A stretch of 64,000 nucleotides of DNA from NCBI RefSeq assembly GCF_020630935.1, contig NZ_JAHDIG010000003.1, positions 13,634 through 77,633 of the forward strand. The letters are read 5' to 3'. Shown one piece after another: positions 1-64,000 of the stretch. Below the pieces are notes generated by a model, which was given only the letters and a program-made list of their open reading frames with translations, was not told the DNA's origin and searched no databases. Position 1 is the first letter of the stretch. Each line of letters opens with the position of its first letter. Source of the stretch: Bernardetia sp. GTDB lineage: Bacteria; Bacteroidota; Bacteroidia; Cytophagales; Bernardetiaceae. The position numbers and the translations under genes were made by a program.

Positions 1-295
1 CTGATGCTAATTCTTGTTCTTCTACTAGTACAGGCATTACGATTACTGTCAATCCTTTACCCACAGCTACTTTATCAGCCTCTCAAACCACAATTTGTGA
101 TGGAGAATCTATTACTTTTACTGCCAGTGGAGGCACCAACTATGATTTTAGAATAGATGGAAGTTCTGTACAAAATGGTTCTCTAACTACGTTTACAAGT
201 TCACTTCTTAGTAATGGTCAAGTAGTTGATGTTGTAGTAACTGATGCTAATTCTTGTTCTTCTACTAGTACAGGCATTACGATTACTGTCAATCC
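1..295 (+). repeat. tandem 240-bp coding repeat (two partial units)
   Basis: Bases 1-55 recur unchanged at 241-295, which gives an exact 240-bp (80-codon) period inside the surface-protein frame. The window starts within the array, so the number of upstream units cannot be known. The perfect identity of the 55-bp stretch, including synonymous positions, implies recent duplication or gene conversion. Confidence 0.9.
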
Positions 296-3200
296 AATTC
301 CAGACGTAACTGCAACATTTTCTACGCCAATATGTAGTGGAACAGAAACAGACATTGCTTTAAGTAGTGTTGTGGCAGGAACAAATTTTTCTTGGACGGT
401 AGTTTCAACAGGTTCTGTATCTGGACAAAGTGCAGGAAGTGGAAGCTTAATAATACAAACCTTATCAGGAAGTGGAACAGTAATTTATACCATCACTCCA
501 GAAGCAAATGGCTGTGTTGGAAATTCAAGAGATGTAGTCGTTACAGTTGATACAGAAGCTCCAACTATTACATCATCTTTCCCTTCTCAAACAGTAGTTC
601 CAAATCAAGGATGTACGTTTGAAAATAGTTCAAGTAGCAATAATTATATTGATGATAATGAAATATTAACTGACCACACTACCGACAACTGTAGTGTTAT
701 GTCAATAGAATATGTATTTACAGGTGCAACAACAGGAACTGTAAACACACTAGAAAATCAAATTTTTAATGAAGGTGAAACTACCGTAACATGGGTAGCT
801 ATTGATGCTGCAGGTAACTCTTCTCTTACTAGCTCATTTACAGTTACTGTAATAGATAGCAATGAGCCTCCTGTCTTAACACCAATGCAAAACTTTACTA
901 GAAATACAGATGCTACCAACTGTTTCTATACAAACAGAACGACTAATACAACACAACGTATTCCAGATGGTAGAGCAACAGATAATTGTGGTGTAGCTTC
1001 CTATCGTTATCTTTTGAGTGGAGCAACGCTTGGAGATGTTTCTTCTTTAGAGGCAATACGATTCAATATTGGTGTTACTAATGTAAGTTGGACAGCAACG
1101 GATAGAAATGGAAATACTTCTTCTCCAAATCAGTTTACCATTACAATTGAAGATGCTCAAGCTCCAACTATCGAAGCTCCTCAAGACATCACATTACCTG
1201 CTGATTTATATGCTTGTGTGGCTACTAGAGATAGTCTAAATATTGGAATGCCAATCGTTTCAGATAATTGCTTATTCAGAGTATTCAACGATGCGCCAGT
1301 GCAGTTACCACTTGGAGAAACCGTTGTTGTTTGGACAGCCATAGATTCTGCTGGCAATACTTCTACGGATGAGCAAATTGTTATCATAGAACCACAGTTT
1401 TATGTTGCTCCTTCCGATTCACTTATTTTAGTAGAAATATATAATGAAATGGGAGGGCAAAACTGGAATCGTCCTTGGAATTTGGAAGAGCCTGTGGCTA
1501 CTTGGACTGGACTTGGCGTAGATTGTAGAGGCATAACTTCTATAAACCTTTCAAACAATAATTTAATTGGAACACTTCCTAATTCAGTATTAAATTTGGA
1601 AAGAAGACGAGAAAGTGATTTTGCCTTGAATATTGGAGGTAATAAATTAAATTTTGCTTCAGCAGAGAATTTTGTAGGAGCGATTTCTAATTTTACATAC
1701 TATCCACAAGACAAAATTTACAATAGCCGTACTGAAACTGTTAGGCAGTCAGAATCCATAACACTTACTTCTGAAACAGAAGGAAGATTTAATCAATATC
1801 AATGGTATAAAGACCAAAACTTGATTGCTGGAGCAACTAATGCAACACTTGAAATTACAAGTGCAGTTCCTTCTGATGCAGGCGTTTATGTATGTCAGAT
1901 AACAAATACAGTTGCTACAGCACTTACTTTAGAGAGAAGACCAATTACTTTAGAAGTTGGAGGTTTCATAAACTCAACAGACTCACTGGCTTTGGTCAGA
2001 ATCTTTGAAGACACAGGAGGCTCTACTACTTGGACGCAAATTTGGGATTTGACACAACCTGTGGCTACATGGCAAGGCGTTACAATAGTCGGAGACAAGG
2101 TTAGAGAGTTAGATTTATCTTCTCGTAATTTAACAGGAACTCTTCCAGATGTTTTTGATGCAGAACTGTTCTTAGAGCTTCGTTATTTGAGTTTCTTTGA
2201 TAATGAGTTAGAAGGAGAAATTCCATCTTCTCTTGGTGATATAACAACACTCACGTATTTAGACTTAGATAAAAATAATTTTGAAGGAGCTATTCCAGCT
2301 TCTTTTGGAAATCTTACCAACCTTCAATCATTATGGCTTTCAAGAAATAATCTTACCGAATTGCCTAATGAAATAGGAAATCTACAAAACTTGAGAACAC
2401 TGTATTTGAATGACAATAATTTTGCGTCTCTTCCAGAAACGATAGGAAATTTGAGTGAGCTTTTAGTTTTGAATGTAAGTGACAATGAGCTTTCAGAGTT
2501 GCCAAACGCTCTAACAAATCTTACGAAATTACAAGAGTTTTATGCTAATCGAAATTTTATTGCTTTGATTCCATCAGATATTAGAAATATATTGAACTTG
2601 CGTACTTTTGAAATGAATGCTAACAATCTACAAAATCTACCAAGTGGATTATTAGAACTTTCTAATCTATCTACGTTTAGAGTTGCTGAAAATGAACTAG
2701 AGTTTGATGATTTACTGCCTTTTGTTAGTCGTTATTCAATATTTGATTATGCACCACAAGCTCCTATTGGAGAAGAAGAAGAAGTTTTAGCAGTCCTCAA
2801 CTCATCTGTTTCATTTACTGTTCCGACAGAAGGAAATGGAAATGTTTATCAATGGCTCAGAGATGGAAATTCTGTTGCTTCTACTCAAAACTTTACAATT
2901 AATAGCGTGAAAAATGAAGATATTGGAGTATATACAGCATTAATTACAAATTCTAGCTTACCAAATCTGACCTTGCAACGCCGTTCTGTAACACTTAATG
3001 TAGAATGTCAAGATGGCTTGAGCTTACAAATTGAAGAACCAACAGAAGCTATATTTTGTGAAGGACAACCTTTTGGTTTGAAGTTGGAGATAGATGAAGC
3101 CTTTGATAATGCTAGACAAATTCGTTGGAAAAAAGATGGTATTGTCTTGGCATTTGCAGATGAGAGAGCCTATACAGTTACAAGTGCAGGAGCATATACA

Positions 3201-3764
3201 GCCGAAGTCTTGACAACAGATGGGTGTACAATTCTTTCCAATACCATAGAAATAACAGTTTTACCTCAACCAGAAATTAGCATTGAGCTAGTAAATGAGG
3301 AAGTCTTTACAAGTACGGTAAGTAGCCAAGAAACTGTAACTTATCAGTGGTTGAAAGATGGAGTAATCATTGAAAATGCTACTGAAAATACATATACTCC
3401 AACAGAAACTGGAGAATATAGTTTGCTCGTCAGAACAGCAACAGGTTGTACTTCAGTCTCTGAAACAATTATCTTTACTCAAACAATTACTGGTGTTGAA
3501 GAACCAATAGAGCTAAGAAATTTGAATATTTTCCCAAATCCTAATAATGGAAAATTCTTTATAGATTTTGGAACAAATACGCCAAATGGAGAACCTATTT
3601 TCACACTTATAGATGCTATTGGCAGAAAAATAGCTTTGAAAACTAAGCGTATTTCTTCAACTCAATACCAAGTAGAGACTACGAATCTGACTGGTGGAAT
3701 ATATTATTTACAAATTCAGACAGAAGATGGGTTTGCTCTAAGAAAGTTCGTTATTGAGGAGTAA
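3..3764 (+). CDS. giant modular T9SS-exported surface protein, 5' truncated
   Basis: The frame is open from base 3 and has no start in the window, so this is the 3' part of a longer gene; the GTG at 372 is only an internal codon. Bases 3-320 carry tandem 80-residue, Cys-containing units (period 240 bp). Next come about three hyalin-repeat (HYR)-like domains (about 550-1390) with the recurring pattern D-A-A/S-G-N near their ends. After these are plant-type leucine-rich repeats (about 1410-1600 and 1970-2740) and Ig-like modules (about 1740-1950, 2780-3000 and 3000-3480). The C-terminus (about 3510-3764) has a T9SS type A sorting domain: an N-I-F-P-N-P-N-N-G-K start, a G-G-I-Y-Y-L-Q-I motif and a basic end. 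Known for such proteins: export through the outer membrane and attachment to the surface. Adhesion or ligand binding is inferred; no catalytic domain is visible. Confidence 0.85.
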   Translation, partial: DANSCSSTSTGITITVNPLPTATLSASQTTICDGESITFTASGGTNYDFRIDGSSVQNGSLTTFTSSLLSNGQVVDVVVTDANSCSSTSTGITITVNPIPDVTATFSTPICSGTETDIALSSVVAGTNFSWTVVSTGSVSGQSAGSGSLIIQTLSGSGTVIYTITPEANGCVGNSRDVVVTVDTEAPTITSSFPSQTVVPNQGCTFENSSSSNNYIDDNEILTDHTTDNCSVMSIEYVFTGATTGTVNTLENQIFNEGETTVTWVAIDAAGNSSLTSSFTVTVIDSNEPPVLTPMQNFTRNTDATNCFYTNRTTNTTQRIPDGRATDNCGVASYRYLLSGATLGDVSSLEAIRFNIGVTNVSWTATDRNGNTSSPNQFTITIEDAQAPTIEAPQDITLPADLYACVATRDSLNIGMPIVSDNCLFRVFNDAPVQLPLGETVVVWTAIDSAGNTSTDEQIVIIEPQFYVAPSDSLILVEIYNEMGGQNWNRPWNLEEPVATWTGLGVDCRGITSINLSNNNLIGTLPNSVLNLERRRESDFALNIGGNKLNFASAENFVGAISNFTYYPQDKIYNSRTETVRQSESITLTSETEGRFNQYQWYKDQNLIAGATNATLEITSAVPSDAGVYVCQITNTVATALTLERRPITLEVGGFINSTDSLALVRIFEDTGGSTTWTQIWDLTQPVATWQGVTIVGDKVRELDLSSRNLTGTLPDVFDAELFLELRYLSFFDNELEGEIPSSLGDITTLTYLDLDKNNFEGAIPASFGNLTNLQSLWLSRNNLTELPNEIGNLQNLRTLYLNDNNFASLPETIGNLSELLVLNVSDNELSELPNALTNLTKLQEFYANRNFIALIPSDIRNILNLRTFEMNANNLQNLPSGLLELSNLSTFRVAENELEFDDLLPFVSRYSIFDYAPQAPIGEEEEVLAVLNSSVSFTVPTEGNGNVYQWLRDGNSVASTQNFTINSVKNEDIGVYTALITNSSLPNLTLQRRSVTLNVECQDGLSLQIEEPTEAIFCEGQPFGLKLEIDEAFDNARQIRWKKDGIVLAFADERAYTVTSAGAYTAEVLTTDGCTILSNTIEITVLPQPEISIELVNEEVFTSTVSSQETVTYQWLKDGVIIENATENTYTPTETGEYSLLVRTATGCTSVSETIIFTQTITGVEEPIELRNLNIFPNPNNGKFFIDFGTNTPNGEPIFTLIDAIGRKIALKTKRISSTQYQVETTNLTGGIYYLQIQTEDGFALRKFVIEE

Positions 3765-3800
3765 AGTGTAGTATTTTTTGTAAACATTACATCAAAATAA

Positions 3801-3838
3801 AAAACTTCCTAGTTCTATTCAGAATTAGGAAGTTTTTT
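3801..3838. terminator. bidirectional rho-independent terminator
   Basis: A near-perfect inverted repeat (AACTTCCTA ... TAGGAAGTT, with an inner TTCT/AGAA pair) has an A-tract on the left and a T-tract on the right. It lies between the convergent 3' ends of the surface-protein gene and the aldo/keto reductase gene, so it can serve both. Confidence 0.85.
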
Positions 3839-3862
3839 ATTGAGTTAGGATTAGACTTTTTG

Positions 3863-4888
3863 TTAACGAATGATTTTATCTTTTTTCTCTCCAAAAACAA
3901 GATTTTGAACATTATCAGAAGACAAGAATTTATGAGGAAACCCTAAATCTATTTCACTTGCTTTATCTAGTGCTTCCAAATTTTCAGATGAAAGTGTTAC
4001 GTTTAGACAACCTAAGCAGTCTTCTAACTGATGCACTTTTTTACTTCCCAAAATGGGAATAACTTGTGAATCTTGAGCTTTCAGCCAAGCTAGTGATACC
4101 TGTGCTGCCGAAACGCCCAAGCTATCAGCAATTTCTACTACCTTTTTGGCAATGTTGAGATTGTGTTTGTTGTATTTTTTACTTTCAGAAGACAGGCGAC
4201 CTCCCTCTATCATTTTGTCATTGTATTTTCCTGTCAAAATTCCAGAACCTAAAGGACTCCAAGGCGTAATCGCCATTCCAAAATCTTTTGCCATCGGAAC
4301 TAAATCACGTTCTACAGTGCGTTCTATCAAGCTCCACTCAATTTGCAAACCTACAAACTGCGACCAGCCTCTAAAATGAGCAAGCGTATTTGCTTTAGAA
4401 ACTACCCAAGCAGGTGTATCTGAAATACCGATATAATGTACCTTTCCACTACTGACAAGGTCGTTAAGTCCACGCATCATTTCCTCTTCTTGCGTCGTGC
4501 CGTCCCACATATGCACCCATAGCAAGTCAATATACTCTGTATTTAGGCGTTTGAGACTATGTTCTACTGAGCGCATCATATTCTTACGATGATTTCCTGC
4601 TGCATTAGGGTCTTTGGGGTTGTCGTAAAGCGTGTATTTTGTAGCTAATACAAAATAATCTCTATCGGAATGAATAAACTCGCCTACATATTTTTCACTT
4701 GTTCCCTCTGTATAGCGATTGGCTGTATCTAAAAAATTACCCCCAGCATTGGTAAAGGTATCGAATAATTTTTTACTGGTTTCTTTATCTGCACCTGTTC
4801 CCCATTCTTCGCCGAAGGTCATTGTTCCTAGGCAAAGTTCTGAAACACGCAATCCACTTTTTCCAAAAAGTTTGTAGTTCATTGTCAT
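3863..4888 (-). CDS. aldo/keto reductase
   Basis: NAD(P)H-dependent oxidoreductase with the (beta/alpha)8 aldo-keto reductase fold, 341 aa, normal for the family. The catalytic tetrad is visible: D54 and Y59 in D-T-A-N-R-Y, K84 in A-T-K-Y and H126 in W-V-H-M-W. The late S-P-L-G-S-G-x-L-T-G-K-Y stretch is typical of the YajO/Tas-like subgroup. The substrate cannot be told from sequence. The product may start at M1 or M3 (two ATGs six bases apart). It is a single minus-strand gene, convergent with the surface-protein gene and separated from the downstream end of the AAA+ gene by about 60 bp. Confidence 0.93.
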   Translation of the reverse strand: MTMNYKLFGKSGLRVSELCLGTMTFGEEWGTGADKETSKKLFDTFTNAGGNFLDTANRYTEGTSEKYVGEFIHSDRDYFVLATKYTLYDNPKDPNAAGNHRKNMMRSVEHSLKRLNTEYIDLLWVHMWDGTTQEEEMMRGLNDLVSSGKVHYIGISDTPAWVVSKANTLAHFRGWSQFVGLQIEWSLIERTVERDLVPMAKDFGMAITPWSPLGSGILTGKYNDKMIEGGRLSSESKKYNKHNLNIAKKVVEIADSLGVSAAQVSLAWLKAQDSQVIPILGSKKVHQLEDCLGCLNVTLSSENLEALDKASEIDLGFPHKFLSSDNVQNLVFGEKKDKIIR

Positions 4889-4945
4889 GAGTTAGTTTTA
4901 TAATTACAAAATTTATGTTCTGTGTGCCACAAAGGAATAAGTATT

Positions 4946-6469
4946 TTAATAATCTTCAAATTCATCATCATCATCGTCAGATTCAGGCATGGAGAACATA
5001 GAGCTAAATAAATCTTTAAATACCATTCCGTTTGCCAATACATTTTTATTAAGAGCTGAATATTCTGCTAATCCGTGTAATAGAAACTCCATCAAAAATA
5101 GCTTTTCATCGTCTTTTGCTTTTGGATGTTTCTTGGTTACAATTTTTTCTAATAAAGGAACTTGTTTGAGTTGTTTTTCATATTCTTCCTGTGAAGCATC
5201 ATTCATAATATCGACGGTGTTTCCATCGCCAAACCATTTGAGCATCATATAATACAAGCTATCTTCCTTTAGTTTCTTTTGTTTTTCGGGGTCTGGAAAA
5301 AACTGCAAAAATTGCTCACGAATAGATTTATTTATCAGACTTTCAGCCACAATTCCTGCTCCTTCTTGTTCTCCTTCATAAACAAGTTCTATTTTTCCTG
5401 CAATAGCTGGGACAACACCTCTAAAATCACTCATTCTGACAGATGTAGATTTTTCATTGTTGATGAGCATTCTACGCTCGGCAGCTGAAACCAAATTTTC
5501 ATACGCCGAAATTGTTAGGCGAGCTGAAACACCACTTTTTTCATCTACGTATTCGCTATCTCTTGCTACAAAAGAAATCTGCTCAACCAAATCTGTTGCT
5601 ATTTCTCCTACTTTTACTTTTTCTTTTTGAGCTTCTGCCAAGCTAGATTCTTGGTGTGTAATTTTCTTACTAATTTCTAAAGTTGTTGGATAATGAGTAA
5701 TAATTTGACTTCCAATTCTATCTTTCAGAGGAGTTACAATGCTTCCACGATTGGTATAATCTTCTGGGTTGGCAGTAAAGACGAATTGAATATCTAAAGG
5801 CAATCGCAATTTGAAACCACGAATCTGAATATCACCTTCTTGTAGAATATTAAAAAGTGCGACTTGTATGCGAGCTTGAAGGTCTGGAAGTTCATTGATA
5901 ACAAAAATACAGCGATGTGAGCGTGGAATAAGACCAAAGTTAATAACTCTCTCATCTGAATAATTGAGTTTTAAATTTGCTGCACGAATCGGATCTACAT
6001 CGCCTATCAAATCTGAAACGGTTACATCTGGAGTGGCTAATTTTTCTGTATAACGCTCATTTCTATGTAGCCATTCAATTTCTGTGCTATCGCCTTTTTC
6101 TGTAATCAAATCTTTGGCAAAGCGAGAAAGAGGAGCAAGTGGGTCATCGTTGAGTTCAGAGCCTTTCAGTACTGGAATATACTCATCTAAAAGCCCTACC
6201 ATAAGGCGAGCAATTCTTGTTTTTGCTTGTCCACGAAGTCCCAAAAGGTTAATATTGTGGCGAGAAAGTATAGCTCTTTCTATATCTGGAATAACTGTTT
6301 GTTCGTAGCCATAAATTCCTTCAAATGGATTACCCTTCTTCTGTAAGCTATGGATAAGGTTATCTCTTAATTCTTCTTTGATAGATTTAGGCTGATAGCC
6401 TACCTTTTTGAGGTCTTGAATCGTTTTGAGTTCTAAAAGTTGGGTGCTTTTAAGTTGGTGGTAGTTCAT
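4946..6469 (-). CDS. MoxR/magnesium-chelatase-like AAA+ ATPase
   Basis: AAA+ ATPase related to the ChlI/BchI subunit of Mg-chelatase and to MoxR chaperones. Key parts, numbered from the longer start at 6559, are Walker A G-L-R-G-Q-A-K-T-R (107-115), a Walker B position reading I-F-V-I-N-E (218-223), sensor 1 F-T-A-N-P-E (261-266) and a D-R-I-G arginine-finger region (280-283). No integrin-I domain is attached. I prefer the ATG at 6469, because the frame extends to 6559 but a terminator hairpin at 6565-6594 sits right before that longer start. The C-terminus is strongly acidic (D-D-D-D-D-E-F-E-D-Y). Family members usually remodel protein complexes with a VWA partner; no VWA gene is adjacent here. 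Tetrapyrrole metal insertion is unlikely without ChlD/ChlH. Confidence 0.8.
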   Translation of the reverse strand: MNYHQLKSTQLLELKTIQDLKKVGYQPKSIKEELRDNLIHSLQKKGNPFEGIYGYEQTVIPDIERAILSRHNINLLGLRGQAKTRIARLMVGLLDEYIPVLKGSELNDDPLAPLSRFAKDLITEKGDSTEIEWLHRNERYTEKLATPDVTVSDLIGDVDPIRAANLKLNYSDERVINFGLIPRSHRCIFVINELPDLQARIQVALFNILQEGDIQIRGFKLRLPLDIQFVFTANPEDYTNRGSIVTPLKDRIGSQIITHYPTTLEISKKITHQESSLAEAQKEKVKVGEIATDLVEQISFVARDSEYVDEKSGVSARLTISAYENLVSAAERRMLINNEKSTSVRMSDFRGVVPAIAGKIELVYEGEQEGAGIVAESLINKSIREQFLQFFPDPEKQKKLKEDSLYYMMLKWFGDGNTVDIMNDASQEEYEKQLKQVPLLEKIVTKKHPKAKDDEKLFLMEFLLHGLAEYSALNKNVLANGMVFKDLFSSMFSMPESDDDDDEFEDY

Positions 6470-6564
6470 AAAGTTGTATAGAAAAGTCTTGTAATAATTT
6501 CTTGTCTTCAAACTCTTAGAACTACTTGCTATAAAAATAGTTTTGATAATATCTTTCAATAAAA

Positions 6565-6594
6565 AAACCTATCAAAAATTAATTTGATAGGTTT
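6565..6594 (-). terminator. rho-independent terminator after the 6618-7466 gene
   Basis: Perfect 12-bp stem (AAACCTATCAAA / TTTGATAGGTTT) with a short loop and, on the minus strand, a run of T after the stem. It lies just downstream of the minus-strand gene ending at 6618 and upstream of the AAA+ ATPase gene. Confidence 0.8.
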
Positions 6595-6617
6595 TTATTT
6601 TTATAAAATTTTTACGA

Positions 6618-7466
6618 CTACTTTATAAAACCACTACGGATTCCGTTTAAGAGTGCGCTAAGCTCGTTAGCGTGCTTATCGCTCATTTTGTAAGTAGTTT
6701 TACTTGTATCTATTGTTTCAGGACCATTTTCTGTAATAACAGTTTTGATTTCACCTTTTGTTGTCTCTTCTGTTACATTACGATATACTTTCTGAACTTC
6801 TTTAAGCTGTGCAATAAGAGAGTTAAACTTAGGCTGTGTTTTGTGTGCATCTAAGGCTAACAAAAGACGCTCAAGAACTATCTTCTGCTCTGCCAAACGC
6901 TCTTTCATTTCAGCATTTTTTGTTTTCTTATACATATCAGCAAGTAAGTGAGTAGATTCAATCCAACCACCTGTTACAAACAAAACACTAAGATGTTCAC
7001 GCTTTTCAGTTTGAAGTTGCTCATTGATGTCTTGTAAGTTACGAGTTGAGCTACGGATAAGTTCTTCTAAGTTATCACTATTAGAAGTAAGTTCTTTTAG
7101 TGTTTCAGCATCAAAAAACTGTCCGATGTTAAGACCATTTGCAAGCTCTTTGATTGCAGAAAGATAGTCTAATACATCTTGGTTTTTGTTGTAAATACTA
7201 GCAAAACCTAAATCTGTACCATATACACCTAGATTGAGCGCACGCTCATAACTATCTGTATATTTACTAGCAGAAGATGAATTAGCAAGCTCGCTTTTTA
7301 CATATTCTGTACCTGTTGCTTTAATAAGAGTAGTAAGCTCTAATGGGTTTGGAATTGATTCAATGATTGACTTGATAAAATCATCTTTTGGCTTCATGTT
7401 CATTGTAGCAGCAGTGCTGAACATCAAAAAAATAACGCCTACAATACCAGCATATACTTTTGTCAT
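6618..7466 (-). CDS. exported helical protein of unknown function
   Basis: 282 aa. The N-terminus (M-T-K-V-Y-A-G-I-V-G-V-I-F-L-M-F) is a hydrophobic signal peptide or anchor, so the protein is probably periplasmic. The rest is predominantly helical and charged, with heptad-like stretches around residues 120-235, and I recognise no catalytic motif. It reads like the uncharacterised helical Cytophagales proteins of similar size. It is transcribed alone, with a hairpin terminator directly after it and a 371-bp gene-free upstream region. The function is unknown; export is inferred from the N-terminus. Confidence 0.6.
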   Translation of the reverse strand: MTKVYAGIVGVIFLMFSTAATMNMKPKDDFIKSIIESIPNPLELTTLIKATGTEYVKSELANSSSASKYTDSYERALNLGVYGTDLGFASIYNKNQDVLDYLSAIKELANGLNIGQFFDAETLKELTSNSDNLEELIRSSTRNLQDINEQLQTEKREHLSVLFVTGGWIESTHLLADMYKKTKNAEMKERLAEQKIVLERLLLALDAHKTQPKFNSLIAQLKEVQKVYRNVTEETTKGEIKTVITENGPETIDTSKTTYKMSDKHANELSALLNGIRSGFIK

Positions 7467-7837
7467 AATGGCTATACGGTTTTAAAGTTTAGAATAAAGA
7501 TTATTTTTTAGAATCAACTTGTTTAATTTTAAATTCAACTCAAGTTAAATTCAAATTCATATAGAATGATTTATTGAGAATGTATTTTGATATTTTTCTA
7601 AGTAAATTCTTTGTTATTATTTAAAGGTTTACAAATACGTTACCAATTTTTTCTTTCGGCTAATAAACTACTAAAAATATGAAAGTAGATTGTCTTTTTT
7701 TACCAGCTTACTTGAAAGTTATTTGCAATAATACAACTGTCTTGCCAAATAAGTGATTTTTGTAATAATGTATGAAATATTCTTTTATAAAGCCACTAAA
7801 GAGGTAAAAAATAAGGTTTTTTCTTGCTCTGGATATA
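7467..7837. other. gene-free intergenic region
   Basis: 371 bp of very AT-rich sequence between two minus-strand genes. It holds the promoter region of the exported helical protein and the 3' flank of the SpoIIE gene. A short near-palindrome rich in TTGAATTTAA lies near 7536-7556. I see no RNA gene, no coding frame of interest and no clear promoter match. Confidence 0.5.
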
Positions 7838-9892
7838 TTAAATACCAAAGTCTAAATTACCTACTTTTACTCCCAATACAATTATATCGTCTGTTTGTTT
7901 TTGACTGGAAATTGCACTCCAAGCTGTAACTTCTTCATCCAATATTTCCTTCTGACGCTCCATTGGCTTTTGATGAATTTTGTAAAGTAGATTTTTAAAT
8001 TTCTTACTTGAAAAAATACGACCGAACTCTCCACCAAATTGGTCTTTGTAGCCATCTGAAAAGAGATAGAAAATATCATCTTTTTGAAGTTGAATTTCGT
8101 GTGTCGTAAGGTGCAAATTAGTAAGGTTTTTCTTTTTACGAATCTTACTAACACCACCCAAAGAAGCTCTATCTGCTTTTATTTCTGTAAACTCTCCATC
8201 TCTAAAAAAATACAAAGAACGGTTTGCTCCCGAATATTTCATCGTGAGTGTGTCTAAATCTATCGTACAAAAAGCGATTTCCATTCCGTCTTGACTATTA
8301 TCAGAGTGTTCGTCTTGGTGCAAAACTTTTCGTATGTCGTAATCTATTTCTTCCAAAACAAGAGCAGGCTCTATTTGTCCTCCAATAGTTACAACAGTTG
8401 TTAGTAGGTTATTACCTAGCATAGACATAAATCCACCTGGAACACCGTGTCCTGTGCAGTCTCCCACAGCAAGTGTTAGATAACGCTTTCCGTCTTTAAC
8501 AATTTCATCAAACCAATAAAAATCGCCACTTACAATATCACGAGGTTTGTAAAGAACAAAAGAGTTGGGGAAATATCTATTGAAAATACCGTGTTCGGGA
8601 AGTGTTGAACGCTGAATACGCTCAGCATAATGAATACTTGATGTAATAGACTTGTTTTGTTTCTCAATTTCTTTGAATGCCTCTCCAAGTGCATTGTTTT
8701 GCATTTCAATTTGGTCTTTTGAAAGCTCAATCTCTACTTTTTGTTCATTAATCTGTACATATTTTGATTCTATGCGTTCGTTGATAGCAGCAAGCTCCAT
8801 ATTTAATTCGTCTTGCTCTCGCATTTTGGCTTTTAGTTTATTTGCCATTTGCCCAAAACTTTGTGCTAGTTTTCCTATTTCATCATTGGTTTTGATATTT
8901 GGAACAGCCTCTAAGTTTCCTTCTCCCATTTCTTTTGCTGATGCAGTTAGTCTTAAAATAGGTTTTACTACAAAACGAGCAGCAATAAAGGCAATAAGAA
9001 TAGATAACAGTAATACCCCAATAAAAGTAATTCCTATTTTTGTACGTAAAGCATAAACAGGTTGATACACAGAATCTCTAGGAAGTGCTATCAGCAAAAT
9101 CCAATTATTTCCTGCATACGTTTCGTAACCAGACTCACGAGTATAAAAATAAATTTTGTCTTCAAAAACATGGTTTTTTTCTTGCTCGTTTTCAGAAAAG
9201 TAAGCCAGTTGTTCCATATTATGATACTTCTCTTTCAGAACTCCCTCTGGGTTGGTGCTAGAGTAGAGAATTGTGCCCTCTTTATCCAACAAATCTATAT
9301 CAGCATTTCTCATTAATGAATCGTTTGCAATAGATTCATCAAAAATGCTGTTAATCCAAGATAAATCAGCACGAGTAACAATAGTGCCGACACGTTCTCC
9401 AATATCATTTCTTACTACGGCAGCAAAGTGCATCACAGGTATTCCCAATGAAACCGATTGAGAAATGTCCATTGTAAACTCTTGTTGTCCTTGGTCTATC
9501 TTTTCCCAATAGTTGGTAAGCTCATGTACTTCTCCAACACGCAAATCACGAGAATCTGATAAACGTAAGCGCATAGGGTCAAAAAATGAGGTGCTTTCAT
9601 ACATCAACTCATTTTTAAGTTGAATTTCTTTTATACGGTCAGCTAGTTCTGCTTGATTAATAGACTGGTCTGAAAGAATGGGATCTTGTGAAAATTGCTG
9701 AATATCTGTAACTCGCTCATAAATAAAACGGTCTATGTTACTCATAGCATATTCAGACTGTTTTTCAATACGGGCTGTAATTTGTTGTTCTAAGGTCTGA
9801 CGTGATTCATAATCCACAAAAACGTAGATTACTCCTCCTGTGAAGATAACCATTGATAAACAAAACAATACAAGCTTTTTATATATATTCAT
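7838..9892 (-). CDS. Cache-HAMP-SpoIIE-type PP2C phosphatase (sensor)
   Basis: 684 aa membrane signalling protein. There is a TM helix at residues about 7-27, an extracytoplasmic double-Cache-like sensor (about 30-280), and a second TM (about 288-308). A HAMP segment follows (V-K-P-I-L-R-L-T, then T-N-D-E-I-G-K-L-A-Q-S-F), then a long coiled coil (about 365-430) and a SpoIIE PP2C phosphatase domain to the end. Phosphatase signatures include G-D-F-Y-W-F, G-D-C-T-G-H-G-V-P-G and F-S-D-G-Y-K-D-Q-F-G-G. Family role: ligand-controlled Ser/Thr dephosphorylation, usually of an anti-sigma-factor antagonist. No such partner lies nearby. It shares its C-terminal architecture, including the coiled coil leading into S-I-x-Y-A-x-R-I-Q, with the phosphatase at 23047-25209. 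Confidence 0.9.
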   Translation of the reverse strand: MNIYKKLVLFCLSMVIFTGGVIYVFVDYESRQTLEQQITARIEKQSEYAMSNIDRFIYERVTDIQQFSQDPILSDQSINQAELADRIKEIQLKNELMYESTSFFDPMRLRLSDSRDLRVGEVHELTNYWEKIDQGQQEFTMDISQSVSLGIPVMHFAAVVRNDIGERVGTIVTRADLSWINSIFDESIANDSLMRNADIDLLDKEGTILYSSTNPEGVLKEKYHNMEQLAYFSENEQEKNHVFEDKIYFYTRESGYETYAGNNWILLIALPRDSVYQPVYALRTKIGITFIGVLLLSILIAFIAARFVVKPILRLTASAKEMGEGNLEAVPNIKTNDEIGKLAQSFGQMANKLKAKMREQDELNMELAAINERIESKYVQINEQKVEIELSKDQIEMQNNALGEAFKEIEKQNKSITSSIHYAERIQRSTLPEHGIFNRYFPNSFVLYKPRDIVSGDFYWFDEIVKDGKRYLTLAVGDCTGHGVPGGFMSMLGNNLLTTVVTIGGQIEPALVLEEIDYDIRKVLHQDEHSDNSQDGMEIAFCTIDLDTLTMKYSGANRSLYFFRDGEFTEIKADRASLGGVSKIRKKKNLTNLHLTTHEIQLQKDDIFYLFSDGYKDQFGGEFGRIFSSKKFKNLLYKIHQKPMERQKEILDEEVTAWSAISSQKQTDDIIVLGVKVGNLDFGI

Positions 9893-10268
9893 TACTTAAT
9901 GAAATAGTATAATGTCAGTTTTTTGGATGGATTTTTATTGTATTTTTTGAGCTACATGGCTCATATTTTTGTAATTATTTTACCACAATCTAATTTTTAC
10001 AGTAAAGTCATGAGACCAAACTTGTCTAGTTAGATAGACAAAACACTATGCAATATGCGTAAAATTTCTTAAAAAACACAAGAAAATCCGAAAAAATAGA
10101 AGGTTGATAATCTATCTAAAAACTGTATTCTATATGTAATACGCAATAAATAGCTGAAAAATTGTACCTAAAAAAAAGGGAAATATATTTTTTATGTAGA
10201 AAGGATATTTTTTTCGTTGAATTAGTGTATTTTTACCCATTAACTAAATTATAGAAAGAAGTATTCTT
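9893..10268. other. divergent intergenic region
   Basis: 376 bp between the divergent SpoIIE and M24 peptidase genes, so it should hold both promoters. It is very AT-rich. I found no clear TAnnTTTG element, RNA gene or repeat in it. Confidence 0.45.
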
Positions 10269-10979
10269 ATGTCATCAATTACCAAAACACCTTTAGAATC
10301 CCTCATAGAAGCAGAAAAAAAAGCTATTCAACTTTTTTCTGAAATTGAAAATCGTAGTTTGATTCAAGTAGGAAAGTCAGAGGAAGAACTCAGTCAAGAA
10401 ATTTATCAGCTTGCTAATGAGCTTTTCGGCACTACTCGCCATTGGCATACACGCATTGTGCGTGCAGGAATAAATACTCTTTTACCTTATTATGAAAATC
10501 CTCCTTTATTGAAACTACAAGAGGACGATATTTTATTTTTAGACTTAGGACCTATTTTTGAAGAATGGGAAGCCGATTTGGGCAGAACGTATGTTATTGG
10601 AGAGAATCCTAAAAAGCTCAAACTCAAAAATGACGTAGAAAAAATATGGGATGAATGTAGAAATTGGTATTTAGAGCAAGTTGCTAAAAATAGAGAGGTT
10701 ACAGGAGCAGAATTGTACAATAAAGCTACTCAAATGGCAAACGACCACGGTTGGGAGTTCGGAGGTGAGATTGCAGGACATATTGTAGGGCGTTTTCCTC
10801 ATGAAAAGCTAGAAAAGGAAGACAAAACGCTTTACATTCATCCAGAAAATCATGTTGCTATGCAAACTAAAGATAAGGATGGAAATCCTAGAAATTTTAT
10901 ACTGGAAATTCATTTAGTAGATAGAGAACTTGGTATTGGAGGTTTTTATGAGCAACTCCTTACTGACAGTTACCAGTAA
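10269..10979 (+). CDS. M24-family metallopeptidase (Xaa-Pro dipeptidase-like)
   Basis: 236 aa, so only the catalytic 'pita-bread' domain and no N-terminal AMP_N domain. All five metal ligands can be placed: D92 (F-L-D-L-G), D103 (E-A-D-L-G-R-T-Y), H171 (A-G-H-I-V-G), E213 (I-L-E-I-H) and E228 (F-Y-E-Q-L). A dinuclear metal aminopeptidase or creatinase-like activity is expected; the substrate is unknown. The last codons (T-D-S-Y-Q and stop) fall inside a short repeat (10963-11000) that also occurs at two other sites in the window, so the natural C-terminus may have been altered by that repeat. Confidence 0.85.
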   Translation: MSSITKTPLESLIEAEKKAIQLFSEIENRSLIQVGKSEEELSQEIYQLANELFGTTRHWHTRIVRAGINTLLPYYENPPLLKLQEDDILFLDLGPIFEEWEADLGRTYVIGENPKKLKLKNDVEKIWDECRNWYLEQVAKNREVTGAELYNKATQMANDHGWEFGGEIAGHIVGRFPHEKLEKEDKTLYIHPENHVAMQTKDKDGNPRNFILEIHLVDRELGIGGFYEQLLTDSYQ

Positions 10980-11000
10980 ACAGTTAGCAGTTACCAGTTT
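10963..11000. repeat. short ACAGTTACCAGT-type repeat overlapping a gene end
   Basis: Two direct copies of CAGTTACCAGT (10967-10977 and 10989-10999) with a related CAGTTAGCAGT phase between. The first supplies the final codons of the M24 peptidase gene. Related versions occur at about 20478-20500 and 25518-25553. Confidence 0.7.
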
Positions 11001-11020
11001 TTGAGTAATTATTTAATTGA

Positions 11021-11860
11021 TTACAACTGAATATGAACATGGTCATCGTGTCTTGAAGCTCGGCAGCCATGAAAACGCCATTTAGAAGAACCTACTTTTA
11101 AGCGATTTTTAAGATGTGGTTCTAAGAAAAATTTTCTAATAGATTTTTCTTTTACAATGAGTGTCATCAAATATCTTGTTCTTTCGGCATCAAAAGTATA
11201 GTCGTCTTCGTTACTCCACACTTTTGTATATTTTCCTATTTCGTAGTACCAACTCTGTTTTAGGCAAATTTCTGGCTGATTGTACTCTCCTTTTTTTGCT
11301 TTTTCATAAATTCCATATCCAGAAAAAGAAGGTTTTTCATTGGTTGGTTGTTGCGTTTCTTTATCCAAATAGAAAAAGCTCAAATCTATCTTTTTTCCAT
11401 CATTATGACTCAAATGAGGTAAGAGTGGAAAACCATTGTAAAATGGAAAATTAGCATCCAAATAACTCACTTTTGAGTTGGGATATTTTTTTTCCAAGTT
11501 TTGCCCTATGTTGAATAGAGCATTTTTTAGTTCTGGTCTAACATAATGACGATTCAAAATACATGTCCAAATCGTTGTGGGTTGTATGTTGTTTTCTGTC
11601 AAAATGGGAAGAGCAACTCTATTGCTATATTTTTCTGCTGCTAGAGGAACAATTCCAAAAGTAGCAAATAGGTAAAAAGCCAAAAATAAAGCGAGTTTGA
11701 CTGTAAAGTATTTTGAATATGATTTCTTCTTAATTTTATAACAGAAAATATTGGCTTCTAGCCACGTAATTACCCATATAATTCCTCCAATTTGAGTGAA
11801 AACAGTCAGCAAAATAATTAAAAGGCATTGAAGAAGGAAAGAAAAGACTTTTTTGAGCAT
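11021..11860 (-). CDS. membrane-anchored LAS-type (MepA/M15-like) metallopeptidase
   Basis: 279 aa. Two TM helices lie near the N-terminus (about 5-32 and 52-74); the rest should face the periplasm. The zinc-site signature of LAS enzymes (lysostaphin, D-Ala-D-Ala carboxypeptidase, MepA) is present: H152 and D159 in S-H-N-D-G-K-K-I-D-L-S-F (H-x6-D), and H274-V-H276 at the extreme C-terminus in R-H-D-D-H-V-H-I. This predicts cleavage of peptidoglycan cross-links or stems. The two-helix anchor is unusual, since MepA itself is a soluble periplasmic enzyme. It reads from the minus strand after the PH-domain gene, with a terminator between, so it has its own promoter. Confidence 0.75.
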   Translation of the reverse strand: MLKKVFSFLLQCLLIILLTVFTQIGGIIWVITWLEANIFCYKIKKKSYSKYFTVKLALFLAFYLFATFGIVPLAAEKYSNRVALPILTENNIQPTTIWTCILNRHYVRPELKNALFNIGQNLEKKYPNSKVSYLDANFPFYNGFPLLPHLSHNDGKKIDLSFFYLDKETQQPTNEKPSFSGYGIYEKAKKGEYNQPEICLKQSWYYEIGKYTKVWSNEDDYTFDAERTRYLMTLIVKEKSIRKFFLEPHLKNRLKVGSSKWRFHGCRASRHDDHVHIQL

Positions 11861-11864
11861 AAAA

Positions 11865-11906
11865 AAACTGTCGTTAAGGTTTTATATAAAATCTCAACGA
11901 CAGTTT
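11865..11906 (-). terminator. rho-independent terminator of the PH-domain gene
   Basis: Perfect 11-bp stem AAACTGTCGTT / AACGACAGTTT with a run of seven T on the minus strand after the stem. It lies between the 3' end of the 11941-12606 gene and the start of the LAS peptidase gene. Confidence 0.85.
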
Positions 11907-11940
11907 GAGCGAACTATTATAATCTTTTTCTAATTCGTGT

Positions 11941-12606
11941 CTAATTATTAATGTACTTCAAAAATACATCTGAATAATCTTTCTTGACATATTTTTGCTT
12001 GGCATCACCTAAAAACTTAGAAATATAATTAGTTACTTTTTCCAATTCTTCAGCTTGGTTTACGCCCTCGCTTCGGTTGTTTGCCATCACTTGAATAGCT
12101 TTGTTCAATGTATCATACGCACCGTTGTAATCTGAATAATTACTGCTTTCTATCATTGACATAGCATAAAGTGCTTTGTATAGGTCTTTGAGTTGTTCTA
12201 ACTGATTTTTATCTACATCAATAGAAAACGAGACTCCTCCACTAGCTGCTGAGCTTGTTTTTGAGATAGAAGAAGCACTATTTCTTACTCCTAATTTGAA
12301 TTTGATTTCTACATCTAAGTCTATCGTTCCAGCCGTTTCTAACAAGACAGAAGAAACAGGATATTTATAGTATTCATATCTTTTGAGGGTTCGCTTTTTG
12401 CTCATGGCACTTGTTCCATCGACATGAATTAAAGCACGATTAGTAAAACAGTATTCGTCTTGTTTAGATTTTATCAAAAAGAATATTTTTTCTCCATCTT
12501 CGTGTAGAATATAATCGTCAGCTTCTACTTTATTGTAGTCTGATGGTGGAATAATTTTTCCAATATCGCTAAGTCCTAGAGCTTCGGAAGCCATTTTCTT
12601 GAACAT
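11941..12606 (-). CDS. bacterial PH-domain protein with YvbH-like C-terminus
   Basis: 221 aa, cytosolic. Residues about 10-130 resemble the bacterial pleckstrin-homology domain (bPH_1). Recognisable stretches are the Y-C-F-T-N-R-A-L-I-H-V-D-G strand pair and the K-R-x-Y-x-Y-Y-K-Y-P-V-S-S-V-x-x-E-T-A-G-T segment. The helical C-terminus (about 130-221) matches the YvbH-type oligomerisation extension. Bacterial PH proteins of this type form ring-like oligomers; their ligand is generally unknown. It is a single gene with its own terminator. Confidence 0.8.
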   Translation of the reverse strand: MFKKMASEALGLSDIGKIIPPSDYNKVEADDYILHEDGEKIFFLIKSKQDEYCFTNRALIHVDGTSAMSKKRTLKRYEYYKYPVSSVLLETAGTIDLDVEIKFKLGVRNSASSISKTSSAASGGVSFSIDVDKNQLEQLKDLYKALYAMSMIESSNYSDYNGAYDTLNKAIQVMANNRSEGVNQAEELEKVTNYISKFLGDAKQKYVKKDYSDVFLKYINN

Positions 12607-12769
12607 AAAATAAGTTAGGTTTAAAAAATTAGGTATAAATGGTTGAACAAAAAAATCTACAAAACTTAAATATACGTATGTAGATTGTTAAAGTCTTTTG
12701 TACGGTTTAAAATAGAGTAAGGTTGCTCAAAATTTGGTATTTTGATACTTCCATAATCAAAATATACTA

Positions 12770-12806
12770 AAAAAGCGTTTTATCACAATAGGATAAAACG
12801 CTTTTT
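12770..12806 (-). terminator. rho-independent terminator of sodA
   Basis: Perfect 15-bp stem (AAAAAGCGTTTTATC / GATAAAACGCTTTTT) with a 7-base loop, 29 bp beyond the stop of the superoxide dismutase gene. Confidence 0.85.
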
Positions 12807-12834
12807 AAAGATTTATTAATAGATGATTGGTAGT

Positions 12835-13443
12835 TTATTTAGCTGCTGCATAATTTTCAGCTACTTTGTCCCAATTCACAACGTTCCAAAATGCACCTAC
12901 ATAATCTGGACGTTTGTTTTGATATTTTAAATAATAAGCGTGTTCCCACACATCAATTCCTAAAACTGGAGTTCCTTTTTCAGTTGCGATGTCCATAAGT
13001 GGGTTGTCTTGGTTTGGAGTTCCTGTAACAGCCAAAGAGCCGTCAGCTTTTACGATAAGCCAAGCCCATCCCGAACCAAATTGTGTTTTGGCTGCTTCTT
13101 CAAATTTTGTTTTGAAATCTGCATAAGAGCCAAATGCTTTGTTAATAGCTTCTGCAAGCTCTCCAGAAGGTTCGCCACCTCCGTTTGGAGACATTACTTG
13201 CCAAAAAAGGTCGTGATTGTAGAATCCACCACCGTTGTTACGAACAGCTTTACTAGCAGAACCTACACTTTTAAGGATTTCTTCAATGCTTTTTCCTTCC
13301 AACTCTGTACCTTTAATAGCTGCGTTGAGCTTGTCAGTATAGCCTTGATGGTGTTTTGTATGGTGGATAGTCATTGTTTGCTCATCAATATGTGGTTCAA
13401 GAGCGTTATAGTCATAAGGCAACTTAGGAAGTTCGAATGCCAT
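12835..13443 (-). CDS. sodA: superoxide dismutase (Mn/Fe family)
   Basis: 202 aa, converts superoxide to O2 and H2O2. Metal ligands are H27, H77 (in N-G-G-G-F-Y-N-H), D164 and H168 (D-V-W-E-H-A-Y-Y). The N-Q-D-N-P segment and the R-P-D-Y[10 protein letters not shown] tail resemble the manganese type, although cambialistic use cannot be excluded. There is no signal peptide, so it is cytosolic. It is a monocistronic gene with a strong terminator after it. Confidence 0.95.
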
Positions 13444-13652
13444 AAGTAAAAAGTAATTTAGGGTTAAAAATAAAACTTCAAATTCATTCAGAAAAAATAG
13501 AACGAATTATACAAAGAGAAACCTCAATACTTCTGAATTGTTTGAGAAAGTTTTGATAAAAAGCTACAACTTTCTGTTTCAAAAGATTGAAAAATAATCT
13601 GCCTAAATTTACTTAATTTTACTTCTGAAACAATTATAAAAAATGTAAGAAG

Positions 13653-14687
13653 ATGAATTTACCTAAAATTACAGTCGTTACACCATCTTTCAATCAAGGA
13701 AATTTTATAGAAGAAACCATAGATTCTATCTTATCACAAGAATACCCAAATTTGGAATATATTATTATTGATGGAAAAAGTACGGATAACACAGTAGAAA
13801 TAATCAAAAAATATGAAAAACATTTAGCCTATTGGGTATCAGAAAAGGACAAAGGACAAAGCGAAGCTATAAATAAAGGAATGCGAAAAAGTACGGGTGA
13901 TATTCTGACGTGGATTTGTAGTGATGATTTGTTGTTAGAAAACGCTTTACCAAATGCAGCCAATCATTTTTTAGAAAATCCTAGTGTTTCACTCATTCAT
14001 GGAAAAACCAAGACTTTTGGAGAAGGCTATTCAGACCAAATAACGGCAGGTTATAATTCTGACTTGAGTATAGATTATTTTACGCACATGTGTTTTCCTC
14101 AGCCTTCAAGTTTCTTTAAAAGAAATATATTTGAAAAACAAAGTTATGATGTCAATAATCATCAAGATTTAGTAGATGAATCCTTGCATTACAGTATGGA
14201 TTATGATTTGCTCTTACGCATTGCTTTAAATTATGAGATAATGCAAGTAGAAGATGTTTTTTCTGCTTATCGCCTGCATCCAGAGAGTAAGACTGTCAGC
14301 CAGCAAAGTAAGTTTGAAATAGAAAAAGATAAAGTATTTTTAAGGTTGCTTTACACGCTAAAGTCTAATGAAAAAGCTATAAAAGGAATTAATATTCTAA
14401 AAAATTTAGGAATTGATTCTAATGAGCAAGTAATTTATAATATTGATGAGCAAATAATTCAAAGTATAGATATAGACAAAATTGTTGCTATGTTTTTATA
14501 CAGAAAAATTCCAGTAGCATTTGAAAATAAGGCATATCAGCACGTAATAGAGTATTGTGAAGCTATAAAAGATAATTATTCAAATTTTTATAATTCTCTC
14601 AACTTAGACTCAATGTACCAGACAAGCAAATACAATTCGCTTTCTGCAATGGGAAAGTTAGGGTGGAAATTTAAAAAACTTATATAA
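13653..14687 (+). CDS. family 2 glycosyltransferase
   Basis: 344 aa. The N-terminal GT-A fold is clear: T-V-V-T-P-S-F-N-Q-G-x-F-I-E-E-T-I-D-S-I, then Y-I-I-I-D-G-x-S-T-D-N-T, a D-x-G-Q-S-E-A-I-N-K-G motif and W-I-C-S-D-D (nucleotide-sugar/metal site, about 90-96). The subtype with D-K-G-Q-S-(E/D)-A-I-N-K-G is common in polysaccharide and LPS biosynthesis. The C-terminal 100 residues are helical and unassigned. No other sugar gene is adjacent, so the acceptor is unknown. Confidence 0.88.
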   Translation: MNLPKITVVTPSFNQGNFIEETIDSILSQEYPNLEYIIIDGKSTDNTVEIIKKYEKHLAYWVSEKDKGQSEAINKGMRKSTGDILTWICSDDLLLENALPNAANHFLENPSVSLIHGKTKTFGEGYSDQITAGYNSDLSIDYFTHMCFPQPSSFFKRNIFEKQSYDVNNHQDLVDESLHYSMDYDLLLRIALNYEIMQVEDVFSAYRLHPESKTVSQQSKFEIEKDKVFLRLLYTLKSNEKAIKGINILKNLGIDSNEQVIYNIDEQIIQSIDIDKIVAMFLYRKIPVAFENKAYQHVIEYCEAIKDNYSNFYNSLNLDSMYQTSKYNSLSAMGKLGWKFKKLI

Positions 14688-14722
14688 TAAGTGGCTATGT
14701 TGTAAAAAGTATGATGAGTTAT

Positions 14723-14782
14723 ATTGGTTGTTGAGGACACCAACAACGGCTATTTTTCGCCATTGTCGGTGTCTTACCAACG
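14723..14782. repeat. intergenic repeat R1 (ACACCAACAACGGC family)
   Basis: GTTG...GGACACCAACAACGGCTATTTTTCGCC is followed by an inverted GGTGTCTTACCAAC, giving a hairpin. It sits between the convergent 3' ends of the glycosyltransferase and hemL. Close relatives occur at 28464-28523 and 62270-62320, with more diverged forms elsewhere. Short frames across it are not genes. Confidence 0.8.
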
Positions 14783-14844
14783 ATAACTTACCCAAACAAA
14801 TTGAAATGAATAACTATCATACTTTGTGTAATACCATCAAAAAA

Positions 14845-16146
14845 TTAAGAATGAATTTCTCTAAGTGCATCCTCATTGGCTTCAATAATTCTATTTACAT
14901 CTTGGTCTGAAAGAGCATTAGATAAGAACCAACTTTCAAACTGTGCAGGAGCAATATAAATTCCACGGTTGAGCATAGCATGAAAATACTTACCAAAAAG
15001 AGCTGTATCACAGGTGAGAGCATCTTCAAAGTTTTCTACTTTTTTATCTGTAAAGAAAATATTTGTCATCGAACCAATTTGATTGACTGTATAGTTTAAG
15101 CCTTGTTCTTTGATGGCTTTTCGCATCCCCTCAGCTATTTTAGTCGTTTTTTGCTCTAAATTCTGATAAATTTGAGGGTTATCATTCAAAATAGAAAGCA
15201 GAGCTAAACCTGCTGCCATCGCCACTGGATTTCCAGAAAGCGTTCCTGCTTGATATACTTTTCCAACAGGAGAAACACAGTCCATAATTTCTTTTTTACC
15301 TCCGTAAGCTCCTACTGGCATTCCTCCCCCAATAATTTTCCCAAGTGTTGTCATGTCTGGTGTAACGCCATAGACTTCTTGTGCTCCACCTTTAGCCAAT
15401 CTAAAACCAGTCATTACCTCATCAAAAATAAGTACAATTCCGTGCTTGTCGCAAAGTTTTCTAAGACCTTCTAAATATCCTTCTTTTGGCAAGACGCATC
15501 CCATATTTCCAGCCACAGGCTCAATAATAATGGCTGCAATTTCATTTGGATTAGCATCTACTAAGTACTGAATGGCATCCAAGTCGTTGTGAGGTGCTAA
15601 GAGAGTATCTTTTGCTGTCCCTTTTGTTACCCCAGGGCTGTTGGGTGTTCCCATCGTAGCTGCTCCACTTCCTGCTGCAATCAAAAAAGAATCGCCGTGT
15701 CCGTGATAACAACCTATTGTTTTGATAAATTTTTCTCTTCCTGTATAACCACGAGCCACACGCACAGCAGACATAGTTGCTTCTGTTCCTGAGTTTACCA
15801 TCCTTACTTTTTCGATGGATGGCACCATTTGGCAAATCAGTTCTGCAATTGTTACCTCTCTACGTGTAGGTGCGCCAAACGAAGACGAACGATGTACAGC
15901 TTCGATGATGGCTTCTGTAACTTCTTCGTGTCCGTGTCCTAAAATCATCGGTCCCCAAGAACCAATCAAATCGATGTATTTGTTGTTATCTTCATCAAAA
16001 AGATATGCACCTTTGGCAGATTTTATAAAAACAGGTGTTCCTCCGACAGCTTGAAAGGCACGAACAGGTGAGTTTACGCCTCCAGGAATATGGTGTTGAG
16101 CTTCTGAAAAAAGGGATTGACTATTAGTTAGTGTTACAGGTTGCAT
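14845..16146 (-). CDS. hemL: glutamate-1-semialdehyde 2,1-aminomutase
   Basis: PLP enzyme of the C5 pathway; converts glutamate-1-semialdehyde to 5-aminolevulinate for heme synthesis. With the ATG at 16146 the product is 433 aa, the usual length, starting M-Q-P-V-T-L. The frame extends 18 codons upstream (to 16200), but those residues do not match the family. Signatures: [20 protein letters not shown]-like C-Y-H-G-H-G, the F-D-E-V-M-T-G-F-R aspartate motif and the PLP lysine K270 in [10 protein letters not shown]. No other heme gene is nearby. Confidence 0.95.
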
Positions 16147-16285
16147 GGATGTTTTTTTAATTCTTACGTAAAATTGAAATTTGGAAAAAGTGTATCTCAA
16201 TTCTAAAATCTTAATTTATTTTCTACTACAAACATAAGAATTTAATTGTTTGGATTGAATCGTAATTCGACGAAACATTTTTACA

Positions 16286-16825
16286 TCAATAGTTCATCGT
16301 ATAACCTTCGCTATTCATTGTCTTGATAAAAAGACCACCTAAAATAAGTGCATTGAGATTGCTTTCCCCTGTATTACCAAAACGAAAAGCTCCCTTTCCA
16401 GAAAAATAATTTGAGATAGAAGTTTTGATAAGTTTTTCATTTTGTTCTTCTGGAGTTCCATTTTCACGCTGCCACCACCACGTGCCATTGCCCCACATAT
16501 TTTGTTTGAAACGGAAAACCTCTCCATCTACATAAAGCCTTGCTTTAGATGTCCAAACATTGAATTTTATGGTGGCTAAATATTTATCACTTGTTTTGTC
16601 TATGATGTCAAATTTTGAACTCCAATAATTTTTTGACCTGATTTCAAATTCTCTATCCAATAATATTCCTCTTCCTCCTAGCAAAAAGACTCCCCTCATC
16701 TTGAAATAACCTATTTCTCTGCCTGCATAAAGGATAGTTGTTTTGCGTTTCCAAAAACTTTTTTTCCATATAATCTCATCTTCTGTTTTGGAAATGGCTT
16801 TAGTTTTTGCTTTTGTTGGTAACAT
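16286..16825 (-). CDS. hypothetical protein, beta-rich
   Basis: 179 aa, no signal peptide. Alternating short strands with many aromatic and glycine residues (residues 20-120: Y-A-G-R-E-I-G-Y-F, W-W-W-Q-R) suggest a small beta barrel. Loose similarity in pattern to tubby-like/LURP-one-type folds is only a guess. It is a single gene between hemL and the Xaa-Pro aminopeptidase. I do not recognise the family. Confidence 0.5.
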   Translation of the reverse strand: MLPTKAKTKAISKTEDEIIWKKSFWKRKTTILYAGREIGYFKMRGVFLLGGRGILLDREFEIRSKNYWSSKFDIIDKTSDKYLATIKFNVWTSKARLYVDGEVFRFKQNMWGNGTWWWQRENGTPEEQNEKLIKTSISNYFSGKGAFRFGNTGESNLNALILGGLFIKTMNSEGYTMNY

Positions 16826-17034
16826 TATAAGTAAATGTATAATTAGCTTCGCTGAGCTAAAGGTTGAAAATTAGTAACTCATTAGAAGCATTTGATTATA
16901 ATAATTTGTAAAATATGTAGTAGTAAAAGAGAAAAAATTACAACTATTGGTGTAAAATATTGAGTAGAAACATAGTATTCACAATTTTTTATTATCCATT
17001 ATCAAACGAATAGTTCAGTGTAGCTAAATACTCA

Positions 17035-17064
17035 TTGCCTTGCCTAGAAAATTTTGTACATTTG
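17035..17064 (+). promoter_or_regulatory. Bacteroidota-type promoter of the Xaa-Pro aminopeptidase gene
   Basis: TTG at 17035-17037, 19 bases, then TACATTTG at 17057-17064. This matches the Bacteroidota -33/-7 consensus (TTG / TAnnTTTG). It lies 46 bases before the start codon. Confidence 0.6.
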
Positions 17065-17110
17065 AGTAAACTGGAAGAAATCAAAATAATCATTATTCTA
17101 TTCTCAATTT

Positions 17111-18406
17111 ATGCGACACAAACCTATAAAGAGCAAACTTTTTGAAAAAAACCGTAAAAAGTTTGTTAAAGACTTATTACCTAATTCGATTGCTGTTTTT
17201 AATTCAAATGATATTATGCCGACGAGTGCAGACGGTACAATGCCATTTGTTCAGCATTCGGATATTTATTATTTGACAGGAATTGCACAAGAGGAAACCA
17301 TCTTAGTTCTCTTCCCAGATGCTAAAGATGAAAAGTATAGAGAAGTTTTGTTCGTAAAGGAAACCAACGAACACATTAAAGTTTGGGAAGGCGAAAAGCT
17401 CACAAAAGAAGCTGCCACAAAGCAATCAGGTGTACAGACAGTATTTTGGACAAGCGAGTTTTGGTCTATTTTACAACGATTTTTAATTTTCCCCGCTCAA
17501 AATGTTTATCTTACCACCAACGAACACACTAGACAAGGCGTAGAAACAGAAACTAGAGACGACCGTTTCCGTAAGGAAATGCAACATCGTTTTCCTTTGC
17601 ACAATTACCAAAGAAGCGCACCTATTTTGCATAAAATCCGTGCAATCAAGGAAAAAACAGAAGTAGAACTCATTCGCCACGCTTGTAGCATTACAGAAAA
17701 AGGATTTCGCCGTATTTTGCCATTTGTTAAAGATGGTGTAATGGAGTATGAAATAGAAGCCGAATTATTGCACGAATTTATTATCAATCGCTCAAAAGGT
17801 TTTGCTTATGAGCCAATTATTGCAGCAGGTGAAAATGCCTGTGTATTGCATTATGTACAGAACGACAATGTTTGTAGAAAAGGCGATTTGATTTTATTTG
17901 ATGTAGGGGCAGAATATGCTGGTTATGCTTCTGATATGTCAAGAACGATTCCTGTGAGTGGAAAATTTACCACACGCCAAAAAGCTGTTTATAATGCCGT
18001 GTTGCGTGTGCAGCGTGAGGCAATGAAACTTCTAAATCCTTCAAATACTTTAGACGAATATCATAAAGAAGTAGGGAGTTTAATGGAAAAAGAACTCATT
18101 GATTTAGGTCTTCTAAATAAAAAGGAAGTCAAAAACCAAGACCCAAATAATCCGTTATATAAAAAATATTTTATGCACGGAACAACTCACCATTTAGGAA
18201 TCAATGTTCACGATTATGGTGCTTTTGATAAAAAAATAGAGGCTGGAATGGTCTTTACCGTCGAACCAGGGATTTACATTCCAGAGGAAAAAATAGGTAT
18301 TCGTTTGGAGAATGATATTGTCATTACAAAAAATGGCTACGACGATTTGATGGGAAATATTCCTATTGAAGTAGAGGAAATTGAAGATTTGATGAACTCA
18401 AAATAG
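17111..18406 (+). CDS. pepP: Xaa-Pro aminopeptidase (M24B)
   Basis: 431 aa, with the N-terminal AMP_N creatinase-like domain (about 1-170) and the M24 catalytic domain. Removes N-terminal residues that precede proline. The metal ligands are in L-F-D-V-G-A, A-S-D-M-S-R-T, H-H-L-G-I-N-V-H-D, V-E-P-G-I-Y-I and R-L-E-N-D. Cytosolic, with no signal peptide. It starts 46 bp after a good promoter match and appears monocistronic. Confidence 0.92.
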   Translation: MRHKPIKSKLFEKNRKKFVKDLLPNSIAVFNSNDIMPTSADGTMPFVQHSDIYYLTGIAQEETILVLFPDAKDEKYREVLFVKETNEHIKVWEGEKLTKEAATKQSGVQTVFWTSEFWSILQRFLIFPAQNVYLTTNEHTRQGVETETRDDRFRKEMQHRFPLHNYQRSAPILHKIRAIKEKTEVELIRHACSITEKGFRRILPFVKDGVMEYEIEAELLHEFIINRSKGFAYEPIIAAGENACVLHYVQNDNVCRKGDLILFDVGAEYAGYASDMSRTIPVSGKFTTRQKAVYNAVLRVQREAMKLLNPSNTLDEYHKEVGSLMEKELIDLGLLNKKEVKNQDPNNPLYKKYFMHGTTHHLGINVHDYGAFDKKIEAGMVFTVEPGIYIPEEKIGIRLENDIVITKNGYDDLMGNIPIEVEEIEDLMNSK

Positions 18407-18428
18407 AAAATATAACTGCTAAATTTTC

Positions 18429-18609
18429 AGTTGCAGAGCAACGCCATATTTGTAGTAGATTGATAATATAAATTCATTCAAAAGCTGCCGAGCAGCGTTA
18501 TATTAAAAATATTTTACAATAAATACACCATCATTACGCTGCGATGCAGCTCAAAAGATGAATTATTAAAAAAGAACTACAAACATGATGTTGCGCTGCA
18601 ACTATCTTA
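18429..18609. repeat. cluster of four GCAGC-type palindromic repeats
   Basis: Four related 20-30 bp hairpins lie at 18429-18450, 18482-18504, 18531-18563 and 18586-18609. The core is like AGCTGCcgAGCAGCGT. The last two are in inverted orientation relative to the first two. They fill the gap between the aminopeptidase gene and the DUF3999-like gene. Confidence 0.7.
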
Positions 18610-18621
18610 ATCTAATAGCAA

Positions 18622-19902
18622 ATGAAAAAAACGACCTTACTACTTGTTGCAATTTTACTGTTGTCTAGCAACTCTATTTTTGCTCAAAATTTCCTTTATA
18701 AGAGAGAAATAAAAGGCATAGAAAATAGCAAGCAGACAGAGTGGTACAAATTGATTTTGCCTACCCAAGTAACTGAAAAAGCAAGTACAGATTTTTCTGA
18801 TGTGCGTATTTTTGGAGTGGACAATACAGATACGGTAGAAGTTCCGTTTTTGATAAACAAGCTCAGACCAACTTTTGTAAACAGTAGTCAAGTAGATTTT
18901 AAAATTATCAATACAGCAAAAAAAGAACAAGAATATTTCTTCACATTAGAAAAAACATCTGATACAGAAGAAGCAATAAATCTAATCAAATTAAATTTTG
19001 AGAATGATAATTTTGATTGGAAAGTAAAGCTAGAAGGAAGTCAAAACCAAAATGAGTGGTTTGAGATTTTGAAGGATTATCGTATTGTTTCTATCAAGAA
19101 TGATTTTACAGATTATAGTTTTACAAATCTTGCTTTTGCTTCATCAAAGTATAAATATTATAGGTTAAGATTATCAGACCAAACAAACTTTCAAAAGAAT
19201 GAACCTAAACTTGCTTCTGCTAGTATTTTTTTACAAGAAATTGTAGAAGGTTCTTCTGAAGATTTAGAAGTTGTATCTAAAAATCTAACGATTGATAAAG
19301 AAAAAAAACAAACAGTTATTGATTTTGAAATAGCGTATTCTGCTGTTTTAGATGTCGTTTCTTTGGAAGTAAAAAATGATTTTGATTATTACAGAAAAAT
19401 TCAATTCAAATATCTTTTGGATAGTACCAAAACTGAAAAAGGAGTGATTTATAATTTTGTAACGCTTCATACTAGCACACTCTCATCACTAGAAAAAGAA
19501 AATGGAGTTTCTGATTTTTCTTTGAATCCGAATGTAAAAGCAAAAAAATATCAAATCATTATTGATAACCAAGACAATCAGCCCTTAGATATTGGAAAGG
19601 TTGGAGTCAAAGTATATACAAAAGAACTTTTTGCTAGAGTTTCTCCATCAGATAAAAATAGAAGTTATTTTTTAGCGTATGGAAATGAAAGAATACAAAA
19701 ACCAAACTACGACATTACTCGTTTTGAAAATACTATTCCTAATGATTTGACTTCACTAATACTTAGTGATGAAGAAAAAATCCCTCAAAAGGAAGTAGAA
19801 AAAGTCAAACCACTTTTTGAAAACTCACTTTGGTTATGGTTTCTGATGGGAGCAATCATTGTAGTTCTAACATTTTTTACGTTCAAAATGATGAAAAAAT
19901 AA
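18622..19902 (+). CDS. exported DUF3999-like protein
   Basis: 426 aa. There is a clear signal peptide (M-K-K-T-T-L-L-L-V-A-I-L-L-L-S-S-N-S-I-F-A-Q, cleavage after A) and one C-terminal TM helix (about 401-422: W-L-W-F-L-M-G-A-I-I-V-V-L) followed by K-M-M-K-K. The periplasmic part is beta-rich with two discoidin/galactose-binding-like halves. The S-D-V-R-I-F and F-A-S-S-K-Y-K-Y-Y-R-L-R-L stretches fit DUF3999. The function of that family is not established. It is followed on the same strand by the DUF2480 gene 55 bp later, so co-transcription is possible. Confidence 0.65.
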   Translation: MKKTTLLLVAILLLSSNSIFAQNFLYKREIKGIENSKQTEWYKLILPTQVTEKASTDFSDVRIFGVDNTDTVEVPFLINKLRPTFVNSSQVDFKIINTAKKEQEYFFTLEKTSDTEEAINLIKLNFENDNFDWKVKLEGSQNQNEWFEILKDYRIVSIKNDFTDYSFTNLAFASSKYKYYRLRLSDQTNFQKNEPKLASASIFLQEIVEGSSEDLEVVSKNLTIDKEKKQTVIDFEIAYSAVLDVVSLEVKNDFDYYRKIQFKYLLDSTKTEKGVIYNFVTLHTSTLSSLEKENGVSDFSLNPNVKAKKYQIIIDNQDNQPLDIGKVGVKVYTKELFARVSPSDKNRSYFLAYGNERIQKPNYDITRFENTIPNDLTSLILSDEEKIPQKEVEKVKPLFENSLWLWFLMGAIIVVLTFFTFKMMKK

Positions 19903-19957
19903 TTTACAAAACCTCGTTGACGCTTCTAAAGCTCAACGACGGTTATTTAAAAAAGCT

Positions 19958-20500
19958 ATGGAAAAAAATACAATAGAAAAACCTTTAAATAAAATCACTA
20001 ATTCTTCCATCATAACATTTGATTTGGAAGAAATTTATCCAGAAGGCGAGCGAATAGAATACGATATAAAACAAAATCTCTTTCAAGAACTTATTTTAAG
20101 GGAAAAAGATTTTAGAGCATTTGTAAAACAATACGATTGGAGTCAGTATCAAGGCAAGTTTGTAAATGTCGTTTGTTCAGCAGATGCTATTGTTCCGATG
20201 TGGGCATTTATGGTAATAGTTTCTAATATTGAACCTTATGCAAAAAAGGTAGTTATTGGAACAAAATCAGAACTAGAAAGCGAGCTTTACAGAGACATTT
20301 TCAATACTTACGATTGGCAGCAATTTTTAGATAAAAAAGTTGTCATTAAAGGGTGCAGCAAAATAAAAATTCCAAATTTTGTGTACGGAGAAGCTACTCG
20401 TAGGCTGGCTCCAATAGCAAAACTGATTATGTTTGGGGAAGCATGTAGCAGTGTTCCTGTTTATAAAAAACCGAAAATATCAGTAAGCAGTAACCAGTAG
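19958..20500 (+). CDS. DUF2480 family protein
   Basis: 180 aa cytosolic protein. The order of motifs (N-S-S-I-I-T-F-D-L-E-E at the start, F-V-N-V-V-C-S-A-D-A-I-V-P-M-W-A-F-M, V-V-I-K-G-C and the final M-F-G-E-A-C-S-S-V-P-V-Y-K) fits the Bacteroidota-specific DUF2480 family. The conserved cysteines C64, C131 and C163 are notable (positions approximate). The last residues (S-V-S-S-N-Q, stop) are encoded by a copy of the CAGTAACCAGT repeat, so the ancestral protein probably ended near V-Y-K-K-P-K. Function unknown. Confidence 0.8.
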   Translation: MEKNTIEKPLNKITNSSIITFDLEEIYPEGERIEYDIKQNLFQELILREKDFRAFVKQYDWSQYQGKFVNVVCSADAIVPMWAFMVIVSNIEPYAKKVVIGTKSELESELYRDIFNTYDWQQFLDKKVVIKGCSKIKIPNFVYGEATRRLAPIAKLIMFGEACSSVPVYKKPKISVSSNQ

Positions 20501-20597
20501 TTATATGTTTAGGTTATTCAATTTTTAGTAGGTCAAAAGGCTTGCTTTTGGCAAAACATTATCATTTATCACTAACAATTAATCATTAAAAAAAATT

Positions 20598-20813
20598 ATG
20601 ACACATTTCAAAGGAAAAGTAGTTTATCAAGATTTAGAAGGTGGATTTTGGGGAATTATTGCTGATGACGGCACAGAATACAAACCCGAAAACCTTTCTT
20701 CAGAGTTTCAAAAAGAAGGTTTGAAAGTAGAGGTAAAAGCTGAAGAAGCTATGGGATTTGGAGTTTTTATGTGGGGAACACCTATACAAATTAAGGAGTG
20801 CAAAAAAATCTAG
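20598..20813 (+). CDS. small conserved hypothetical protein
   Basis: 71 aa with strongly coding composition, no signal peptide. Pattern G-K-V-V-Y-Q-D-L-E-G-G-F-W-G-I-I-A-D-D-G-x-x-Y is consistent with a small OB/SH3-like barrel: five strands, acidic loop, final strand T-P-I-Q-I. I know no function. It ends before a bidirectional terminator shared with pdxJ. Confidence 0.65.
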   Translation: MTHFKGKVVYQDLEGGFWGIIADDGTEYKPENLSSEFQKEGLKVEVKAEEAMGFGVFMWGTPIQIKECKKI

Positions 20814-20823
20814 TTTTATTTTC

Positions 20824-20857
20824 ATACCCTAAGGATTTTTAAAAACTCTTAGGGTAT
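20824..20857. terminator. bidirectional terminator, R3 repeat family
   Basis: Perfect ATACCCTAAG / CTTAGGGTAT stem with a T-tract on the right, between the convergent small gene and pdxJ. Its core CCCTAAG...CTTAGGG recurs at 39266-39299 and 57244-57270. Confidence 0.8.
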
Positions 20858-20863
20858 TATTTT

Positions 20864-21589
20864 TTATGATTTTAAAGCTCTTTTATAAAGCCCAATTGTA
20901 TTTTCTAAACCCAAATACAAAGCATCACAAACGAGTGCATGACCAATGGAAACTTCTTTCAAATGAGGAAGATTTTTAGCTAAGTAATTCAGATTATCTA
21001 AATCTAAATCGTGTCCTGCATTGATTCCTAAGCTAAGTGTATGAGCTAATTCTGCACATTCTACATAGTTTTGAATGGCTTTTTTTGAATCTTCTTTAAA
21101 GTTTTGAGCATAACTTTCTGTATAAAATTCAATTCTGTCTGCTCCTGTTTTGGCTGCCCCTTCAATAAGTTCTTTTACTGGGTCTATAAAAATTGAAACT
21201 CTAATACCTAAGTTTTTGAGTTCTGAAATGGTATTTTTGAGGTACTCTTGATGTTTGATAGTGTCCCAGCCTGCATTAGAAGTTAGTGCATCATCTGAAT
21301 CTGGAACGAGAGTCGCCTGTGTAGGTTTTATTTCCTTCACAATTTCTAAATAACGCCCCTTTTGTGGATTTCCTTCAATATTAAATTCTGTCTGAACAAT
21401 TTTTGCCAAATCAAAGGCATCTTGATAACGGATATGACGCTCGTCTGGACGTGGATGAATTGTAATTCCCTCTGCTCCAAAGCGTTCGCAATCTTTTGCT
21501 ACTTGTACTAAGTTTGGATTGTTTCCTCCTCTTGCGTTGCGCAGTGTAGCAAATTTATTAATGTTTACACTAAGTTTAGCTAAAGCCAT
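20864..21589 (-). CDS. pdxJ: pyridoxine 5'-phosphate synthase
   Basis: 241 aa TIM-barrel enzyme of the DXP-dependent vitamin B6 pathway; joins 1-deoxyxylulose 5-phosphate and 3-amino-2-oxopropyl phosphate. Signatures: L-S-V-N-I-N-K-x-A-T-L-R-N-A-R-G, G-I-T-I-H-P-R-P-D-E-R-H-I-R, the catalytic Glu in I-E-G-N-P, D-R-I-E-F-Y-T-E-x-Y and the terminal N-A-G-H-D-L-D-x-x-N-L plus S-I-G-H-A-L. Normal length. No pdxA partner is adjacent. Confidence 0.95.
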   Translation of the reverse strand: MALAKLSVNINKFATLRNARGGNNPNLVQVAKDCERFGAEGITIHPRPDERHIRYQDAFDLAKIVQTEFNIEGNPQKGRYLEIVKEIKPTQATLVPDSDDALTSNAGWDTIKHQEYLKNTISELKNLGIRVSIFIDPVKELIEGAAKTGADRIEFYTESYAQNFKEDSKKAIQNYVECAELAHTLSLGINAGHDLDLDNLNYLAKNLPHLKEVSIGHALVCDALYLGLENTIGLYKRALKS

Positions 21590-21681
21590 AGATAAAATAA
21601 ATAATTTGATAGTTGAGATTATAAGACAAAACTACAAATTATCTGATGCTACTATTTGTTATAAATTCATATTTTATGATG

Positions 21682-22509
21682 CTATTGAAGTAGGCTGCTT
21701 TTTACTTTGTTGATTTTCTTTAAAATAACGAGATAAATAGGTGGTTTGCTTTGCTCTGTTTTTTCCTTTACCTCTCCTCTTACAAACGGAATATACAAAA
21801 CTCTTCTTCTACTTGCTTCACCATGTGCAGGGCATTCAGCCACACGATGCCAAATTCTAGCATCGTGTATGGTCATATCTCCTGCTCTAGTTTCTACACA
21901 ATACTCATTTTTATCTTGACGATGGTCTATAAAATGCCATTTTTTAAACAACATACTTGATATAGATTGTAAATGAGAACCCAAAAGTAGGCGCAGTCCT
22001 CCTTTATTTTTAGGGCAGTCATCTAAATGGATGCCAATATTATAGTAAAGTTTAGGTTTTTCTAATGACCAAAAATCTCTACCACTGTCTGTATGCCATC
22101 CTAATTTTCTTCTTGATGCTTCTTGTTCTTTTTTTAAATAATGATTAAAAACAATTCCATCATTTTCATTTTCTCCTATTCTAAACTCTTTTCCAACAAC
22201 TTCCAAAAGTTTTTTCATTCTACTGATTAGCCCAGATTCTTCAAAATAGGATGTATTTAAAGACATAAAAGGACTTCGGTGTATTATAGTTTTGCCATCT
22301 AAATCTTTTCCATATAAAATAGGAACTCCAAACATTTCTTCTTTATCCTCTTCAATCCATTTTTTTTCGATATTGGCTTGAGCTTCAAATATATTTTCTA
22401 TTTCTTTAGGTGTAATGTAGTTTCTGATATGCAAAAAACCTGTTTTTTGTACGGCATCTTTATATTGAGGAATTAAATCACTATCCCATTTATCAAATAT
22501 TAATTGCAT
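21682..22509 (-). CDS. PhyH-family Fe(II)/2-oxoglutarate dioxygenase
   Basis: 275 aa. Phytanoyl-CoA dioxygenase-like double-stranded beta helix. The facial triad is visible: H139-T-D141 in L-G-W-H-T-D-S-G and distal H221 in D-A-R-I-W-H-R-V. The 2-oxoglutarate-binding Arg falls in the S-R-R-R-V-L-Y run at 234-238. The substrate is probably lipid or a small secondary metabolite; the sequence does not tell. Its start is 4 bp after the stop of the 22514-23023 gene, so the two form an operon and probably share a pathway. Confidence 0.8.
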   Translation of the reverse strand: MQLIFDKWDSDLIPQYKDAVQKTGFLHIRNYITPKEIENIFEAQANIEKKWIEEDKEEMFGVPILYGKDLDGKTIIHRSPFMSLNTSYFEESGLISRMKKLLEVVGKEFRIGENENDGIVFNHYLKKEQEASRRKLGWHTDSGRDFWSLEKPKLYYNIGIHLDDCPKNKGGLRLLLGSHLQSISSMLFKKWHFIDHRQDKNEYCVETRAGDMTIHDARIWHRVAECPAHGEASRRRVLYIPFVRGEVKEKTEQSKPPIYLVILKKINKVKSSLLQ

Positions 22510-22513
22510 TTTT

Positions 22514-23023
22514 TTAGAGTTGGCTAAGTGGTTTGAATTTCTTTAGAATAAAATAAGATAAAAAAAATAGATGCTTACCTATTTTCAAAAATGCTTTTCC
22601 TAAAAGAATATTTGGTTTTTGGGGATAAGGAACAACAAGGTAGTCTTTAAGAAATCTGGCAGGCTCTAAAAAATGATTTTTACCTTTTCCATAATCAATG
22701 ACCAATCCTTGTATGTCTATTTTAGCAGGATTATAAAGAGCATAAAACCCTTGTTTTAAAGGTTTGCCTTTTTTGTTTTTTTTGATGTAGTTAGAATGAT
22801 TGGAAGTCTTGTTTTGAGAAACTATTATATTATAACCCGTTTTTTGTGAGGTCTCAAATACTTTTATAAAATTTCTAAAACCAAGAAAACCTGTAATCGA
22901 ATTTGTATTGTATCCTATGAAACTATATCCTTCTATATTTTCAAAAGTAGCCATACTAGAATTTTCAAAAAGAATATCTAAATCACTTTTACTTTTATTT
23001 TTTAATATTTCAAAGGAGGACAT
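22514..23023 (-). CDS. hypothetical protein in operon with the PhyH oxygenase
   Basis: 169 aa, no signal peptide. Central mixed alpha/beta part includes E-G-Y-S-F-I-G-Y-N-T-N-S and A-L-Y-N-P-A-K-I-D-I-Q-G-L-V-I-D-Y-G. The C-terminus is hydrophobic and basic (about 143-169), possibly a membrane-associating helix. It lies directly upstream of the oxygenase (4-bp gap) and 23 bp after the SpoIIE phosphatase gene start side of the same strand. I do not recognise the family. Confidence 0.55.
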   Translation of the reverse strand: MSSFEILKNKSKSDLDILFENSSMATFENIEGYSFIGYNTNSITGFLGFRNFIKVFETSQKTGYNIIVSQNKTSNHSNYIKKNKKGKPLKQGFYALYNPAKIDIQGLVIDYGKGKNHFLEPARFLKDYLVVPYPQKPNILLGKAFLKIGKHLFFLSYFILKKFKPLSQL

Positions 23024-23046
23024 AATTTTTATAAAATGGTAAATGA

Positions 23047-25209
23047 TTATATTCTGAATCCCATTACCAAAATATCATCTATTTGCATAGCATCAGCTTC
23101 TTGCATCCATGTGGAAAGTGTATTTTCCAAAATTTGTTTTTGCTCATCAAAGGGAAGTTGATGGATAGATTGAAGAAGGGTTTTGAGGTTTTTACGCATA
23201 AATTTTTTATTCTGTTTTCCTCCAAACTGGTCTTGATAACCATCAGAATACATATAATACGAAGTCTGATTATCTATTTTTAAGATGGTATCTTCAAAGG
23301 AAATTCCTTCTGTTTTTAAAGAACCTCCAATGCTAAATTTACTAGCCTTATGCTCTACAATAGCATTGTTTTTTATGGTGATAAGTGGATTTCTTGCTCC
23401 AGAGAAACAAATTTTGTTTTCTAACTTATTGATAACACAAAGTGAAATATCCATTCCGTCTTTGTTTCCTGTATCTTTTTGTTTGAGAAGTGAAACGATT
23501 TGTTGATGCAGCGTCAATAATATTTGAGCAGGTGAAGTATAATTATTTTCAATGATAATTTCACGTAATAAATTTATTCCTATCATTGACATGAGAGACC
23601 CTGGAACTCCGTGTCCTGTACAGTCTGCCACAGCAAAAAATGTGTACTCTTTTTTCTCTAAGAAAAAATAAAAATCTCCACTCACTACATCTTTAGGTAA
23701 ATAAAGTGTAAAACAATCTTCAAAATATTTACAAATTTCATTTTGAGACGGCAAAACAGCTTCTTGAATGCGTTTGGCATAATTAATGCTGTTGGAAAGC
23801 GCAATACTTTTGAGTTCGATTTCTGCTTTTTGTTTTTCTACTGTTTCAACCGTTTGAGCAAGTTCTTCATTAGTCTGGGCAAGCTCTTCATTGCTTTCAT
23901 TAAGTTTTTGAGTGCGTTCTTTTACTTTACTTTCCAATTCTTCTTTGCTTTGCTGCTCCAAACGTAAAGCCTTTTTTGTAGCAATATTTTTTTCTCTTCT
24001 TATAGCTCTATATCTATCTGCTAAAGCAACAGAAATTAGAGCTACTTCTAAGGCAGAACCAATTTCTGCTCCATGACTTGTCCAAAAACTAATAGGAAGC
24101 GTTCCACTATTACGCAGTGTTATCAAAAAACCTCCTATCAGATAAGAAGCCCACGCTAAAACAAAAAAACGTGCAAATTTATTTCCCTTATACCAACAAT
24201 ATATTCCAGTCGCTAGAAATGATACAGATACCAGCTTGATAATAGCATTTATTGCGCCACTCCAAAGCAAATAATTGATAGGGTAAGCAATAATAGATAA
24301 AGCTATAATGAATAAGAAAAATTTATGTAGTGAAGGAAATTCTTTTTTTAGATTGAGAAAATTAGTAGTGAAAATAGAAGCTGTAATAGTAATTCCAATC
24401 ATTGCTGCACGAGTAAAATATACATTAGCAGCAGGAAAATTAGGGTAAATATATTTGAATAAATATCCACTTACGCCAGCAAAAGTTAGGAAAGTACAGA
24501 TGATAGTTAGTACATAGTAGATATAGTTTCGGTCTCTAATTATAAAGAATATAACTAGATTATAAAGCATCATGATTAGAAGCATTCCAAAATAAATACC
24601 ATAACCAATATGGCTGTCTTTGGATTCTTGATGGATTTGCTCCTTTGTAAATATATAAGTAGGTAGTAAGACAGGGTAATTAGAGCGAATACGAAAATAG
24701 TATGTACTTTTTTCTTGAGGTTGTAATTGTAATGGAAAAACGAATCCATTTGTTTTTATATCACCACGAGAGTGATAGGGAAATAGCCAACCAGTTTGAG
24801 TATTCTGTATTAAAATACCTTCTTTTACATGATAAAAATCAATACTATCTGTAAAGGGCATATCTAAGTTGAGTTGCCAATTACTTATATCAGTTTGATT
24901 TTCTATTTCCAATTTAAGCCAGACAGGAGCAGATAAATAGCCTAAATTAAGGTGTTCAGATTGGTTTTGAAGCCATTTTTGTTCGAAATCTTTACTTTTA
25001 ATTTCTTCTATTGAATAATTTTTGTTTTCATTGTCTATATAATAATACAGAGTATTTCCCAAGCTAGAAATACCTTCTTTCTCATTTAGGATAATGGTTT
25101 GAGCATGTGTAGAGAAATTGAAAAAATAGAGAATAAGAAAAACATAGAAAACTAAATTATTGTTTCTTATTGTATATCTATTTTGGAAAAATAAAATCGA
25201 AAAAATCAT
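23047..25209 (-). CDS. 7TMR-DISM sensor with SpoIIE-type phosphatase output
   Basis: 720 aa. N-terminal signal/TM region (about 15-37) is followed by an extracytoplasmic 7TMR-DISMED2 beta domain (about 40-185, with L-G-Y-L-S-A-P-V-W-L-K-L). Seven TM helices (7TMR-DISM_7TM, about 200-395) and a coiled coil (about 405-475, with repeated E-E-L-A-Q-T-N) lead into a SpoIIE PP2C domain with S-G-D-F-Y-F-F, A-D-C-T-G-H-G-V-P-G-S-L-M-S and Y-S-D-G-Y-Q-D-Q-F-G-G. It probably senses an extracellular carbohydrate-like or small ligand and dephosphorylates a cytosolic target. The end lies 23 bp before the 22514-23023 gene, so it may lead that operon. Confidence 0.9.
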   Translation of the reverse strand: MIFSILFFQNRYTIRNNNLVFYVFLILYFFNFSTHAQTIILNEKEGISSLGNTLYYYIDNENKNYSIEEIKSKDFEQKWLQNQSEHLNLGYLSAPVWLKLEIENQTDISNWQLNLDMPFTDSIDFYHVKEGILIQNTQTGWLFPYHSRGDIKTNGFVFPLQLQPQEKSTYYFRIRSNYPVLLPTYIFTKEQIHQESKDSHIGYGIYFGMLLIMMLYNLVIFFIIRDRNYIYYVLTIICTFLTFAGVSGYLFKYIYPNFPAANVYFTRAAMIGITITASIFTTNFLNLKKEFPSLHKFFLFIIALSIIAYPINYLLWSGAINAIIKLVSVSFLATGIYCWYKGNKFARFFVLAWASYLIGGFLITLRNSGTLPISFWTSHGAEIGSALEVALISVALADRYRAIRREKNIATKKALRLEQQSKEELESKVKERTQKLNESNEELAQTNEELAQTVETVEKQKAEIELKSIALSNSINYAKRIQEAVLPSQNEICKYFEDCFTLYLPKDVVSGDFYFFLEKKEYTFFAVADCTGHGVPGSLMSMIGINLLREIIIENNYTSPAQILLTLHQQIVSLLKQKDTGNKDGMDISLCVINKLENKICFSGARNPLITIKNNAIVEHKASKFSIGGSLKTEGISFEDTILKIDNQTSYYMYSDGYQDQFGGKQNKKFMRKNLKTLLQSIHQLPFDEQKQILENTLSTWMQEADAMQIDDILVMGFRI

Positions 25210-25556
25210 CTGTATCAGTAAAAAAAATCTGAGTAGGTAAGAGAAACAAAAATAGTGAATTTATGATAATATTAGACAATATTTTAAAGCTAACACTATA
25301 AATAAAACATATAGAGTAGTTATCTTCTATTATCAAGGTATTAGGCTTTCATGAGGTAAAAGATATACAAACTTTAGAGTACTGATATCAATAGATAAAC
25401 TGCTGACTTACAGTGGGTTTTAAAAAATATTTTTCTTTTTGAATCAAAATTGTAAAAACTGGGTTATCTAGGCATTACAATATTTTATATCAAAGGCGTA
25501 CCTTTGAGTCGCCAAAAAATGCCAGTAACCAATTACTGGTAAGTGTTTACTGATAA
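25210..25556. other. divergent intergenic region with short repeats
   Basis: 347 bp between the divergent 7TMR-DISM gene and mutS2. It contains a TATTTTTG match on the minus strand (25248-25255), a weak promoter candidate for the sensor gene. A CAAAGGCGTACCTTTG hairpin lies near 25494-25509 and CAGTAACC/ACTGGTAA repeats near 25518-25553. No gene is seen. Confidence 0.5.
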
Positions 25557-27992
25557 ATGAAAAAAATGGTTTACCCTCAAAATATAGAAACAAAATTAGG
25601 ATTCGATAAAATTCGTGAATATTTAGGCGAAGAATGTCAAGGCATTTTGGGAAGGCAACTAATTGATAAAATGGAATTTCATAACGATTATGAAGCCATT
25701 GCCAGCCTCACAGAGCAGACTGCCGAGTTTAAAAAACTTATAGAAACAGGACAAAGCCCACCAGAAAGTTATTACTTTGATGTTTCGGCATATCTTGCCA
25801 AAGCCTCTATTGTCAATAATTTTCTAACAGAAAGTGAGTTTTACGACGTAAAGCGTTCTTTGGATACGCTCTATCAAACGCTTAGAGTTATTAGAAGGCA
25901 GCCTAAAGCAGAGTTTCCACGCTTGCAAGCCTTGTGTCAAGATATTGATGTGCCTTATGAGGTTATTCAAGATATAGAACGAGTAATTGACGACAAAGGG
26001 CAGATGCGAAACAATGCCTCAGCAGAGCTTCAAAAAATCCGTCAAGATATTGTTCGAACACAAGTTACGCTTCGTAAAAAACTCGTTTCTATTGTAGAAG
26101 GACTTAGAAAAAACGATTATCTACGTTCTGATGTAGAAACGACAGTTAGAGAAGGTAGAATGGTAGTTCCTATCAAAACAGAATACAGAAAACAGCTAAA
26201 AGGAATTGTTCACGATACATCATCAACAGGACAAACTATCTTCATAGAGCCTGAAGCAATTGTAGATTTGAATAACGATATTAAGCAGCTTTTGCATCAA
26301 GAACGCTTTGAAATTGTACGTATTCTGACAGACCTTACAACATTTTTACGCCCTCATCTGCATACTTTAAAATATGCTTACGAATTTTTAGCTCAAGTAG
26401 ATTTTATCCGTGCAAAGGCTCGTTTTGCTATCAAATTAAATGCTATTAACCCAACTTTCGAAAAACGTGCTTTAATAGATTGGCAAAATGCTTTTCACCC
26501 TCTTCTTTATCTATCTCATACCAAACAAGGAAAAAAAGTTTACCCAAACACACTTTATTTAGATGGGAATCAGCGTATTTTACTTATTTCAGGACCTAAT
26601 GCTGGGGGTAAATCGGTTCTCTTAAAAACGGTTGGTTTACTTCAATATATGTATCAGACAGGTCTTTTGATTCCTGTTCAAGAAGGTTCTAAAGTAGGAA
26701 TATTTGACCAGCTTTTTATAGATATTGGCGACGAACAATCCATAGATAATGACCTAAGTACGTACAGTTCGCATCTTTATAATATGAAGAAATTCCTCAT
26801 CGCAGGAAACAAGCGAACCCTTGCCCTTATAGATGAATTTGGAACAGGAACAGAGCCACAAGTAGGTGCATCAATAGCAGAGGCAATTTTAGAAGAATTT
26901 GAAAAACAAAGAATGTATGCTGTCATTACGACGCATTATGCCAATCTCAAATTTATGGCAGAAAAATCGCAATTTATTGTCAATGGAGCAATGCGATACG
27001 ATGTAGATAACCTAGAGCCACTTTTTAAATTAGAAATTGGAAAACCAGGAAGCTCGTTTGCCTTAGAAATTGCTAAAAAAATAGGTTTGCCTTCCGATGT
27101 TATTAAATCTGCACACTCAAAACTAGGAGGCGAACAGTTAGAAGTAGAACGACTTTTAAGACAACTTGAAAAACAACGCTCCAACCTAGACAGACAACAA
27201 ACCAACCTCCGAAAACAAGGCATTGAAGTAGATAAATTGCTTAAAGAAAATCAGCAACTCAAAGATGATTTGAAGAAAAACAAGCAAAAGTATATGCAAG
27301 AGGCTAAAAAAGAAGCCCAAGAACTTCTGCAAAACGCCAATAAGCGCATAGAAAATACTATCCGAAGCATAAAGGAAAATCAAGCCGACAAGCAAAAGAC
27401 GAAAGCTCTTAGAAAAGATTTAGAAGGCTTGCAAGATGAACTAGATAAAGTAACTGTTGAGCCTATTCAAAAAGAAACTTCTAAAAATGAGGACGAAATT
27501 ATTCGTTATGTAGATAGCAAAATTGAAGAAGGTGATTTTGTTCAGATAAAAGGACAGACAGCCATTGCAGAAGTTTTGTCTATCAAAAACAAAGATGTTT
27601 TGCTTCGTATTGGAGCTTTAAAAACTACTGTCAAGATGAACCGTTTACAGAAAGTAGATGAAAAAGTCCTACCTTCTTCTATTACAGGAAATAAAAACGG
27701 TAATAGTTCTTCTAGTGCAGGTTCAACGCTTCATACAAAAGTTCTTGATTTTAGTCCAGATTTGGATGTGCGTGGAAAGCGTGCCGAAGAAGTAAATCCT
27801 ATTGTAACGGCTTTTATGGATGATGCTGTGATGCTCTCACAGAAAAATCTTCGTATTCTTCATGGAAAAGGAGAAGGTGTTTTACGCCAAGTGGTCAGAG
27901 ATGCACTTCGTCAGTATCCACAAGTACAGACGATGAAAGACGAACACGCCGACCGAGGTGGCGCAGGTGTAACAATAGTTACACTTAGGTAA
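25557..27992 (+). CDS. mutS2: MutS2 family endonuclease
   Basis: 811 aa. Domain order is the MutS core/clamp (about 1-320), an ABC-type ATPase with Walker A G-P-N-A-G-G-K-S near residue 348 and Walker B T-L-A-L-I-D-E-F-G-T-G-T-E-P near 425, a long coiled coil (about 520-640), a KOW-like strand region and a C-terminal Smr nuclease domain (about 735-811, L-D-V-R-G-K-R and L-H-G-K-G-E-G). It lacks the mismatch-recognition domain of MutS. Known roles are suppression of recombination and rescue of collided ribosomes. The start is M1 or M4; both lie right after a repeat. A strong terminator follows. Confidence 0.95.
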   Translation: MKKMVYPQNIETKLGFDKIREYLGEECQGILGRQLIDKMEFHNDYEAIASLTEQTAEFKKLIETGQSPPESYYFDVSAYLAKASIVNNFLTESEFYDVKRSLDTLYQTLRVIRRQPKAEFPRLQALCQDIDVPYEVIQDIERVIDDKGQMRNNASAELQKIRQDIVRTQVTLRKKLVSIVEGLRKNDYLRSDVETTVREGRMVVPIKTEYRKQLKGIVHDTSSTGQTIFIEPEAIVDLNNDIKQLLHQERFEIVRILTDLTTFLRPHLHTLKYAYEFLAQVDFIRAKARFAIKLNAINPTFEKRALIDWQNAFHPLLYLSHTKQGKKVYPNTLYLDGNQRILLISGPNAGGKSVLLKTVGLLQYMYQTGLLIPVQEGSKVGIFDQLFIDIGDEQSIDNDLSTYSSHLYNMKKFLIAGNKRTLALIDEFGTGTEPQVGASIAEAILEEFEKQRMYAVITTHYANLKFMAEKSQFIVNGAMRYDVDNLEPLFKLEIGKPGSSFALEIAKKIGLPSDVIKSAHSKLGGEQLEVERLLRQLEKQRSNLDRQQTNLRKQGIEVDKLLKENQQLKDDLKKNKQKYMQEAKKEAQELLQNANKRIENTIRSIKENQADKQKTKALRKDLEGLQDELDKVTVEPIQKETSKNEDEIIRYVDSKIEEGDFVQIKGQTAIAEVLSIKNKDVLLRIGALKTTVKMNRLQKVDEKVLPSSITGNKNGNSSSSAGSTLHTKVLDFSPDLDVRGKRAEEVNPIVTAFMDDAVMLSQKNLRILHGKGEGVLRQVVRDALRQYPQVQTMKDEHADRGGAGVTIVTLR

Positions 27993-28017
27993 AAGTCTAA
28001 CTCATTCAGTTTACTAT

Positions 28018-28056
28018 AAAAAAGGTCAGTGTTTTTAAAAATACTGACCTTTTTTA
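28018..28056. terminator. bidirectional terminator between mutS2 and the VOC gene
   Basis: Stem AAAAGGTCAGT / ACTGACCTTTTTT with an A/T loop and T-tracts both ways, between two convergent genes. Confidence 0.85.
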
Positions 28057-28061
28057 CATTT

Positions 28062-28451
28062 CTACTCATCCCAAATTCCTTCACTTACAATTTCTAAAAC
28101 GTGTTTATTAGGGTCTTCAAAATAGAATGACATAAGGTTATTTTTCCATTCTTGTTCATGTGTAATCTCAATACCTGCTTCCTTGATTTTATTTTTCCAC
28201 AGTTGATAATCTTCTACCTTGGCTTCAAAAGCAAAATGTATGTTTCCATTGGCAAAATGAGCAGGTAGATGTTCTTGTGAAGCTGCATACTCATTCATAA
28301 AACACAAAAGTACATCCGAACCAGCTCTAAAGAATATAAAAGCATCTTCCTTTCTTGAAATAATGGGAAGCTCTAACACGTTGTGATAGAAATTTTGAGT
28401 TTTATCCAAATCACTCACATAAAGACACGTTTCTTTAATTTTTTGAATCAT
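28062..28451 (-). CDS. VOC-family (glyoxalase/bleomycin-resistance-like) protein
   Basis: 129 aa from the ATG at 28451 (M-I-Q-K-I-K-E-T-C-L-Y-V-S-D-L). The frame runs to 28490, but that extension lies in an intergenic repeat, so the shorter start is preferred. Two beta-alpha-beta-beta-beta modules are visible, with the terminal F-E-D-P-N-K-H-V-L-E-I and putative metal ligands H in I-H-F-A-F-E and the final Glu. The specific reaction is unknown. Confidence 0.8.
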   Translation of the reverse strand: MIQKIKETCLYVSDLDKTQNFYHNVLELPIISRKEDAFIFFRAGSDVLLCFMNEYAASQEHLPAHFANGNIHFAFEAKVEDYQLWKNKIKEAGIEITHEQEWKNNLMSFYFEDPNKHVLEIVSEGIWDE

Positions 28452-28463
28452 AGTATAGATAAT

Positions 28464-28523
28464 TTTGGTCGTTGGTAGGGACACCAACAACAGCTTTTTT
28501 CGCCATTATTGGTGTCTTACCAT
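28464..28523. repeat. intergenic repeat R1 copy
   Basis: GTTGGTAGGGACACCAACAACAGC, then TTTTTTCGCCATTATTGGTGTCTTACC: same layout as 14723-14782 with several substitutions. It overlaps the longer possible N-terminus of the VOC protein. Confidence 0.8.
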
Positions 28524-28537
28524 TTTTATGATAAAGT

Positions 28538-29280
28538 TTATTCTTTGAATTTGATTCTGATAAACTGATATTTTTTCTTGCGCTTGGCAAACAAAATCAT
28601 TTCATTTTTTGAAACCTGTGCCGAAACTTTAGGTCGTACAATTTCCTCTCGCTTTGGCGTATTGATAAGACTTGTACGTTCTTGTTTTCCACTAGCATCC
28701 ACCGTATTGAGTGCACATGAAATCCAAACTTCTCATTGGCATTTTTTTCATAGGGAAGGTCATAATAAATCAATACTTTTGAGGTATCTCTAGCCACTGA
28801 AAAACCAAAAGAACCACTATTAAACCTACTTTTGCCTTCGAAAGAAATTTGTGCAATTTGCTTGGCAGTGCCTTTTAGCTTTAATGTACTTTTGTCTATT
28901 TGCTGGACAAAAAGCGTTTTTTCTTTTGCTGTTTTATCTAAAAATTCTGTGAAAATATAGAGTTCTTCTCCCAACTGTGTGATTCTTACCAAAGAACAAT
29001 TTTTTGGAAGTTCTAACTTTTCAGAATTGGTACGTTTTAAGTCATTGTCGTAACGCTCAAGATAGTTTTCTCTTCTAAAAAAACTTTTTGTTTCGTATTT
29101 GTATAGATAAAAGCCTGTTTTGTCATAGCCTACAATCGAACCAATTCCACCACTACGGGAAATAGAATATTCTTCTCCCATTTCAATGGTCGCATAAGGG
29201 TTTTTAGTGATTTGTCCGAAGGCAGTAGAACAAAGACAAAGTAGCAAAAAAGCAGAAGTAATAATTTGCTTTATTTTCAT
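28538..29280 (-). CDS. exported hypothetical protein, frameshifted near its 3' end
   Basis: A signal peptide is clear (M-K-I-K-Q-I-I-T-S-A-F-L-L-L-C-L-C, then A-F-G-Q). The first frame stops at 28597 after 227 aa. A different frame from about 28712 continues to a stop at 28538 and encodes a credible ending (D-A-S-G-K-Q-E-R-T..., then K-K-K-Y-Q-F-I-R-I-K-F-K-E). The join falls around 28706-28716 (G-F-H-V). The total of 743 bp is two bases over a codon multiple, so a 1-bp loss or 2-bp gain explains it: a real mutation or a sequencing error. The intact protein would be about 247 aa and rich in beta strands. No known family. A good promoter lies upstream. Confidence 0.7.
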
Positions 29281-29314
29281 ATATAAATTTGATAATGTGA
29301 AATGAAATAAAGTG

Positions 29315-29343
29315 CAAATTTAGGGAAATAAAATGCGAAACAA
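29315..29343 (-). promoter_or_regulatory. Bacteroidota-type promoter for the frameshifted exported protein
   Basis: On the minus strand TTG (29343-29341), 18 bases, TAAATTTG (29322-29315), a full match to the -33/-7 consensus, 35 bp before the start codon at 29280. Confidence 0.65.
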
Positions 29344-29366
29344 TCAACGTTATCTAGTTCAAATAA

Positions 29367-29400
29367 AAAAGCAGTTACTTGATTTTTGTAACTGCTTTTT
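29367..29400 (-). terminator. rho-independent terminator after the methyltransferase gene
   Basis: Stem AAAAGCAGTTAC / GTAACTGCTTTTT with T-tracts on both strands, about 130 bp beyond the methyltransferase stop and upstream of the frameshifted gene's promoter. Confidence 0.75.
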
Positions 29401-29463
29401 AAATTAAAGTGAACTTAGGATTATATTTATTGATTATCAATACGTTATAGTGTGTTTTTTATA

Positions 29464-29511
29464 TCAGTACTGACCTTAATTAAGTTAGGTCAGTCTCGTG
29501 GAGCAGACCGA
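29464..29511. repeat. intergenic repeat R2 (GGTCAGTCTCG..GAGCAGACC family)
   Basis: AGTACTGACCTTAATTAAG is followed by TTAGGTCAGTCTCGTGGAGCAGACC; the ACTGACCT/AGGTCAGT pair forms a hairpin. Other copies occur at 40884-40930, 41922-41968 and, diverged, 50548-50573. Confidence 0.75.
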
Positions 29512-29532
29512 TATATGTAATTTTAATCTAGC

Positions 29533-30378
29533 TTACTTCTCAGCCACAATCACAATATTCCACGCCAAACGATTGATTAGAGGAATTTTCAGAAGAAAAT
29601 TATCTAGTGCTGAAAGAGGTTTGAACCACCAGCCAATTGTTTTTTCATTTTCTTTATAGATGCGCTTCCAGTAACGAACTTTATTAGGGTTGTATCTCTT
29701 GATAAAATAATAATACAAGAACAAAACAAGTGTAGAGAGCCAAAACTCTTTGTGATGCACATTTGAGAAAGTAGCTTTATATTTTTTCAGAATATCAAAG
29801 CCCAAAGGCATTTCATCGATAGTTCGGACTTCCATTGCCATTTTTCTATACACATTAATCACAGGATTGTATTTGATAGGATCCCACGTGTAGAGTTTTC
29901 CACCTTTTCTCAAAAATTGATGGATATTTTCTAACCAAAGTGTATGTTCAGATTCTGGGACGTGGTGCATTAGGTTGGCACAATAGACAATATCAAAATA
30001 ATCTTTCTCAAAAACCATCTTCTCGGCAGGAGAAATCACTACATTTATCTTTACATTATATCTTGCAGCTAGTTCTTTTGCTAGTTCTCCCATCTGTGGG
30101 GAAATATCTGTATAGGTAACTTCTGCCCCTTGCATTGCAAAATAAACTGAACTCTCTCCTAGTCCTGCGCCTACGTCAAGAATTTTCTTTCCTCTAAGGT
30201 CGCCCATCTGCTCAACCATATAACGATTTTCGATGGCACAAAGTCCTTCAAAAAGAGCGACTACATCTATTTCTGCAAGGTCTTCTGAGGTTGCCCAATC
30301 GTCGTGAAAATCTGCTTCTCTTTGGTGAAGTTCTTCGTGTTTTCCTTTTTCGTCTAATGCTGTGTTACTAGCTGCCAT
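29533..30378 (-). CDS. class I SAM-dependent methyltransferase
   Basis: 281 aa. Rossmann-fold motif I K-I-L-D-V-G-A-G-L-G-E-S-S near residue 65, then acidic motif II (V-T-Y-T-D-I-S-P) and motif IV (F-D-I-V-Y-C-A-N-L-M-H-H-V-P). Methyltransf_11-like. The C-terminal third has a hydrophobic patch (L-V-L-F-L-Y-Y-Y-F-I) and basic residues, which suggests membrane contact and a lipid or polyprenyl substrate; that is inference. It sits downstream of the amidase gene, separated by a terminator. Confidence 0.85.
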   Translation of the reverse strand: MAASNTALDEKGKHEELHQREADFHDDWATSEDLAEIDVVALFEGLCAIENRYMVEQMGDLRGKKILDVGAGLGESSVYFAMQGAEVTYTDISPQMGELAKELAARYNVKINVVISPAEKMVFEKDYFDIVYCANLMHHVPESEHTLWLENIHQFLRKGGKLYTWDPIKYNPVINVYRKMAMEVRTIDEMPLGFDILKKYKATFSNVHHKEFWLSTLVLFLYYYFIKRYNPNKVRYWKRIYKENEKTIGWWFKPLSALDNFLLKIPLINRLAWNIVIVAEK

Positions 30379-30459
30379 ACAAAAGCTGGTTCTTTTTTTA
30401 TGTTTTTATTGTATAATTTTATGCAAAAATACAGAATTATAATGAAAAGGTAGATAAGA

Positions 30460-30497
30460 AAAACCCTCCAAACTGATTTTCATAGCTTGAAGGGTTG
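30460..30497 (-). terminator. likely terminator of the amidase gene
   Basis: On the minus strand AACCCTTCAA pairs with TTGGAGGGTT (one G-U pair), then a T-rich run, about 40 bp after the amidase stop. Confidence 0.6.
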
Positions 30498-30536
30498 TAG
30501 TTTAAACATTCTAAAGACTGTTGTATATATAATATT

Positions 30537-32927
30537 TTAAATCTTTACCAGTCGAAGTGTTTTCATTTCTTCATTAGTAGAAATTCTGATGATATATGTT
30601 CCTGCTTTTAGACGAAGGTTAGAAAGTTCAAACTCTTGGTTTTGATTTCCTGCTTGCTTGTTACCTTTATAAAGGATAGAAATTTCTTCTCCCAAAACAT
30701 TATACAAGCGAATATCAACATCAGAGGCTTCCTTTAGCGAGTACACTACATTCAAGTGGTTATCTGCCATCGGATTTGGGTAGAGTGATAGTGAGCTAAT
30801 TGCCTCTTCTTCATCAAGCGTAGTAGCAACTTTTGTAGAAATACTTGTAATGTTTACTTCTGCATCTCCCAAAGCCGACCAGTTGTGAGCTGCATCTTTG
30901 ACAAGAGATTTGATTTTTGCAGCTGGACTTCCTGTTACTCGCACGTCGTTCCAATCTGTTGTTCCTACAAAAACAGTTTGACTTGTTCCACGAGATTTAT
31001 AAACCTTCAAGTCATCAAAATCTACAGACGCTCCATTGGTGCGAAGAGAAATATAACTTCCAGAAGTAAGTGGACTGGAATCTGTCCAATCCAATACAGG
31101 CTGTCCATTTTTGAATACTTCTATTTTTCCAGAGTTTGTACTGTATGCAATTTTGTAATCTGCCCAAGAATTATCAGTAGAAAGTGTTGCGCTTGCACGA
31201 GTGTAAAGCGTATTATTTATTGTTTCATAAATATAAACCTTTCCTGCATCGGTAGAGAACCAAATTAAATACGAATCTCCACGCTGACTTTGTGTTTGTG
31301 AATTTGCCATAATGTGCATTCCAAAACGACGTGCGCCAGAAGTATTGTTTACTTTTGCTGCAAAATTATAGAGATAAGCATTGCCTTGTGTTTGTGAAAG
31401 TTCTGTGGATAGAGCTGTGTTTGAGTTAAGGTTAGACTGTCTTAAACGTCCTTCTGAAGTTTCCCACCAAGTTCCTTCCCAGTCATCCAAACCTTTTGTA
31501 TAGTCTGAATGGATAGACACATTTCCAAAGTTATCATTGAAAAAACCTTTTCCTTTATTTCCTCTCCACTCAGCATTTACAGATTCCAAAACTTGATAAA
31601 AACGACGAACTACGCCTACATTATCATCGTCTGTGAAAGTAACTGTAAAATTATCTGTTACAGAAGTTGGTGCAGAAATACTCGTTGTTGGAGGAGTTGT
31701 GTCGCCTGTTGGTGGAGGTGGAGGAGGTGTGCCACCACAATCGTTCTGAATCATAGAGTTTACATCGGCTCTTACGCTAGGCAAAAGTGCATACAGCGAA
31801 TTACCTGGGCAAGACGTACAGCCACCACCATCACGGTGTCCAGCAATATTTTTTACATTTCCACCAGTAGAGTAATGATAAGATGAGCCTAAAGGATTGA
31901 TACCTTCTTTACTTGCTTTCCACGCCAGTAGTTTTTTCAAACTCGTCATGGCTGCGTTGGTTGGATTTTGACTTGTAAATGTTCCCAACATACAGATGCC
32001 TTGTGTACGAGAATTATAACCACAAAAATGTGCTCCAATTACGTTTTCTGGTCGCCCTTGATAGATAACCCCTGACTTATGAATCAAGTAATTATAACCA
32101 ATATCTGACCAGCCATTAGAATTTTGATGTAAATCTTGAACGGCTCTTACAGCTGCTGCGCCGTCATTCCAATCGTATCCGTAAGCGTGATGTACTACCA
32201 AGTGTGTAACGTCTGTGTACGAATAGCTACTACGTGGCGCACGAGCTCCCCAATTGCTACGAGAGACTACTGGAGGCTGCGAACACCCACCACTTTGCAT
32301 GTAGTGTGTCATATCGTCTTTTGCCTTTTTGAGTGTAGCTTTTGGCGTTTCGCCTGGGCTATAAAACGACACCTCAACATCTTTTATGCTAGGCATTTGT
32401 TCGCTTCCTGCCTTCCAAGATATTTTGTACTGAACAAAACGAGTTTCTTTAGGTAAAAAACTAGCCACCGAAGTAAGACGTTTGGCTTCCTTAAGATTTT
32501 CCACATTTACGTGTCCGTCGAAGGCTGTTTGTTCCCAAATGTTCCATGTGATGCCATCAATAGAAGTTCTTTGTGCAATGGTTAGAAATTCGTCGTGCAA
32601 ATTTTCTCCTTTCCAAGTTGTGTAGGCAGAAATAAAAGGAGTAGGATTTTTAAGGTTAATTCTGATAGCTTTTGTAGTAAAACTTCCCCCTTGTTGTATG
32701 TCCTTTAGCGTAATATTACGATGGCTATCAAAGGTTAAGTTCTGATTTTCTGTTAGACTACTTGCTTCAGATAAAGAAAAATGGCTCTGTGTTCTTCCTT
32801 CGTTCTTGAAAGTAATTTTTTCTGAACTTGACGTTGTAGTAGTTTTATTTTGTGCTATAGCTGTACCTATAAAAATTAAGGGTACAAAGGACAAGAATAA
32901 AGTGATTGAAAAAATAAATTTTTTCAT
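30537..32927 (-). CDS. T9SS-exported peptidoglycan-recognition/amidase protein
   Basis: 796 aa. Signal peptide ending near A-I-A-Q; an N-terminal beta domain (about 40-190); then an Amidase_2/PGRP domain (about 215-395) with S-R-x-x-W-G-A-R, the first zinc His in H-L-V-V-H-H, Y-N-Y-L-I-H-K-S-G-V-I-Y-Q-G-R, and H-R-D-G-G-G-C-T-S-C-P-G for the second His and the Cys ligand. A proline/glycine linker leads to a concanavalin/LamG-like domain (about 455-645). The T9SS sorting domain closes the protein (S-L-Y-P-N-P-M-A, then K-A-G-T-Y-I-I-R-I). Predicted N-acetylmuramoyl-L-alanine amidase released or displayed at the cell surface, so likely aimed at foreign peptidoglycan. Confidence 0.9.
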   Translation of the reverse strand: MKKFIFSITLFLSFVPLIFIGTAIAQNKTTTTSSSEKITFKNEGRTQSHFSLSEASSLTENQNLTFDSHRNITLKDIQQGGSFTTKAIRINLKNPTPFISAYTTWKGENLHDEFLTIAQRTSIDGITWNIWEQTAFDGHVNVENLKEAKRLTSVASFLPKETRFVQYKISWKAGSEQMPSIKDVEVSFYSPGETPKATLKKAKDDMTHYMQSGGCSQPPVVSRSNWGARAPRSSYSYTDVTHLVVHHAYGYDWNDGAAAVRAVQDLHQNSNGWSDIGYNYLIHKSGVIYQGRPENVIGAHFCGYNSRTQGICMLGTFTSQNPTNAAMTSLKKLLAWKASKEGINPLGSSYHYSTGGNVKNIAGHRDGGGCTSCPGNSLYALLPSVRADVNSMIQNDCGGTPPPPPPTGDTTPPTTSISAPTSVTDNFTVTFTDDDNVGVVRRFYQVLESVNAEWRGNKGKGFFNDNFGNVSIHSDYTKGLDDWEGTWWETSEGRLRQSNLNSNTALSTELSQTQGNAYLYNFAAKVNNTSGARRFGMHIMANSQTQSQRGDSYLIWFSTDAGKVYIYETINNTLYTRASATLSTDNSWADYKIAYSTNSGKIEVFKNGQPVLDWTDSSPLTSGSYISLRTNGASVDFDDLKVYKSRGTSQTVFVGTTDWNDVRVTGSPAAKIKSLVKDAAHNWSALGDAEVNITSISTKVATTLDEEEAISSLSLYPNPMADNHLNVVYSLKEASDVDIRLYNVLGEEISILYKGNKQAGNQNQEFELSNLRLKAGTYIIRISTNEEMKTLRLVKI

Positions 32928-33517
32928 TGGTTTTTGTGTTTTATAAAAAAAGAAAGGGATTATTTAACGTTTTGGTTGTAAAATATTGTTTGTAGAACTA
33001 ATTAAATATATCTCAAAATAATTTTATGTTTAGAGATGGCATAAATCATTTTTTTTAGTCTTTTTTTAAGACTTTAATTTGACTAGACCTTATATTTTAG
33101 ATGTGTTCTACACTTCAAATATAGCAATCTATTTTTGTAAAATACAAATATTATTTTTTACTTTTTTAATCTTAACTGCTTTAAAATGCCACTGATTGGA
33201 GAAAAAGAGTATCTATTTAGCTTTTTTTGCCTAAAAAAATATTTCAATATTAATGGTTTTACAACGCCAACTTTTATTTTTAGTATCTGTATTTTCTAAT
33301 TCTATATTAGTTTTTTTGATAAAAAGTGATTTGATAAAACTTTATATAGTTTAATTTTTTAGAATATGATAATACTTTTTATTCTCCTGTTGTTTAAGTT
33401 TGTATGAAAAGTTAGGGATTTAATCATTTATTAACAGAAAAAGTAGTAGCTTTGCTCTAAGTTTAATAAAAAACACATCAATAAAAATCAGAATAAACAC
33501 ACAAACAAATCTTAACA
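32928..33517. other. 590-bp gene-free AT-rich region
   Basis: Divergent spacer between the amidase gene and phaB. It is about four fifths A+T with many T-runs. The only clear signal is the phaB -7 element at 33447-33454. No conserved open frame, RNA gene or repeat was recognised. Confidence 0.5.
33447..33454 (+). promoter_or_regulatory. candidate -7 element for phaB
   Basis: TAGCTTTG fits TAnnTTTG; no clear TTG is placed at the -33 distance, so this is a weaker match. It lies 64 bp before the start codon. Confidence 0.4.
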
Positions 33518-34264
33518 ATGGACAAAAACAATAAAAAAGTAGCTCTCGTAACAGGTTCAACAGGTGGAATTGGAACTGCTATTTGTAAAAAGTTGCATGA
33601 TGAAGGCTACACAGTCGTGGCACACTATCGTAATAAAGAGAAAGCAGAAGAGTGGAATACGAATCTCAAAAATGATGGATACGATTTACCTTTAGTAATG
33701 GCTGATGTCTCTAACTTCGATGAAGTAGAAAAAATGTTTAAAGAAATTAAAGAAAGAGTCGGAGAAGTTGATATTTTAGTAAATAATGCTGGTATTACTC
33801 GTGATGGTTCTTTTAGAAAAATGTCTTTTGAACAGTGGAACTCGGTTATCAATGCCGATTTGACAAGTGTTTTCAACTGCTGTCGCCACGCCATCAATCC
33901 AATGTTGGAAAACAAATTTGGAAGAATTATCAATGTTTCGTCTGTAAATGGTCAGCGTGGACAGTTCGGACAAGTAAATTATAGTGCAGCTAAAGCAGGT
34001 ATGCACGGTTTTACAAAAAGTTTGGCAATGGAAACAGCTCGTAAAGGTGTTACTATCAATACTGTTTCTCCTGGTTATATCGCTACTGATATGGTAATGG
34101 CAGTTCCAGAAGATATTCGTAACCAAATTATTGCTGATATTCCAATGGGAAGATTAGGAACTCCAGAAGAAATCGCAGAAATTATTGCCTATCTTGCTTC
34201 AGACAAGGCTGGGTTTGTAACAGGAGCAAACTTTGCTATTAATGGAGGACAACATGTTTATTAA
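33518..34264 (+). CDS. phaB: acetoacetyl-CoA reductase (SDR family)
   Basis: 248 aa short-chain dehydrogenase. NADP-binding G-S-T-G-G-I-G-T near residue 13, N-N-A-G near 90, catalytic Ser in N-V-S-S-V-N-G and Y-x-x-x-K in N-Y-S-A-A-K. The segments G-Q-R-G-Q-F-G-Q-V-N-Y-S-A-A-K-A-G-M-H-G-F-T and P-G-Y-I-A-T-D-M-V match PhaB, which reduces acetoacetyl-CoA to 3-hydroxybutyryl-CoA for polyhydroxyalkanoate synthesis, better than FabG. No phaC or phaA gene is adjacent, so a FabG-like role stays possible. Its own promoter and terminator flank it. Confidence 0.88.
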   Translation: MDKNNKKVALVTGSTGGIGTAICKKLHDEGYTVVAHYRNKEKAEEWNTNLKNDGYDLPLVMADVSNFDEVEKMFKEIKERVGEVDILVNNAGITRDGSFRKMSFEQWNSVINADLTSVFNCCRHAINPMLENKFGRIINVSSVNGQRGQFGQVNYSAAKAGMHGFTKSLAMETARKGVTINTVSPGYIATDMVMAVPEDIRNQIIADIPMGRLGTPEEIAEIIAYLASDKAGFVTGANFAINGGQHVY

Positions 34265-34286
34265 AAAATAAGAAAATAATTTTTAG

Positions 34287-34400
34287 TAGAGTACTGAACA
34301 CGAGATAAAAAGTTGTTGGTGTCGCTATGCTACAACAGGTATTTTTCTCCTGTTCTGTGACTCACAGAATAGCAAATATATATTGATGTTCAGTACTCTA
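34287..34400. mobile_element. 114-bp MITE-like element with 14-bp inverted ends
   Basis: Perfect terminal inverted repeats TAGAGTACTGAACA (34287-34300) and TGTTCAGTACTCTA (34387-34400) enclose an R1-type GTTGGTGTCGCTATGC core and an inner TTCTGTGA/TCACAGAA hairpin. No obvious target-site duplication. A related core lies at 50448-50512. Confidence 0.6.
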
Positions 34401-34408
34401 AATTTTGA

Positions 34409-34445
34409 GACTTCTACGACGATTTGTTGTAGAAGTCTTTTTTAT
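34409..34445 (+). terminator. rho-independent terminator downstream of phaB
   Basis: GACTTCTAC / GTAGAAGTC stem followed by a T-tract. It stands beyond the MITE-like element, about 145 bp from the phaB stop. Confidence 0.75.
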
Positions 34446-34541
34446 TTGTAGGATTATAATAAAACCTTTAACTTACTTCTAAGTTTTCCTTTATATTCAA
34501 ACAAAAGAAGGTCTTAAACAACTTTAAAAATTTAAAACAGC

Positions 34542-34898
34542 ATGATAATCAAAAGTTTACTTGAAATTGCATTTTATGGCTCTTGGGTAGCTGTAAAAAA
34601 AGTAGGAGCTACTTTAGAAGAAAAGTTACCTTTTTCGAAAGAAAAAATAAAACCAGTTCGAACCAGAACAGTAGATGCTCGTTTGGAAACTGCAAAGGAA
34701 GAAAAACAACAGAAAAAAGCCCCAATAGAAGACAAAAAAATTACGCCCAAACAGGAAGCTAAAATTTTGAATTATAAGCTAAAGACAAAAAAGGAACTCT
34801 ATGAAATAGCGCAAGAAATTGATTTAGAAGGACGTTCTACAATGAATAAATCAGAACTAATTACGGCTTTAGAAGAACACACTAGAAATAATGGTTAA
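34542..34898 (+). CDS. small protein with Rho N-terminal/SAP-like domain
   Basis: 118 aa. N-terminal hydrophobic stretch (L-L-E-I-A-F-Y-G-S-W-V-A-V), a lysine-rich linker, then a C-terminal Rho_N-like helix-extended-loop-helix (L-K-T-K-K-E-L-Y-E-I-A-Q-E-I-D-L-E-G with M-N-K-S-E-L-I-T-A-L). Such domains bind nucleic acid in Rho and in SAP proteins; that role here is inference. Its stop overlaps the kdsD stop on the other strand by four bases (TTAA, 34895-34898). Confidence 0.65.
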   Translation: MIIKSLLEIAFYGSWVAVKKVGATLEEKLPFSKEKIKPVRTRTVDARLETAKEEKQQKKAPIEDKKITPKQEAKILNYKLKTKKELYEIAQEIDLEGRSTMNKSELITALEEHTRNNG

Positions 34899-35863
34899 TA
34901 GCTCAAAATATCATGCATTCTGACAAGTCCTAAACAGTTATTTTGGCTATCTATCACAGGAGCGACATAAATCTGTCTGTTTTTGTTTTCCATTATACTC
35001 AAAACTTCTGAAAGGCGCATTTGAGCTTGTAAAGAAATAGGGTTTGATGTCATTATCTGCTCTGCTTTGGCTGTGAGCGTATCAGAATGAGTAAGAAAAC
35101 GTCTTACATCTCCATCTGTAATGATTCCTTCCAACTTATTATTTTCACAGACACAAACTGCTCCCAAATTATATTTTGTCATTACAATAACAACTTCTTT
35201 GAGAGAATTTTTTCTTGAAACGATAGGTAGGTTTTCTTGACTGTGCATCACATCAGAAGCTGTCAGTAAAAGATTTCGTCCAAGCTGTCCAGCAGGATGA
35301 AAAACTGCGAAATCTTTTGGTTGAAAATTTCTTGCTTTTATGAGTGCTGCAGCTAAAGCATCTCCAATAACCAAAGAAACCGTTGTACTACTCATAGGAG
35401 CAAGATTTAAGGGACAGGCTTCACGCTCAACAGTCGCATCTAAAATCAAATCTAGGTTTTGTGCCAAACGAGTTTGGGTGTTGCTAAAAATACCTATGGT
35501 TTTTGCACCTACTTTATGAAGGGTAGGAAGCATCTTGACAAGTTCAATTGTAGTTCCACTTTTAGAAAGCATAATCACAATATCACCTTTGGCTACCATC
35601 CCCAAATCTCCATGTAAGGCTTCCGAAGCATTTAAAAACACAGAAGGTGTACCTGTACTGGCAAATGTAGCTGAAATTTTGTGTGCAATAATGCCTGACT
35701 TGCCTACCCCTGTTACGACTACCTTTCCTCTTGAAGACAAAATAAAATCTATGGCTTTTTCAAAAGTAGTGGTAATTTGTTTTTTTACTAATTTAAGAGC
35801 CTGTATTTCTAAGTCAAAAACTTCATTGGCAGCTTCTAAATGAAGGTTTGTTTTGATTTGCAT
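34895..35863 (-). CDS. kdsD: arabinose-5-phosphate isomerase
   Basis: 322 aa, the KpsF/GutQ form. An SIS sugar-isomerase domain (about 30-165; G-V-G-K-S-G, S-A-S-T-G-T-P-like F-A-S-T-G-T-P, S-K-S-G-T-T) and two CBS domains (about 200-320). It interconverts ribulose 5-phosphate and arabinose 5-phosphate for Kdo in lipopolysaccharide. It sits 4 bp after the ADP-ribosylglycohydrolase gene on the same strand, so the two are co-transcribed. Confidence 0.93.
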   Translation of the reverse strand: MQIKTNLHLEAANEVFDLEIQALKLVKKQITTTFEKAIDFILSSRGKVVVTGVGKSGIIAHKISATFASTGTPSVFLNASEALHGDLGMVAKGDIVIMLSKSGTTIELVKMLPTLHKVGAKTIGIFSNTQTRLAQNLDLILDATVEREACPLNLAPMSSTTVSLVIGDALAAALIKARNFQPKDFAVFHPAGQLGRNLLLTASDVMHSQENLPIVSRKNSLKEVVIVMTKYNLGAVCVCENNKLEGIITDGDVRRFLTHSDTLTAKAEQIMTSNPISLQAQMRLSEVLSIMENKNRQIYVAPVIDSQNNCLGLVRMHDILSY

Positions 35864-35867
35864 TATT

Positions 35868-36860
35868 TTATTGGTTCAGTGTATATAATCTATTGCATAA
35901 ATCCTCAATCTCTTCCTTCTTAACAATCACATCTATCCACTCTTGAGGGATTCCTGTTTCTGCATTTGCTCCATAATAAAGTCCAGCTATTCCACCTGTT
36001 ACGCAACCTGTGGTGTCTGTATCTTTACCTAAGTTTACAGCTTTCAAGACGCTTTCAGAATAAGAATCATATTTCATAAAACACCAAAGACTAGCCTCTA
36101 ATGTATGCAGCACATAACCTGATGAGCTAATGGAATCCTCATCAAAGGTAGTAATATCATGTTTCAAAATTCTATCAAAAAGAGCAACTTCTTCTGTGTT
36201 AAACTCAAACTCTAGAGCAAAATCATTTATTCGTTTTTGTAACTCTTGATAAGCTACCACTTTATCTTGCTTGTTATCTTCTATCTGATGACGCAAAATA
36301 TTGGCAAATTCTGTATAGATAAAACACGAAAAAACAGAGCGAAAATGCATGTGCGTAATCGAAGAAACTTCTGAAACTAATTTAAAACGCTTTTCTATAT
36401 TTTCTTCAAAAAAATAACCTTTGTAAAAAACAAGAGGCAAGATTCGCATCAAAGAACCATTTCCATTAGAACGTTCCCCTATTCCTCCAGAAAGGAGTGG
36501 ACTTTCTCCTTTTTTCAGTCGTTGGATTGCACCAACCGTAGCAATTCCAATATCAAACACTCTTCCGTGAGGTGTCCAAAATTTGTCGTAGTACCACCTT
36601 ACAAAGTTATTCGCAATATCTCCAATATCATAAACTTCCGTCTTTTCAGTATTTGGAGGCGTAGCGAGGCTTTCAGCCAAACAAAAAGCCATTGAGCTAT
36701 CGTCTGACCATGTTCCTTTAGGCTGATTATGCGTTCCAAACTCTCTCATATCCGTAACAGGATTTTCAGCAATTTTTCTTCTACTTTGAAATTCTACAGG
36801 TACGCCAAGTGCATCACCCACAGCAAAACCAAAAAAGGCATTTTTTATTTGTTGTTCCAT
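35868..36860 (-). CDS. ADP-ribosylglycohydrolase family protein
   Basis: 330 aa, all-helical DraG/ARH fold. Metal-binding motifs: G-D-A-L-G-V-P-V-E near the start, W-S-D-D-S-S-M-A near 50-60, S-N-G-N-G-S-L-M-R near 125, and G-K-D-T-D-T-T-G near 285. It removes ADP-ribose from modified proteins or small ADP-ribose compounds. Upstream of and coupled to kdsD (4-bp gap). Target unknown. Confidence 0.9.
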   Translation of the reverse strand: MEQQIKNAFFGFAVGDALGVPVEFQSRRKIAENPVTDMREFGTHNQPKGTWSDDSSMAFCLAESLATPPNTEKTEVYDIGDIANNFVRWYYDKFWTPHGRVFDIGIATVGAIQRLKKGESPLLSGGIGERSNGNGSLMRILPLVFYKGYFFEENIEKRFKLVSEVSSITHMHFRSVFSCFIYTEFANILRHQIEDNKQDKVVAYQELQKRINDFALEFEFNTEEVALFDRILKHDITTFDEDSISSSGYVLHTLEASLWCFMKYDSYSESVLKAVNLGKDTDTTGCVTGGIAGLYYGANAETGIPQEWIDVIVKKEEIEDLCNRLYTLNQ

Positions 36861-36941
36861 TGTTTGAATAATTGATTTTCTGAATATGTAAAACTGCTAG
36901 GGGACGGAAATATAACTTTGATTTGAAAGAACGCTAAAATA

Positions 36942-36973
36942 AAAATAGTTTGAGATACATCCCAAACTATTTT
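36942..36973. terminator. terminator-like hairpin between divergent genes
   Basis: Perfect 11-bp stem AAAATAGTTTG / CAAACTATTTT with T-rich flank. Both neighbouring genes start here (36860 minus, 37138 plus), so no present-day transcript would end at it. Confidence 0.5.
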
Positions 36974-37137
36974 ATAATTTCACTTTTTTTTTGTGTTTGA
37001 GCGTGAATAACACCAACAACATTATGGAATTTTGGAAAAGTATAGAAAATAAATTATAAGTTTAAACGAACATTTTCTCTTTAGATTTAAAAAATGTATT
37101 TTGTAGATAATTTAGAATAAAAAAAGTAGTTTATATC

Positions 37138-38205
37138 ATGAAAAAAATACTTTTCCTTGCTGTTGCTTTGGCTTCTATGCTGGCTTGTCTGTTTTATGCC
37201 TTTGATGGTTCATTTTTTCAAAATAATGGAGTTGAGGAGAAGGAAATCAAAGAACCAAAACATCAGCTTATTTATGATGCTGATTATGACTTTAGTGAGC
37301 CTTTGGTGGTAATTTTTAGTGATGGAGAATTAAAAGGTAAAAATGAAATATCTGAATACCGTACTGTATGTAGGTTAATTAATGATACTTTGCTTATAAA
37401 TATGAGTGAAGGTTTTATGACAGGTTTTGACATTGACTTAACTCTTGCTTCTGATACTGTAAAAAGCCAAGGAGAAGTTGGTAGTTGTACTTACTTTTAC
37501 GATTATGAACCTATTTTTAGCAAAGTAATTTTGGGTAAACGAAATCCAAAAATAAAAGATAGTATACATATTTCTTTAGATATGGTTTTCGTTTGTTATG
37601 ATACACTAGAGAATTTTAGAGATACAATGAGAGTGAGAGGTTCTCAAAAAATTCAAGTTAGAGAAAAAAGCTACTCACAGCATCAAAAAATGAAAGAATT
37701 GTATATGAAGAGATTTATTGCAGAATCTAAACAAAGACCAGATACAATCACACATCTTAACTTTTCATATATGGAATTAGATTCTTTACCTAATGAACTT
37801 TTCCTTTTTAAAAACCTAAAAGAATTAAATATAAGTAACAGTAAAATTTCTGTTAAAGAACTGAATACATTAACTCAATTAAATAAGTTAGAAAAACTCT
37901 ATATCGAAGATAGTAATTTAGAGGAATTCCCAAGTAAATTAGTAGAATTAGAACACTTGAAAGAATTAAAACTCTTTAGAAATAATATTTCTAAACTTCC
38001 TAATAACTTTTTCAAGTTAAAAAAACTAGAAAGTTTGCAAATGGAAAGTAATAGTATCATAAACTTTCCAAAAGTATTGTATAAAATGCCTAACCTTAGA
38101 ATATTGTATTTAAGAGGGAATGAAATTAAACACTTAGAATCTGAACTTAATAAGTTAAAACAACTTGAAGAGCATGATTACACATCAGAAACTTATTTAT
38201 ACTAA
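37138..38205 (+). CDS. exported leucine-rich-repeat protein
   Basis: 355 aa. Signal peptide or lipoprotein leader (M-K-K-I-L-F-L-A-V-A-L-A-S-M-L-A-C; C17 could be acylated). An unassigned beta region (about 40-190) follows, then five to six bacterial-type leucine-rich repeats (about 200-345; e.g. L-E-K-L-Y-I-E-D-S-N-L-E-E-F-P). Probably a protein-binding surface or periplasmic protein. It is a single gene whose stop overlaps the terminator of the gene opposite. Confidence 0.75.
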   Translation: MKKILFLAVALASMLACLFYAFDGSFFQNNGVEEKEIKEPKHQLIYDADYDFSEPLVVIFSDGELKGKNEISEYRTVCRLINDTLLINMSEGFMTGFDIDLTLASDTVKSQGEVGSCTYFYDYEPIFSKVILGKRNPKIKDSIHISLDMVFVCYDTLENFRDTMRVRGSQKIQVREKSYSQHQKMKELYMKRFIAESKQRPDTITHLNFSYMELDSLPNELFLFKNLKELNISNSKISVKELNTLTQLNKLEKLYIEDSNLEEFPSKLVELEHLKELKLFRNNISKLPNNFFKLKKLESLQMESNSIINFPKVLYKMPNLRILYLRGNEIKHLESELNKLKQLEEHDYTSETYLY

Positions 38206-38243
38206 AAAACTCCATTCCCTCAAATAAAATCGAAAGAATGGAG
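38204..38243 (-). terminator. terminator of the GHMP kinase gene
   Basis: CTCCATTC / GAATGGAG stem with, on the minus strand, T6 after the stem; 25 bp from the GHMP kinase stop. Confidence 0.7.
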
Positions 38244-38267
38244 CTAAAGCTTTCATAAGAAAATAAA

Positions 38268-39191
38268 CTACCCTTTTACCATCTCATCATAGGTAAGAAA
38301 AGTATCCATTCCTTTTTCTAGGAAATAGTTTTGTGTTTCTTCTTTTGATTTTCGGCTAGTTGCCAAAACAAAATCACCTCCCCAAGCACCAAGAGATTTT
38401 ATTTCTCCCCAATAATCAGAAAAATAGAGTTCTTTTACTCGTTGCATTGCCATATTTTTAGCAATAATTTCTTCGTGTTGGGAAATTAGTTCTTCAAACT
38501 CCTCTAGTGTTTTAGAGTTTACAATTTTTTGCGTAATTCCAGAGAGTTCTTTTACTAATTTATCTTTTTTACTCTTTAGTTTTTCGTAATATGAAATTCC
38601 CTCTGCTGAAGATTGTTTTTTGCCCAAATAAACAAAATATAGATTTTCTTTAAAAGGAGGATTGAAATCTACTGAAATAGAGCGAGGTATTCCATCTTGA
38701 CGTTCATACAAAATGGGTGTTTCAGATTCAGCGCACGCCACATCGTAGCCAGAACCTCCCATTGTTTTAGCAAGCAAATCAAAAGCATTGATTCCTGCCC
38801 ACTTTGCAATATTATGAATAAGTGTAGAACTACTTCCTAATCCCCAAAGACGAGGAAATTCTAAAAAAGTCTCTACCAAAACATACTCTTTCCCTACTAA
38901 AAAATTCTTAGAAATTTTACGTGTAGTCTGTAAAATTTTTTGTAAAACCAATGATTTTTGAGAAACATAGCCTTCTAAAGCCTCAAAAGTTTCTATATCA
39001 AAACGAGCTTCAAACCAAATTTGTCCGTTGCTATCGTAGCTTTTCCAATGCAACACACGGTGTTCAGATGGAGCATACGAAACTTGTAATAATTGCCCTT
39101 TTTGAGTGGGAACGGCCAATGCCATTGCACCATCTAGCACGTAATACTCCCCACTAAGGAGCAGTTTTCCATTTCCGTGAAAACGATTCAT
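38268..39191 (-). CDS. GHMP kinase (mevalonate-pathway type)
   Basis: 307 aa. ATP-binding motif G-L-G-S-S-S-T-L (about 117-124) and the G-Y-D-V-A motif characteristic of the Bacteroidota GHMP kinase found beside HMG-CoA reductase. N-terminal K-L-L-L-S-G-E-Y-Y-V-L-D-G-A is typical of mevalonate or phosphomevalonate kinases. Given the neighbour, phosphorylation of mevalonate or its phosphate is inferred; which step cannot be settled. Same strand as mvaA, 112 bp downstream. Confidence 0.85.
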   Translation of the reverse strand: MNRFHGNGKLLLSGEYYVLDGAMALAVPTQKGQLLQVSYAPSEHRVLHWKSYDSNGQIWFEARFDIETFEALEGYVSQKSLVLQKILQTTRKISKNFLVGKEYVLVETFLEFPRLWGLGSSSTLIHNIAKWAGINAFDLLAKTMGGSGYDVACAESETPILYERQDGIPRSISVDFNPPFKENLYFVYLGKKQSSAEGISYYEKLKSKKDKLVKELSGITQKIVNSKTLEEFEELISQHEEIIAKNMAMQRVKELYFSDYWGEIKSLGAWGGDFVLATSRKSKEETQNYFLEKGMDTFLTYDEMVKG

Positions 39192-39265
39192 AAAATAAAG
39201 AGGGATTTTGGAAGAGTAAAAAAGTTGTTAGTTATAAACGGTTTTTGTGTGTTTTATAAATATTT

Positions 39266-39299
39266 AAACCCTAAGGGTCTTCGAAGACCCTTAGGGTTT
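39266..39299. repeat. 34-bp perfect palindrome, R3 family
   Basis: AAACCCTAAGGGTCTT meets its exact reverse complement at a central TCGA. It starts 5 bp after the mvaA stop and precedes the GHMP kinase gene. It may act as a terminator/attenuator or a protein site; its core recurs at 20824-20857 and 57244-57270. Confidence 0.8.
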
Positions 39300-39303
39300 G
39301 GCT

Positions 39304-40623
39304 TTATGCAGGGGTACGAACTGTTTCTAAAAATTCTCTTACAGCATTAAAAGAAACAGTATTTGTTTTGAAGTGTTCGACTGCTTGTTTGACTTCTTTT
39401 TCTGTAGCTTCAAAGTTACGCAGGATATTCAAAAGGTGCATTTTCATGTGTCCTTTTTGAATGCCTGTGGTGGTAAGTGATTTGATTGCACCAAAGTTTT
39501 GAGCTAGTCCAATTGTAGAAATAATCTGCATCAGTTGTGTTGCCGACGGATTATCAAGCATTTCTAATGAGCGTTTGGCAAGTGGGTGAAGAGAAGTTAG
39601 CCCTCCAACTGTTCCGACAGCAATCGGCATTTCTAACCAAAATTTAAAAATTCCATTTTCTATGCTACAATCTGATAAACTTCTATATTGCCCAGAACGT
39701 GCTGCATACGTATGTCCACAGGCTTCAACAGCTCTAAAATCATTTCCAGTTGCCAAAACTACGGCATCTATTCCATTAAAAATTCCTTTGTTGTGCGTCG
39801 TGGCACGATAAACATCATTTTTTGCAATTTCGATGGCTTTAAAAAATTTGAAAGCAAAGGTTTTTGCGTCTAATCCATCAACTGTTCCGAGTTCTTCAAT
39901 CGGACATTCTACCCACGTCTTGACCAAACACTCTGGCGTGTAGTTGGAAAGAATACACATCACAATCGTAACATCTCTTTCTTCGTCTGTGAACATATCT
40001 TTTGAGGCAACCCAGTTTTGAAGAGTTTTAGCAAACTGCTCCAAACAAGAATTAATAAAGTTTGCGCCCATCGAATCACAAGTGTCAAAGGTAGCTTTGA
40101 TTTGATAATAGTTATCATCTAAATGACGCATATCTAAAAGCTCAATATCCAAAATGCCACCACCACGCTCACGCATATTTTTGGTAATACTGGCTGTGTC
40201 TTTGAGCATTTGTTCTTTTGCTTCATCAAAAACACAATACATTTTATTGTAATCGCCTTTCCAAAGAAAGTGTACTTGTCCTATTTTTTTTGTAGAAATA
40301 ATTTCAGAATGAAATCCTCCTCTTGATTGCCAAAATTTGGCTGCCTTTGAAGCTGCTGCCACTACCGAACTCTCCTCAATTGTCATCGGAACAGCATACG
40401 TTTTACCATTTAAAACTACATTTGGAACAACACCAAAAGGCATATAATAGTTGGTAAGTGTATTTTCACTAAACTCATCAAAGACTTTTTGCTTGTGTGG
40501 GTCTGAATGCCAAAAACTAGCAAATTCGTTGAGTAACTCGTCTGAAGACTCTCCTAGCTGGCTGGCAATCCATGTAATTTTTTCTTCTTTAGAGAGTTTT
40601 GAAAATCCTGAAATTAATTCCAT
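39304..40623 (-). CDS. mvaA: hydroxymethylglutaryl-CoA reductase (class II)
   Basis: 439 aa, the length and layout of class II HMG-CoA reductases. It makes mevalonate from HMG-CoA (or the reverse). Catalytic elements: E in M-T-I-E-E-S-S-V-V-A-A, K in T-T-H-N-K-G-I-F-N-G, D in A-T-G-N-D-F-R-A-V-E, and the C-terminal H in K-G-H-M-K-M-H. With the adjacent GHMP kinase it indicates the mevalonate route to isoprenoids, as in Flavobacteriia and Cytophagales. Confidence 0.93.
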   Translation of the reverse strand: MELISGFSKLSKEEKITWIASQLGESSDELLNEFASFWHSDPHKQKVFDEFSENTLTNYYMPFGVVPNVVLNGKTYAVPMTIEESSVVAAASKAAKFWQSRGGFHSEIISTKKIGQVHFLWKGDYNKMYCVFDEAKEQMLKDTASITKNMRERGGGILDIELLDMRHLDDNYYQIKATFDTCDSMGANFINSCLEQFAKTLQNWVASKDMFTDEERDVTIVMCILSNYTPECLVKTWVECPIEELGTVDGLDAKTFAFKFFKAIEIAKNDVYRATTHNKGIFNGIDAVVLATGNDFRAVEACGHTYAARSGQYRSLSDCSIENGIFKFWLEMPIAVGTVGGLTSLHPLAKRSLEMLDNPSATQLMQIISTIGLAQNFGAIKSLTTTGIQKGHMKMHLLNILRNFEATEKEVKQAVEHFKTNTVSFNAVREFLETVRTPA

Positions 40624-40748
40624 ACTTTTTTGTATTAAGGTAAAATTGTTTTTTGAAAGCTCAAAAGAACAATTCTCAAATGAGTAAGTAGAGATGCAAT
40701 AAAGCGCAAATACGGCTTACTAACTTGATATTGAAAGATATGTTTTTG

Positions 40749-40780
40749 CAAAATTACCATTAAAAGTAATTTTAAAGCAA
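40749..40780 (-). promoter_or_regulatory. candidate promoter for mvaA
   Basis: Minus strand TTG (40780-40778), 21 bases, TAATTTTG (40756-40749): fits TAnnTTTG, spacing slightly long. 126 bp upstream of the start. Confidence 0.4.
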
Positions 40781-40883
40781 AAATAAGAAAGAAAATTGTT
40801 TACACTCTCTTATACTTTCAAAAGTTTCAAAAAGTTTTGAAAAATATAAATTAATCATACGAAATGTACATTTTTTTGAAAAT

Positions 40884-40930
40884 AAGGTCAGCCTAGTAGA
40901 GCAGACTAATTTTTGGAGGTACTGACCTTA
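40884..40930. repeat. intergenic repeat R2 copy
   Basis: AAGGTCAGCCTAGTAGAGCAGACT, then TACTGACCTTA; the ends pair as in the other R2 copies. Confidence 0.7.
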
Positions 40931-40958
40931 ATTTATTTTCTTGTTCTAAGGAAGTAAT

Positions 40959-41846
40959 CTATAGATTTATATTCATCAAAGTCTGCCAAATTAAACTTGA
41001 AACTCTCTGCATACTTTTCTCATTGAGAAATTTGCTCAAATCTGTTGGTTTGTGATAATGCTCAAAAATGGGAGCTTTTTGGATAATATCCATTAGTGTC
41101 ATGATACTTGCCCCTTCGTCTTGTGCTTTATAGTAATTCTTAGAAATTTCTATATCCTTATCTGAAAGCGACGTGATAGTAAAAGCATCTTGTAATTTTG
41201 CATTTTTAAAACTCACATGGTCGGCAGAATTAGTAACAATTTGGTCAAAACGTTTTGTGAAAATACCATTTCTTTTTGCTGTCTTTTCTAAGGTTTCCAA
41301 AACGATTCCTGTTTTTTCGCTTTCTTCCAAATTCCAAAGGGCTAATCTGTCTCCTTGTCCCAACATTTCAAGATTGATAAGTCCTAGCATTTCACCTCTT
41401 TTAATTTCCCATCTTCCAAACTCTTGTACATAAGCTCTTGAGCCTTTTAGCTTATTTTCTTCCTCATCGAAAAAGAACACCCGTATTTGAAAAGGTAATT
41501 CACCCAAAAAATTAGCATTCTTTTCTTGTTCGTATTTGATACGTATCAGAATATCCAAACAAACAGCAATTGCAGTACCGTTATCATTTGCACCAGCCGA
41601 GTTAGGATACACGTCAAAATGTGAACTTATTCCAATGAAAGGTTTATCTCTACTTTCTTGATTCGTTTTGACAATGATATTACTACCTGTTTTGTAATAC
41701 TGAATTTCATAACCAATTTCATTTTCTTCTAAAAAATCAATAATAAACTTGAAACGTTCTGTATCTGATTTATTTTCTAGCTTTTGGACAATTTCTAACA
41801 GGTTCAGATGATGGTTTTTGGAAAAAATATTTTGGATGAAGTTCAT
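40959..41846 (-). CDS. M28-family zinc peptidase
   Basis: 295 aa, no signal peptide. Metal ligands are those of M28/M20-clan peptidases: H-F-D-V-Y (H and D), G-A-N-D-N-G-T-A (bridging D), F-D-E-E-E (general base and ligand), N-L-E-M-L, and late H in H-Y-H-K-P-T-D. Probably a cytosolic aminopeptidase. Single gene between two R2 repeats. Confidence 0.85.
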   Translation of the reverse strand: MNFIQNIFSKNHHLNLLEIVQKLENKSDTERFKFIIDFLEENEIGYEIQYYKTGSNIIVKTNQESRDKPFIGISSHFDVYPNSAGANDNGTAIAVCLDILIRIKYEQEKNANFLGELPFQIRVFFFDEEENKLKGSRAYVQEFGRWEIKRGEMLGLINLEMLGQGDRLALWNLEESEKTGIVLETLEKTAKRNGIFTKRFDQIVTNSADHVSFKNAKLQDAFTITSLSDKDIEISKNYYKAQDEGASIMTLMDIIQKAPIFEHYHKPTDLSKFLNEKSMQRVSSLIWQTLMNINL

Positions 41847-41921
41847 TGCTGATAGTTTTGTAATGAAAAAGTTGTTTAAGACCTAAAAGCGAGCGAAGCT
41901 AATGTATTTTTGTATTCTTAT

Positions 41922-41968
41922 CGGTACTGACCTCGGTTTATTAGGTCAGTCTCGCCAGAGCAGACCTT
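41922..41968. repeat. intergenic repeat R2 copy
   Basis: CGGTACTGACCTCGG, then TTAGGTCAGTCTCGCCAGAGCAGACC; best match to the copy at 29464-29511. Confidence 0.75.
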
Positions 41969-42022
41969 CAATAATTTGTTTTTCCTCTATTTTTAAAAAG
42001 TGAGTTACATTTTATGTACAAA

Positions 42023-42060
42023 AAAAGAGATTTGATTTTCTAATTTATCAAATCTCTTTT
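42023..42060 (-). terminator. terminator of the desaturase gene
   Basis: Perfect 14-bp stem AAAAGAGATTTGAT / ATCAAATCTCTTTT, 36 bp after the desaturase stop, with a T-rich minus-strand run. Confidence 0.85.
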
Positions 42061-42095
42061 CAGTTTCTAATTTTTAACGTATCATTTTAAATTCT

Positions 42096-43286
42096 CTAGT
42101 GCATCACAGGACGTTCTTCATTGCCCATTCTCTTCAAAAAGCGAACATGAGACGCTACTGCATTTGGAAAATTATCTGTTAAGTAAGGATGTCCATATTC
42201 TTCTGCTGTTTGCTTTACAATAGCAGAAAGTTTTGGGTAATGAATACTACAAATATTTGGAAACAAATGATGCTCTACTTGTTGGTTTAGACCACCTGTG
42301 AGGAATGCCATTAGTTTACTTTTCTCTGAAAAATTGGCTGTGGTGTAAAGCTGATGAACTGCCCAAGAGTTTTCCATATTTCCTTCTTCGTTAGGCAAAA
42401 AGAAATGAGCATCTTCTACTACGTGAGCCAACATAAAGATTACAGCAAGTGAAAAACCAGATACTGCATGCATCAATAAAAAACCTAGCAAGGTATGAAC
42501 CCAGCCGTGAGGAAGCATAATAAATGGAACTGCAATGAAAAGAGCATAATTTATAAACTTGTAGAAAAACAAGAAAAAATACTCACTTTTAGGATGGTCT
42601 TCACCAGTATAATTTCCTACTGTATTAGTGAAAAACTTTTTATAATCTTTCATAAATACCCAAGAGAACGTACTCAAGCAATAAAGACCAAACGAGTAAA
42701 TGTGCTGATAACGGTGAACCGACCACAAAGGAGCTTCTGCTGAAAGTCTTACAATCGGAACAGGTGCAATATCTTCATCGTGTCCGTCGATATTTGTATA
42801 GGTGTGATGAGCTTGATTGTGCATACGTTTCCACATATAGGCACTTGCTCCATTGAAATTGAAGGTATGTGAAAGCAACTGGTTTACCCATTTGTACTTG
42901 GAATATGCGCCATGAATGGCATCGTGTCCGATATTGACACAAACCATTGCAATCGAAAAGCCAAGAATAGCCCAAAGTAGATAATTAATTCCGACACTAA
43001 ATCCACCAAAAATAAGAAGACTATACGAGCCTATCCATATTGTTAAGTGAAAAATAGATTTGAAAATCATTTCTGCATTGGCATTTCTTGAAATGTTCTT
43101 TTCTTTAAAATAATTATTTACTCTTTGGTTGAGTGTCTTGACAAAATCTCTTTGCTCTTGGTTGTCGAAGCGAGGAGCTTTTCTTTGTTCTAGTTTTTCT
43201 TTGTACTCTTTAAAAGTAATTTGTTGAGATGATGAACTTTGTGTAGCTTTTTTCTGAATAGCTTTTTCAATAACTTGATTTTCCAT
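42096..43286 (-). CDS. membrane fatty acid desaturase (front-end type)
   Basis: 396 aa. The three histidine boxes are present: H-D-A-I-H (about 119-123), H-N-Q-A-H-H-T-Y-T-N (about 156) and Q-Q-V-E-H-H-L-F-P (about 338). The Q in the last box marks the front-end (delta-5/delta-6) acyl desaturases. Four or so TM helices surround them; no cytochrome b5 domain is fused. It introduces a cis double bond into acyl chains for membrane fluidity or polyunsaturated fatty acids. Upstream promoter candidate at 43430-43456. Confidence 0.9.
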   Translation of the reverse strand: MENQVIEKAIQKKATQSSSSQQITFKEYKEKLEQRKAPRFDNQEQRDFVKTLNQRVNNYFKEKNISRNANAEMIFKSIFHLTIWIGSYSLLIFGGFSVGINYLLWAILGFSIAMVCVNIGHDAIHGAYSKYKWVNQLLSHTFNFNGASAYMWKRMHNQAHHTYTNIDGHDEDIAPVPIVRLSAEAPLWSVHRYQHIYSFGLYCLSTFSWVFMKDYKKFFTNTVGNYTGEDHPKSEYFFLFFYKFINYALFIAVPFIMLPHGWVHTLLGFLLMHAVSGFSLAVIFMLAHVVEDAHFFLPNEEGNMENSWAVHQLYTTANFSEKSKLMAFLTGGLNQQVEHHLFPNICSIHYPKLSAIVKQTAEEYGHPYLTDNFPNAVASHVRFLKRMGNEERPVMH

Positions 43287-43429
43287 AAAAGGGAAGGGAG
43301 GGTTATTTGTAAAGTGAAGTTGGTTTTCTTATTTCCTTATTAAATATGTTGTTTATGTCTAATTCATTTTTCGTGATTGAACTATCTAGTTTTTATTTGG
43401 TCTAAATTTATTTAACAATAGATTATACA

Positions 43430-43456
43430 CAAATTTAGCCGTAAAATGAAAAACAA
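43430..43456 (-). promoter_or_regulatory. candidate promoter for the desaturase gene
   Basis: Minus strand TTG (43456-43454), 16 bases, TAAATTTG (43437-43430). About 145 bp before the start. Confidence 0.45.
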
Positions 43457-43557
43457 TCTATGATTTTAGTCATTTTTTATAAAATTAATCAAAAAAAGGA
43501 GATTTTAGCAGTTTTTTCAAATTAAAAGCAGAGAATAATCACAAGTGAGTTGAGTTC

Positions 43558-43590
43558 TGTCGTTGGTGGGACACCGACAACGGCTAATGA
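43558..43590. repeat. intergenic repeat R1 fragment
   Basis: TGTCGTTGGTGGGACACCGACAACGGC: left half of the R1 element, with a short hairpin. Confidence 0.65.
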
Positions 43591-43654
43591 GTGGTTTTTT
43601 ATCTTCAAATAACTATTCTTCGAAACTATGATAACCATGATTAGGAATAAAAAA

Positions 43655-43684
43655 TTGTTTAGGAAAAGATACTTTGTAAATTTG
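43655..43684 (+). promoter_or_regulatory. Bacteroidota-type promoter for the pseudouridine synthase gene
   Basis: TTG (43655-43657), 19 bases, TAAATTTG (43677-43684), 83 bp before the start codon. Confidence 0.6.
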
Positions 43685-43767
43685 CATTCTAATTTTTGAA
43701 AAATATGCTCTTTACTTTATTCCATTGTAAATGAATAAAAACCTAAGAGACTAAAAAAGAATACAGT

Positions 43768-44778
43768 ATGGACGAACACTTTGAAGACGATGATGAAAAT
43801 ATGTACGAGCATTATCGTATAGATGTAGATGGAAAACAAGAGCTTTTAAGAATTGATAAATACTTGTTAGAACGTTTGCCTAGAGTTACTCGTAACCGTG
43901 TACAGGGAGCTATTAAGGCAGGATACATAAAGGTAAATGATAAGGAGATAAAACCGAGCTATAAAGTATTACCACACGATATTATTAGCGTAAATCTTCC
44001 CGAACCAGTCAGAGATTTAAAGAAGGTAGAACCAGAAAACATTCCTCTCAATGTTATCTATGAAGATAAAGATTTAATGGTGGTTTATAAACCTGCTGGA
44101 ATGGTTTCGCATCCTGCTACCGACAACTGGACAGGAACGTTTGCCAATGCTGTAGCGTATCACATGCAACAAAACGGAGAAAATTTTTTAGGACTTTCTC
44201 ACAGAATAGACAAAAAAACGACAGGTATTTTAGTAGTTACCAAAAACTTAGAAGCTAAAGATTTTATAGGAAAACAGTTTTTTAATCACAGTATTGAAAG
44301 AACATATATTGCTTTAGTTTGGGGAGAGGTTAAAGAAGACAAGGGAACGATAAAAGGACACATTGCAAGAGGAAAAAATGACCGTCGTGTGATGAGTGTT
44401 CATCCAGATGGAGAGCGAGGAAAACGAGCCGTTACACACTACAAAGTTATCAAGCGTTTGCGTTATGTTACTTTAGTGCAATGTAATTTGGAAACTGGAC
44501 GTACGCATCAGATTAGAGCGCACATGAAGCATATCGGACATCCTCTTTTTGGCGACCCTATGTATGGAGGAAACAAGATTTTACAAGGTTCAGTATTTTC
44601 AAAATACAAGGCTTTTGTAGAAAATTGTTTTGAAATTTTGCCACGTCAAGCCCTGCATGCAAAATCATTAGGTTTTGAACACCCAACTACAAAAGAATGG
44701 ATGCAATTTGATACAGAGCTTCCAGATGATATTTTACAAGTTTTAGAGAAATGGGAAAATTATGTGAAATACACATAA
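43768..44778 (+). CDS. RluA-family 23S rRNA pseudouridine synthase (RluD-like)
   Basis: 336 aa. N-terminal S4 RNA-binding domain (about 28-85, R-I-D-K-Y-L-L-E-R-L) and a pseudouridine synthase domain with the catalytic Asp in H-R-I-D-K-K-T-T-G. G-R-T-H-Q-I-R-A-H-M and G-D-P-M-Y-G complete the family set. The S4 plus this motif set is that of RluD, which modifies helix 69 of 23S rRNA. Exact target sites are inferred. Confidence 0.9.
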   Translation: MDEHFEDDDENMYEHYRIDVDGKQELLRIDKYLLERLPRVTRNRVQGAIKAGYIKVNDKEIKPSYKVLPHDIISVNLPEPVRDLKKVEPENIPLNVIYEDKDLMVVYKPAGMVSHPATDNWTGTFANAVAYHMQQNGENFLGLSHRIDKKTTGILVVTKNLEAKDFIGKQFFNHSIERTYIALVWGEVKEDKGTIKGHIARGKNDRRVMSVHPDGERGKRAVTHYKVIKRLRYVTLVQCNLETGRTHQIRAHMKHIGHPLFGDPMYGGNKILQGSVFSKYKAFVENCFEILPRQALHAKSLGFEHPTTKEWMQFDTELPDDILQVLEKWENYVKYT

Positions 44779-44852
44779 ACTAATTCTGGTTTTTTGAGGG
44801 TAAATTTTAGAATGAATACTATTTTACTCTAAAATCTACGTTAGTTTCCACC

Positions 44853-44984
44853 TTTATTGGTCTTTCGTTTCAGTTTTGCCGTTGCAGTGAGCAACAAAAT
44901 AGATACAGACAGAGGAATGAAACGAAGTAAATTTTAGTAGTTTTTTGTTGGTATCACGTCATTAGAACACCAACAAGAGTGAAA
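44853..44984. repeat. long intergenic repeat R1e (first of a pair)
   Basis: About 130 bp closely repeated at 48367-48494 in the same orientation (shared AAATTTTAGTAGTTTTTTGT and AACACCAACAAG blocks). It marks the left border of the mosaic region. Confidence 0.8.
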
Positions 44985-45021
44985 AGTTAAACTAACGTTT
45001 CTTTGGTTTAAAAAATACAAG

Positions 45022-45465
45022 ATGAAAAATAAACATACTTATATTTTACTATCACTCTTCTCAATGTTTTTTATTGTGTTGGCGTTATCTAGGAAATCTG
45101 TAAATCTTAAAAATGACAGAGCTATAGAGGACATAAAACGATATGCATCTTCACCGAACGTAATTATTACAGTAAATGAATCAAAAGTTACAGGTGATAA
45201 TAGAACTCTATTCATTAACCAGTTGTTAGAGATAGAAAAAATAAAGCCTCACCACTCTTCACCAATAAATAAGATAGATGTCAAGCTATGCGTTTCATCA
45301 GATAGTATTGTTATAGATTTATATCAAGATTCTGAAGAACCAACAGAATTTTGGATATTTGGTAATGGTGAGGAAGAAAAAGGATACAGAGAGGTAGGTA
45401 GAATAAATATAACAGATAAAGCATTATTGGATATTCTTTTGCCCTCGCTTGGCTTTGCCGAGTGA
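45022..45465 (+). CDS. small membrane-anchored hypothetical protein
   Basis: 147 aa. One N-terminal TM/signal segment (Y-I-L-L-S-L-F-S-M-F-F-I-V-L-A-L) and a soluble alpha/beta part. I recognise no family. The last codons (L-P-S-L-G-F-A-E, stop) lie in a repeat whose other copy is at 49632-49690, so the original 3' end was probably replaced. Located in the mosaic region with toxin/immunity remains, so an immunity-like role is possible but unproven. Confidence 0.5.
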   Translation: MKNKHTYILLSLFSMFFIVLALSRKSVNLKNDRAIEDIKRYASSPNVIITVNESKVTGDNRTLFINQLLEIEKIKPHHSSPINKIDVKLCVSSDSIVIDLYQDSEEPTEFWIFGNGEEEKGYREVGRINITDKALLDILLPSLGFAE

Positions 45466-45500
45466 GCAATATGTATTTAGGCTTCCAGCCTTCTATATTT
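45443..45500. repeat. CTCGCTxGG...GTATTxGGCTTCxAGCC repeat
   Basis: CTCGCTTGGCTTTGCCGAGTGAGCAATATGTATT... matches 49632-49690 and, in part, 48084-48115 and the reverse strand of 46361-46385. It contains a GGCTTCCAGCC core. Confidence 0.7.
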
Positions 45501-45537
45501 CGTTATTCTAAATATAACCCAATATTCTTAACATAGC

Positions 45538-45651
45538 TAAAGCAAATACAAAAATCACGGCAGGGATGCCGAATATATAGTCGTCACTCGTTTGGAAACG
45601 AGCGACAGCCGTTTTTTTTTATTCATTTTTCGGTAGCCGAGCAGGAACTGG
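45538..45651. repeat. direct repeat A (114 bp)
   Basis: Nearly identical to 46335-46446 (copy B), 797 bp further on. It includes a CTCGTTTGGAAACGAG hairpin, a T-run and a minus-strand gene tail (P-V-P-A-R-L-P-K-N-E, stop). Confidence 0.9.
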
Positions 45652-45845
45652 AAGAAAGACCACATTTTAGTAAAGCAGATAACAAAAGTCATGGAACTTC
45701 TCATACGCATGAGACGTTTAGCCATACAGATAAAAAAGGTGTAACTAGAACTGGAGTAGATAAGAAAAAAACCCACGTACCTACATACGATGAAGTAATT
45801 AATATTATTAAAGAATTAGCTAAACCAACTAAAAGAGGAAATTAA
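45651..45845 (+). pseudogene. C-terminal tail of a polymorphic-toxin-like protein
   Basis: 64 codons that begin with no start codon exactly where direct repeat A ends. The product reads E-E-R-P-H-F-S-K-A-D-N-K-S-H-G-T, then S-H-T-H-E-T-F-S-H-T-D, G-V-T-R-T-G-V-D and a basic end, I-K-E-L-A-K-P-T-K-R-G-N. A displaced 3' end that stops 3 bp before a small stand-alone gene is the layout of orphan Rhs/CDI toxin tips next to their immunity genes. The toxin family and activity cannot be named. No delivery domain remains. Confidence 0.6.
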
Positions 45846-45848
45846 TAC

Positions 45849-46232
45849 ATGAAAAAAATAATTATAGAGAATGAACAACTAGAAAGTATAATTCTGGACG
45901 AGAGTAGCATTACATCTATAGAATGGATAAATGAGGGAGTAGATATTAGAATGAAAATTTATTGGTGTGGTCAAGAATCGTATTCCGATAAAATAGATAT
46001 GCGTAATATTTTTACAAATTTATTTTTCCGTGGAGTAAATAACGTAGAAATTAACTTCGCATATACCAATGATTTTAGTATTGGAAATATAGAAATCACG
46101 AAGTTTTCATTCGAAAAAGTAGATAGTAGATACTTTGTACATTTTACTTTTGATTTTCAACCACAAGGTTATATCAAGTTCCAATGTGATGGTATGATAT
46201 TTTCAATAGTTGAATCCCCCCGTTGCCCATAG
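45849..46232 (+). CDS. putative immunity protein
   Basis: 127 aa, cytosolic, starting 3 bp after the toxin tail. Composition (acidic, aromatic, alternating strands such as V-D-I-R-M-K-I-Y-W and Y-F-V-H-F-T-F-D-F) resembles small beta-sandwich immunity proteins. The final residues (E-S-P-R-C-P) follow a C-run in the DNA, so the original end could have shifted. Function is inferred from position; the family is not recognised. Confidence 0.6.
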   Translation: MKKIIIENEQLESIILDESSITSIEWINEGVDIRMKIYWCGQESYSDKIDMRNIFTNLFFRGVNNVEINFAYTNDFSIGNIEITKFSFEKVDSRYFVHFTFDFQPQGYIKFQCDGMIFSIVESPRCP

Positions 46233-46621
46233 TCTTCCATCAGCAGAAAAATAAAAAAAATAAGTGTTGGGCGTTATCTTGAGCGAAGTGGAGACTACGA
46301 CCTATCAGTTTTGCAAATCTTAGATTTGCGAGTGTAAAGCAAATACAAAAAACACAGCTGGAAGCCGAATATATAGTCGTCACTCGTTTGGAAACGAGCG
46401 ACAGCCGTTTTTTTTATTCATTTTTCGGTAGCCGAGCAGGAACTGGGTATGCAAAATGTAATCAGTTTGTTGTTTTATATATCTGATGTTTTGACATTTT
46501 ATCTCTTTTCATTAACTTACATTTGTAAAAAATAAATATATACAATATACTAAAATGGTGCGTGCCATTTTTTAATCATTATTTTAGTGTAAAAAAATAT
46601 TTCAAATAAAATACAAAAGAA
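46233..46621. other. intergenic region with repeat B
   Basis: 389 bp holding direct repeat B (46335-46446), a GCAAATCTTAGATTTGC hairpin (46314-46330) and an AT-rich leader for the serine hydrolase gene. No intact gene. Confidence 0.55.
46335..46446. repeat. direct repeat B (112 bp)
   Basis: Second copy of the 45538-45651 repeat, one T shorter in its T-run. Its right end is a minus-strand orphan tail (P-V-P-A-R-L-P-K-N-E, stop) preceded by a stop codon in frame. Confidence 0.9.
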
Positions 46622-48013
46622 ATGAAAACTTTATTATTTTTAATCCCTCTACTAATTGGATGTTCATTGCCTAAAAACAAGTCTCCTTATCAAAAACTAA
46701 GCGAGTATGAAGGTCATTATGAATACGTTGGAGGAAGTACACTAGATCTTATTGCTTCAGAGTTTGACACAACCCTTTATGCCATATTAGATAATGCTAA
46801 ATATCCATTAAAGTATATTGAAAAAGATAGTTTTGTCGATATTAGCAACCAAACAGTTGTTTTTGAAAGAAATAAAGAGGCTAATGTTATCAGTTATAAG
46901 ACAAATGGTGAAACCTTCAAACTTATTGATAAAGAATTTGAAAAAGTAGAAATGTTTCCAAGAAGAAGTCTCTTCCAAAACCCAAATGAATATTCTTATC
47001 AACCACCTCAACAGAAAAATGATGGATTATTAACTGGTGTTTTAAAAGATGAGTTTACAAATCCAGAACCTATTATTAATATGGTCAAAAAAACCATTAA
47101 GGGAGATTTTGAGGATGTACATAGTATCTTAATTTATAAAAACAACAAACTAGTACTTGAGGAATATTTTTATGGCTATGACGAAAATACTCCACATCAA
47201 CTAAGGTCAGCCAGCAAACCTATAATAGGTGGAATACTTGGAATTACCATTGACAAAGGATTTATTAAAAGTGAAAAAGAAAAACTCTTACCATTCTTCA
47301 AAGAAAAATATCAAAACATTCAAAATATGGATGAGAGGAAAAAGGAAATTACAATAGAGAATTTCTTAACCTATCGCCATGGAATGGACTGCCAAAACAA
47401 TAATCCAGAAAGTAAAGGGCACGAACTAAAAATGATGGAGAGTGAAGATTGGGTAAAATATACTCTTGATTTGCCTATAGTACAAAATCCAGGAAAATCT
47501 TCATCTTATTGTACAGGCTGTGCGCTTACTTTGGGAAGTTTGGTAGAAGTAACTACCAATGAAAAAATAGAAGATTTTGCCAAAAAATATTTCTATGAAC
47601 CAATGGAAATTACTAATTATAAATGGACTTTTGAACCGAACCCTACTAGCTCTAAAACATTTAGTCAAATGTACATTACACCTAGAGATTTAATAAAAAT
47701 AGCAAAAATGTATAAGGATAATGGTAAATGGAATGGAAAACAAATCCTATCAAAAGAATGGATAGATAAAAGTTTTGAGATGGAAAAAGGTGATTATGGA
47801 TATTTATGGGAACATAAATATTTTATTGTTGATGGTAAGCAGTACAACTCTTATTTGGCTTCGGGAAATGGTGGACAAAAAATAAATATTTGGCCAGAAC
47901 TTGATATGATAACAGTATTCACAGGTGGAAACTATAACTCCTACAAGTTATATGGAAAAAGTACACCACCCAACGAAATGATACCTAACCACATATTAAA
48001 AGCTGTACAATAA
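46622..48013 (+). CDS. serine hydrolase lipoprotein, beta-lactamase family
   Basis: 463 aa. Lipobox L-I-G-C with C14; an N-terminal extra domain (about 20-130); then a class C beta-lactamase/DD-peptidase-like domain with the catalytic S196-A-S-K199, Y in S-S-Y-C-T-G (the Y-x-N equivalent, with C where N/S is usual) and a late S-G-N-G-G-Q-K box. Probably an outer-membrane-bound esterase, peptidase or amidase; antibiotic resistance is not implied. It is monocistronic in the mosaic region. Confidence 0.8.
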   Translation: MKTLLFLIPLLIGCSLPKNKSPYQKLSEYEGHYEYVGGSTLDLIASEFDTTLYAILDNAKYPLKYIEKDSFVDISNQTVVFERNKEANVISYKTNGETFKLIDKEFEKVEMFPRRSLFQNPNEYSYQPPQQKNDGLLTGVLKDEFTNPEPIINMVKKTIKGDFEDVHSILIYKNNKLVLEEYFYGYDENTPHQLRSASKPIIGGILGITIDKGFIKSEKEKLLPFFKEKYQNIQNMDERKKEITIENFLTYRHGMDCQNNNPESKGHELKMMESEDWVKYTLDLPIVQNPGKSSSYCTGCALTLGSLVEVTTNEKIEDFAKKYFYEPMEITNYKWTFEPNPTSSKTFSQMYITPRDLIKIAKMYKDNGKWNGKQILSKEWIDKSFEMEKGDYGYLWEHKYFIVDGKQYNSYLASGNGGQKINIWPELDMITVFTGGNYNSYKLYGKSTPPNEMIPNHILKAVQ

Positions 48014-48150
48014 AGCCGATATTTTAATAATGAAGGTTATTGTAGTTTATTTGGTAGTATTTATTTTTTCATAGTTACAGATTTACTATGCATTCGGCTT
48101 CCAGCTGTGTATGTTTAAAGTCAGTCAGAATAGCGTATTGTTTTACAAAT

Positions 48151-48365
48151 CTAAAGATTTTCTACAAATTTTGCTTTTAGTTCTGGAGTAGGAATTCTAC
48201 ACTCATTTTTTTGTCCAAACCATTTGTATCTGTTTCTAGCAATGAGATTATACACTGCATTTCTTATGAAAGTAGGAATAATTTTGAAGACATTGAAAAA
48301 TTTCCATCCTCCAGAAAGTCCTGCTGCTATGCGTAGAGCTGCTGTCGATTTGGTTCTTATTTTTT
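48151..48365 (-). pseudogene. truncated duplicate of the DUF393 gene (3' end only)
   Basis: 215 bp repeat 49701-49914 with about a dozen substitutions and no gap. In the minus frame it encodes the last 71 codons, ending L-K-A-K-F-V-E-N-L, stop. It lacks the catalytic D-G-V-C-N-L-C part and any start. It breaks off at 48365, exactly where an R1 repeat begins. The downstream CATTCGGCTTCCAGC repeat is duplicated with it. Confidence 0.9.
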
Positions 48366-48366
48366 A

Positions 48367-48494
48367 CACCTTTGTTGGTCTTTAATTTCGGCTTTGCCGT
48401 TATAGTGACCAACAAAATAGGCACAGATAAAATGAAGTAAATTTTAGTAGTTTTTTGTTGGTGTCACTTCGTTAAAACACCAACAAGGGTGAGA
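48367..48494. repeat. long intergenic repeat R1f (second of a pair)
   Basis: Direct copy of 44853-44984. It joins the DUF393 fragment on one side and the 3' end of the 48500-48898 gene on the other. Confidence 0.8.
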
Positions 48495-48499
48495 TGTTT

Positions 48500-48898
48500 T
48501 TATTCATTTTTCGGTAGCCAAGAAGGAACTAGTAAAGGGTTTGTACTCCAACCTTCATAGGGAGCAACGAAGTTGCTGTCAAAGACTTCATAATTGCAAA
48601 TTATTGTACCTACATTAGGTTCATTTTTTTTAAACTCAATAATAAATCGATTTTTACTATTCATCACTCTGTTAGCGCAATTATTTTCTACGATATTAGA
48701 GATAGTGTATCTTTTACCTTTATACATAAAAGTTGATTTGATTAACCAAATTTTTCCTGTGTGGGTTACAGTAGTGTAATCAGAAACTGAATATCTTTTA
48801 TTAGCGTTTTTATAGTCTAAATGTATATATATACTATATAAAGTAGAGGCTAATACAACTAATATGATGAAACGATGTTTTTTGAGAAACGAGTTCAT
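48500..48898 (-). CDS. small membrane-anchored hypothetical protein
   Basis: 132 aa. One N-terminal TM segment (F-I-I-L-V-V-L-A-S-T-L-Y-S-I-Y) after a basic start; a beta-rich soluble part with C74 and C100. The C-terminus L-V-P-S-W-L-P-K-N-E matches the recurring P-A-R-L-P-K tail module of this locus. Family not recognised. Confidence 0.55.
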   Translation of the reverse strand: MNSFLKKHRFIILVVLASTLYSIYIHLDYKNANKRYSVSDYTTVTHTGKIWLIKSTFMYKGKRYTISNIVENNCANRVMNSKNRFIIEFKKNEPNVGTIICNYEVFDSNFVAPYEGWSTNPLLVPSWLPKNE

Positions 48899-48976
48899 TA
48901 TTCTATTTTAATTTGTTTTAGTTCAGAAACTTGTTTCATTTTTGTTGGTTAATTGTTGTTGAATCAACAGGTAATC

Positions 48977-49041
48977 TCCTCGTTTGGAAGCTAGTTAGAG
49001 CTACTTTTTTTATTTATTTTTGGCAGCCGAGCAGGAACTGG
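48977..49041. repeat. PARLPK tail module, copy D
   Basis: CTCGTTTGGAAGCTAG..., T-run, then GGCAGCCGAGCAGGAACTGG. Homologous to the right part of repeats A and B and to 48496-48532. Here it forms the real 3' end of a lipoprotein gene. Confidence 0.75.
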
Positions 49042-49611
49042 TAAACTGTCAGATTGAATATAAGAAGTATCCATCTCGTCAGTTTGAATGACCAACCTTT
49101 TGATAGGATTTTTAGGTAATACAACTTTACACCTATCACATTGTACAAACAAAGATTCTAATTTAACAAGTTTGCTTGCGTCTATGTAAGAATAATTATT
49201 TTCGGTTAAATTACAAGTAAGACTTAGTTTTCTAACACTTAAACTATCATCTATTACAACTCCAAAATTATTGCTAAAAAAATACAATGCTTTTGCTCTA
49301 TTTAAATTACTAATTTGCATCATAGTATCTATATAGCTAGAATAAGATATTTCTAAATTTATTAAGCTATCTGATAAAATGGAATTTATATCACTTTTAA
49401 TCTCAGAATCTAGTACAACTAAATGGTTCAAAGATTCAAGAAAAGAACTATCTTTTTTTGTAATAATGCTATTTTCTACAAATAAGGAATTTTCTACACG
49501 TTGTATTTTACCTTGACTATATTTTGTTTCATTTGGATAAGACGTACTGCCATGTCCACATCCATTACAAACATAGAAGACAATAAAAAGAAAAATTTTA
49601 AAATATCTCAT
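48991..49611 (-). CDS. small lipoprotein with leucine-rich-like pattern
   Basis: 206 aa from the ATG at 49611 (M-R-Y-F-K-I-F-L-F-I-V-F-Y-V-C-N-G-C, with lipobox N-G-C). The frame extends to 49656, but those 15 codons lie in a repeat. Regular leucine/isoleucine spacing (S-L-I-N-L-E-I-S-Y, R-K-L-S-L-T-C-N, K-L-E-S-L-F-V-Q-C) suggests degenerate leucine-rich repeats. The tail L-P-V-P-A-R-L-P-K-I-N-K-K is shared with neighbours. Likely exported; role unknown. Confidence 0.6.
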   Translation of the reverse strand: MRYFKIFLFIVFYVCNGCGHGSTSYPNETKYSQGKIQRVENSLFVENSIITKKDSSFLESLNHLVVLDSEIKSDINSILSDSLINLEISYSSYIDTMMQISNLNRAKALYFFSNNFGVVIDDSLSVRKLSLTCNLTENNYSYIDASKLVKLESLFVQCDRCKVVLPKNPIKRLVIQTDEMDTSYIQSDSLPVPARLPKINKKSSSN

Positions 49612-49631
49612 TTTTTTGGTTTTGTACCCCC

Positions 49632-49690
49632 ATCTTCTCTCGCTCGGTTGTGCCAAGTGAGGAATACGTATTCGGCTTCTAGCCGTGTAT
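49632..49690. repeat. CTCGCTCGG...GTATTCGGCTTCTAGCC repeat
   Basis: Counterpart of 45443-45500. It separates the DUF393 gene from the lipoprotein gene. Confidence 0.7.
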
Positions 49691-49700
49691 TGTATTATTT

Positions 49701-50156
49701 TTAAAGTTTTTCTACAAACTTAGCTTTCAGTTCTGGCGTAGGGATTCTACACTCATTTTTTTGTCCAAACCATTTGTATCTGTTTCTAGCAATGAGATTA
49801 TAAACTGCATTTCTTATGACAGTAGGAATAATTTTGAAGACACTAAAAAACTTCCATCCACCAGAAAGTCCTGCTGCTATGCGTAGAGCTGCTGTCGATT
49901 TGGTTCTTATTTTTCCGTTTTCATAGACAATCATAGAATCAAAATCTGCTGTATCTCTTCCAAAGTGAGCCAAAAGAGCTTGTCCAAATTCGGATTGTAA
50001 CGAAGCAAAATGAAAGTTATTGTTTTTATCTTTATCAATCACAAAGTTGATAGCTCCGTTACAAAGATTACAGACGCCATCGAATAAAATGATAGTTTTG
50101 TTTTGAGCTACTTCTTGAAAATTCAATTTTTCTTGTTTTTGAACAAGTGTTTCCAT
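49701..50156 (-). CDS. DCC-family thiol-disulfide oxidoreductase-like protein (DUF393)
   Basis: 151 aa. The family signature D-G-V-C29-N-L-C32 follows the first strand (I-I-L-F-D), and D-x-x-x-x-F-H-F-A-S-L-Q-S and Y-x-x-F-G-Q are in place. A thioredoxin-like redox role is the usual annotation, but the real substrate is unknown. Intact parent of the fragment at 48151-48365. Confidence 0.88.
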   Translation of the reverse strand: METLVQKQEKLNFQEVAQNKTIILFDGVCNLCNGAINFVIDKDKNNNFHFASLQSEFGQALLAHFGRDTADFDSMIVYENGKIRTKSTAALRIAAGLSGGWKFFSVFKIIPTVIRNAVYNLIARNRYKWFGQKNECRIPTPELKAKFVEKL

Positions 50157-50219
50157 TTATGATTTTATATTTTAGTATCGAAATGTAGTTTTAAAACGAG
50201 CGAATTAGTTAAAAAGTTT

Positions 50220-50423
50220 ATGGAAGAAAATCTAAAAGAAGAGTTTGAAAAATTTTTACAAACAAAAAAAATTAGTGTAAACCTCTTTAAAAATGCTGAA
50301 AAAGAACGTTTTGAAGAATGGCAAAGGTTATTTTCACATGTTCATCCAAAAAGCTTTGTCATACAAAAGTTACACCTCATCAACGAGATTAGAAGGAAAT
50401 ATCATATTGATAAAGAAATATAA
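50220..50423 (+). CDS. small conserved hypothetical protein
   Basis: 67 aa, highly charged and helical (E-E-F-E-K-F-L-Q-T-K-K, W-Q-R-L-F-S-H-V-H-P-K-S-F, I-N-E-I-R-R-K-Y). A compact helical bundle is likely. It starts 64 bp from the divergent DUF393 gene. Function unknown. Confidence 0.6.
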   Translation: MEENLKEEFEKFLQTKKISVNLFKNAEKERFEEWQRLFSHVHPKSFVIQKLHLINEIRRKYHIDKEI

Positions 50424-50447
50424 TTTCTTTAGACTACTGGAAATGAC

Positions 50448-50512
50448 ATAAAAGTTGTTGGTGTCGCTACGCTAAAACACCAACGAACGGTATTTTTTCT
50501 CTGCTCACACAG
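50448..50512. repeat. intergenic repeat R1 copy, variant
   Basis: AAAGTTGTTGGTGTCGCTAC then AACACCAACGAACGG; shares the left core with the MITE-like element at 34287-34400. A frame on the minus strand across it is not a gene. Confidence 0.7.
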
Positions 50513-50593
50513 AGCAGCATGTTGTGTAAGTCCAGTTACCTTAATCTTCAGTACTGCCCTTTGGGGCTGACCTTGAGTGAGTTCAAAAAATAC

Positions 50594-50630
50594 AAAACCT
50601 ATTTCAAGGAAATATTTGAAATAGGTTTTT
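50594..50630 (-). terminator. terminator of the CMD gene
   Basis: Perfect 14-bp stem AAAACCTATTTCAA / TTGAAATAGGTTTT, a few bases after the CMD stop, with a T/A-rich run on the minus strand. Confidence 0.75.
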
Positions 50631-50636
50631 ATCAGT

Positions 50637-50975
50637 TTAAGCATTTAACTCTTCCAAATATTCCATAGCTCGTCTAAGATGTGGAATTACGATAGTTCCT
50701 CCTACAAGGTTAGCAATTGCCATCGCCTCAATGATTTGTTCATCAGAAATTCCTGCTTCTTTTGCTTTTCCCAAATGATATTTGATACAATCGTCGCAAC
50801 GCAAGACCATTGAACAAGTTAGTCCAATGAGTTCCTTTGTTTTTATGTCTAGTGTTCCTTCTGCATAGGCATTTGTATCTAAATTGAAAATACGTTTCAG
50901 AACTTTGTTATCAGCAGCCATAATTTTCTCATTCATTTTGCTGCGATACGCATTAAACTCTTCTACTTGATTCAT
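50637..50975 (-). CDS. carboxymuconolactone decarboxylase/AhpD-like protein
   Basis: 112 aa all-helical CMD fold. The redox motif C60-D-D-C63-x-x-x-H67 is intact, which points to an AhpD-like peroxidase or disulfide role rather than lactone decarboxylation. Same strand as ricT, 31 bp downstream of it, so possibly in one operon. Confidence 0.88.
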   Translation of the reverse strand: MNQVEEFNAYRSKMNEKIMAADNKVLKRIFNLDTNAYAEGTLDIKTKELIGLTCSMVLRCDDCIKYHLGKAKEAGISDEQIIEAMAIANLVGGTIVIPHLRRAMEYLEELNA

Positions 50976-51006
50976 CTTTTTTATAGTGGTTGATTAAAAA
51001 AATAGT

Positions 51007-52359
51007 TTATTTTTCATTGTTTTTTGTCTTTTTGTTTTGAGGCTTAGATTGTCTCAAACGATTGTTTCTTCTTCTTCTATTTTTATTGGTTTGATGTTGC
51101 TGATTTTCTGTATTAGGTAGTTGGTTAGAAGTATTTTCTCTAACTTCTTCTGCCTTTGTGATATTTCTACGTGGTCTGCGTGTGCGTCTTTGGCGTTTTG
51201 TTTCAATTTCAACCCTATCTTCTTTTTCAGCTTTTCGTCTAACATTTCTCTCAAACTCTTCAGCATCAATAATATGGTTGTCTTGCTGTGTTGTATCTGA
51301 TATTTCGCCATCAGAAACCCATTCAGACGGTTTAAGTGAAGAAGGAAACTCATTCTTTTTATTCAAACTCAACACTTTTTCTACCTCTTCAATCGTAAGG
51401 GAATACCATACATTTTCAGAATTATAACTAAACCACATTAGTTTTTTGAAAATATCTGTCTTTTGTAGCTGTGCTTCTCCCTCTTGGGTTCGCAAATATT
51501 TTACCTCTGGAATATCTTTTAAAGCATCCAGATATGTGTCTAATTCATAATTGAGGCAACATTTTAGTTTTCCACACTGACCAGAAAGTTTGGCTGTATT
51601 CAAAGAAAGGTTTTGATAACGTGCCGCCGACGTACTGACAGGTTTAAAATCGGTTAGCCAAGTAGAGCAACAAAGCTCACGCCCACAAACGCCTATCCCT
51701 CCCACTCTGCTTGCTTCCTGACGCAAACTAATCTGTCTCATTTCTATACGGATTCTAAACTCTCCTGCCAAAAGTCGAATGAGTTCACGAAAATCTACTC
51801 TTGCATCTGCCGAATAATAGAAAGTTGCCTTCGAACAATCAGCTTGATATTCGACATCAGAGAGCTTCATCGCCAAGTTTAATTGATTGATAATTTCTCT
51901 TGTGCGATACATGGTTGGCAACTCTCGGTTTCTTGCCTCAATAAGTTTATCTACATCAGCTTGACTTGCCTTTCGGAGAATATTACAAATACTTTCATCG
52001 TTTGTCTTGATGCGTTTTTTTCTCATCTGTAATCGGACGAGTTCGCCTTGCAAAGATACATGCCCCACATGAAAACCTCTCTCCACCTCCAAAACTACAG
52101 CATCTCCAGTAATGAGATGAAGACCATTTATATTTCTACAAAATGCTTTTCTTCCTCCTTTAAACTTTACTTCTATGATTTCAAAAGGCTTTGTGTCAGG
52201 AAGTTCCATTTGAGAAAGCCAGTCAAAAGAATTTAAACGATTACAACCAGATGTTCCACAGTTTCCATTGCTCTGACATCCTTTGGGTTCTTCGTTATTA
52301 GTATCTTTTTCATCTATATTTTTATTTTGTGCCGTAGTGGCACATGAATTACAACTCAT
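51007..52359 (-). CDS. ricT: RicT/YaaT (PSP1 C-terminal domain) protein
   Basis: 450 aa. Cys-rich N-terminus (C-N-S-C, C-x5-C-x4-C), the PSP1 core (about 50-300) with G-V-C-G-R-E-L-C-C-S-T-W and S-G-Q-C-G-K-L-K-C-C-L-N-Y, the cysteines of the Fe-S RicA-F-T complex. A long basic tail (about 390-450, R-R-T-R-R-P-R-R and K-N-R-R-R-R-N-N) is typical of Bacteroidota versions and may bind RNA. In Bacillus it controls RNase Y; the partners are not here. Confidence 0.88.
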   Translation of the reverse strand: MSCNSCATTAQNKNIDEKDTNNEEPKGCQSNGNCGTSGCNRLNSFDWLSQMELPDTKPFEIIEVKFKGGRKAFCRNINGLHLITGDAVVLEVERGFHVGHVSLQGELVRLQMRKKRIKTNDESICNILRKASQADVDKLIEARNRELPTMYRTREIINQLNLAMKLSDVEYQADCSKATFYYSADARVDFRELIRLLAGEFRIRIEMRQISLRQEASRVGGIGVCGRELCCSTWLTDFKPVSTSAARYQNLSLNTAKLSGQCGKLKCCLNYELDTYLDALKDIPEVKYLRTQEGEAQLQKTDIFKKLMWFSYNSENVWYSLTIEEVEKVLSLNKKNEFPSSLKPSEWVSDGEISDTTQQDNHIIDAEEFERNVRRKAEKEDRVEIETKRQRRTRRPRRNITKAEEVRENTSNQLPNTENQQHQTNKNRRRRNNRLRQSKPQNKKTKNNEK

Positions 52360-52495
52360 TTTACTATATATTTTAACGCTAAAAACATATATTTTTAGCG
52401 TACGTAGTCTATTTTTATGAAAGTGATTTGACTAAGTTCAAATCTATTATAACCATCAAAATTACAAATTTTTTGTTAATAGTATTCTGAAATTG

Positions 52496-52656
52496 TACAC
52501 TAATTAGGGTAAACGCACGAAACTTTTTATACTAGCTCACTTAGCTTTAAATAAACTTTACTTGTCAGAGTAATATAAATAATCAAAGTAAAAAAGAGCT
52601 TCTATTTGATTTAAATGGCTATACTTTTTTTTCGTGCGTTTACCCTATACACTAAT
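52496..52656. mobile_element. 143-bp MITE with perfect 18-bp inverted ends and 9-bp target duplication
   Basis: TIRs TAGGGTAAACGCACGAAA at 52505-52522 and its exact complement at 52630-52647. Both sides carry TACACTAAT (52496-52504 and 52648-52656), a clean target-site duplication. No coding frame inside, so it needs a transposase supplied elsewhere. The right duplication contains the stop of the lipoprotein gene. Confidence 0.9.
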
Positions 52657-53113
52657 CAAACCCAGTTTCTGAATAATACCACCTTTCTCCTACTTGTGTA
52701 AACTCATACGCTGCTCCACTAATAATCTGATTTTTAAAATTACGAGGCTCTTTCTTGTAATCATAGATTATCCTTTTCTCTGTGTCAAACATATTATCAG
52801 ATTTGTTTATGAAAATAACCAAGCTGTCACTATCCTCTATAAAGCCATGACAATATGAGCAATATGACTTATCTCCATTTTTTATGATTGAATCAATTCT
52901 TAACCTACGAAGATAAAATGTTGAGACCTCATCAATTTCATCTTCATCATAATAACCTTGAGGATACTTTTCTAGTTTTCCTATCAAATCACTCAACTCA
53001 TCTTCATAGTTCATCACATCAGTTTTTCCAAAAGGATTGCAAGAGGCTAATATCAGTATAAACAATAAAATTGTTGCAAATAAAAAATACACAGTATATA
53101 TTCTCATACTCAA
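52652..53113 (-). CDS. small lipoprotein of unknown function
   Basis: 153 aa. Signal II sequence with lipobox L-A-S-C25. Mature part is acidic with C86-x-x-C89 in S-Y-C-S-Y-C-H, a possible metal or redox site, and a tyrosine-rich end (R-W-Y-Y-S-E-T-G-F-D). Its TAG stop lies within the MITE target duplication. No family recognised. Confidence 0.6.
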   Translation of the reverse strand: MSMRIYTVYFLFATILLFILILASCNPFGKTDVMNYEDELSDLIGKLEKYPQGYYDEDEIDEVSTFYLRRLRIDSIIKNGDKSYCSYCHGFIEDSDSLVIFINKSDNMFDTEKRIIYDYKKEPRNFKNQIISGAAYEFTQVGERWYYSETGFD

Positions 53114-53168
53114 AATATAATTTCTTTAAACGATAAAGGAGGATAATGCATGCATTATCTCTACCATT

Positions 53169-53993
53169 TTAAAAATAATATTCTATAGGATTTGTATTGA
53201 CTTTACAAGCCTCTATTTTTATATCTGAAAACTTTTCGACAAGAAAATCTACTAACAAATCTTTTGTGTAAACCTCACTTTCATAGTGTCCGATGTCGCA
53301 TATCACAATCTTATTCTCAGCATCAAAAAATTCGTGGTATTTGTAGTCTGCCGTAATGAAAACATCTGCTTCTCTTTTAATGGCATTTTTTAATAAAAAA
53401 CTCCCTGCCCCACCACAGACAGCAATTTTCTTTATATTCTTACTTTGAAAGCTATCCAAACTTGTATGTTTTATGAGAGGAAGGTTCATTTTTGTCTTCA
53501 AGTGAGCTAAAAATGCATGAATAGATATGGAAGTGGGTAGTTCGCCAATCATTCCAGAACCTACTTTTTGATTATCGTCTATACCTTTATTTATAATATT
53601 ATTTTTAGGAGCTAATATTTCCCTGTTTATCAGTCCGATTTTTTCAGATATTTTGGCATTTACGCCGTCTTCTACATTATCTAAATTGGTATGAATGGCA
53701 TAAATTCCTATTCCTTCACGAAGTGCCTTCATTACTGTTCGCTCCACATAGTTTTTTCCTGTAAAACTTTTAAGTCCTCTAAAAACAATAGGATGATGTG
53801 CCACCACCAAATTACACCCTTTTTCTTTGGCTTCATCAATTACAGATTCGATAGCATCTAAAGAAACTAAAATCCCTGTAACTTCGGTATTGGGTTCGCC
53901 TACCAAAAGTCCAGAGTTATCATACGATTCTTGATAATTTAGTGCTGCAATAGATTCTAAGTAGGAAGCGATTTGTGAGAAAGTATATGTCAT
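53169..53993 (-). CDS. Nif3-like dinuclear metal center protein
   Basis: 274 aa from the ATG at 53993 (M-T-Y-T-F-S-Q-I). The frame extends to 54050, but those 19 codons lack family similarity. Metal-ligand motifs: H-H-P-I-V-F-R, H-T-N-L-D, and C-terminal G-H-Y-E-S-E. It is the short form, without the central CutA-like insert present in many Bacteroidota Nif3 proteins. GTP cyclohydrolase 1 type 2 naming is common, but activity is not proven. Confidence 0.88.
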   Translation of the reverse strand: MTYTFSQIASYLESIAALNYQESYDNSGLLVGEPNTEVTGILVSLDAIESVIDEAKEKGCNLVVAHHPIVFRGLKSFTGKNYVERTVMKALREGIGIYAIHTNLDNVEDGVNAKISEKIGLINREILAPKNNIINKGIDDNQKVGSGMIGELPTSISIHAFLAHLKTKMNLPLIKHTSLDSFQSKNIKKIAVCGGAGSFLLKNAIKREADVFITADYKYHEFFDAENKIVICDIGHYESEVYTKDLLVDFLVEKFSDIKIEACKVNTNPIEYYF

Positions 53994-54174
53994 TTCTTTA
54001 TATAAAATGTAGCTTGTACACAGACAAGTGTATAATGATTCTAATGTCAAATTATAAATTTAGCATTTAACTACTAAACTTAAAAATCTTTACCATTTTA
54101 CTAAGAAAAATAGTAACTTTAGACTTCATTCTGACTAAAATCTATTCTTCCTAAAAGCCTAACAAAACAGTTTC

Positions 54175-55578
54175 GTGATAGACCGTATCAATAAAGTAGA
54201 ATCTCTAAAGCAATCTCCTCTTTTTACCTCTCTGCCTCAAGAAGCCTTAGAAAAAATTGCAGCGAAAGCCAAAATGCGTCAGTTTTTTCCAGATGAAACG
54301 GTGGTTTGGCAAGGAAAGGCGAGTGATAGTTTATATCTAATTATCAATGGTATTGTAGCAGTAAAAAAAATTATTGCCAGTGGCAAAGAACAAATTTTTG
54401 CTTACCTAATGGCTGGAAATACCTTTGGAGAAGTAGGGATTTTAGAAAATCAGCCTCGTTCGGCAACCGTTTCTGCACTTAGTGATGTAGATGTTTTGGT
54501 TATTCAGCGAGATGATTTTATTCAGATGATGCACGATTATCCACAAATCGGTATTGGGCTTTGTAAAATGTTGGGGAAATATTTGGTAGAATCGAATAGA
54601 AGACAAACAAGAGCTTCTAAAAAAGCTCGCTTGATTTTGGTTTTTAGTCTTACCCCACATGCAGGAGGAACAAATATCGGCAATACACTAGCTCGTATTT
54701 TGCACGGACAAACCAAACAAAGTACAGTTTACACAGAATATCCAACACCTCAAAATCTGATTACAGATTTGAATATTCGTAAAAAAACGAGAATTTACAA
54801 ACACAATTCGGGATATGATATTCTACTTTCTCAAGACGAAAATACAGAACTTCCACTTTCGGCTCGCCTTACACTGTTTTTAGATTCGATGATGTCAGAT
54901 TATGATAATATCATCATGACGCTAAAAAATCAGACTTATATCGATGAGAATTTGGCAATGCTTTTAGAGTTTGTCAATCAAATAATTATCGTTACGCCAC
55001 CTCTGGAAGATGGAATGCACGTTGTGAATCGCCTACATAAACAAATCCGTGACCATGTCAGAAGTGATGAAGCGACTATCTTTACTATCATAAACCGTTG
55101 CAGTCCAGAACACGAAAAAGTACAATTTAATGGTAGTTCAGATTTTGATGTTCCTTATTTGCCAGATTTGCCTTCTTTGGTAGATTCGGAAGATGCTGGT
55201 TATAGAATTCCTCGTCCGATAGAAGAAATGTTAGGTTCAATAATAGACCGTTTGGAACGTACACATCAAATTGGTGTTTTCATTCCTTCTACTGTTTCTG
55301 TTGATAAGCCTATTGATACAAGTAAGTATGTAGAACAAACGCTGAAATTTTTGGCAGAACGTTTTGGAGGCGCAACCAGTAAGGAAGCAAAAGGCGTTTG
55401 GAATAGCAAACAAGTAGGTTTGGTAGATGAAAAAGTTTATGTAGTGCATACGTATGTTACACAAAAAGACATGAATAAATATCTTGATGAGGTCGTAGAT
55501 TATATAAAAGTCTTGAAAATTGAACTTGACCAAGAAGCTATGGCTTTAGAAATAGACAAGAAAATGACTATTATTTAG
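54175..55578 (+). CDS. cNMP-binding domain fused to a degenerate MinD/ParA-like domain
   Basis: 467 aa, GTG start. Residues about 15-140 are a cyclic-nucleotide-binding domain with the phosphate-binding cassette F-G-E-V-G-I-L-E-x-x-P-R-S-A-T. Residues about 150-400 look like a SIMIBI P-loop NTPase: L-I-L-V-F-S-L-T-P-H-A-G-G-T-N-I-G-N-T-L-A takes the place of K-G-G-x-G-K-T, but the lysines are missing. A D-Y-D-N-I-I-M-T-L strand stands at Walker B. This predicts ligand sensing without ATP hydrolysis. Close architecture to cNMP-patatin-type regulators is possible. Same strand as rdgB. Confidence 0.7.
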   Translation: MIDRINKVESLKQSPLFTSLPQEALEKIAAKAKMRQFFPDETVVWQGKASDSLYLIINGIVAVKKIIASGKEQIFAYLMAGNTFGEVGILENQPRSATVSALSDVDVLVIQRDDFIQMMHDYPQIGIGLCKMLGKYLVESNRRQTRASKKARLILVFSLTPHAGGTNIGNTLARILHGQTKQSTVYTEYPTPQNLITDLNIRKKTRIYKHNSGYDILLSQDENTELPLSARLTLFLDSMMSDYDNIIMTLKNQTYIDENLAMLLEFVNQIIIVTPPLEDGMHVVNRLHKQIRDHVRSDEATIFTIINRCSPEHEKVQFNGSSDFDVPYLPDLPSLVDSEDAGYRIPRPIEEMLGSIIDRLERTHQIGVFIPSTVSVDKPIDTSKYVEQTLKFLAERFGGATSKEAKGVWNSKQVGLVDEKVYVVHTYVTQKDMNKYLDEVVDYIKVLKIELDQEAMALEIDKKMTII

Positions 55579-55602
55579 TTCTTAATGTTTAATTATAAAT
55601 GT

Positions 55603-55623
55603 AGGGCAAAGGCTTACCTTTGA
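55603..55623. repeat. CAAAGGCTTACCTTTG hairpin repeat
   Basis: Short hairpin between the cNMP gene and rdgB. Close relative at 25494-25509; a looser form at about 20535-20552. Confidence 0.6.
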
Positions 55624-55688
55624 CGATGGTCTTATTCTTAATTTTATATTGGCTATATACTGATTATTACATAATTTATAATACATCT

Positions 55689-56300
55689 ATGAAAATCTGT
55701 TTTGCTACAAACAACCCTAAAAAAATAGAAGAGGTAAGTGCAGCTCTACCCTCAAACATCCAACTGGTAAGCCTAAAAGAAATTGGCTGTACGGAAGAAA
55801 TACCAGAAACTACGCCTACCATTGAAGGAAATTCTGAGCAAAAGGCAATGTATGTCTATGAAAACTACAATGAAAACTGCTTTGCTGATGATACAGGTTT
55901 AGAAATTGAGGCACTTGGTGGAGAACCAGGGGTTCATTCTGCTATGTATGCTGATAAAATCGTTGGTTCGTATAGAGATTCAAACGAAAATATGAAACTC
56001 GTTTTGAAAAATCTTCAAGAACAAGCTCAAAAAGGAAATACTGACCGAAGCGCACAGTTTAAAACTGTTTTTACATTGGTGTTGGATGGAGAAAAGCATC
56101 AGTTTGAAGGAATTATAAAGGGAAAAATCATTGAAGAACCAACAGGAAAGGATGGTTTTGGTTATGACCCTATTTTTATTCCCAATGGATATGAAAAAAC
56201 TTTTGCTCAAATGCCTTTATCAGAAAAAAATAAAATTAGTCATAGAGCAATTGCAACAAGAAAGTTGGTGGAGTTTCTAAATAAACTTAACAAAGTGTAG
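55689..56300 (+). CDS. rdgB: non-canonical purine NTP pyrophosphatase
   Basis: 203 aa from the ATG at 55689; starts M-K-I-C-F-A-T-N-N-P-K-K as in the RdgB/HAM1 family. The longer frame from 55620 encodes a non-conserved hydrophobic leader. Hydrolyses dITP, XTP and ITP to monophosphates. Motifs F-A-D-D-T-G-L-E, G-E-P-G-V-H-S-A, G-F-G-Y-D-P-I-F and K-N-x-I-S-H-R are all present. Confidence 0.94.
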   Translation: MKICFATNNPKKIEEVSAALPSNIQLVSLKEIGCTEEIPETTPTIEGNSEQKAMYVYENYNENCFADDTGLEIEALGGEPGVHSAMYADKIVGSYRDSNENMKLVLKNLQEQAQKGNTDRSAQFKTVFTLVLDGEKHQFEGIIKGKIIEEPTGKDGFGYDPIFIPNGYEKTFAQMPLSEKNKISHRAIATRKLVEFLNKLNKV

Positions 56301-56387
56301 CCTAAATAAAATATAATCCTTAAATTGAGAGAAATACCCTTTCAAAACTGATTATAAACTCTTATTTCTACACACCAAACTATTTTT

Positions 56388-57212
56388 ATGAAAAATAATT
56401 CTTTTCTGTCGCTCTTATTTTTAACTGTTTTTTCTACTATCGTACTTTTTGCCTGTGGAGGCAGCGATGAGCCAGAACCTACACCCGACCCAGACCCAAT
56501 AGACACACCTTGTAGTAGCCCTCCAACGCTCTCACTTACTGCTGAAAATACAAGTTGTACAGATAATACAGGAAAAATAACTGCCACAGGAGCAGGAGGA
56601 ACAGGAACTCTTACCTATCAGTTGGGAAGTGGCGACTTTCAAAGTAGTGGAATTTTTGAAAATTTAGCTGCTGGAGAATATACTGTTACTGTAAAAGATG
56701 CAGAGGGTTGTACAACTAGCCAAACAGCAACCATTGAAAATGCAGATGCGCCAACTATTTCCTTAACTTCAGAAGATGCAGGTTGTGGTACAAACGATGG
56801 TTCTATTACAGTTATAGCTAATGGAGGAAGTGGAAGTTATCAATATAGCTTAGATGGTGGGGCTTTTCAAAGTAATGCTACTTTTTCTAACCTTGCAATA
56901 GGAACATACAGAGTTACTTTAAAGGACACAGAAAACTGTGAGGCAACAGCAGAAGTTACACTAACAACAGGTGTAAACTATGTGGATAATGTAGCTTCTA
57001 TTATCAATACTAATTGCGCTATTTCGGGTTGTCATTCTGGAGGACAGGCTCCAAGTCTTACAAGTTTTGATGAAGTCTCTAGAAATTCTTCAAGGGTTTT
57101 AGCACGTGCATCTTCTCGTTCTATGCCTCCACAATCTTCAGGACTTTCTCTTACAGATGAAGAAATACAGTTAATAGAGTGTTGGGTAGAAGATGGTACA
57201 CCACGCAACTAA
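56388..57212 (+). CDS. lipoprotein with SprB-type repeats and a C-x4-C-H heme-like motif
   Basis: 274 aa. Lipobox F-A-C near 23, a proline/aspartate linker, two SprB-type repeats (about 45-115 and 120-190; G-G-T-G-T-L-T-Y-Q-L...G-E-Y-T-V-T-V-K-D-A-E-G-C and the like), then a C-terminal domain with N-C-A-I-S-G-C-H-S-G-G. That C-x4-C-H resembles a cytochrome c site (usually C-x2-C-H), followed by M-P-P as possible Met ligand. Surface-attached, function unknown. Confidence 0.7.
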   Translation: MKNNSFLSLLFLTVFSTIVLFACGGSDEPEPTPDPDPIDTPCSSPPTLSLTAENTSCTDNTGKITATGAGGTGTLTYQLGSGDFQSSGIFENLAAGEYTVTVKDAEGCTTSQTATIENADAPTISLTSEDAGCGTNDGSITVIANGGSGSYQYSLDGGAFQSNATFSNLAIGTYRVTLKDTENCEATAEVTLTTGVNYVDNVASIINTNCAISGCHSGGQAPSLTSFDEVSRNSSRVLARASSRSMPPQSSGLSLTDEEIQLIECWVEDGTPRN

Positions 57213-57243
57213 CACTTATCTGAAGACAAGCTACTTAAACACA

Positions 57244-57270
57244 CCCTAAGGGGCTTGAAGACCCTTAGGG
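57244..57270. repeat. R3 palindromic repeat copy
   Basis: CCCTAAGGGGCTTGAAGACC, then CTTAGGG; imperfect version of the palindrome at 39266-39299. It is followed by a GAGCAGACC fragment of the R2 family. Confidence 0.7.
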
Positions 57271-57379
57271 TTTCCTTGAGCAGACCAAAAACTATGTTTA
57301 ATCTGTTTTAAACAAATAAAAATCGTATTGTTAATCCCAAGTTCATGTTACCTAGTATTTAATATAATTCTTTATGATA

Positions 57380-57418
57380 AAAAGCTCAAAAACTTTGTAT
57401 TATTGTTTTTGAGCTTTT
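57380..57418 (-). terminator. terminator of the RND efflux operon
   Basis: Perfect 14-bp stem AAAAGCTCAAAAAC / GTTTTTGAGCTTTT, 30 bp after the last gene, T-run on the minus strand. Confidence 0.85.
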
Positions 57419-57447
57419 CAAATTCTAAAACTTTCATTAAATATTGA

Positions 57448-58899
57448 CTATCTCCATCCTCCTCCTAAAGCACGATATACATTCACAGTAGCGTGCATTT
57501 GTTGGTTTTTGGTTTCGATAAGTTCCACTCTAGCCTCCAAAACATCACGCTGTGTCAAGAGAATTTCCATATAATCAGCTCTTGTAGATTGAAATAAGTC
57601 ATTAGAAATAGCTGTTGCTTGATTAAGTTTTTCTACTTGTTCCACTTCTAAGTTATATTTTTGTTCCAAATTATTGATATACGAAAGCTGATTAGTAACT
57701 TCTAAATAACTATTCAGAATGGTTCTTTCATAGTCGTAAATAGCTTGAATTTGCTTGGCGTTAGCTGTTAAATAGGTGGCTTTGATAGCATTTCGGTTGA
57801 TAAGGGGCGCAGCCAAATCTCCAGCCAAAGAATATAAAATAGATTCAGGCGTTTTGACCAAAAAAGCAGGATTAAAAGCTCTCAATCCTATTCCTGCTGT
57901 AAGTCTCAAGGAAGGGTAAAAATTAGCTCTCGCTACATTGACATCTAATTTTGCTGCTTGTAACTTTAACTCTGCCTGTCTAATATCTGGACGGTTTGCC
58001 AAAAGTTGTGAAGGAATCCCTGCTAAGACCACATTCGGAACTGCATTCATAAAATTGTCCGAATCTCTCTCAATGGGTTGAGGATAGCGTCCTAATAAAA
58101 AATTAATTCGGTTTTCAGTAAGAGTAATGCCTTGAAGAATATCATATTTCAATCCTTTTGTATTCAAAAGTTGTGCTTCAAAACGCTTGACGGCAAGCTC
58201 AGTTACTTTACCTGATTGTTTTTGCAACTTCACAATTCGTAGCGCATTATCTTGAATTTCAATGTTTTGATTGATGATAGCCAACTGATTATCCAATGCC
58301 AAAAGCTCATAATATTCATTGGCAATTTCGGCTATCAGATGAGTAACCAAGAAGTTTTTGCCTTCAATAGAAGATAAATAATTGAGATAAGCCGATTTTT
58401 TGGCGTTTCTCAGCTTTTTCCAAATATCAACTTCCCAACTTGCATACACTCCTATCATGTAGTCTTGTAGTGGGTCTGGCGTTTTTCTTCCTTCTTCAAT
58501 TTCGGTAATGGCATCGCTTGCTCCTCGGCTTGTAAAACGGCTCGGTTTCTCTACTCCAGCTCCTGCTGCTATGTCTAAAAAAGGTAAATATTCTCCTTTT
58601 CTAGCTCTGACTTCGTTACTAGCAATTTGTATTTCTTGAAGCGTAATATTCAATTCTTGATTATTTTTGAGTGCTGTATCAATGAGGGCAATCAAATTTT
58701 GGTCGTTGAAATACTGCTTCCAGTTTACGATGGCTGAATTGGTAGTATCTGTTTGATTAGTATAATTATTTGGCGTTTTGCCAAGGGTAGAATTTCTATT
58801 TACCAAACTAGGAATGGAACAAGCCGTAAAAAACGAACAAATACAGAGTATTGATAGGTAATTATACAGTTTGAAATTATATATTTTAAATTTGAACAT
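57448..58899 (-). CDS. RND efflux outer-membrane lipoprotein (OprM/NodT type)
   Basis: 483 aa TolC-like outer-membrane factor. Signal II with T-A-C near residue 27. Duplicated OEP helical-hairpin halves; marker motifs S-W-E-V-D-I-W and N-R-P-D-I-R-Q-A-E-L-K-L-Q-A-A. Third gene of the operon after the membrane fusion protein and pump. Forms the exit channel of a tripartite efflux pump. Confidence 0.93.
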   Translation of the reverse strand: MFKFKIYNFKLYNYLSILCICSFFTACSIPSLVNRNSTLGKTPNNYTNQTDTTNSAIVNWKQYFNDQNLIALIDTALKNNQELNITLQEIQIASNEVRARKGEYLPFLDIAAGAGVEKPSRFTSRGASDAITEIEEGRKTPDPLQDYMIGVYASWEVDIWKKLRNAKKSAYLNYLSSIEGKNFLVTHLIAEIANEYYELLALDNQLAIINQNIEIQDNALRIVKLQKQSGKVTELAVKRFEAQLLNTKGLKYDILQGITLTENRINFLLGRYPQPIERDSDNFMNAVPNVVLAGIPSQLLANRPDIRQAELKLQAAKLDVNVARANFYPSLRLTAGIGLRAFNPAFLVKTPESILYSLAGDLAAPLINRNAIKATYLTANAKQIQAIYDYERTILNSYLEVTNQLSYINNLEQKYNLEVEQVEKLNQATAISNDLFQSTRADYMEILLTQRDVLEARVELIETKNQQMHATVNVYRALGGGWR

Positions 58900-59051
58900 G
58901 ATTTTTATGTTTTTTGGGTGCTTTTATATTTGTACACCAGTCTTCTAAACTGGTCTGTAAAATCAAAAACTTAATTTTTGACTGAAATAAGGTCTTTTAA
59001 TATTTTTCGTTAGGCTGGAAGTCTGACCTACGCAAATAACTGTGATAACCT

Positions 59052-62000
59052 TTATGAATTAGTCTCTAAAGCGTGTTTTTCTTCTGTCAGAGGAGTTTCA
59101 TCTTCATCTTTAATTAGATGTTTTCCTTCTGCTATCGAACCAAAGATGTAATACAGCCCTGGTACGATAATAACACCGAAGATAGTTCCGAAGAGCATTC
59201 CACCAAGCGAAGATGCTCCAATAGTACGGTTTCCAATAGCTCCAGCACCATGCGACAGAACAAGAGGAATAAGTCCAGCCATAAAAGCAAAAGAAGTCAT
59301 CAAAATAGGTCTGAAACGAACTCTTGCTCCTTCAATGGCAGCTTCCAAAACTGTTGCACCTTGTTGTTGCTTCTGAACGGCAAACTCTACAATCAGAACG
59401 GCATTTTTACCTAAAAGTCCTACAAGCATCACAAGACCTACTTGTGCATAAATATCATTGGCAAGTCCCATAAACTTGAGTAAGGCAAACGAACCAAAAA
59501 CCCCAGCAGGAAGTGAAAAAATAACAGCCAAAGGAATAATAAAACTTTCGTATTGTGCTGATAAAACCATATACACAAACGCTAAAACAATAACAAAAAT
59601 AAAAATAGCTTCATTTCCACGAGAAACCTCATCTTTGGAAAGTCCACCCCAATCAATGTCATAACCTCTAGGTAAAGTTTTTGCTTCTTCTTGAATAGCT
59701 GCAATTGCTTCTCCACTACTAAAACCTTCTGCCGAACCTCCTCTAATAGAAGCCGTAGTGTACATATTGTATCTGTTGATTTCGTTTGCTCCCTGTGTTT
59801 TTTTGATAGTCATGAAAGCAGAAAAAGGTACCATTTCCCTCTTGTCATTCTTTACCCACATATTCAAAACATCTTCTGGAAGTTTTCTATATTCGGGAGA
59901 AGCCTGTACAAATACTTTGAAATAACGTTGAAACTTGATAAAACCAAGCTCATACGTACTACCAACCATAATAGAAAGTGTATTCATTGCATTTCCTATC
60001 GACACACCTTTTTGCATTGCCAACTGATTGTCAATAACAAGCTCGTATTGAGGATAATTGGCACTAAAGAAAGTAAACAAACCTGTCAGTTCTGGACGTT
60101 TTTCTAGTCTTTCCATAAACTCATTGTTTACTTTTTCTAGCTCTACATAATCTCCAGTATTGGTTTTATCTAAAAGCTGGAGTGAAAATCCACCTGCTGC
60201 CCCATACCCTGGAACGGCTGGAGGGTCGAAAAATTCAATAACAGCTCCTGAAATTTCACTTGCTTTTTCCTCTAGTTCTTCAATAACTTCGTGTACTGTT
60301 TCGTGTCTTTCATTCCACGGTTTGAGGTTGATGATACATGTACCTGCGTTAGAACCACGTCCTTCCGTCAAAACTTCATAACCTGCTAGTGCAGAAACCG
60401 ATTGAATAGCATCTATTTCTTCAGCAATTTTTTGAAGTTGGCGAGTTACGTCATTAGTACGCTCTAGCGTTGAACCGGGAGGTGTCTGAACAACGGCATA
60501 AATCATTCCTTGGTCTTCGCTTGGAATAAAACCAGTAGGCATAATTTGTGTAATTCCGAAAATTCCAACTGCAAAAAGAAGTATCAAAAATCCTGTTAAT
60601 AATTTTCTAGTTACGATAAGATTCAACAAACGGACATATACGTTAGTTAATTTTTCGAATAAGAAATTAAATCCATCTATAAAGCGAGTAAAAATATTAC
60701 GTTTTTTGTCGTGTCCGTGAGCATGTTTTTTCAAAATCATGGCACTCAAAACAGGTGTAAGTGTAAGAGCAACCAATCCAGAAATAATAATGGAAGAAGT
60801 CATGGTAATCGAAAACTGTCTATAAAAAATTCCCACAGGACCTGTCATGAAAGCTACAGGAACAAAAACAGCCGTCATAAGCAAGGTAATTGCTATTACA
60901 GCTCCACTAATCTCGCCCAATACTTTTTTTACAGCATTGAAAGGCGATATATTTGGTTCTTCTTCCATCTTGGCATGAACAGCCTCTACCACCACAATCG
61001 CATCATCGACAACTATACCAATTGCCAAAACAAGAGCAAAAAGAGTAATCATGTTTATGGTCAAGCCGAACATTTGCATAAAAATAAATGCTCCAATAAG
61101 CGAAACAGGAACAGCAAGAATTGGAATGAGTGTGGAACGCCAATCTCCTAAAAATAGAAATACCACCAATGCCACCAAAATAAAAGCATCTCTAAGGGTA
61201 TGAACTACGTTTTCAGTCGAAGCATCTAAAAAATCAGATACGTTGTAACTAATCTCGTAATCCATTCCAGCAGGAAAGGATGTTTTTTTAAGCTCTTCTA
61301 GCTTTGCTTTTACTTCTTCTACTACCTCACTAGCATTACTTCCATAACTTTGTTTTAAGACAATCGCAGCCGAAGGATATTCATTCAGATTAGAATAAAT
61401 GTCATAGTATTCACTTCCTAACTCTACATTGGCAATATCTTTTAATCGTAAAATTTCGCCTTCCCCATTTGCCTTGATGATTACATTTTTATACTGTTCA
61501 ACATCATTAAAACGTCCTTCATACGTCAAAACATATTCTAAAGATTGCGACGTTTTGCCGTCTCCTCTACCAATTCGCCCAGGAGAACCGATAACACTTT
61601 GGTCTTCTAAGGCTTCCATAACGTCATCTGCTGAAATATTATAAGCTCGCATACGGTCTGGTTTGAGCCAAACACGCATCGCATACTGACGGCTACCCAA
61701 AATACTTGCTTGTCCAATACCAGAAACACGCTGCAACTCTGGAAGCATATTAACACCAGCAAAGTTGAAAAGAAATTTCATATCTGCTTTTGTGTCTTTA
61801 CTGTATAAGTTTACATACATTAGCATGTTTGGAATAATTCGGTTTACGATTACTCCCTCACGTTGAACTAAAATAGGCAAACGGTTTAAAACCTGTGCAA
61901 TACGTGTGTTGATATTTACAACAGCTTGGTTTGGGTCTGTTCCCAAATTGAAGACAATTTGAATATTAGCTTCACCTGCCGAAGTAGCATCAGAAGTCAT

Positions 62001-62231
62001 GTATTTCATTCCTGGAACACCATTTACGGCTTGCTCTAGTGGAATCAGTACAGATTCGGTCAAAACTTTTGCACTTGCACCAGGGTAAGAAGCACGCACA
62101 ATAACCATTGGAGGAGAAATATCTGGAAATTGTGATTTAGGAAGGGTATTCATTGCCAAAATACCCATAAAGATTATGATAAGCGATAACACTATGGCAA
62201 GCACAGGTCGCTGAATAAATTTATTAAACAT
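59052..62231 (-). CDS. RND multidrug efflux transporter (HAE1/AcrB family)
   Basis: 1059 aa inner-membrane proton antiporter with 12 TM helices and two large periplasmic loops. Starts M-F-N-K-F-I-Q-R-P-V-L-A. TM4 carries the proton-relay pair D-D in G-I-V-V-D-D-A-I-V-V-V-E, and TM10/11 the G-L-L-G-K-N-A-V-L-I-V-E motif. F-G-x-T-I-N/M-I-T-L-F-A and Y-P-G-A-S are typical. HAE1 members export drugs, dyes and detergents; the actual substrates cannot be inferred. Confidence 0.96.
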   Translation of the reverse strand: MFNKFIQRPVLAIVLSLIIIFMGILAMNTLPKSQFPDISPPMVIVRASYPGASAKVLTESVLIPLEQAVNGVPGMKYMTSDATSAGEANIQIVFNLGTDPNQAVVNINTRIAQVLNRLPILVQREGVIVNRIIPNMLMYVNLYSKDTKADMKFLFNFAGVNMLPELQRVSGIGQASILGSRQYAMRVWLKPDRMRAYNISADDVMEALEDQSVIGSPGRIGRGDGKTSQSLEYVLTYEGRFNDVEQYKNVIIKANGEGEILRLKDIANVELGSEYYDIYSNLNEYPSAAIVLKQSYGSNASEVVEEVKAKLEELKKTSFPAGMDYEISYNVSDFLDASTENVVHTLRDAFILVALVVFLFLGDWRSTLIPILAVPVSLIGAFIFMQMFGLTINMITLFALVLAIGIVVDDAIVVVEAVHAKMEEEPNISPFNAVKKVLGEISGAVIAITLLMTAVFVPVAFMTGPVGIFYRQFSITMTSSIIISGLVALTLTPVLSAMILKKHAHGHDKKRNIFTRFIDGFNFLFEKLTNVYVRLLNLIVTRKLLTGFLILLFAVGIFGITQIMPTGFIPSEDQGMIYAVVQTPPGSTLERTNDVTRQLQKIAEEIDAIQSVSALAGYEVLTEGRGSNAGTCIINLKPWNERHETVHEVIEELEEKASEISGAVIEFFDPPAVPGYGAAGGFSLQLLDKTNTGDYVELEKVNNEFMERLEKRPELTGLFTFFSANYPQYELVIDNQLAMQKGVSIGNAMNTLSIMVGSTYELGFIKFQRYFKVFVQASPEYRKLPEDVLNMWVKNDKREMVPFSAFMTIKKTQGANEINRYNMYTTASIRGGSAEGFSSGEAIAAIQEEAKTLPRGYDIDWGGLSKDEVSRGNEAIFIFVIVLAFVYMVLSAQYESFIIPLAVIFSLPAGVFGSFALLKFMGLANDIYAQVGLVMLVGLLGKNAVLIVEFAVQKQQQGATVLEAAIEGARVRFRPILMTSFAFMAGLIPLVLSHGAGAIGNRTIGASSLGGMLFGTIFGVIIVPGLYYIFGSIAEGKHLIKDEDETPLTEEKHALETNS

Positions 62232-62269
62232 GATATTTTATTTTTTTAGAAGGTCTTTTATGATAGAAT

Positions 62270-62320
62270 ATATTGGTTGTTGGTGGAGACACCAACAACG
62301 GCTATTTTTCGCTTTGCCTA
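62270..62320. repeat. intergenic repeat R1 copy inside the efflux operon
   Basis: ATTGGTTGTTGGTGGAGACACCAACAACGGC, then TATTTTTCGC. It lies between the fusion-protein and pump genes, ends at the fusion-protein stop region and so would be part of the operon mRNA. Confidence 0.8.
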
Positions 62321-62325
62321 AATTT

Positions 62326-63411
62326 TTATTCTGTATATACTTTCAGATGCGAAATCACTTCTTTAGGCTTCTTATATTCGTAGGTAATTTTGTCGCCATC
62401 TCTTACCTTACGCAGTCCTTCTAAAAGAATCTTATCAGTTTCTTTTAGTCCTTCACTAATCGCATACAAATCTTCCATTTCTGCTCCAATAGAGATTTGC
62501 CTAGAACGCACAATATTATCTTTGTCCACCACAAAAACATATTTATTATCCAAAATTTCATACGTCGCTTTTTGTGGGACAATGATAGCTTCTCTAAATG
62601 GAATATTCATCTGAATATTTCCAGTTTCGCCATGTCTTAAAAGTTGATTTGGATTGGGAAAACTAGCACGAAAAGCAATATTTCCAGTTTCATTATTAAA
62701 ATCAGCTTCAATAACATCAATTCTTCCTGTCTGTGGGAATAGTTTATTATTTGCCATTACCAATTTTACTTTTGTAACACTATCCTCTTTTTTGTGAGAT
62801 TGGTATTCCAAATATTCATTTTCAGGAACATTAAAATACACCCACATGGTGCTATTATCTGAAAGGGTAGTTAGCAGTTCGCCTTCATCTAAAAGACTTC
62901 CCTGTCTTACTTTTAGTCTATCCATAATACCATCAAAAGGAGCTGTGATTTTTGTAAATCCTAAATGCACTTGTGTAAGAGAGAGTTCTGCTTTGGCTTT
63001 GTCTAATTTTGCTTTAGCAAGCGCAAGTTCGTTGGGAGAAACTATTGAACTATCAGCTAACCTTTTGGTATTTTGATATTCAATATTTGCAAAATCTACT
63101 TCTGCTTGTGCTTTTTTAGTTTCTGCTTCGTAGAGCATTGGCATAATCTGAAACATCATTTGCCCTTTCTTTACAAGTTGTCCTTCATCTACATACGTAT
63201 CTTGCAAATAGCCTTTTTCTAACGCTCTAAGTTCAATATGACGAATAGAATGAATTTGACAAACATACTCTTTTGTAATTGAAGTATCCATTTTGATGGG
63301 ACTTGTAACTAAAAAGTGAGTTTTTTCTTCTTTTTTTTCTTTGTGGGATTGGCAGCTTACGCTACATACACAAATACATAAGCACATAAGCCCAAGTAAT
63401 ATCTTATTCAT
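62326..63411 (-). CDS. RND periplasmic adaptor (membrane fusion) lipoprotein
   Basis: 361 aa from the ATG at 63411, which gives a proper lipoprotein leader (M-N-K-I-L-L-G-L-M-C-L-C-I-C-V-C-S-V-S-C). The frame goes on to 63477 without signal character. Barrel-sandwich hybrid (about 50-90 and 150-180, D-E-G-Q-L-V-K-K-G-Q), alpha hairpin (about 90-145) and beta-barrel follow. First gene of the operon; joins pump to outer-membrane factor. Confidence 0.93.
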   Translation of the reverse strand: MNKILLGLMCLCICVCSVSCQSHKEKKEEKTHFLVTSPIKMDTSITKEYVCQIHSIRHIELRALEKGYLQDTYVDEGQLVKKGQMMFQIMPMLYEAETKKAQAEVDFANIEYQNTKRLADSSIVSPNELALAKAKLDKAKAELSLTQVHLGFTKITAPFDGIMDRLKVRQGSLLDEGELLTTLSDNSTMWVYFNVPENEYLEYQSHKKEDSVTKVKLVMANNKLFPQTGRIDVIEADFNNETGNIAFRASFPNPNQLLRHGETGNIQMNIPFREAIIVPQKATYEILDNKYVFVVDKDNIVRSRQISIGAEMEDLYAISEGLKETDKILLEGLRKVRDGDKITYEYKKPKEVISHLKVYTE

Positions 63412-63616
63412 GATAATCTTTGTTATAATTTTTGTAATACCTAAAAAAAGTGGATATATACAGCCTAAGTGTAGCACAGGTATTTTAAAATCAAAGCATT
63501 ACACAAAATGGTATAATGGATTTAATACGTGCGAAAAATCACTAAGAAAGCTGATATATGAAATGAGGTAGGGAAATTGAAGCTTGACTCCTACCTAAAG
63601 AGAAGAAAAAACGGCA

Positions 63617-64000
63617 TTACAATCTGAACACTTGGAACAGAACATAACATTTGTGGAATAAGAAGTAATTAAGACTTTCATTTCTTCGGAGATAGCTTTT
63701 ATTATATTGGTAAAATCTATCAAAAAAGAAAACGACAGGAGTAGATAAAAGAGAAATAGGCTGTTTTGACACTATTTCAAAAGAAGAAAATTTATCTTCT
63801 TTCTCTTTTTCTTCTTTCTCAAAGAGAGGAAAATCAAAATCTTTATTTTGTGTATTTCTATCGTGAGAAGATTCTGACTGAAGAATAGTAATACCTACTT
63901 GGAGGTCTGTATCTGAAGTATTAAGCTCAAATTTGTGTAAAAACTTTTCAAAAAAATCTTCTGAAGATTTAGTTTCATCTACCGTATTTGTATGGGCATA
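63617..64000 (-). CDS. 3' end of an unidentified gene (truncated by the window)
   Basis: Minus-strand frame open from the window edge for 127 codons to a TAA at 63617-63619; there is no methionine codon in it, so the start is outside. The product is acidic in the middle (L-F-E-K-E-E-K-E-K-E-D-K) and ends with aromatic and hydrophobic residues (Y-F-L-F-H-K-C-Y-V-L-F-Q-V-F-R-L). No family recognised. It lies upstream of the efflux operon on the same strand. Confidence 0.5.
   Translation of the reverse strand, partial: YAHTNTVDETKSSEDFFEKFLHKFELNTSDTDLQVGITILQSESSHDRNTQNKDFDFPLFEKEEKEKEDKFSSFEIVSKQPISLLSTPVVFFFDRFYQYNKSYLRRNESLNYFLFHKCYVLFQVFRL

Follow-up and report, generated by a model that had tools for sequence, protein, structure and literature searches.

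In this study, we analysed a 64-kb stretch of DNA (hereafter the window) from the Bernardetia genome G000, a 4.75 Mb assembly in 153 contigs, and relate a short element within it to its copies, its relatives and its likely source of transposase. The element occupies 52505-52647 (143 bp) and lies between two copies of a 9-bp direct duplication (TSD), immediately downstream of a lipoprotein gene whose stop codon falls within the duplicated bases. The features at the locus are as follows.

52496-52504, no strand: left copy of the TSD, 9 bp, TACACTAAT
52505-52647, no strand: MITE, 143 bp, non-coding, matching the genome's five other copies at 99% or 100% identity
52505-52522, plus strand: left 18-bp TIR, TAGGGTAAACGCACGAAA
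52630-52647, minus strand: right 18-bp TIR
52648-52656, no strand: right copy of the TSD, containing the TAG stop of the lipoprotein gene (52652-52654, minus strand)
52652-53113, minus strand: lipoprotein ORF of 153 aa (called start TTG), not altered by the insertion; the orthologous site in G001 is empty

An earlier note on this DNA had described 143 bp of non-coding DNA with perfect 18-bp ends and an exact 9-bp duplication, and each of these statements proved exact when the sequence was re-read. The two TSD copies match at all nine positions, the right TIR is the reverse complement of the left (18/18), and 107 bp of non-coding DNA separate them; no ORF of at least 60 aa is found inside the element. 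These two 18-mers are the only matches to the TIR in the 64 kb even when three mismatches are allowed, a search in which 0.01 matches would be expected by chance. The imperfect inward extension of the TIR similarity noted earlier is also present, in that pairing continues beyond the TIRs and the single strand folds more stably than its shuffles (z = -7.1), mainly due to the TIRs themselves. By direct reading, one frame of the TIR contains TAG and another contains TAA (TAGGGTAA); insertions in genes would therefore end translation soon.

The lipoprotein ORF, recognisable from the lipobox ILASC read in its sequence, ends at a TAG codon (52654-52652 on the minus strand) that lies inside the right TSD copy, as the earlier note had claimed. 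Elsewhere in the genus the gene is found in G001 alone, where the next gene is the same and the MITE is absent. No other orthologous site is available, and this one lacks the 143-bp insertion. The G001 orthologue ends at the same residues (GFD, then stop), and because this empty-site protein stops where the occupied one does, the gene product is unaltered; the earlier view that the gene had stayed intact therefore holds. The comparison of empty sites that had been proposed, made here with a relative, thus yielded an empty site, and fixation of the element in all relatives was not seen. Downstream of the orthologous lipoprotein gene, G001 carries a dispersed palindrome, GGTTCAAGCGTCGACGCTTGAACC (G001:C1:4833762-4833785, L239), which recurs in several places across G001, G003 and G004, is found nowhere in the window's genome or in G002, and forms the core of a 160-bp G001 element with the same TIRs (L184).

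The search for further copies of the TIR suggested by the earlier note returned six 143-bp copies in G000 (on contigs C3, which is the window's own, C6, C27, C35, C40 and C88) and one decayed copy. The six are 99-100% identical, four of them 100% identical, and every one is flanked by a perfect 9-bp TSD (6/6), each different. These near-identical copies with their different TSDs support classification of the element as a MITE, and the perfect TIRs, intact TSDs and four identical copies agree with the recent movement that had been proposed. The seventh copy, on C11, is 128 bp long and 68% identical with one end ruined, and by its sequence appears to be an older, decayed insertion. The copies differ in where they landed: those on C6 and C88 lie between divergently oriented genes, and that on C27 (G000:C27:46132-46274, L028) cuts a lipoprotein ORF, which by eye from its sequence we take to be GDSL-like, after about 81 of 248 codons. 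Stop codons are occupied by two of the six, namely the copy on C3, with the stop in its TSD, and the copy on C35 (G000:C35:39673-39815, L030), which sits directly 5' of a TAG stop and whose own leading TAG takes over, leaving the protein unchanged. Targeting of stop codons was considered and rejected, as a stop lies within 9 nt in two of 148 intergenic flanks and the controls give 1.1%. The 27 nine-base TSDs share a high A+T content (77%, against 66% for the window) and a weak bias towards a purine at the first position (22/27) and a pyrimidine at the last (20/27). A reading frame is open into the element at 15 of 189 flanks (8%), compared with 24% at random positions in the same flanks; coding insertions are depleted, as selection would be expected to give.

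The exact TIR is present in six of seven genomes of the genus, and neither it nor a version with one mismatch is found in four other genomes of the family (0/4). Four other genomes of the genus (G001-G004) carry a sister subfamily of the same 143-bp length, whose interior is 67% identical to that of G000 without gaps (72/107; shuffled mean 33.5 or 31%, maximum 49). A 9-bp TSD flanks 27 of the 28 short elements that were listed across five genomes in the genus. The MAG G002 holds 187 exact TIRs, nearly all of them MITE ends at contig breaks, and thus roughly 100 MITE copies. As copies are near-identical within G000 and within G002, each lineage seems to have multiplied a version of its own. The MAG also contains an 88-bp near-perfect palindrome (G002 L122 600-687, PFKD01000107.1) built from two left halves of the MITE in inverted orientation and flanked by its own 9-bp TSD, which is a mobile derivative whose two ends are identical. 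A third type of end, likewise carrying this TIR (TAGGGTAAACGCACGAAAAATATTTATATTTAGC, later ATGTCCAAATCTG), is found at G002 L101, L108 and L164 and is possibly the ISAs1 parent of the burst in G002.

A further 13 contigs of G000 break off 49-55 bp into an element that has this TIR. Seven of these ends are of a 5' type, with the TIR reading CACGAAA and running to a start ATG-CAG, and six are of a 3' type, with one TIR mismatch (CATGAAA for CACGAAA), encoding ...QDYLEQVVFA-stop. Two pairs of 5' and 3' contig ends share perfect 9-bp TSDs, TTGATGTTC at C56/C72 and TTATAATTG at C117/C141. We infer that short-read assembly lost the interior of a multicopy IS, of which these 13 ends are the edges. 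In the relative G004 an element of 1,174 bp is fully assembled, with both 18-bp TIRs perfect and identical to those of the MITE. Its transposase starts MQDS and ends DYLEKLIFS-stop, matches the NCBIfam model transpos_ISAs1 (NF033564; E 3.9e-97, 325 bits against a cut-off of 70) as well as Pfam DDE_Tnp_1_assoc and DDE_Tnp_1, and is interrupted by two in-frame stops; given these stops and the lack of a TSD around it, the G004 element is a dead copy. The C-terminus encoded at the 3' ends in G000, QDYLEQVVFA-stop, matches KDYLEKLIFS-stop of the G004 element, and since the codons at the contig ends agree with an element whose transposase fits the ISAs1 model, the parent is assigned to the ISAs1 family. 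Within G000, searches with the transposase protein and with the family model did not find a full parent IS, its interior is absent at all 13 breaks, and the only transposase sequence assembled is a decayed fragment at C34. The earlier expectation of an active transposase with the same ends is thus borne out as regards the IS itself, by the 13 ends, the start and end codons of the transposase and the two TSD pairs; an intact, active enzyme stays putative, the interior being unassembled and the G004 copy bearing two stops.

Taken together, the element is almost certainly a type I MITE whose transposase is supplied in trans by an ISAs1-family IS. As a non-autonomous DNA transposon without a gene of its own, it would depend on the DDE transposase of the resident IS, which would bind and cut the matching 18-bp ends in trans. 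A staggered 9-bp cut at insertion, once filled in, would give the 9-bp direct duplication; at this locus the cut would have spanned the lipoprotein stop, and the duplication would have preserved a stop at the gene's side, with no change to the protein. We further infer that the ISAs1 transposase moves the MITE and remains active. A simple origin of the MITE by internal deletion of the IS was considered and found no support, as the G004 element shares with it only the TIRs (over 18-23 bp) and a single match of 14 bp.

The interior of the MITE, unrelated to the G004 IS, together with a parent interior that is unassembled in G000, would also fit mobilisation by another transposase recognising similar ends, with the ISAs1 ends being a coincidence or a fellow passenger. 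We consider this very improbable, since all 18 bp of the TIR agree with the ISAs1 ends in G004 and with the 5' end of the IS in G000, TSD length is 9 bp for both MITE and IS in G000, and within the family matches to the TIR pattern are confined to the genus, where the IS also occurs. Less credible still is retention for the host, with the hairpin after the stop giving the lipoprotein mRNA a structure or a terminator, or the interior being a structured RNA: the length of 143 bp and the gapless interior identity kept by the two subfamilies and the strong single-strand fold would suit it, yet a terminator search made no call at the element, an Rfam search gave no match, covariation does not exceed that obtained by shuffling columns (3 double-change pairs against 1.5 expected; 66 of 500 shuffles as high), stop codons are not preferred and the orthologous site in G001 is empty. 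RNA structure in the interior was likewise discarded as a candidate, RNAalifold giving a few double changes but named stems no better than shuffles. Selection on the 107-bp interior for other reasons (e.g. end pairing, a host-factor site or a fixed end-to-end spacing), as opposed to its being filler, is unlikely, if less so than either of these alternatives. If true, it would explain why two subfamilies across five genomes hold to a length of exactly 143 bp and an interior identity of 67% despite separate amplification per species.

Among known systems, the MITE has the same 18-bp ends and 9-bp TSD as the ISAs1-family IS, whose ends are present in G000, and differs from it in lacking a transposase, with only the termini in common. 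The TSD of RUP and Correia elements is TA. A 9-bp TSD and ISAs1-type ends set the Bernardetia MITE apart from Correia/NEMIS, RUP and ERIC, the small mobile repeats of bacteria reviewed by Delihas (PMC2229807). Its anatomy matches the general definition given there, sharing with those repeats a length of 100-200 bp, TA at the ends, A+T-richness, TIRs, a TSD, a stable stem-loop and stops in frames. Another parallel is MITEAba12 of Acinetobacter, which is 113 bp long with 16-bp TIRs and 9-bp TSDs, is attributed to ISAba12, and has one copy that sits in a gene and supplies a stop (PMC6382973). Both are short, A+T-rich and non-coding, with perfect or near-perfect TIRs, a 9-bp TSD and a parent IS inferred from common ends; they differ in TIR sequence, parent IS and host phylum, and in that MITEAba12, unlike the Bernardetia MITE, has been seen moving. 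Our literature search found no account of MITEs in Bernardetia, and the accessible portions of publications naming both ISAs1 and MITEs do not describe the 143-bp element.

In conclusion, the element is real, recently mobile and ordinary in kind, and it leaves the understanding of MITEs unchanged. Its practical value lies in annotation and assembly, as these repeats break both the G000 draft and the G002 MAG. It provides a clean example of a MITE whose carrier is an ISAs1-family element, complete with the ends of the parent, an empty site and sister subfamilies.
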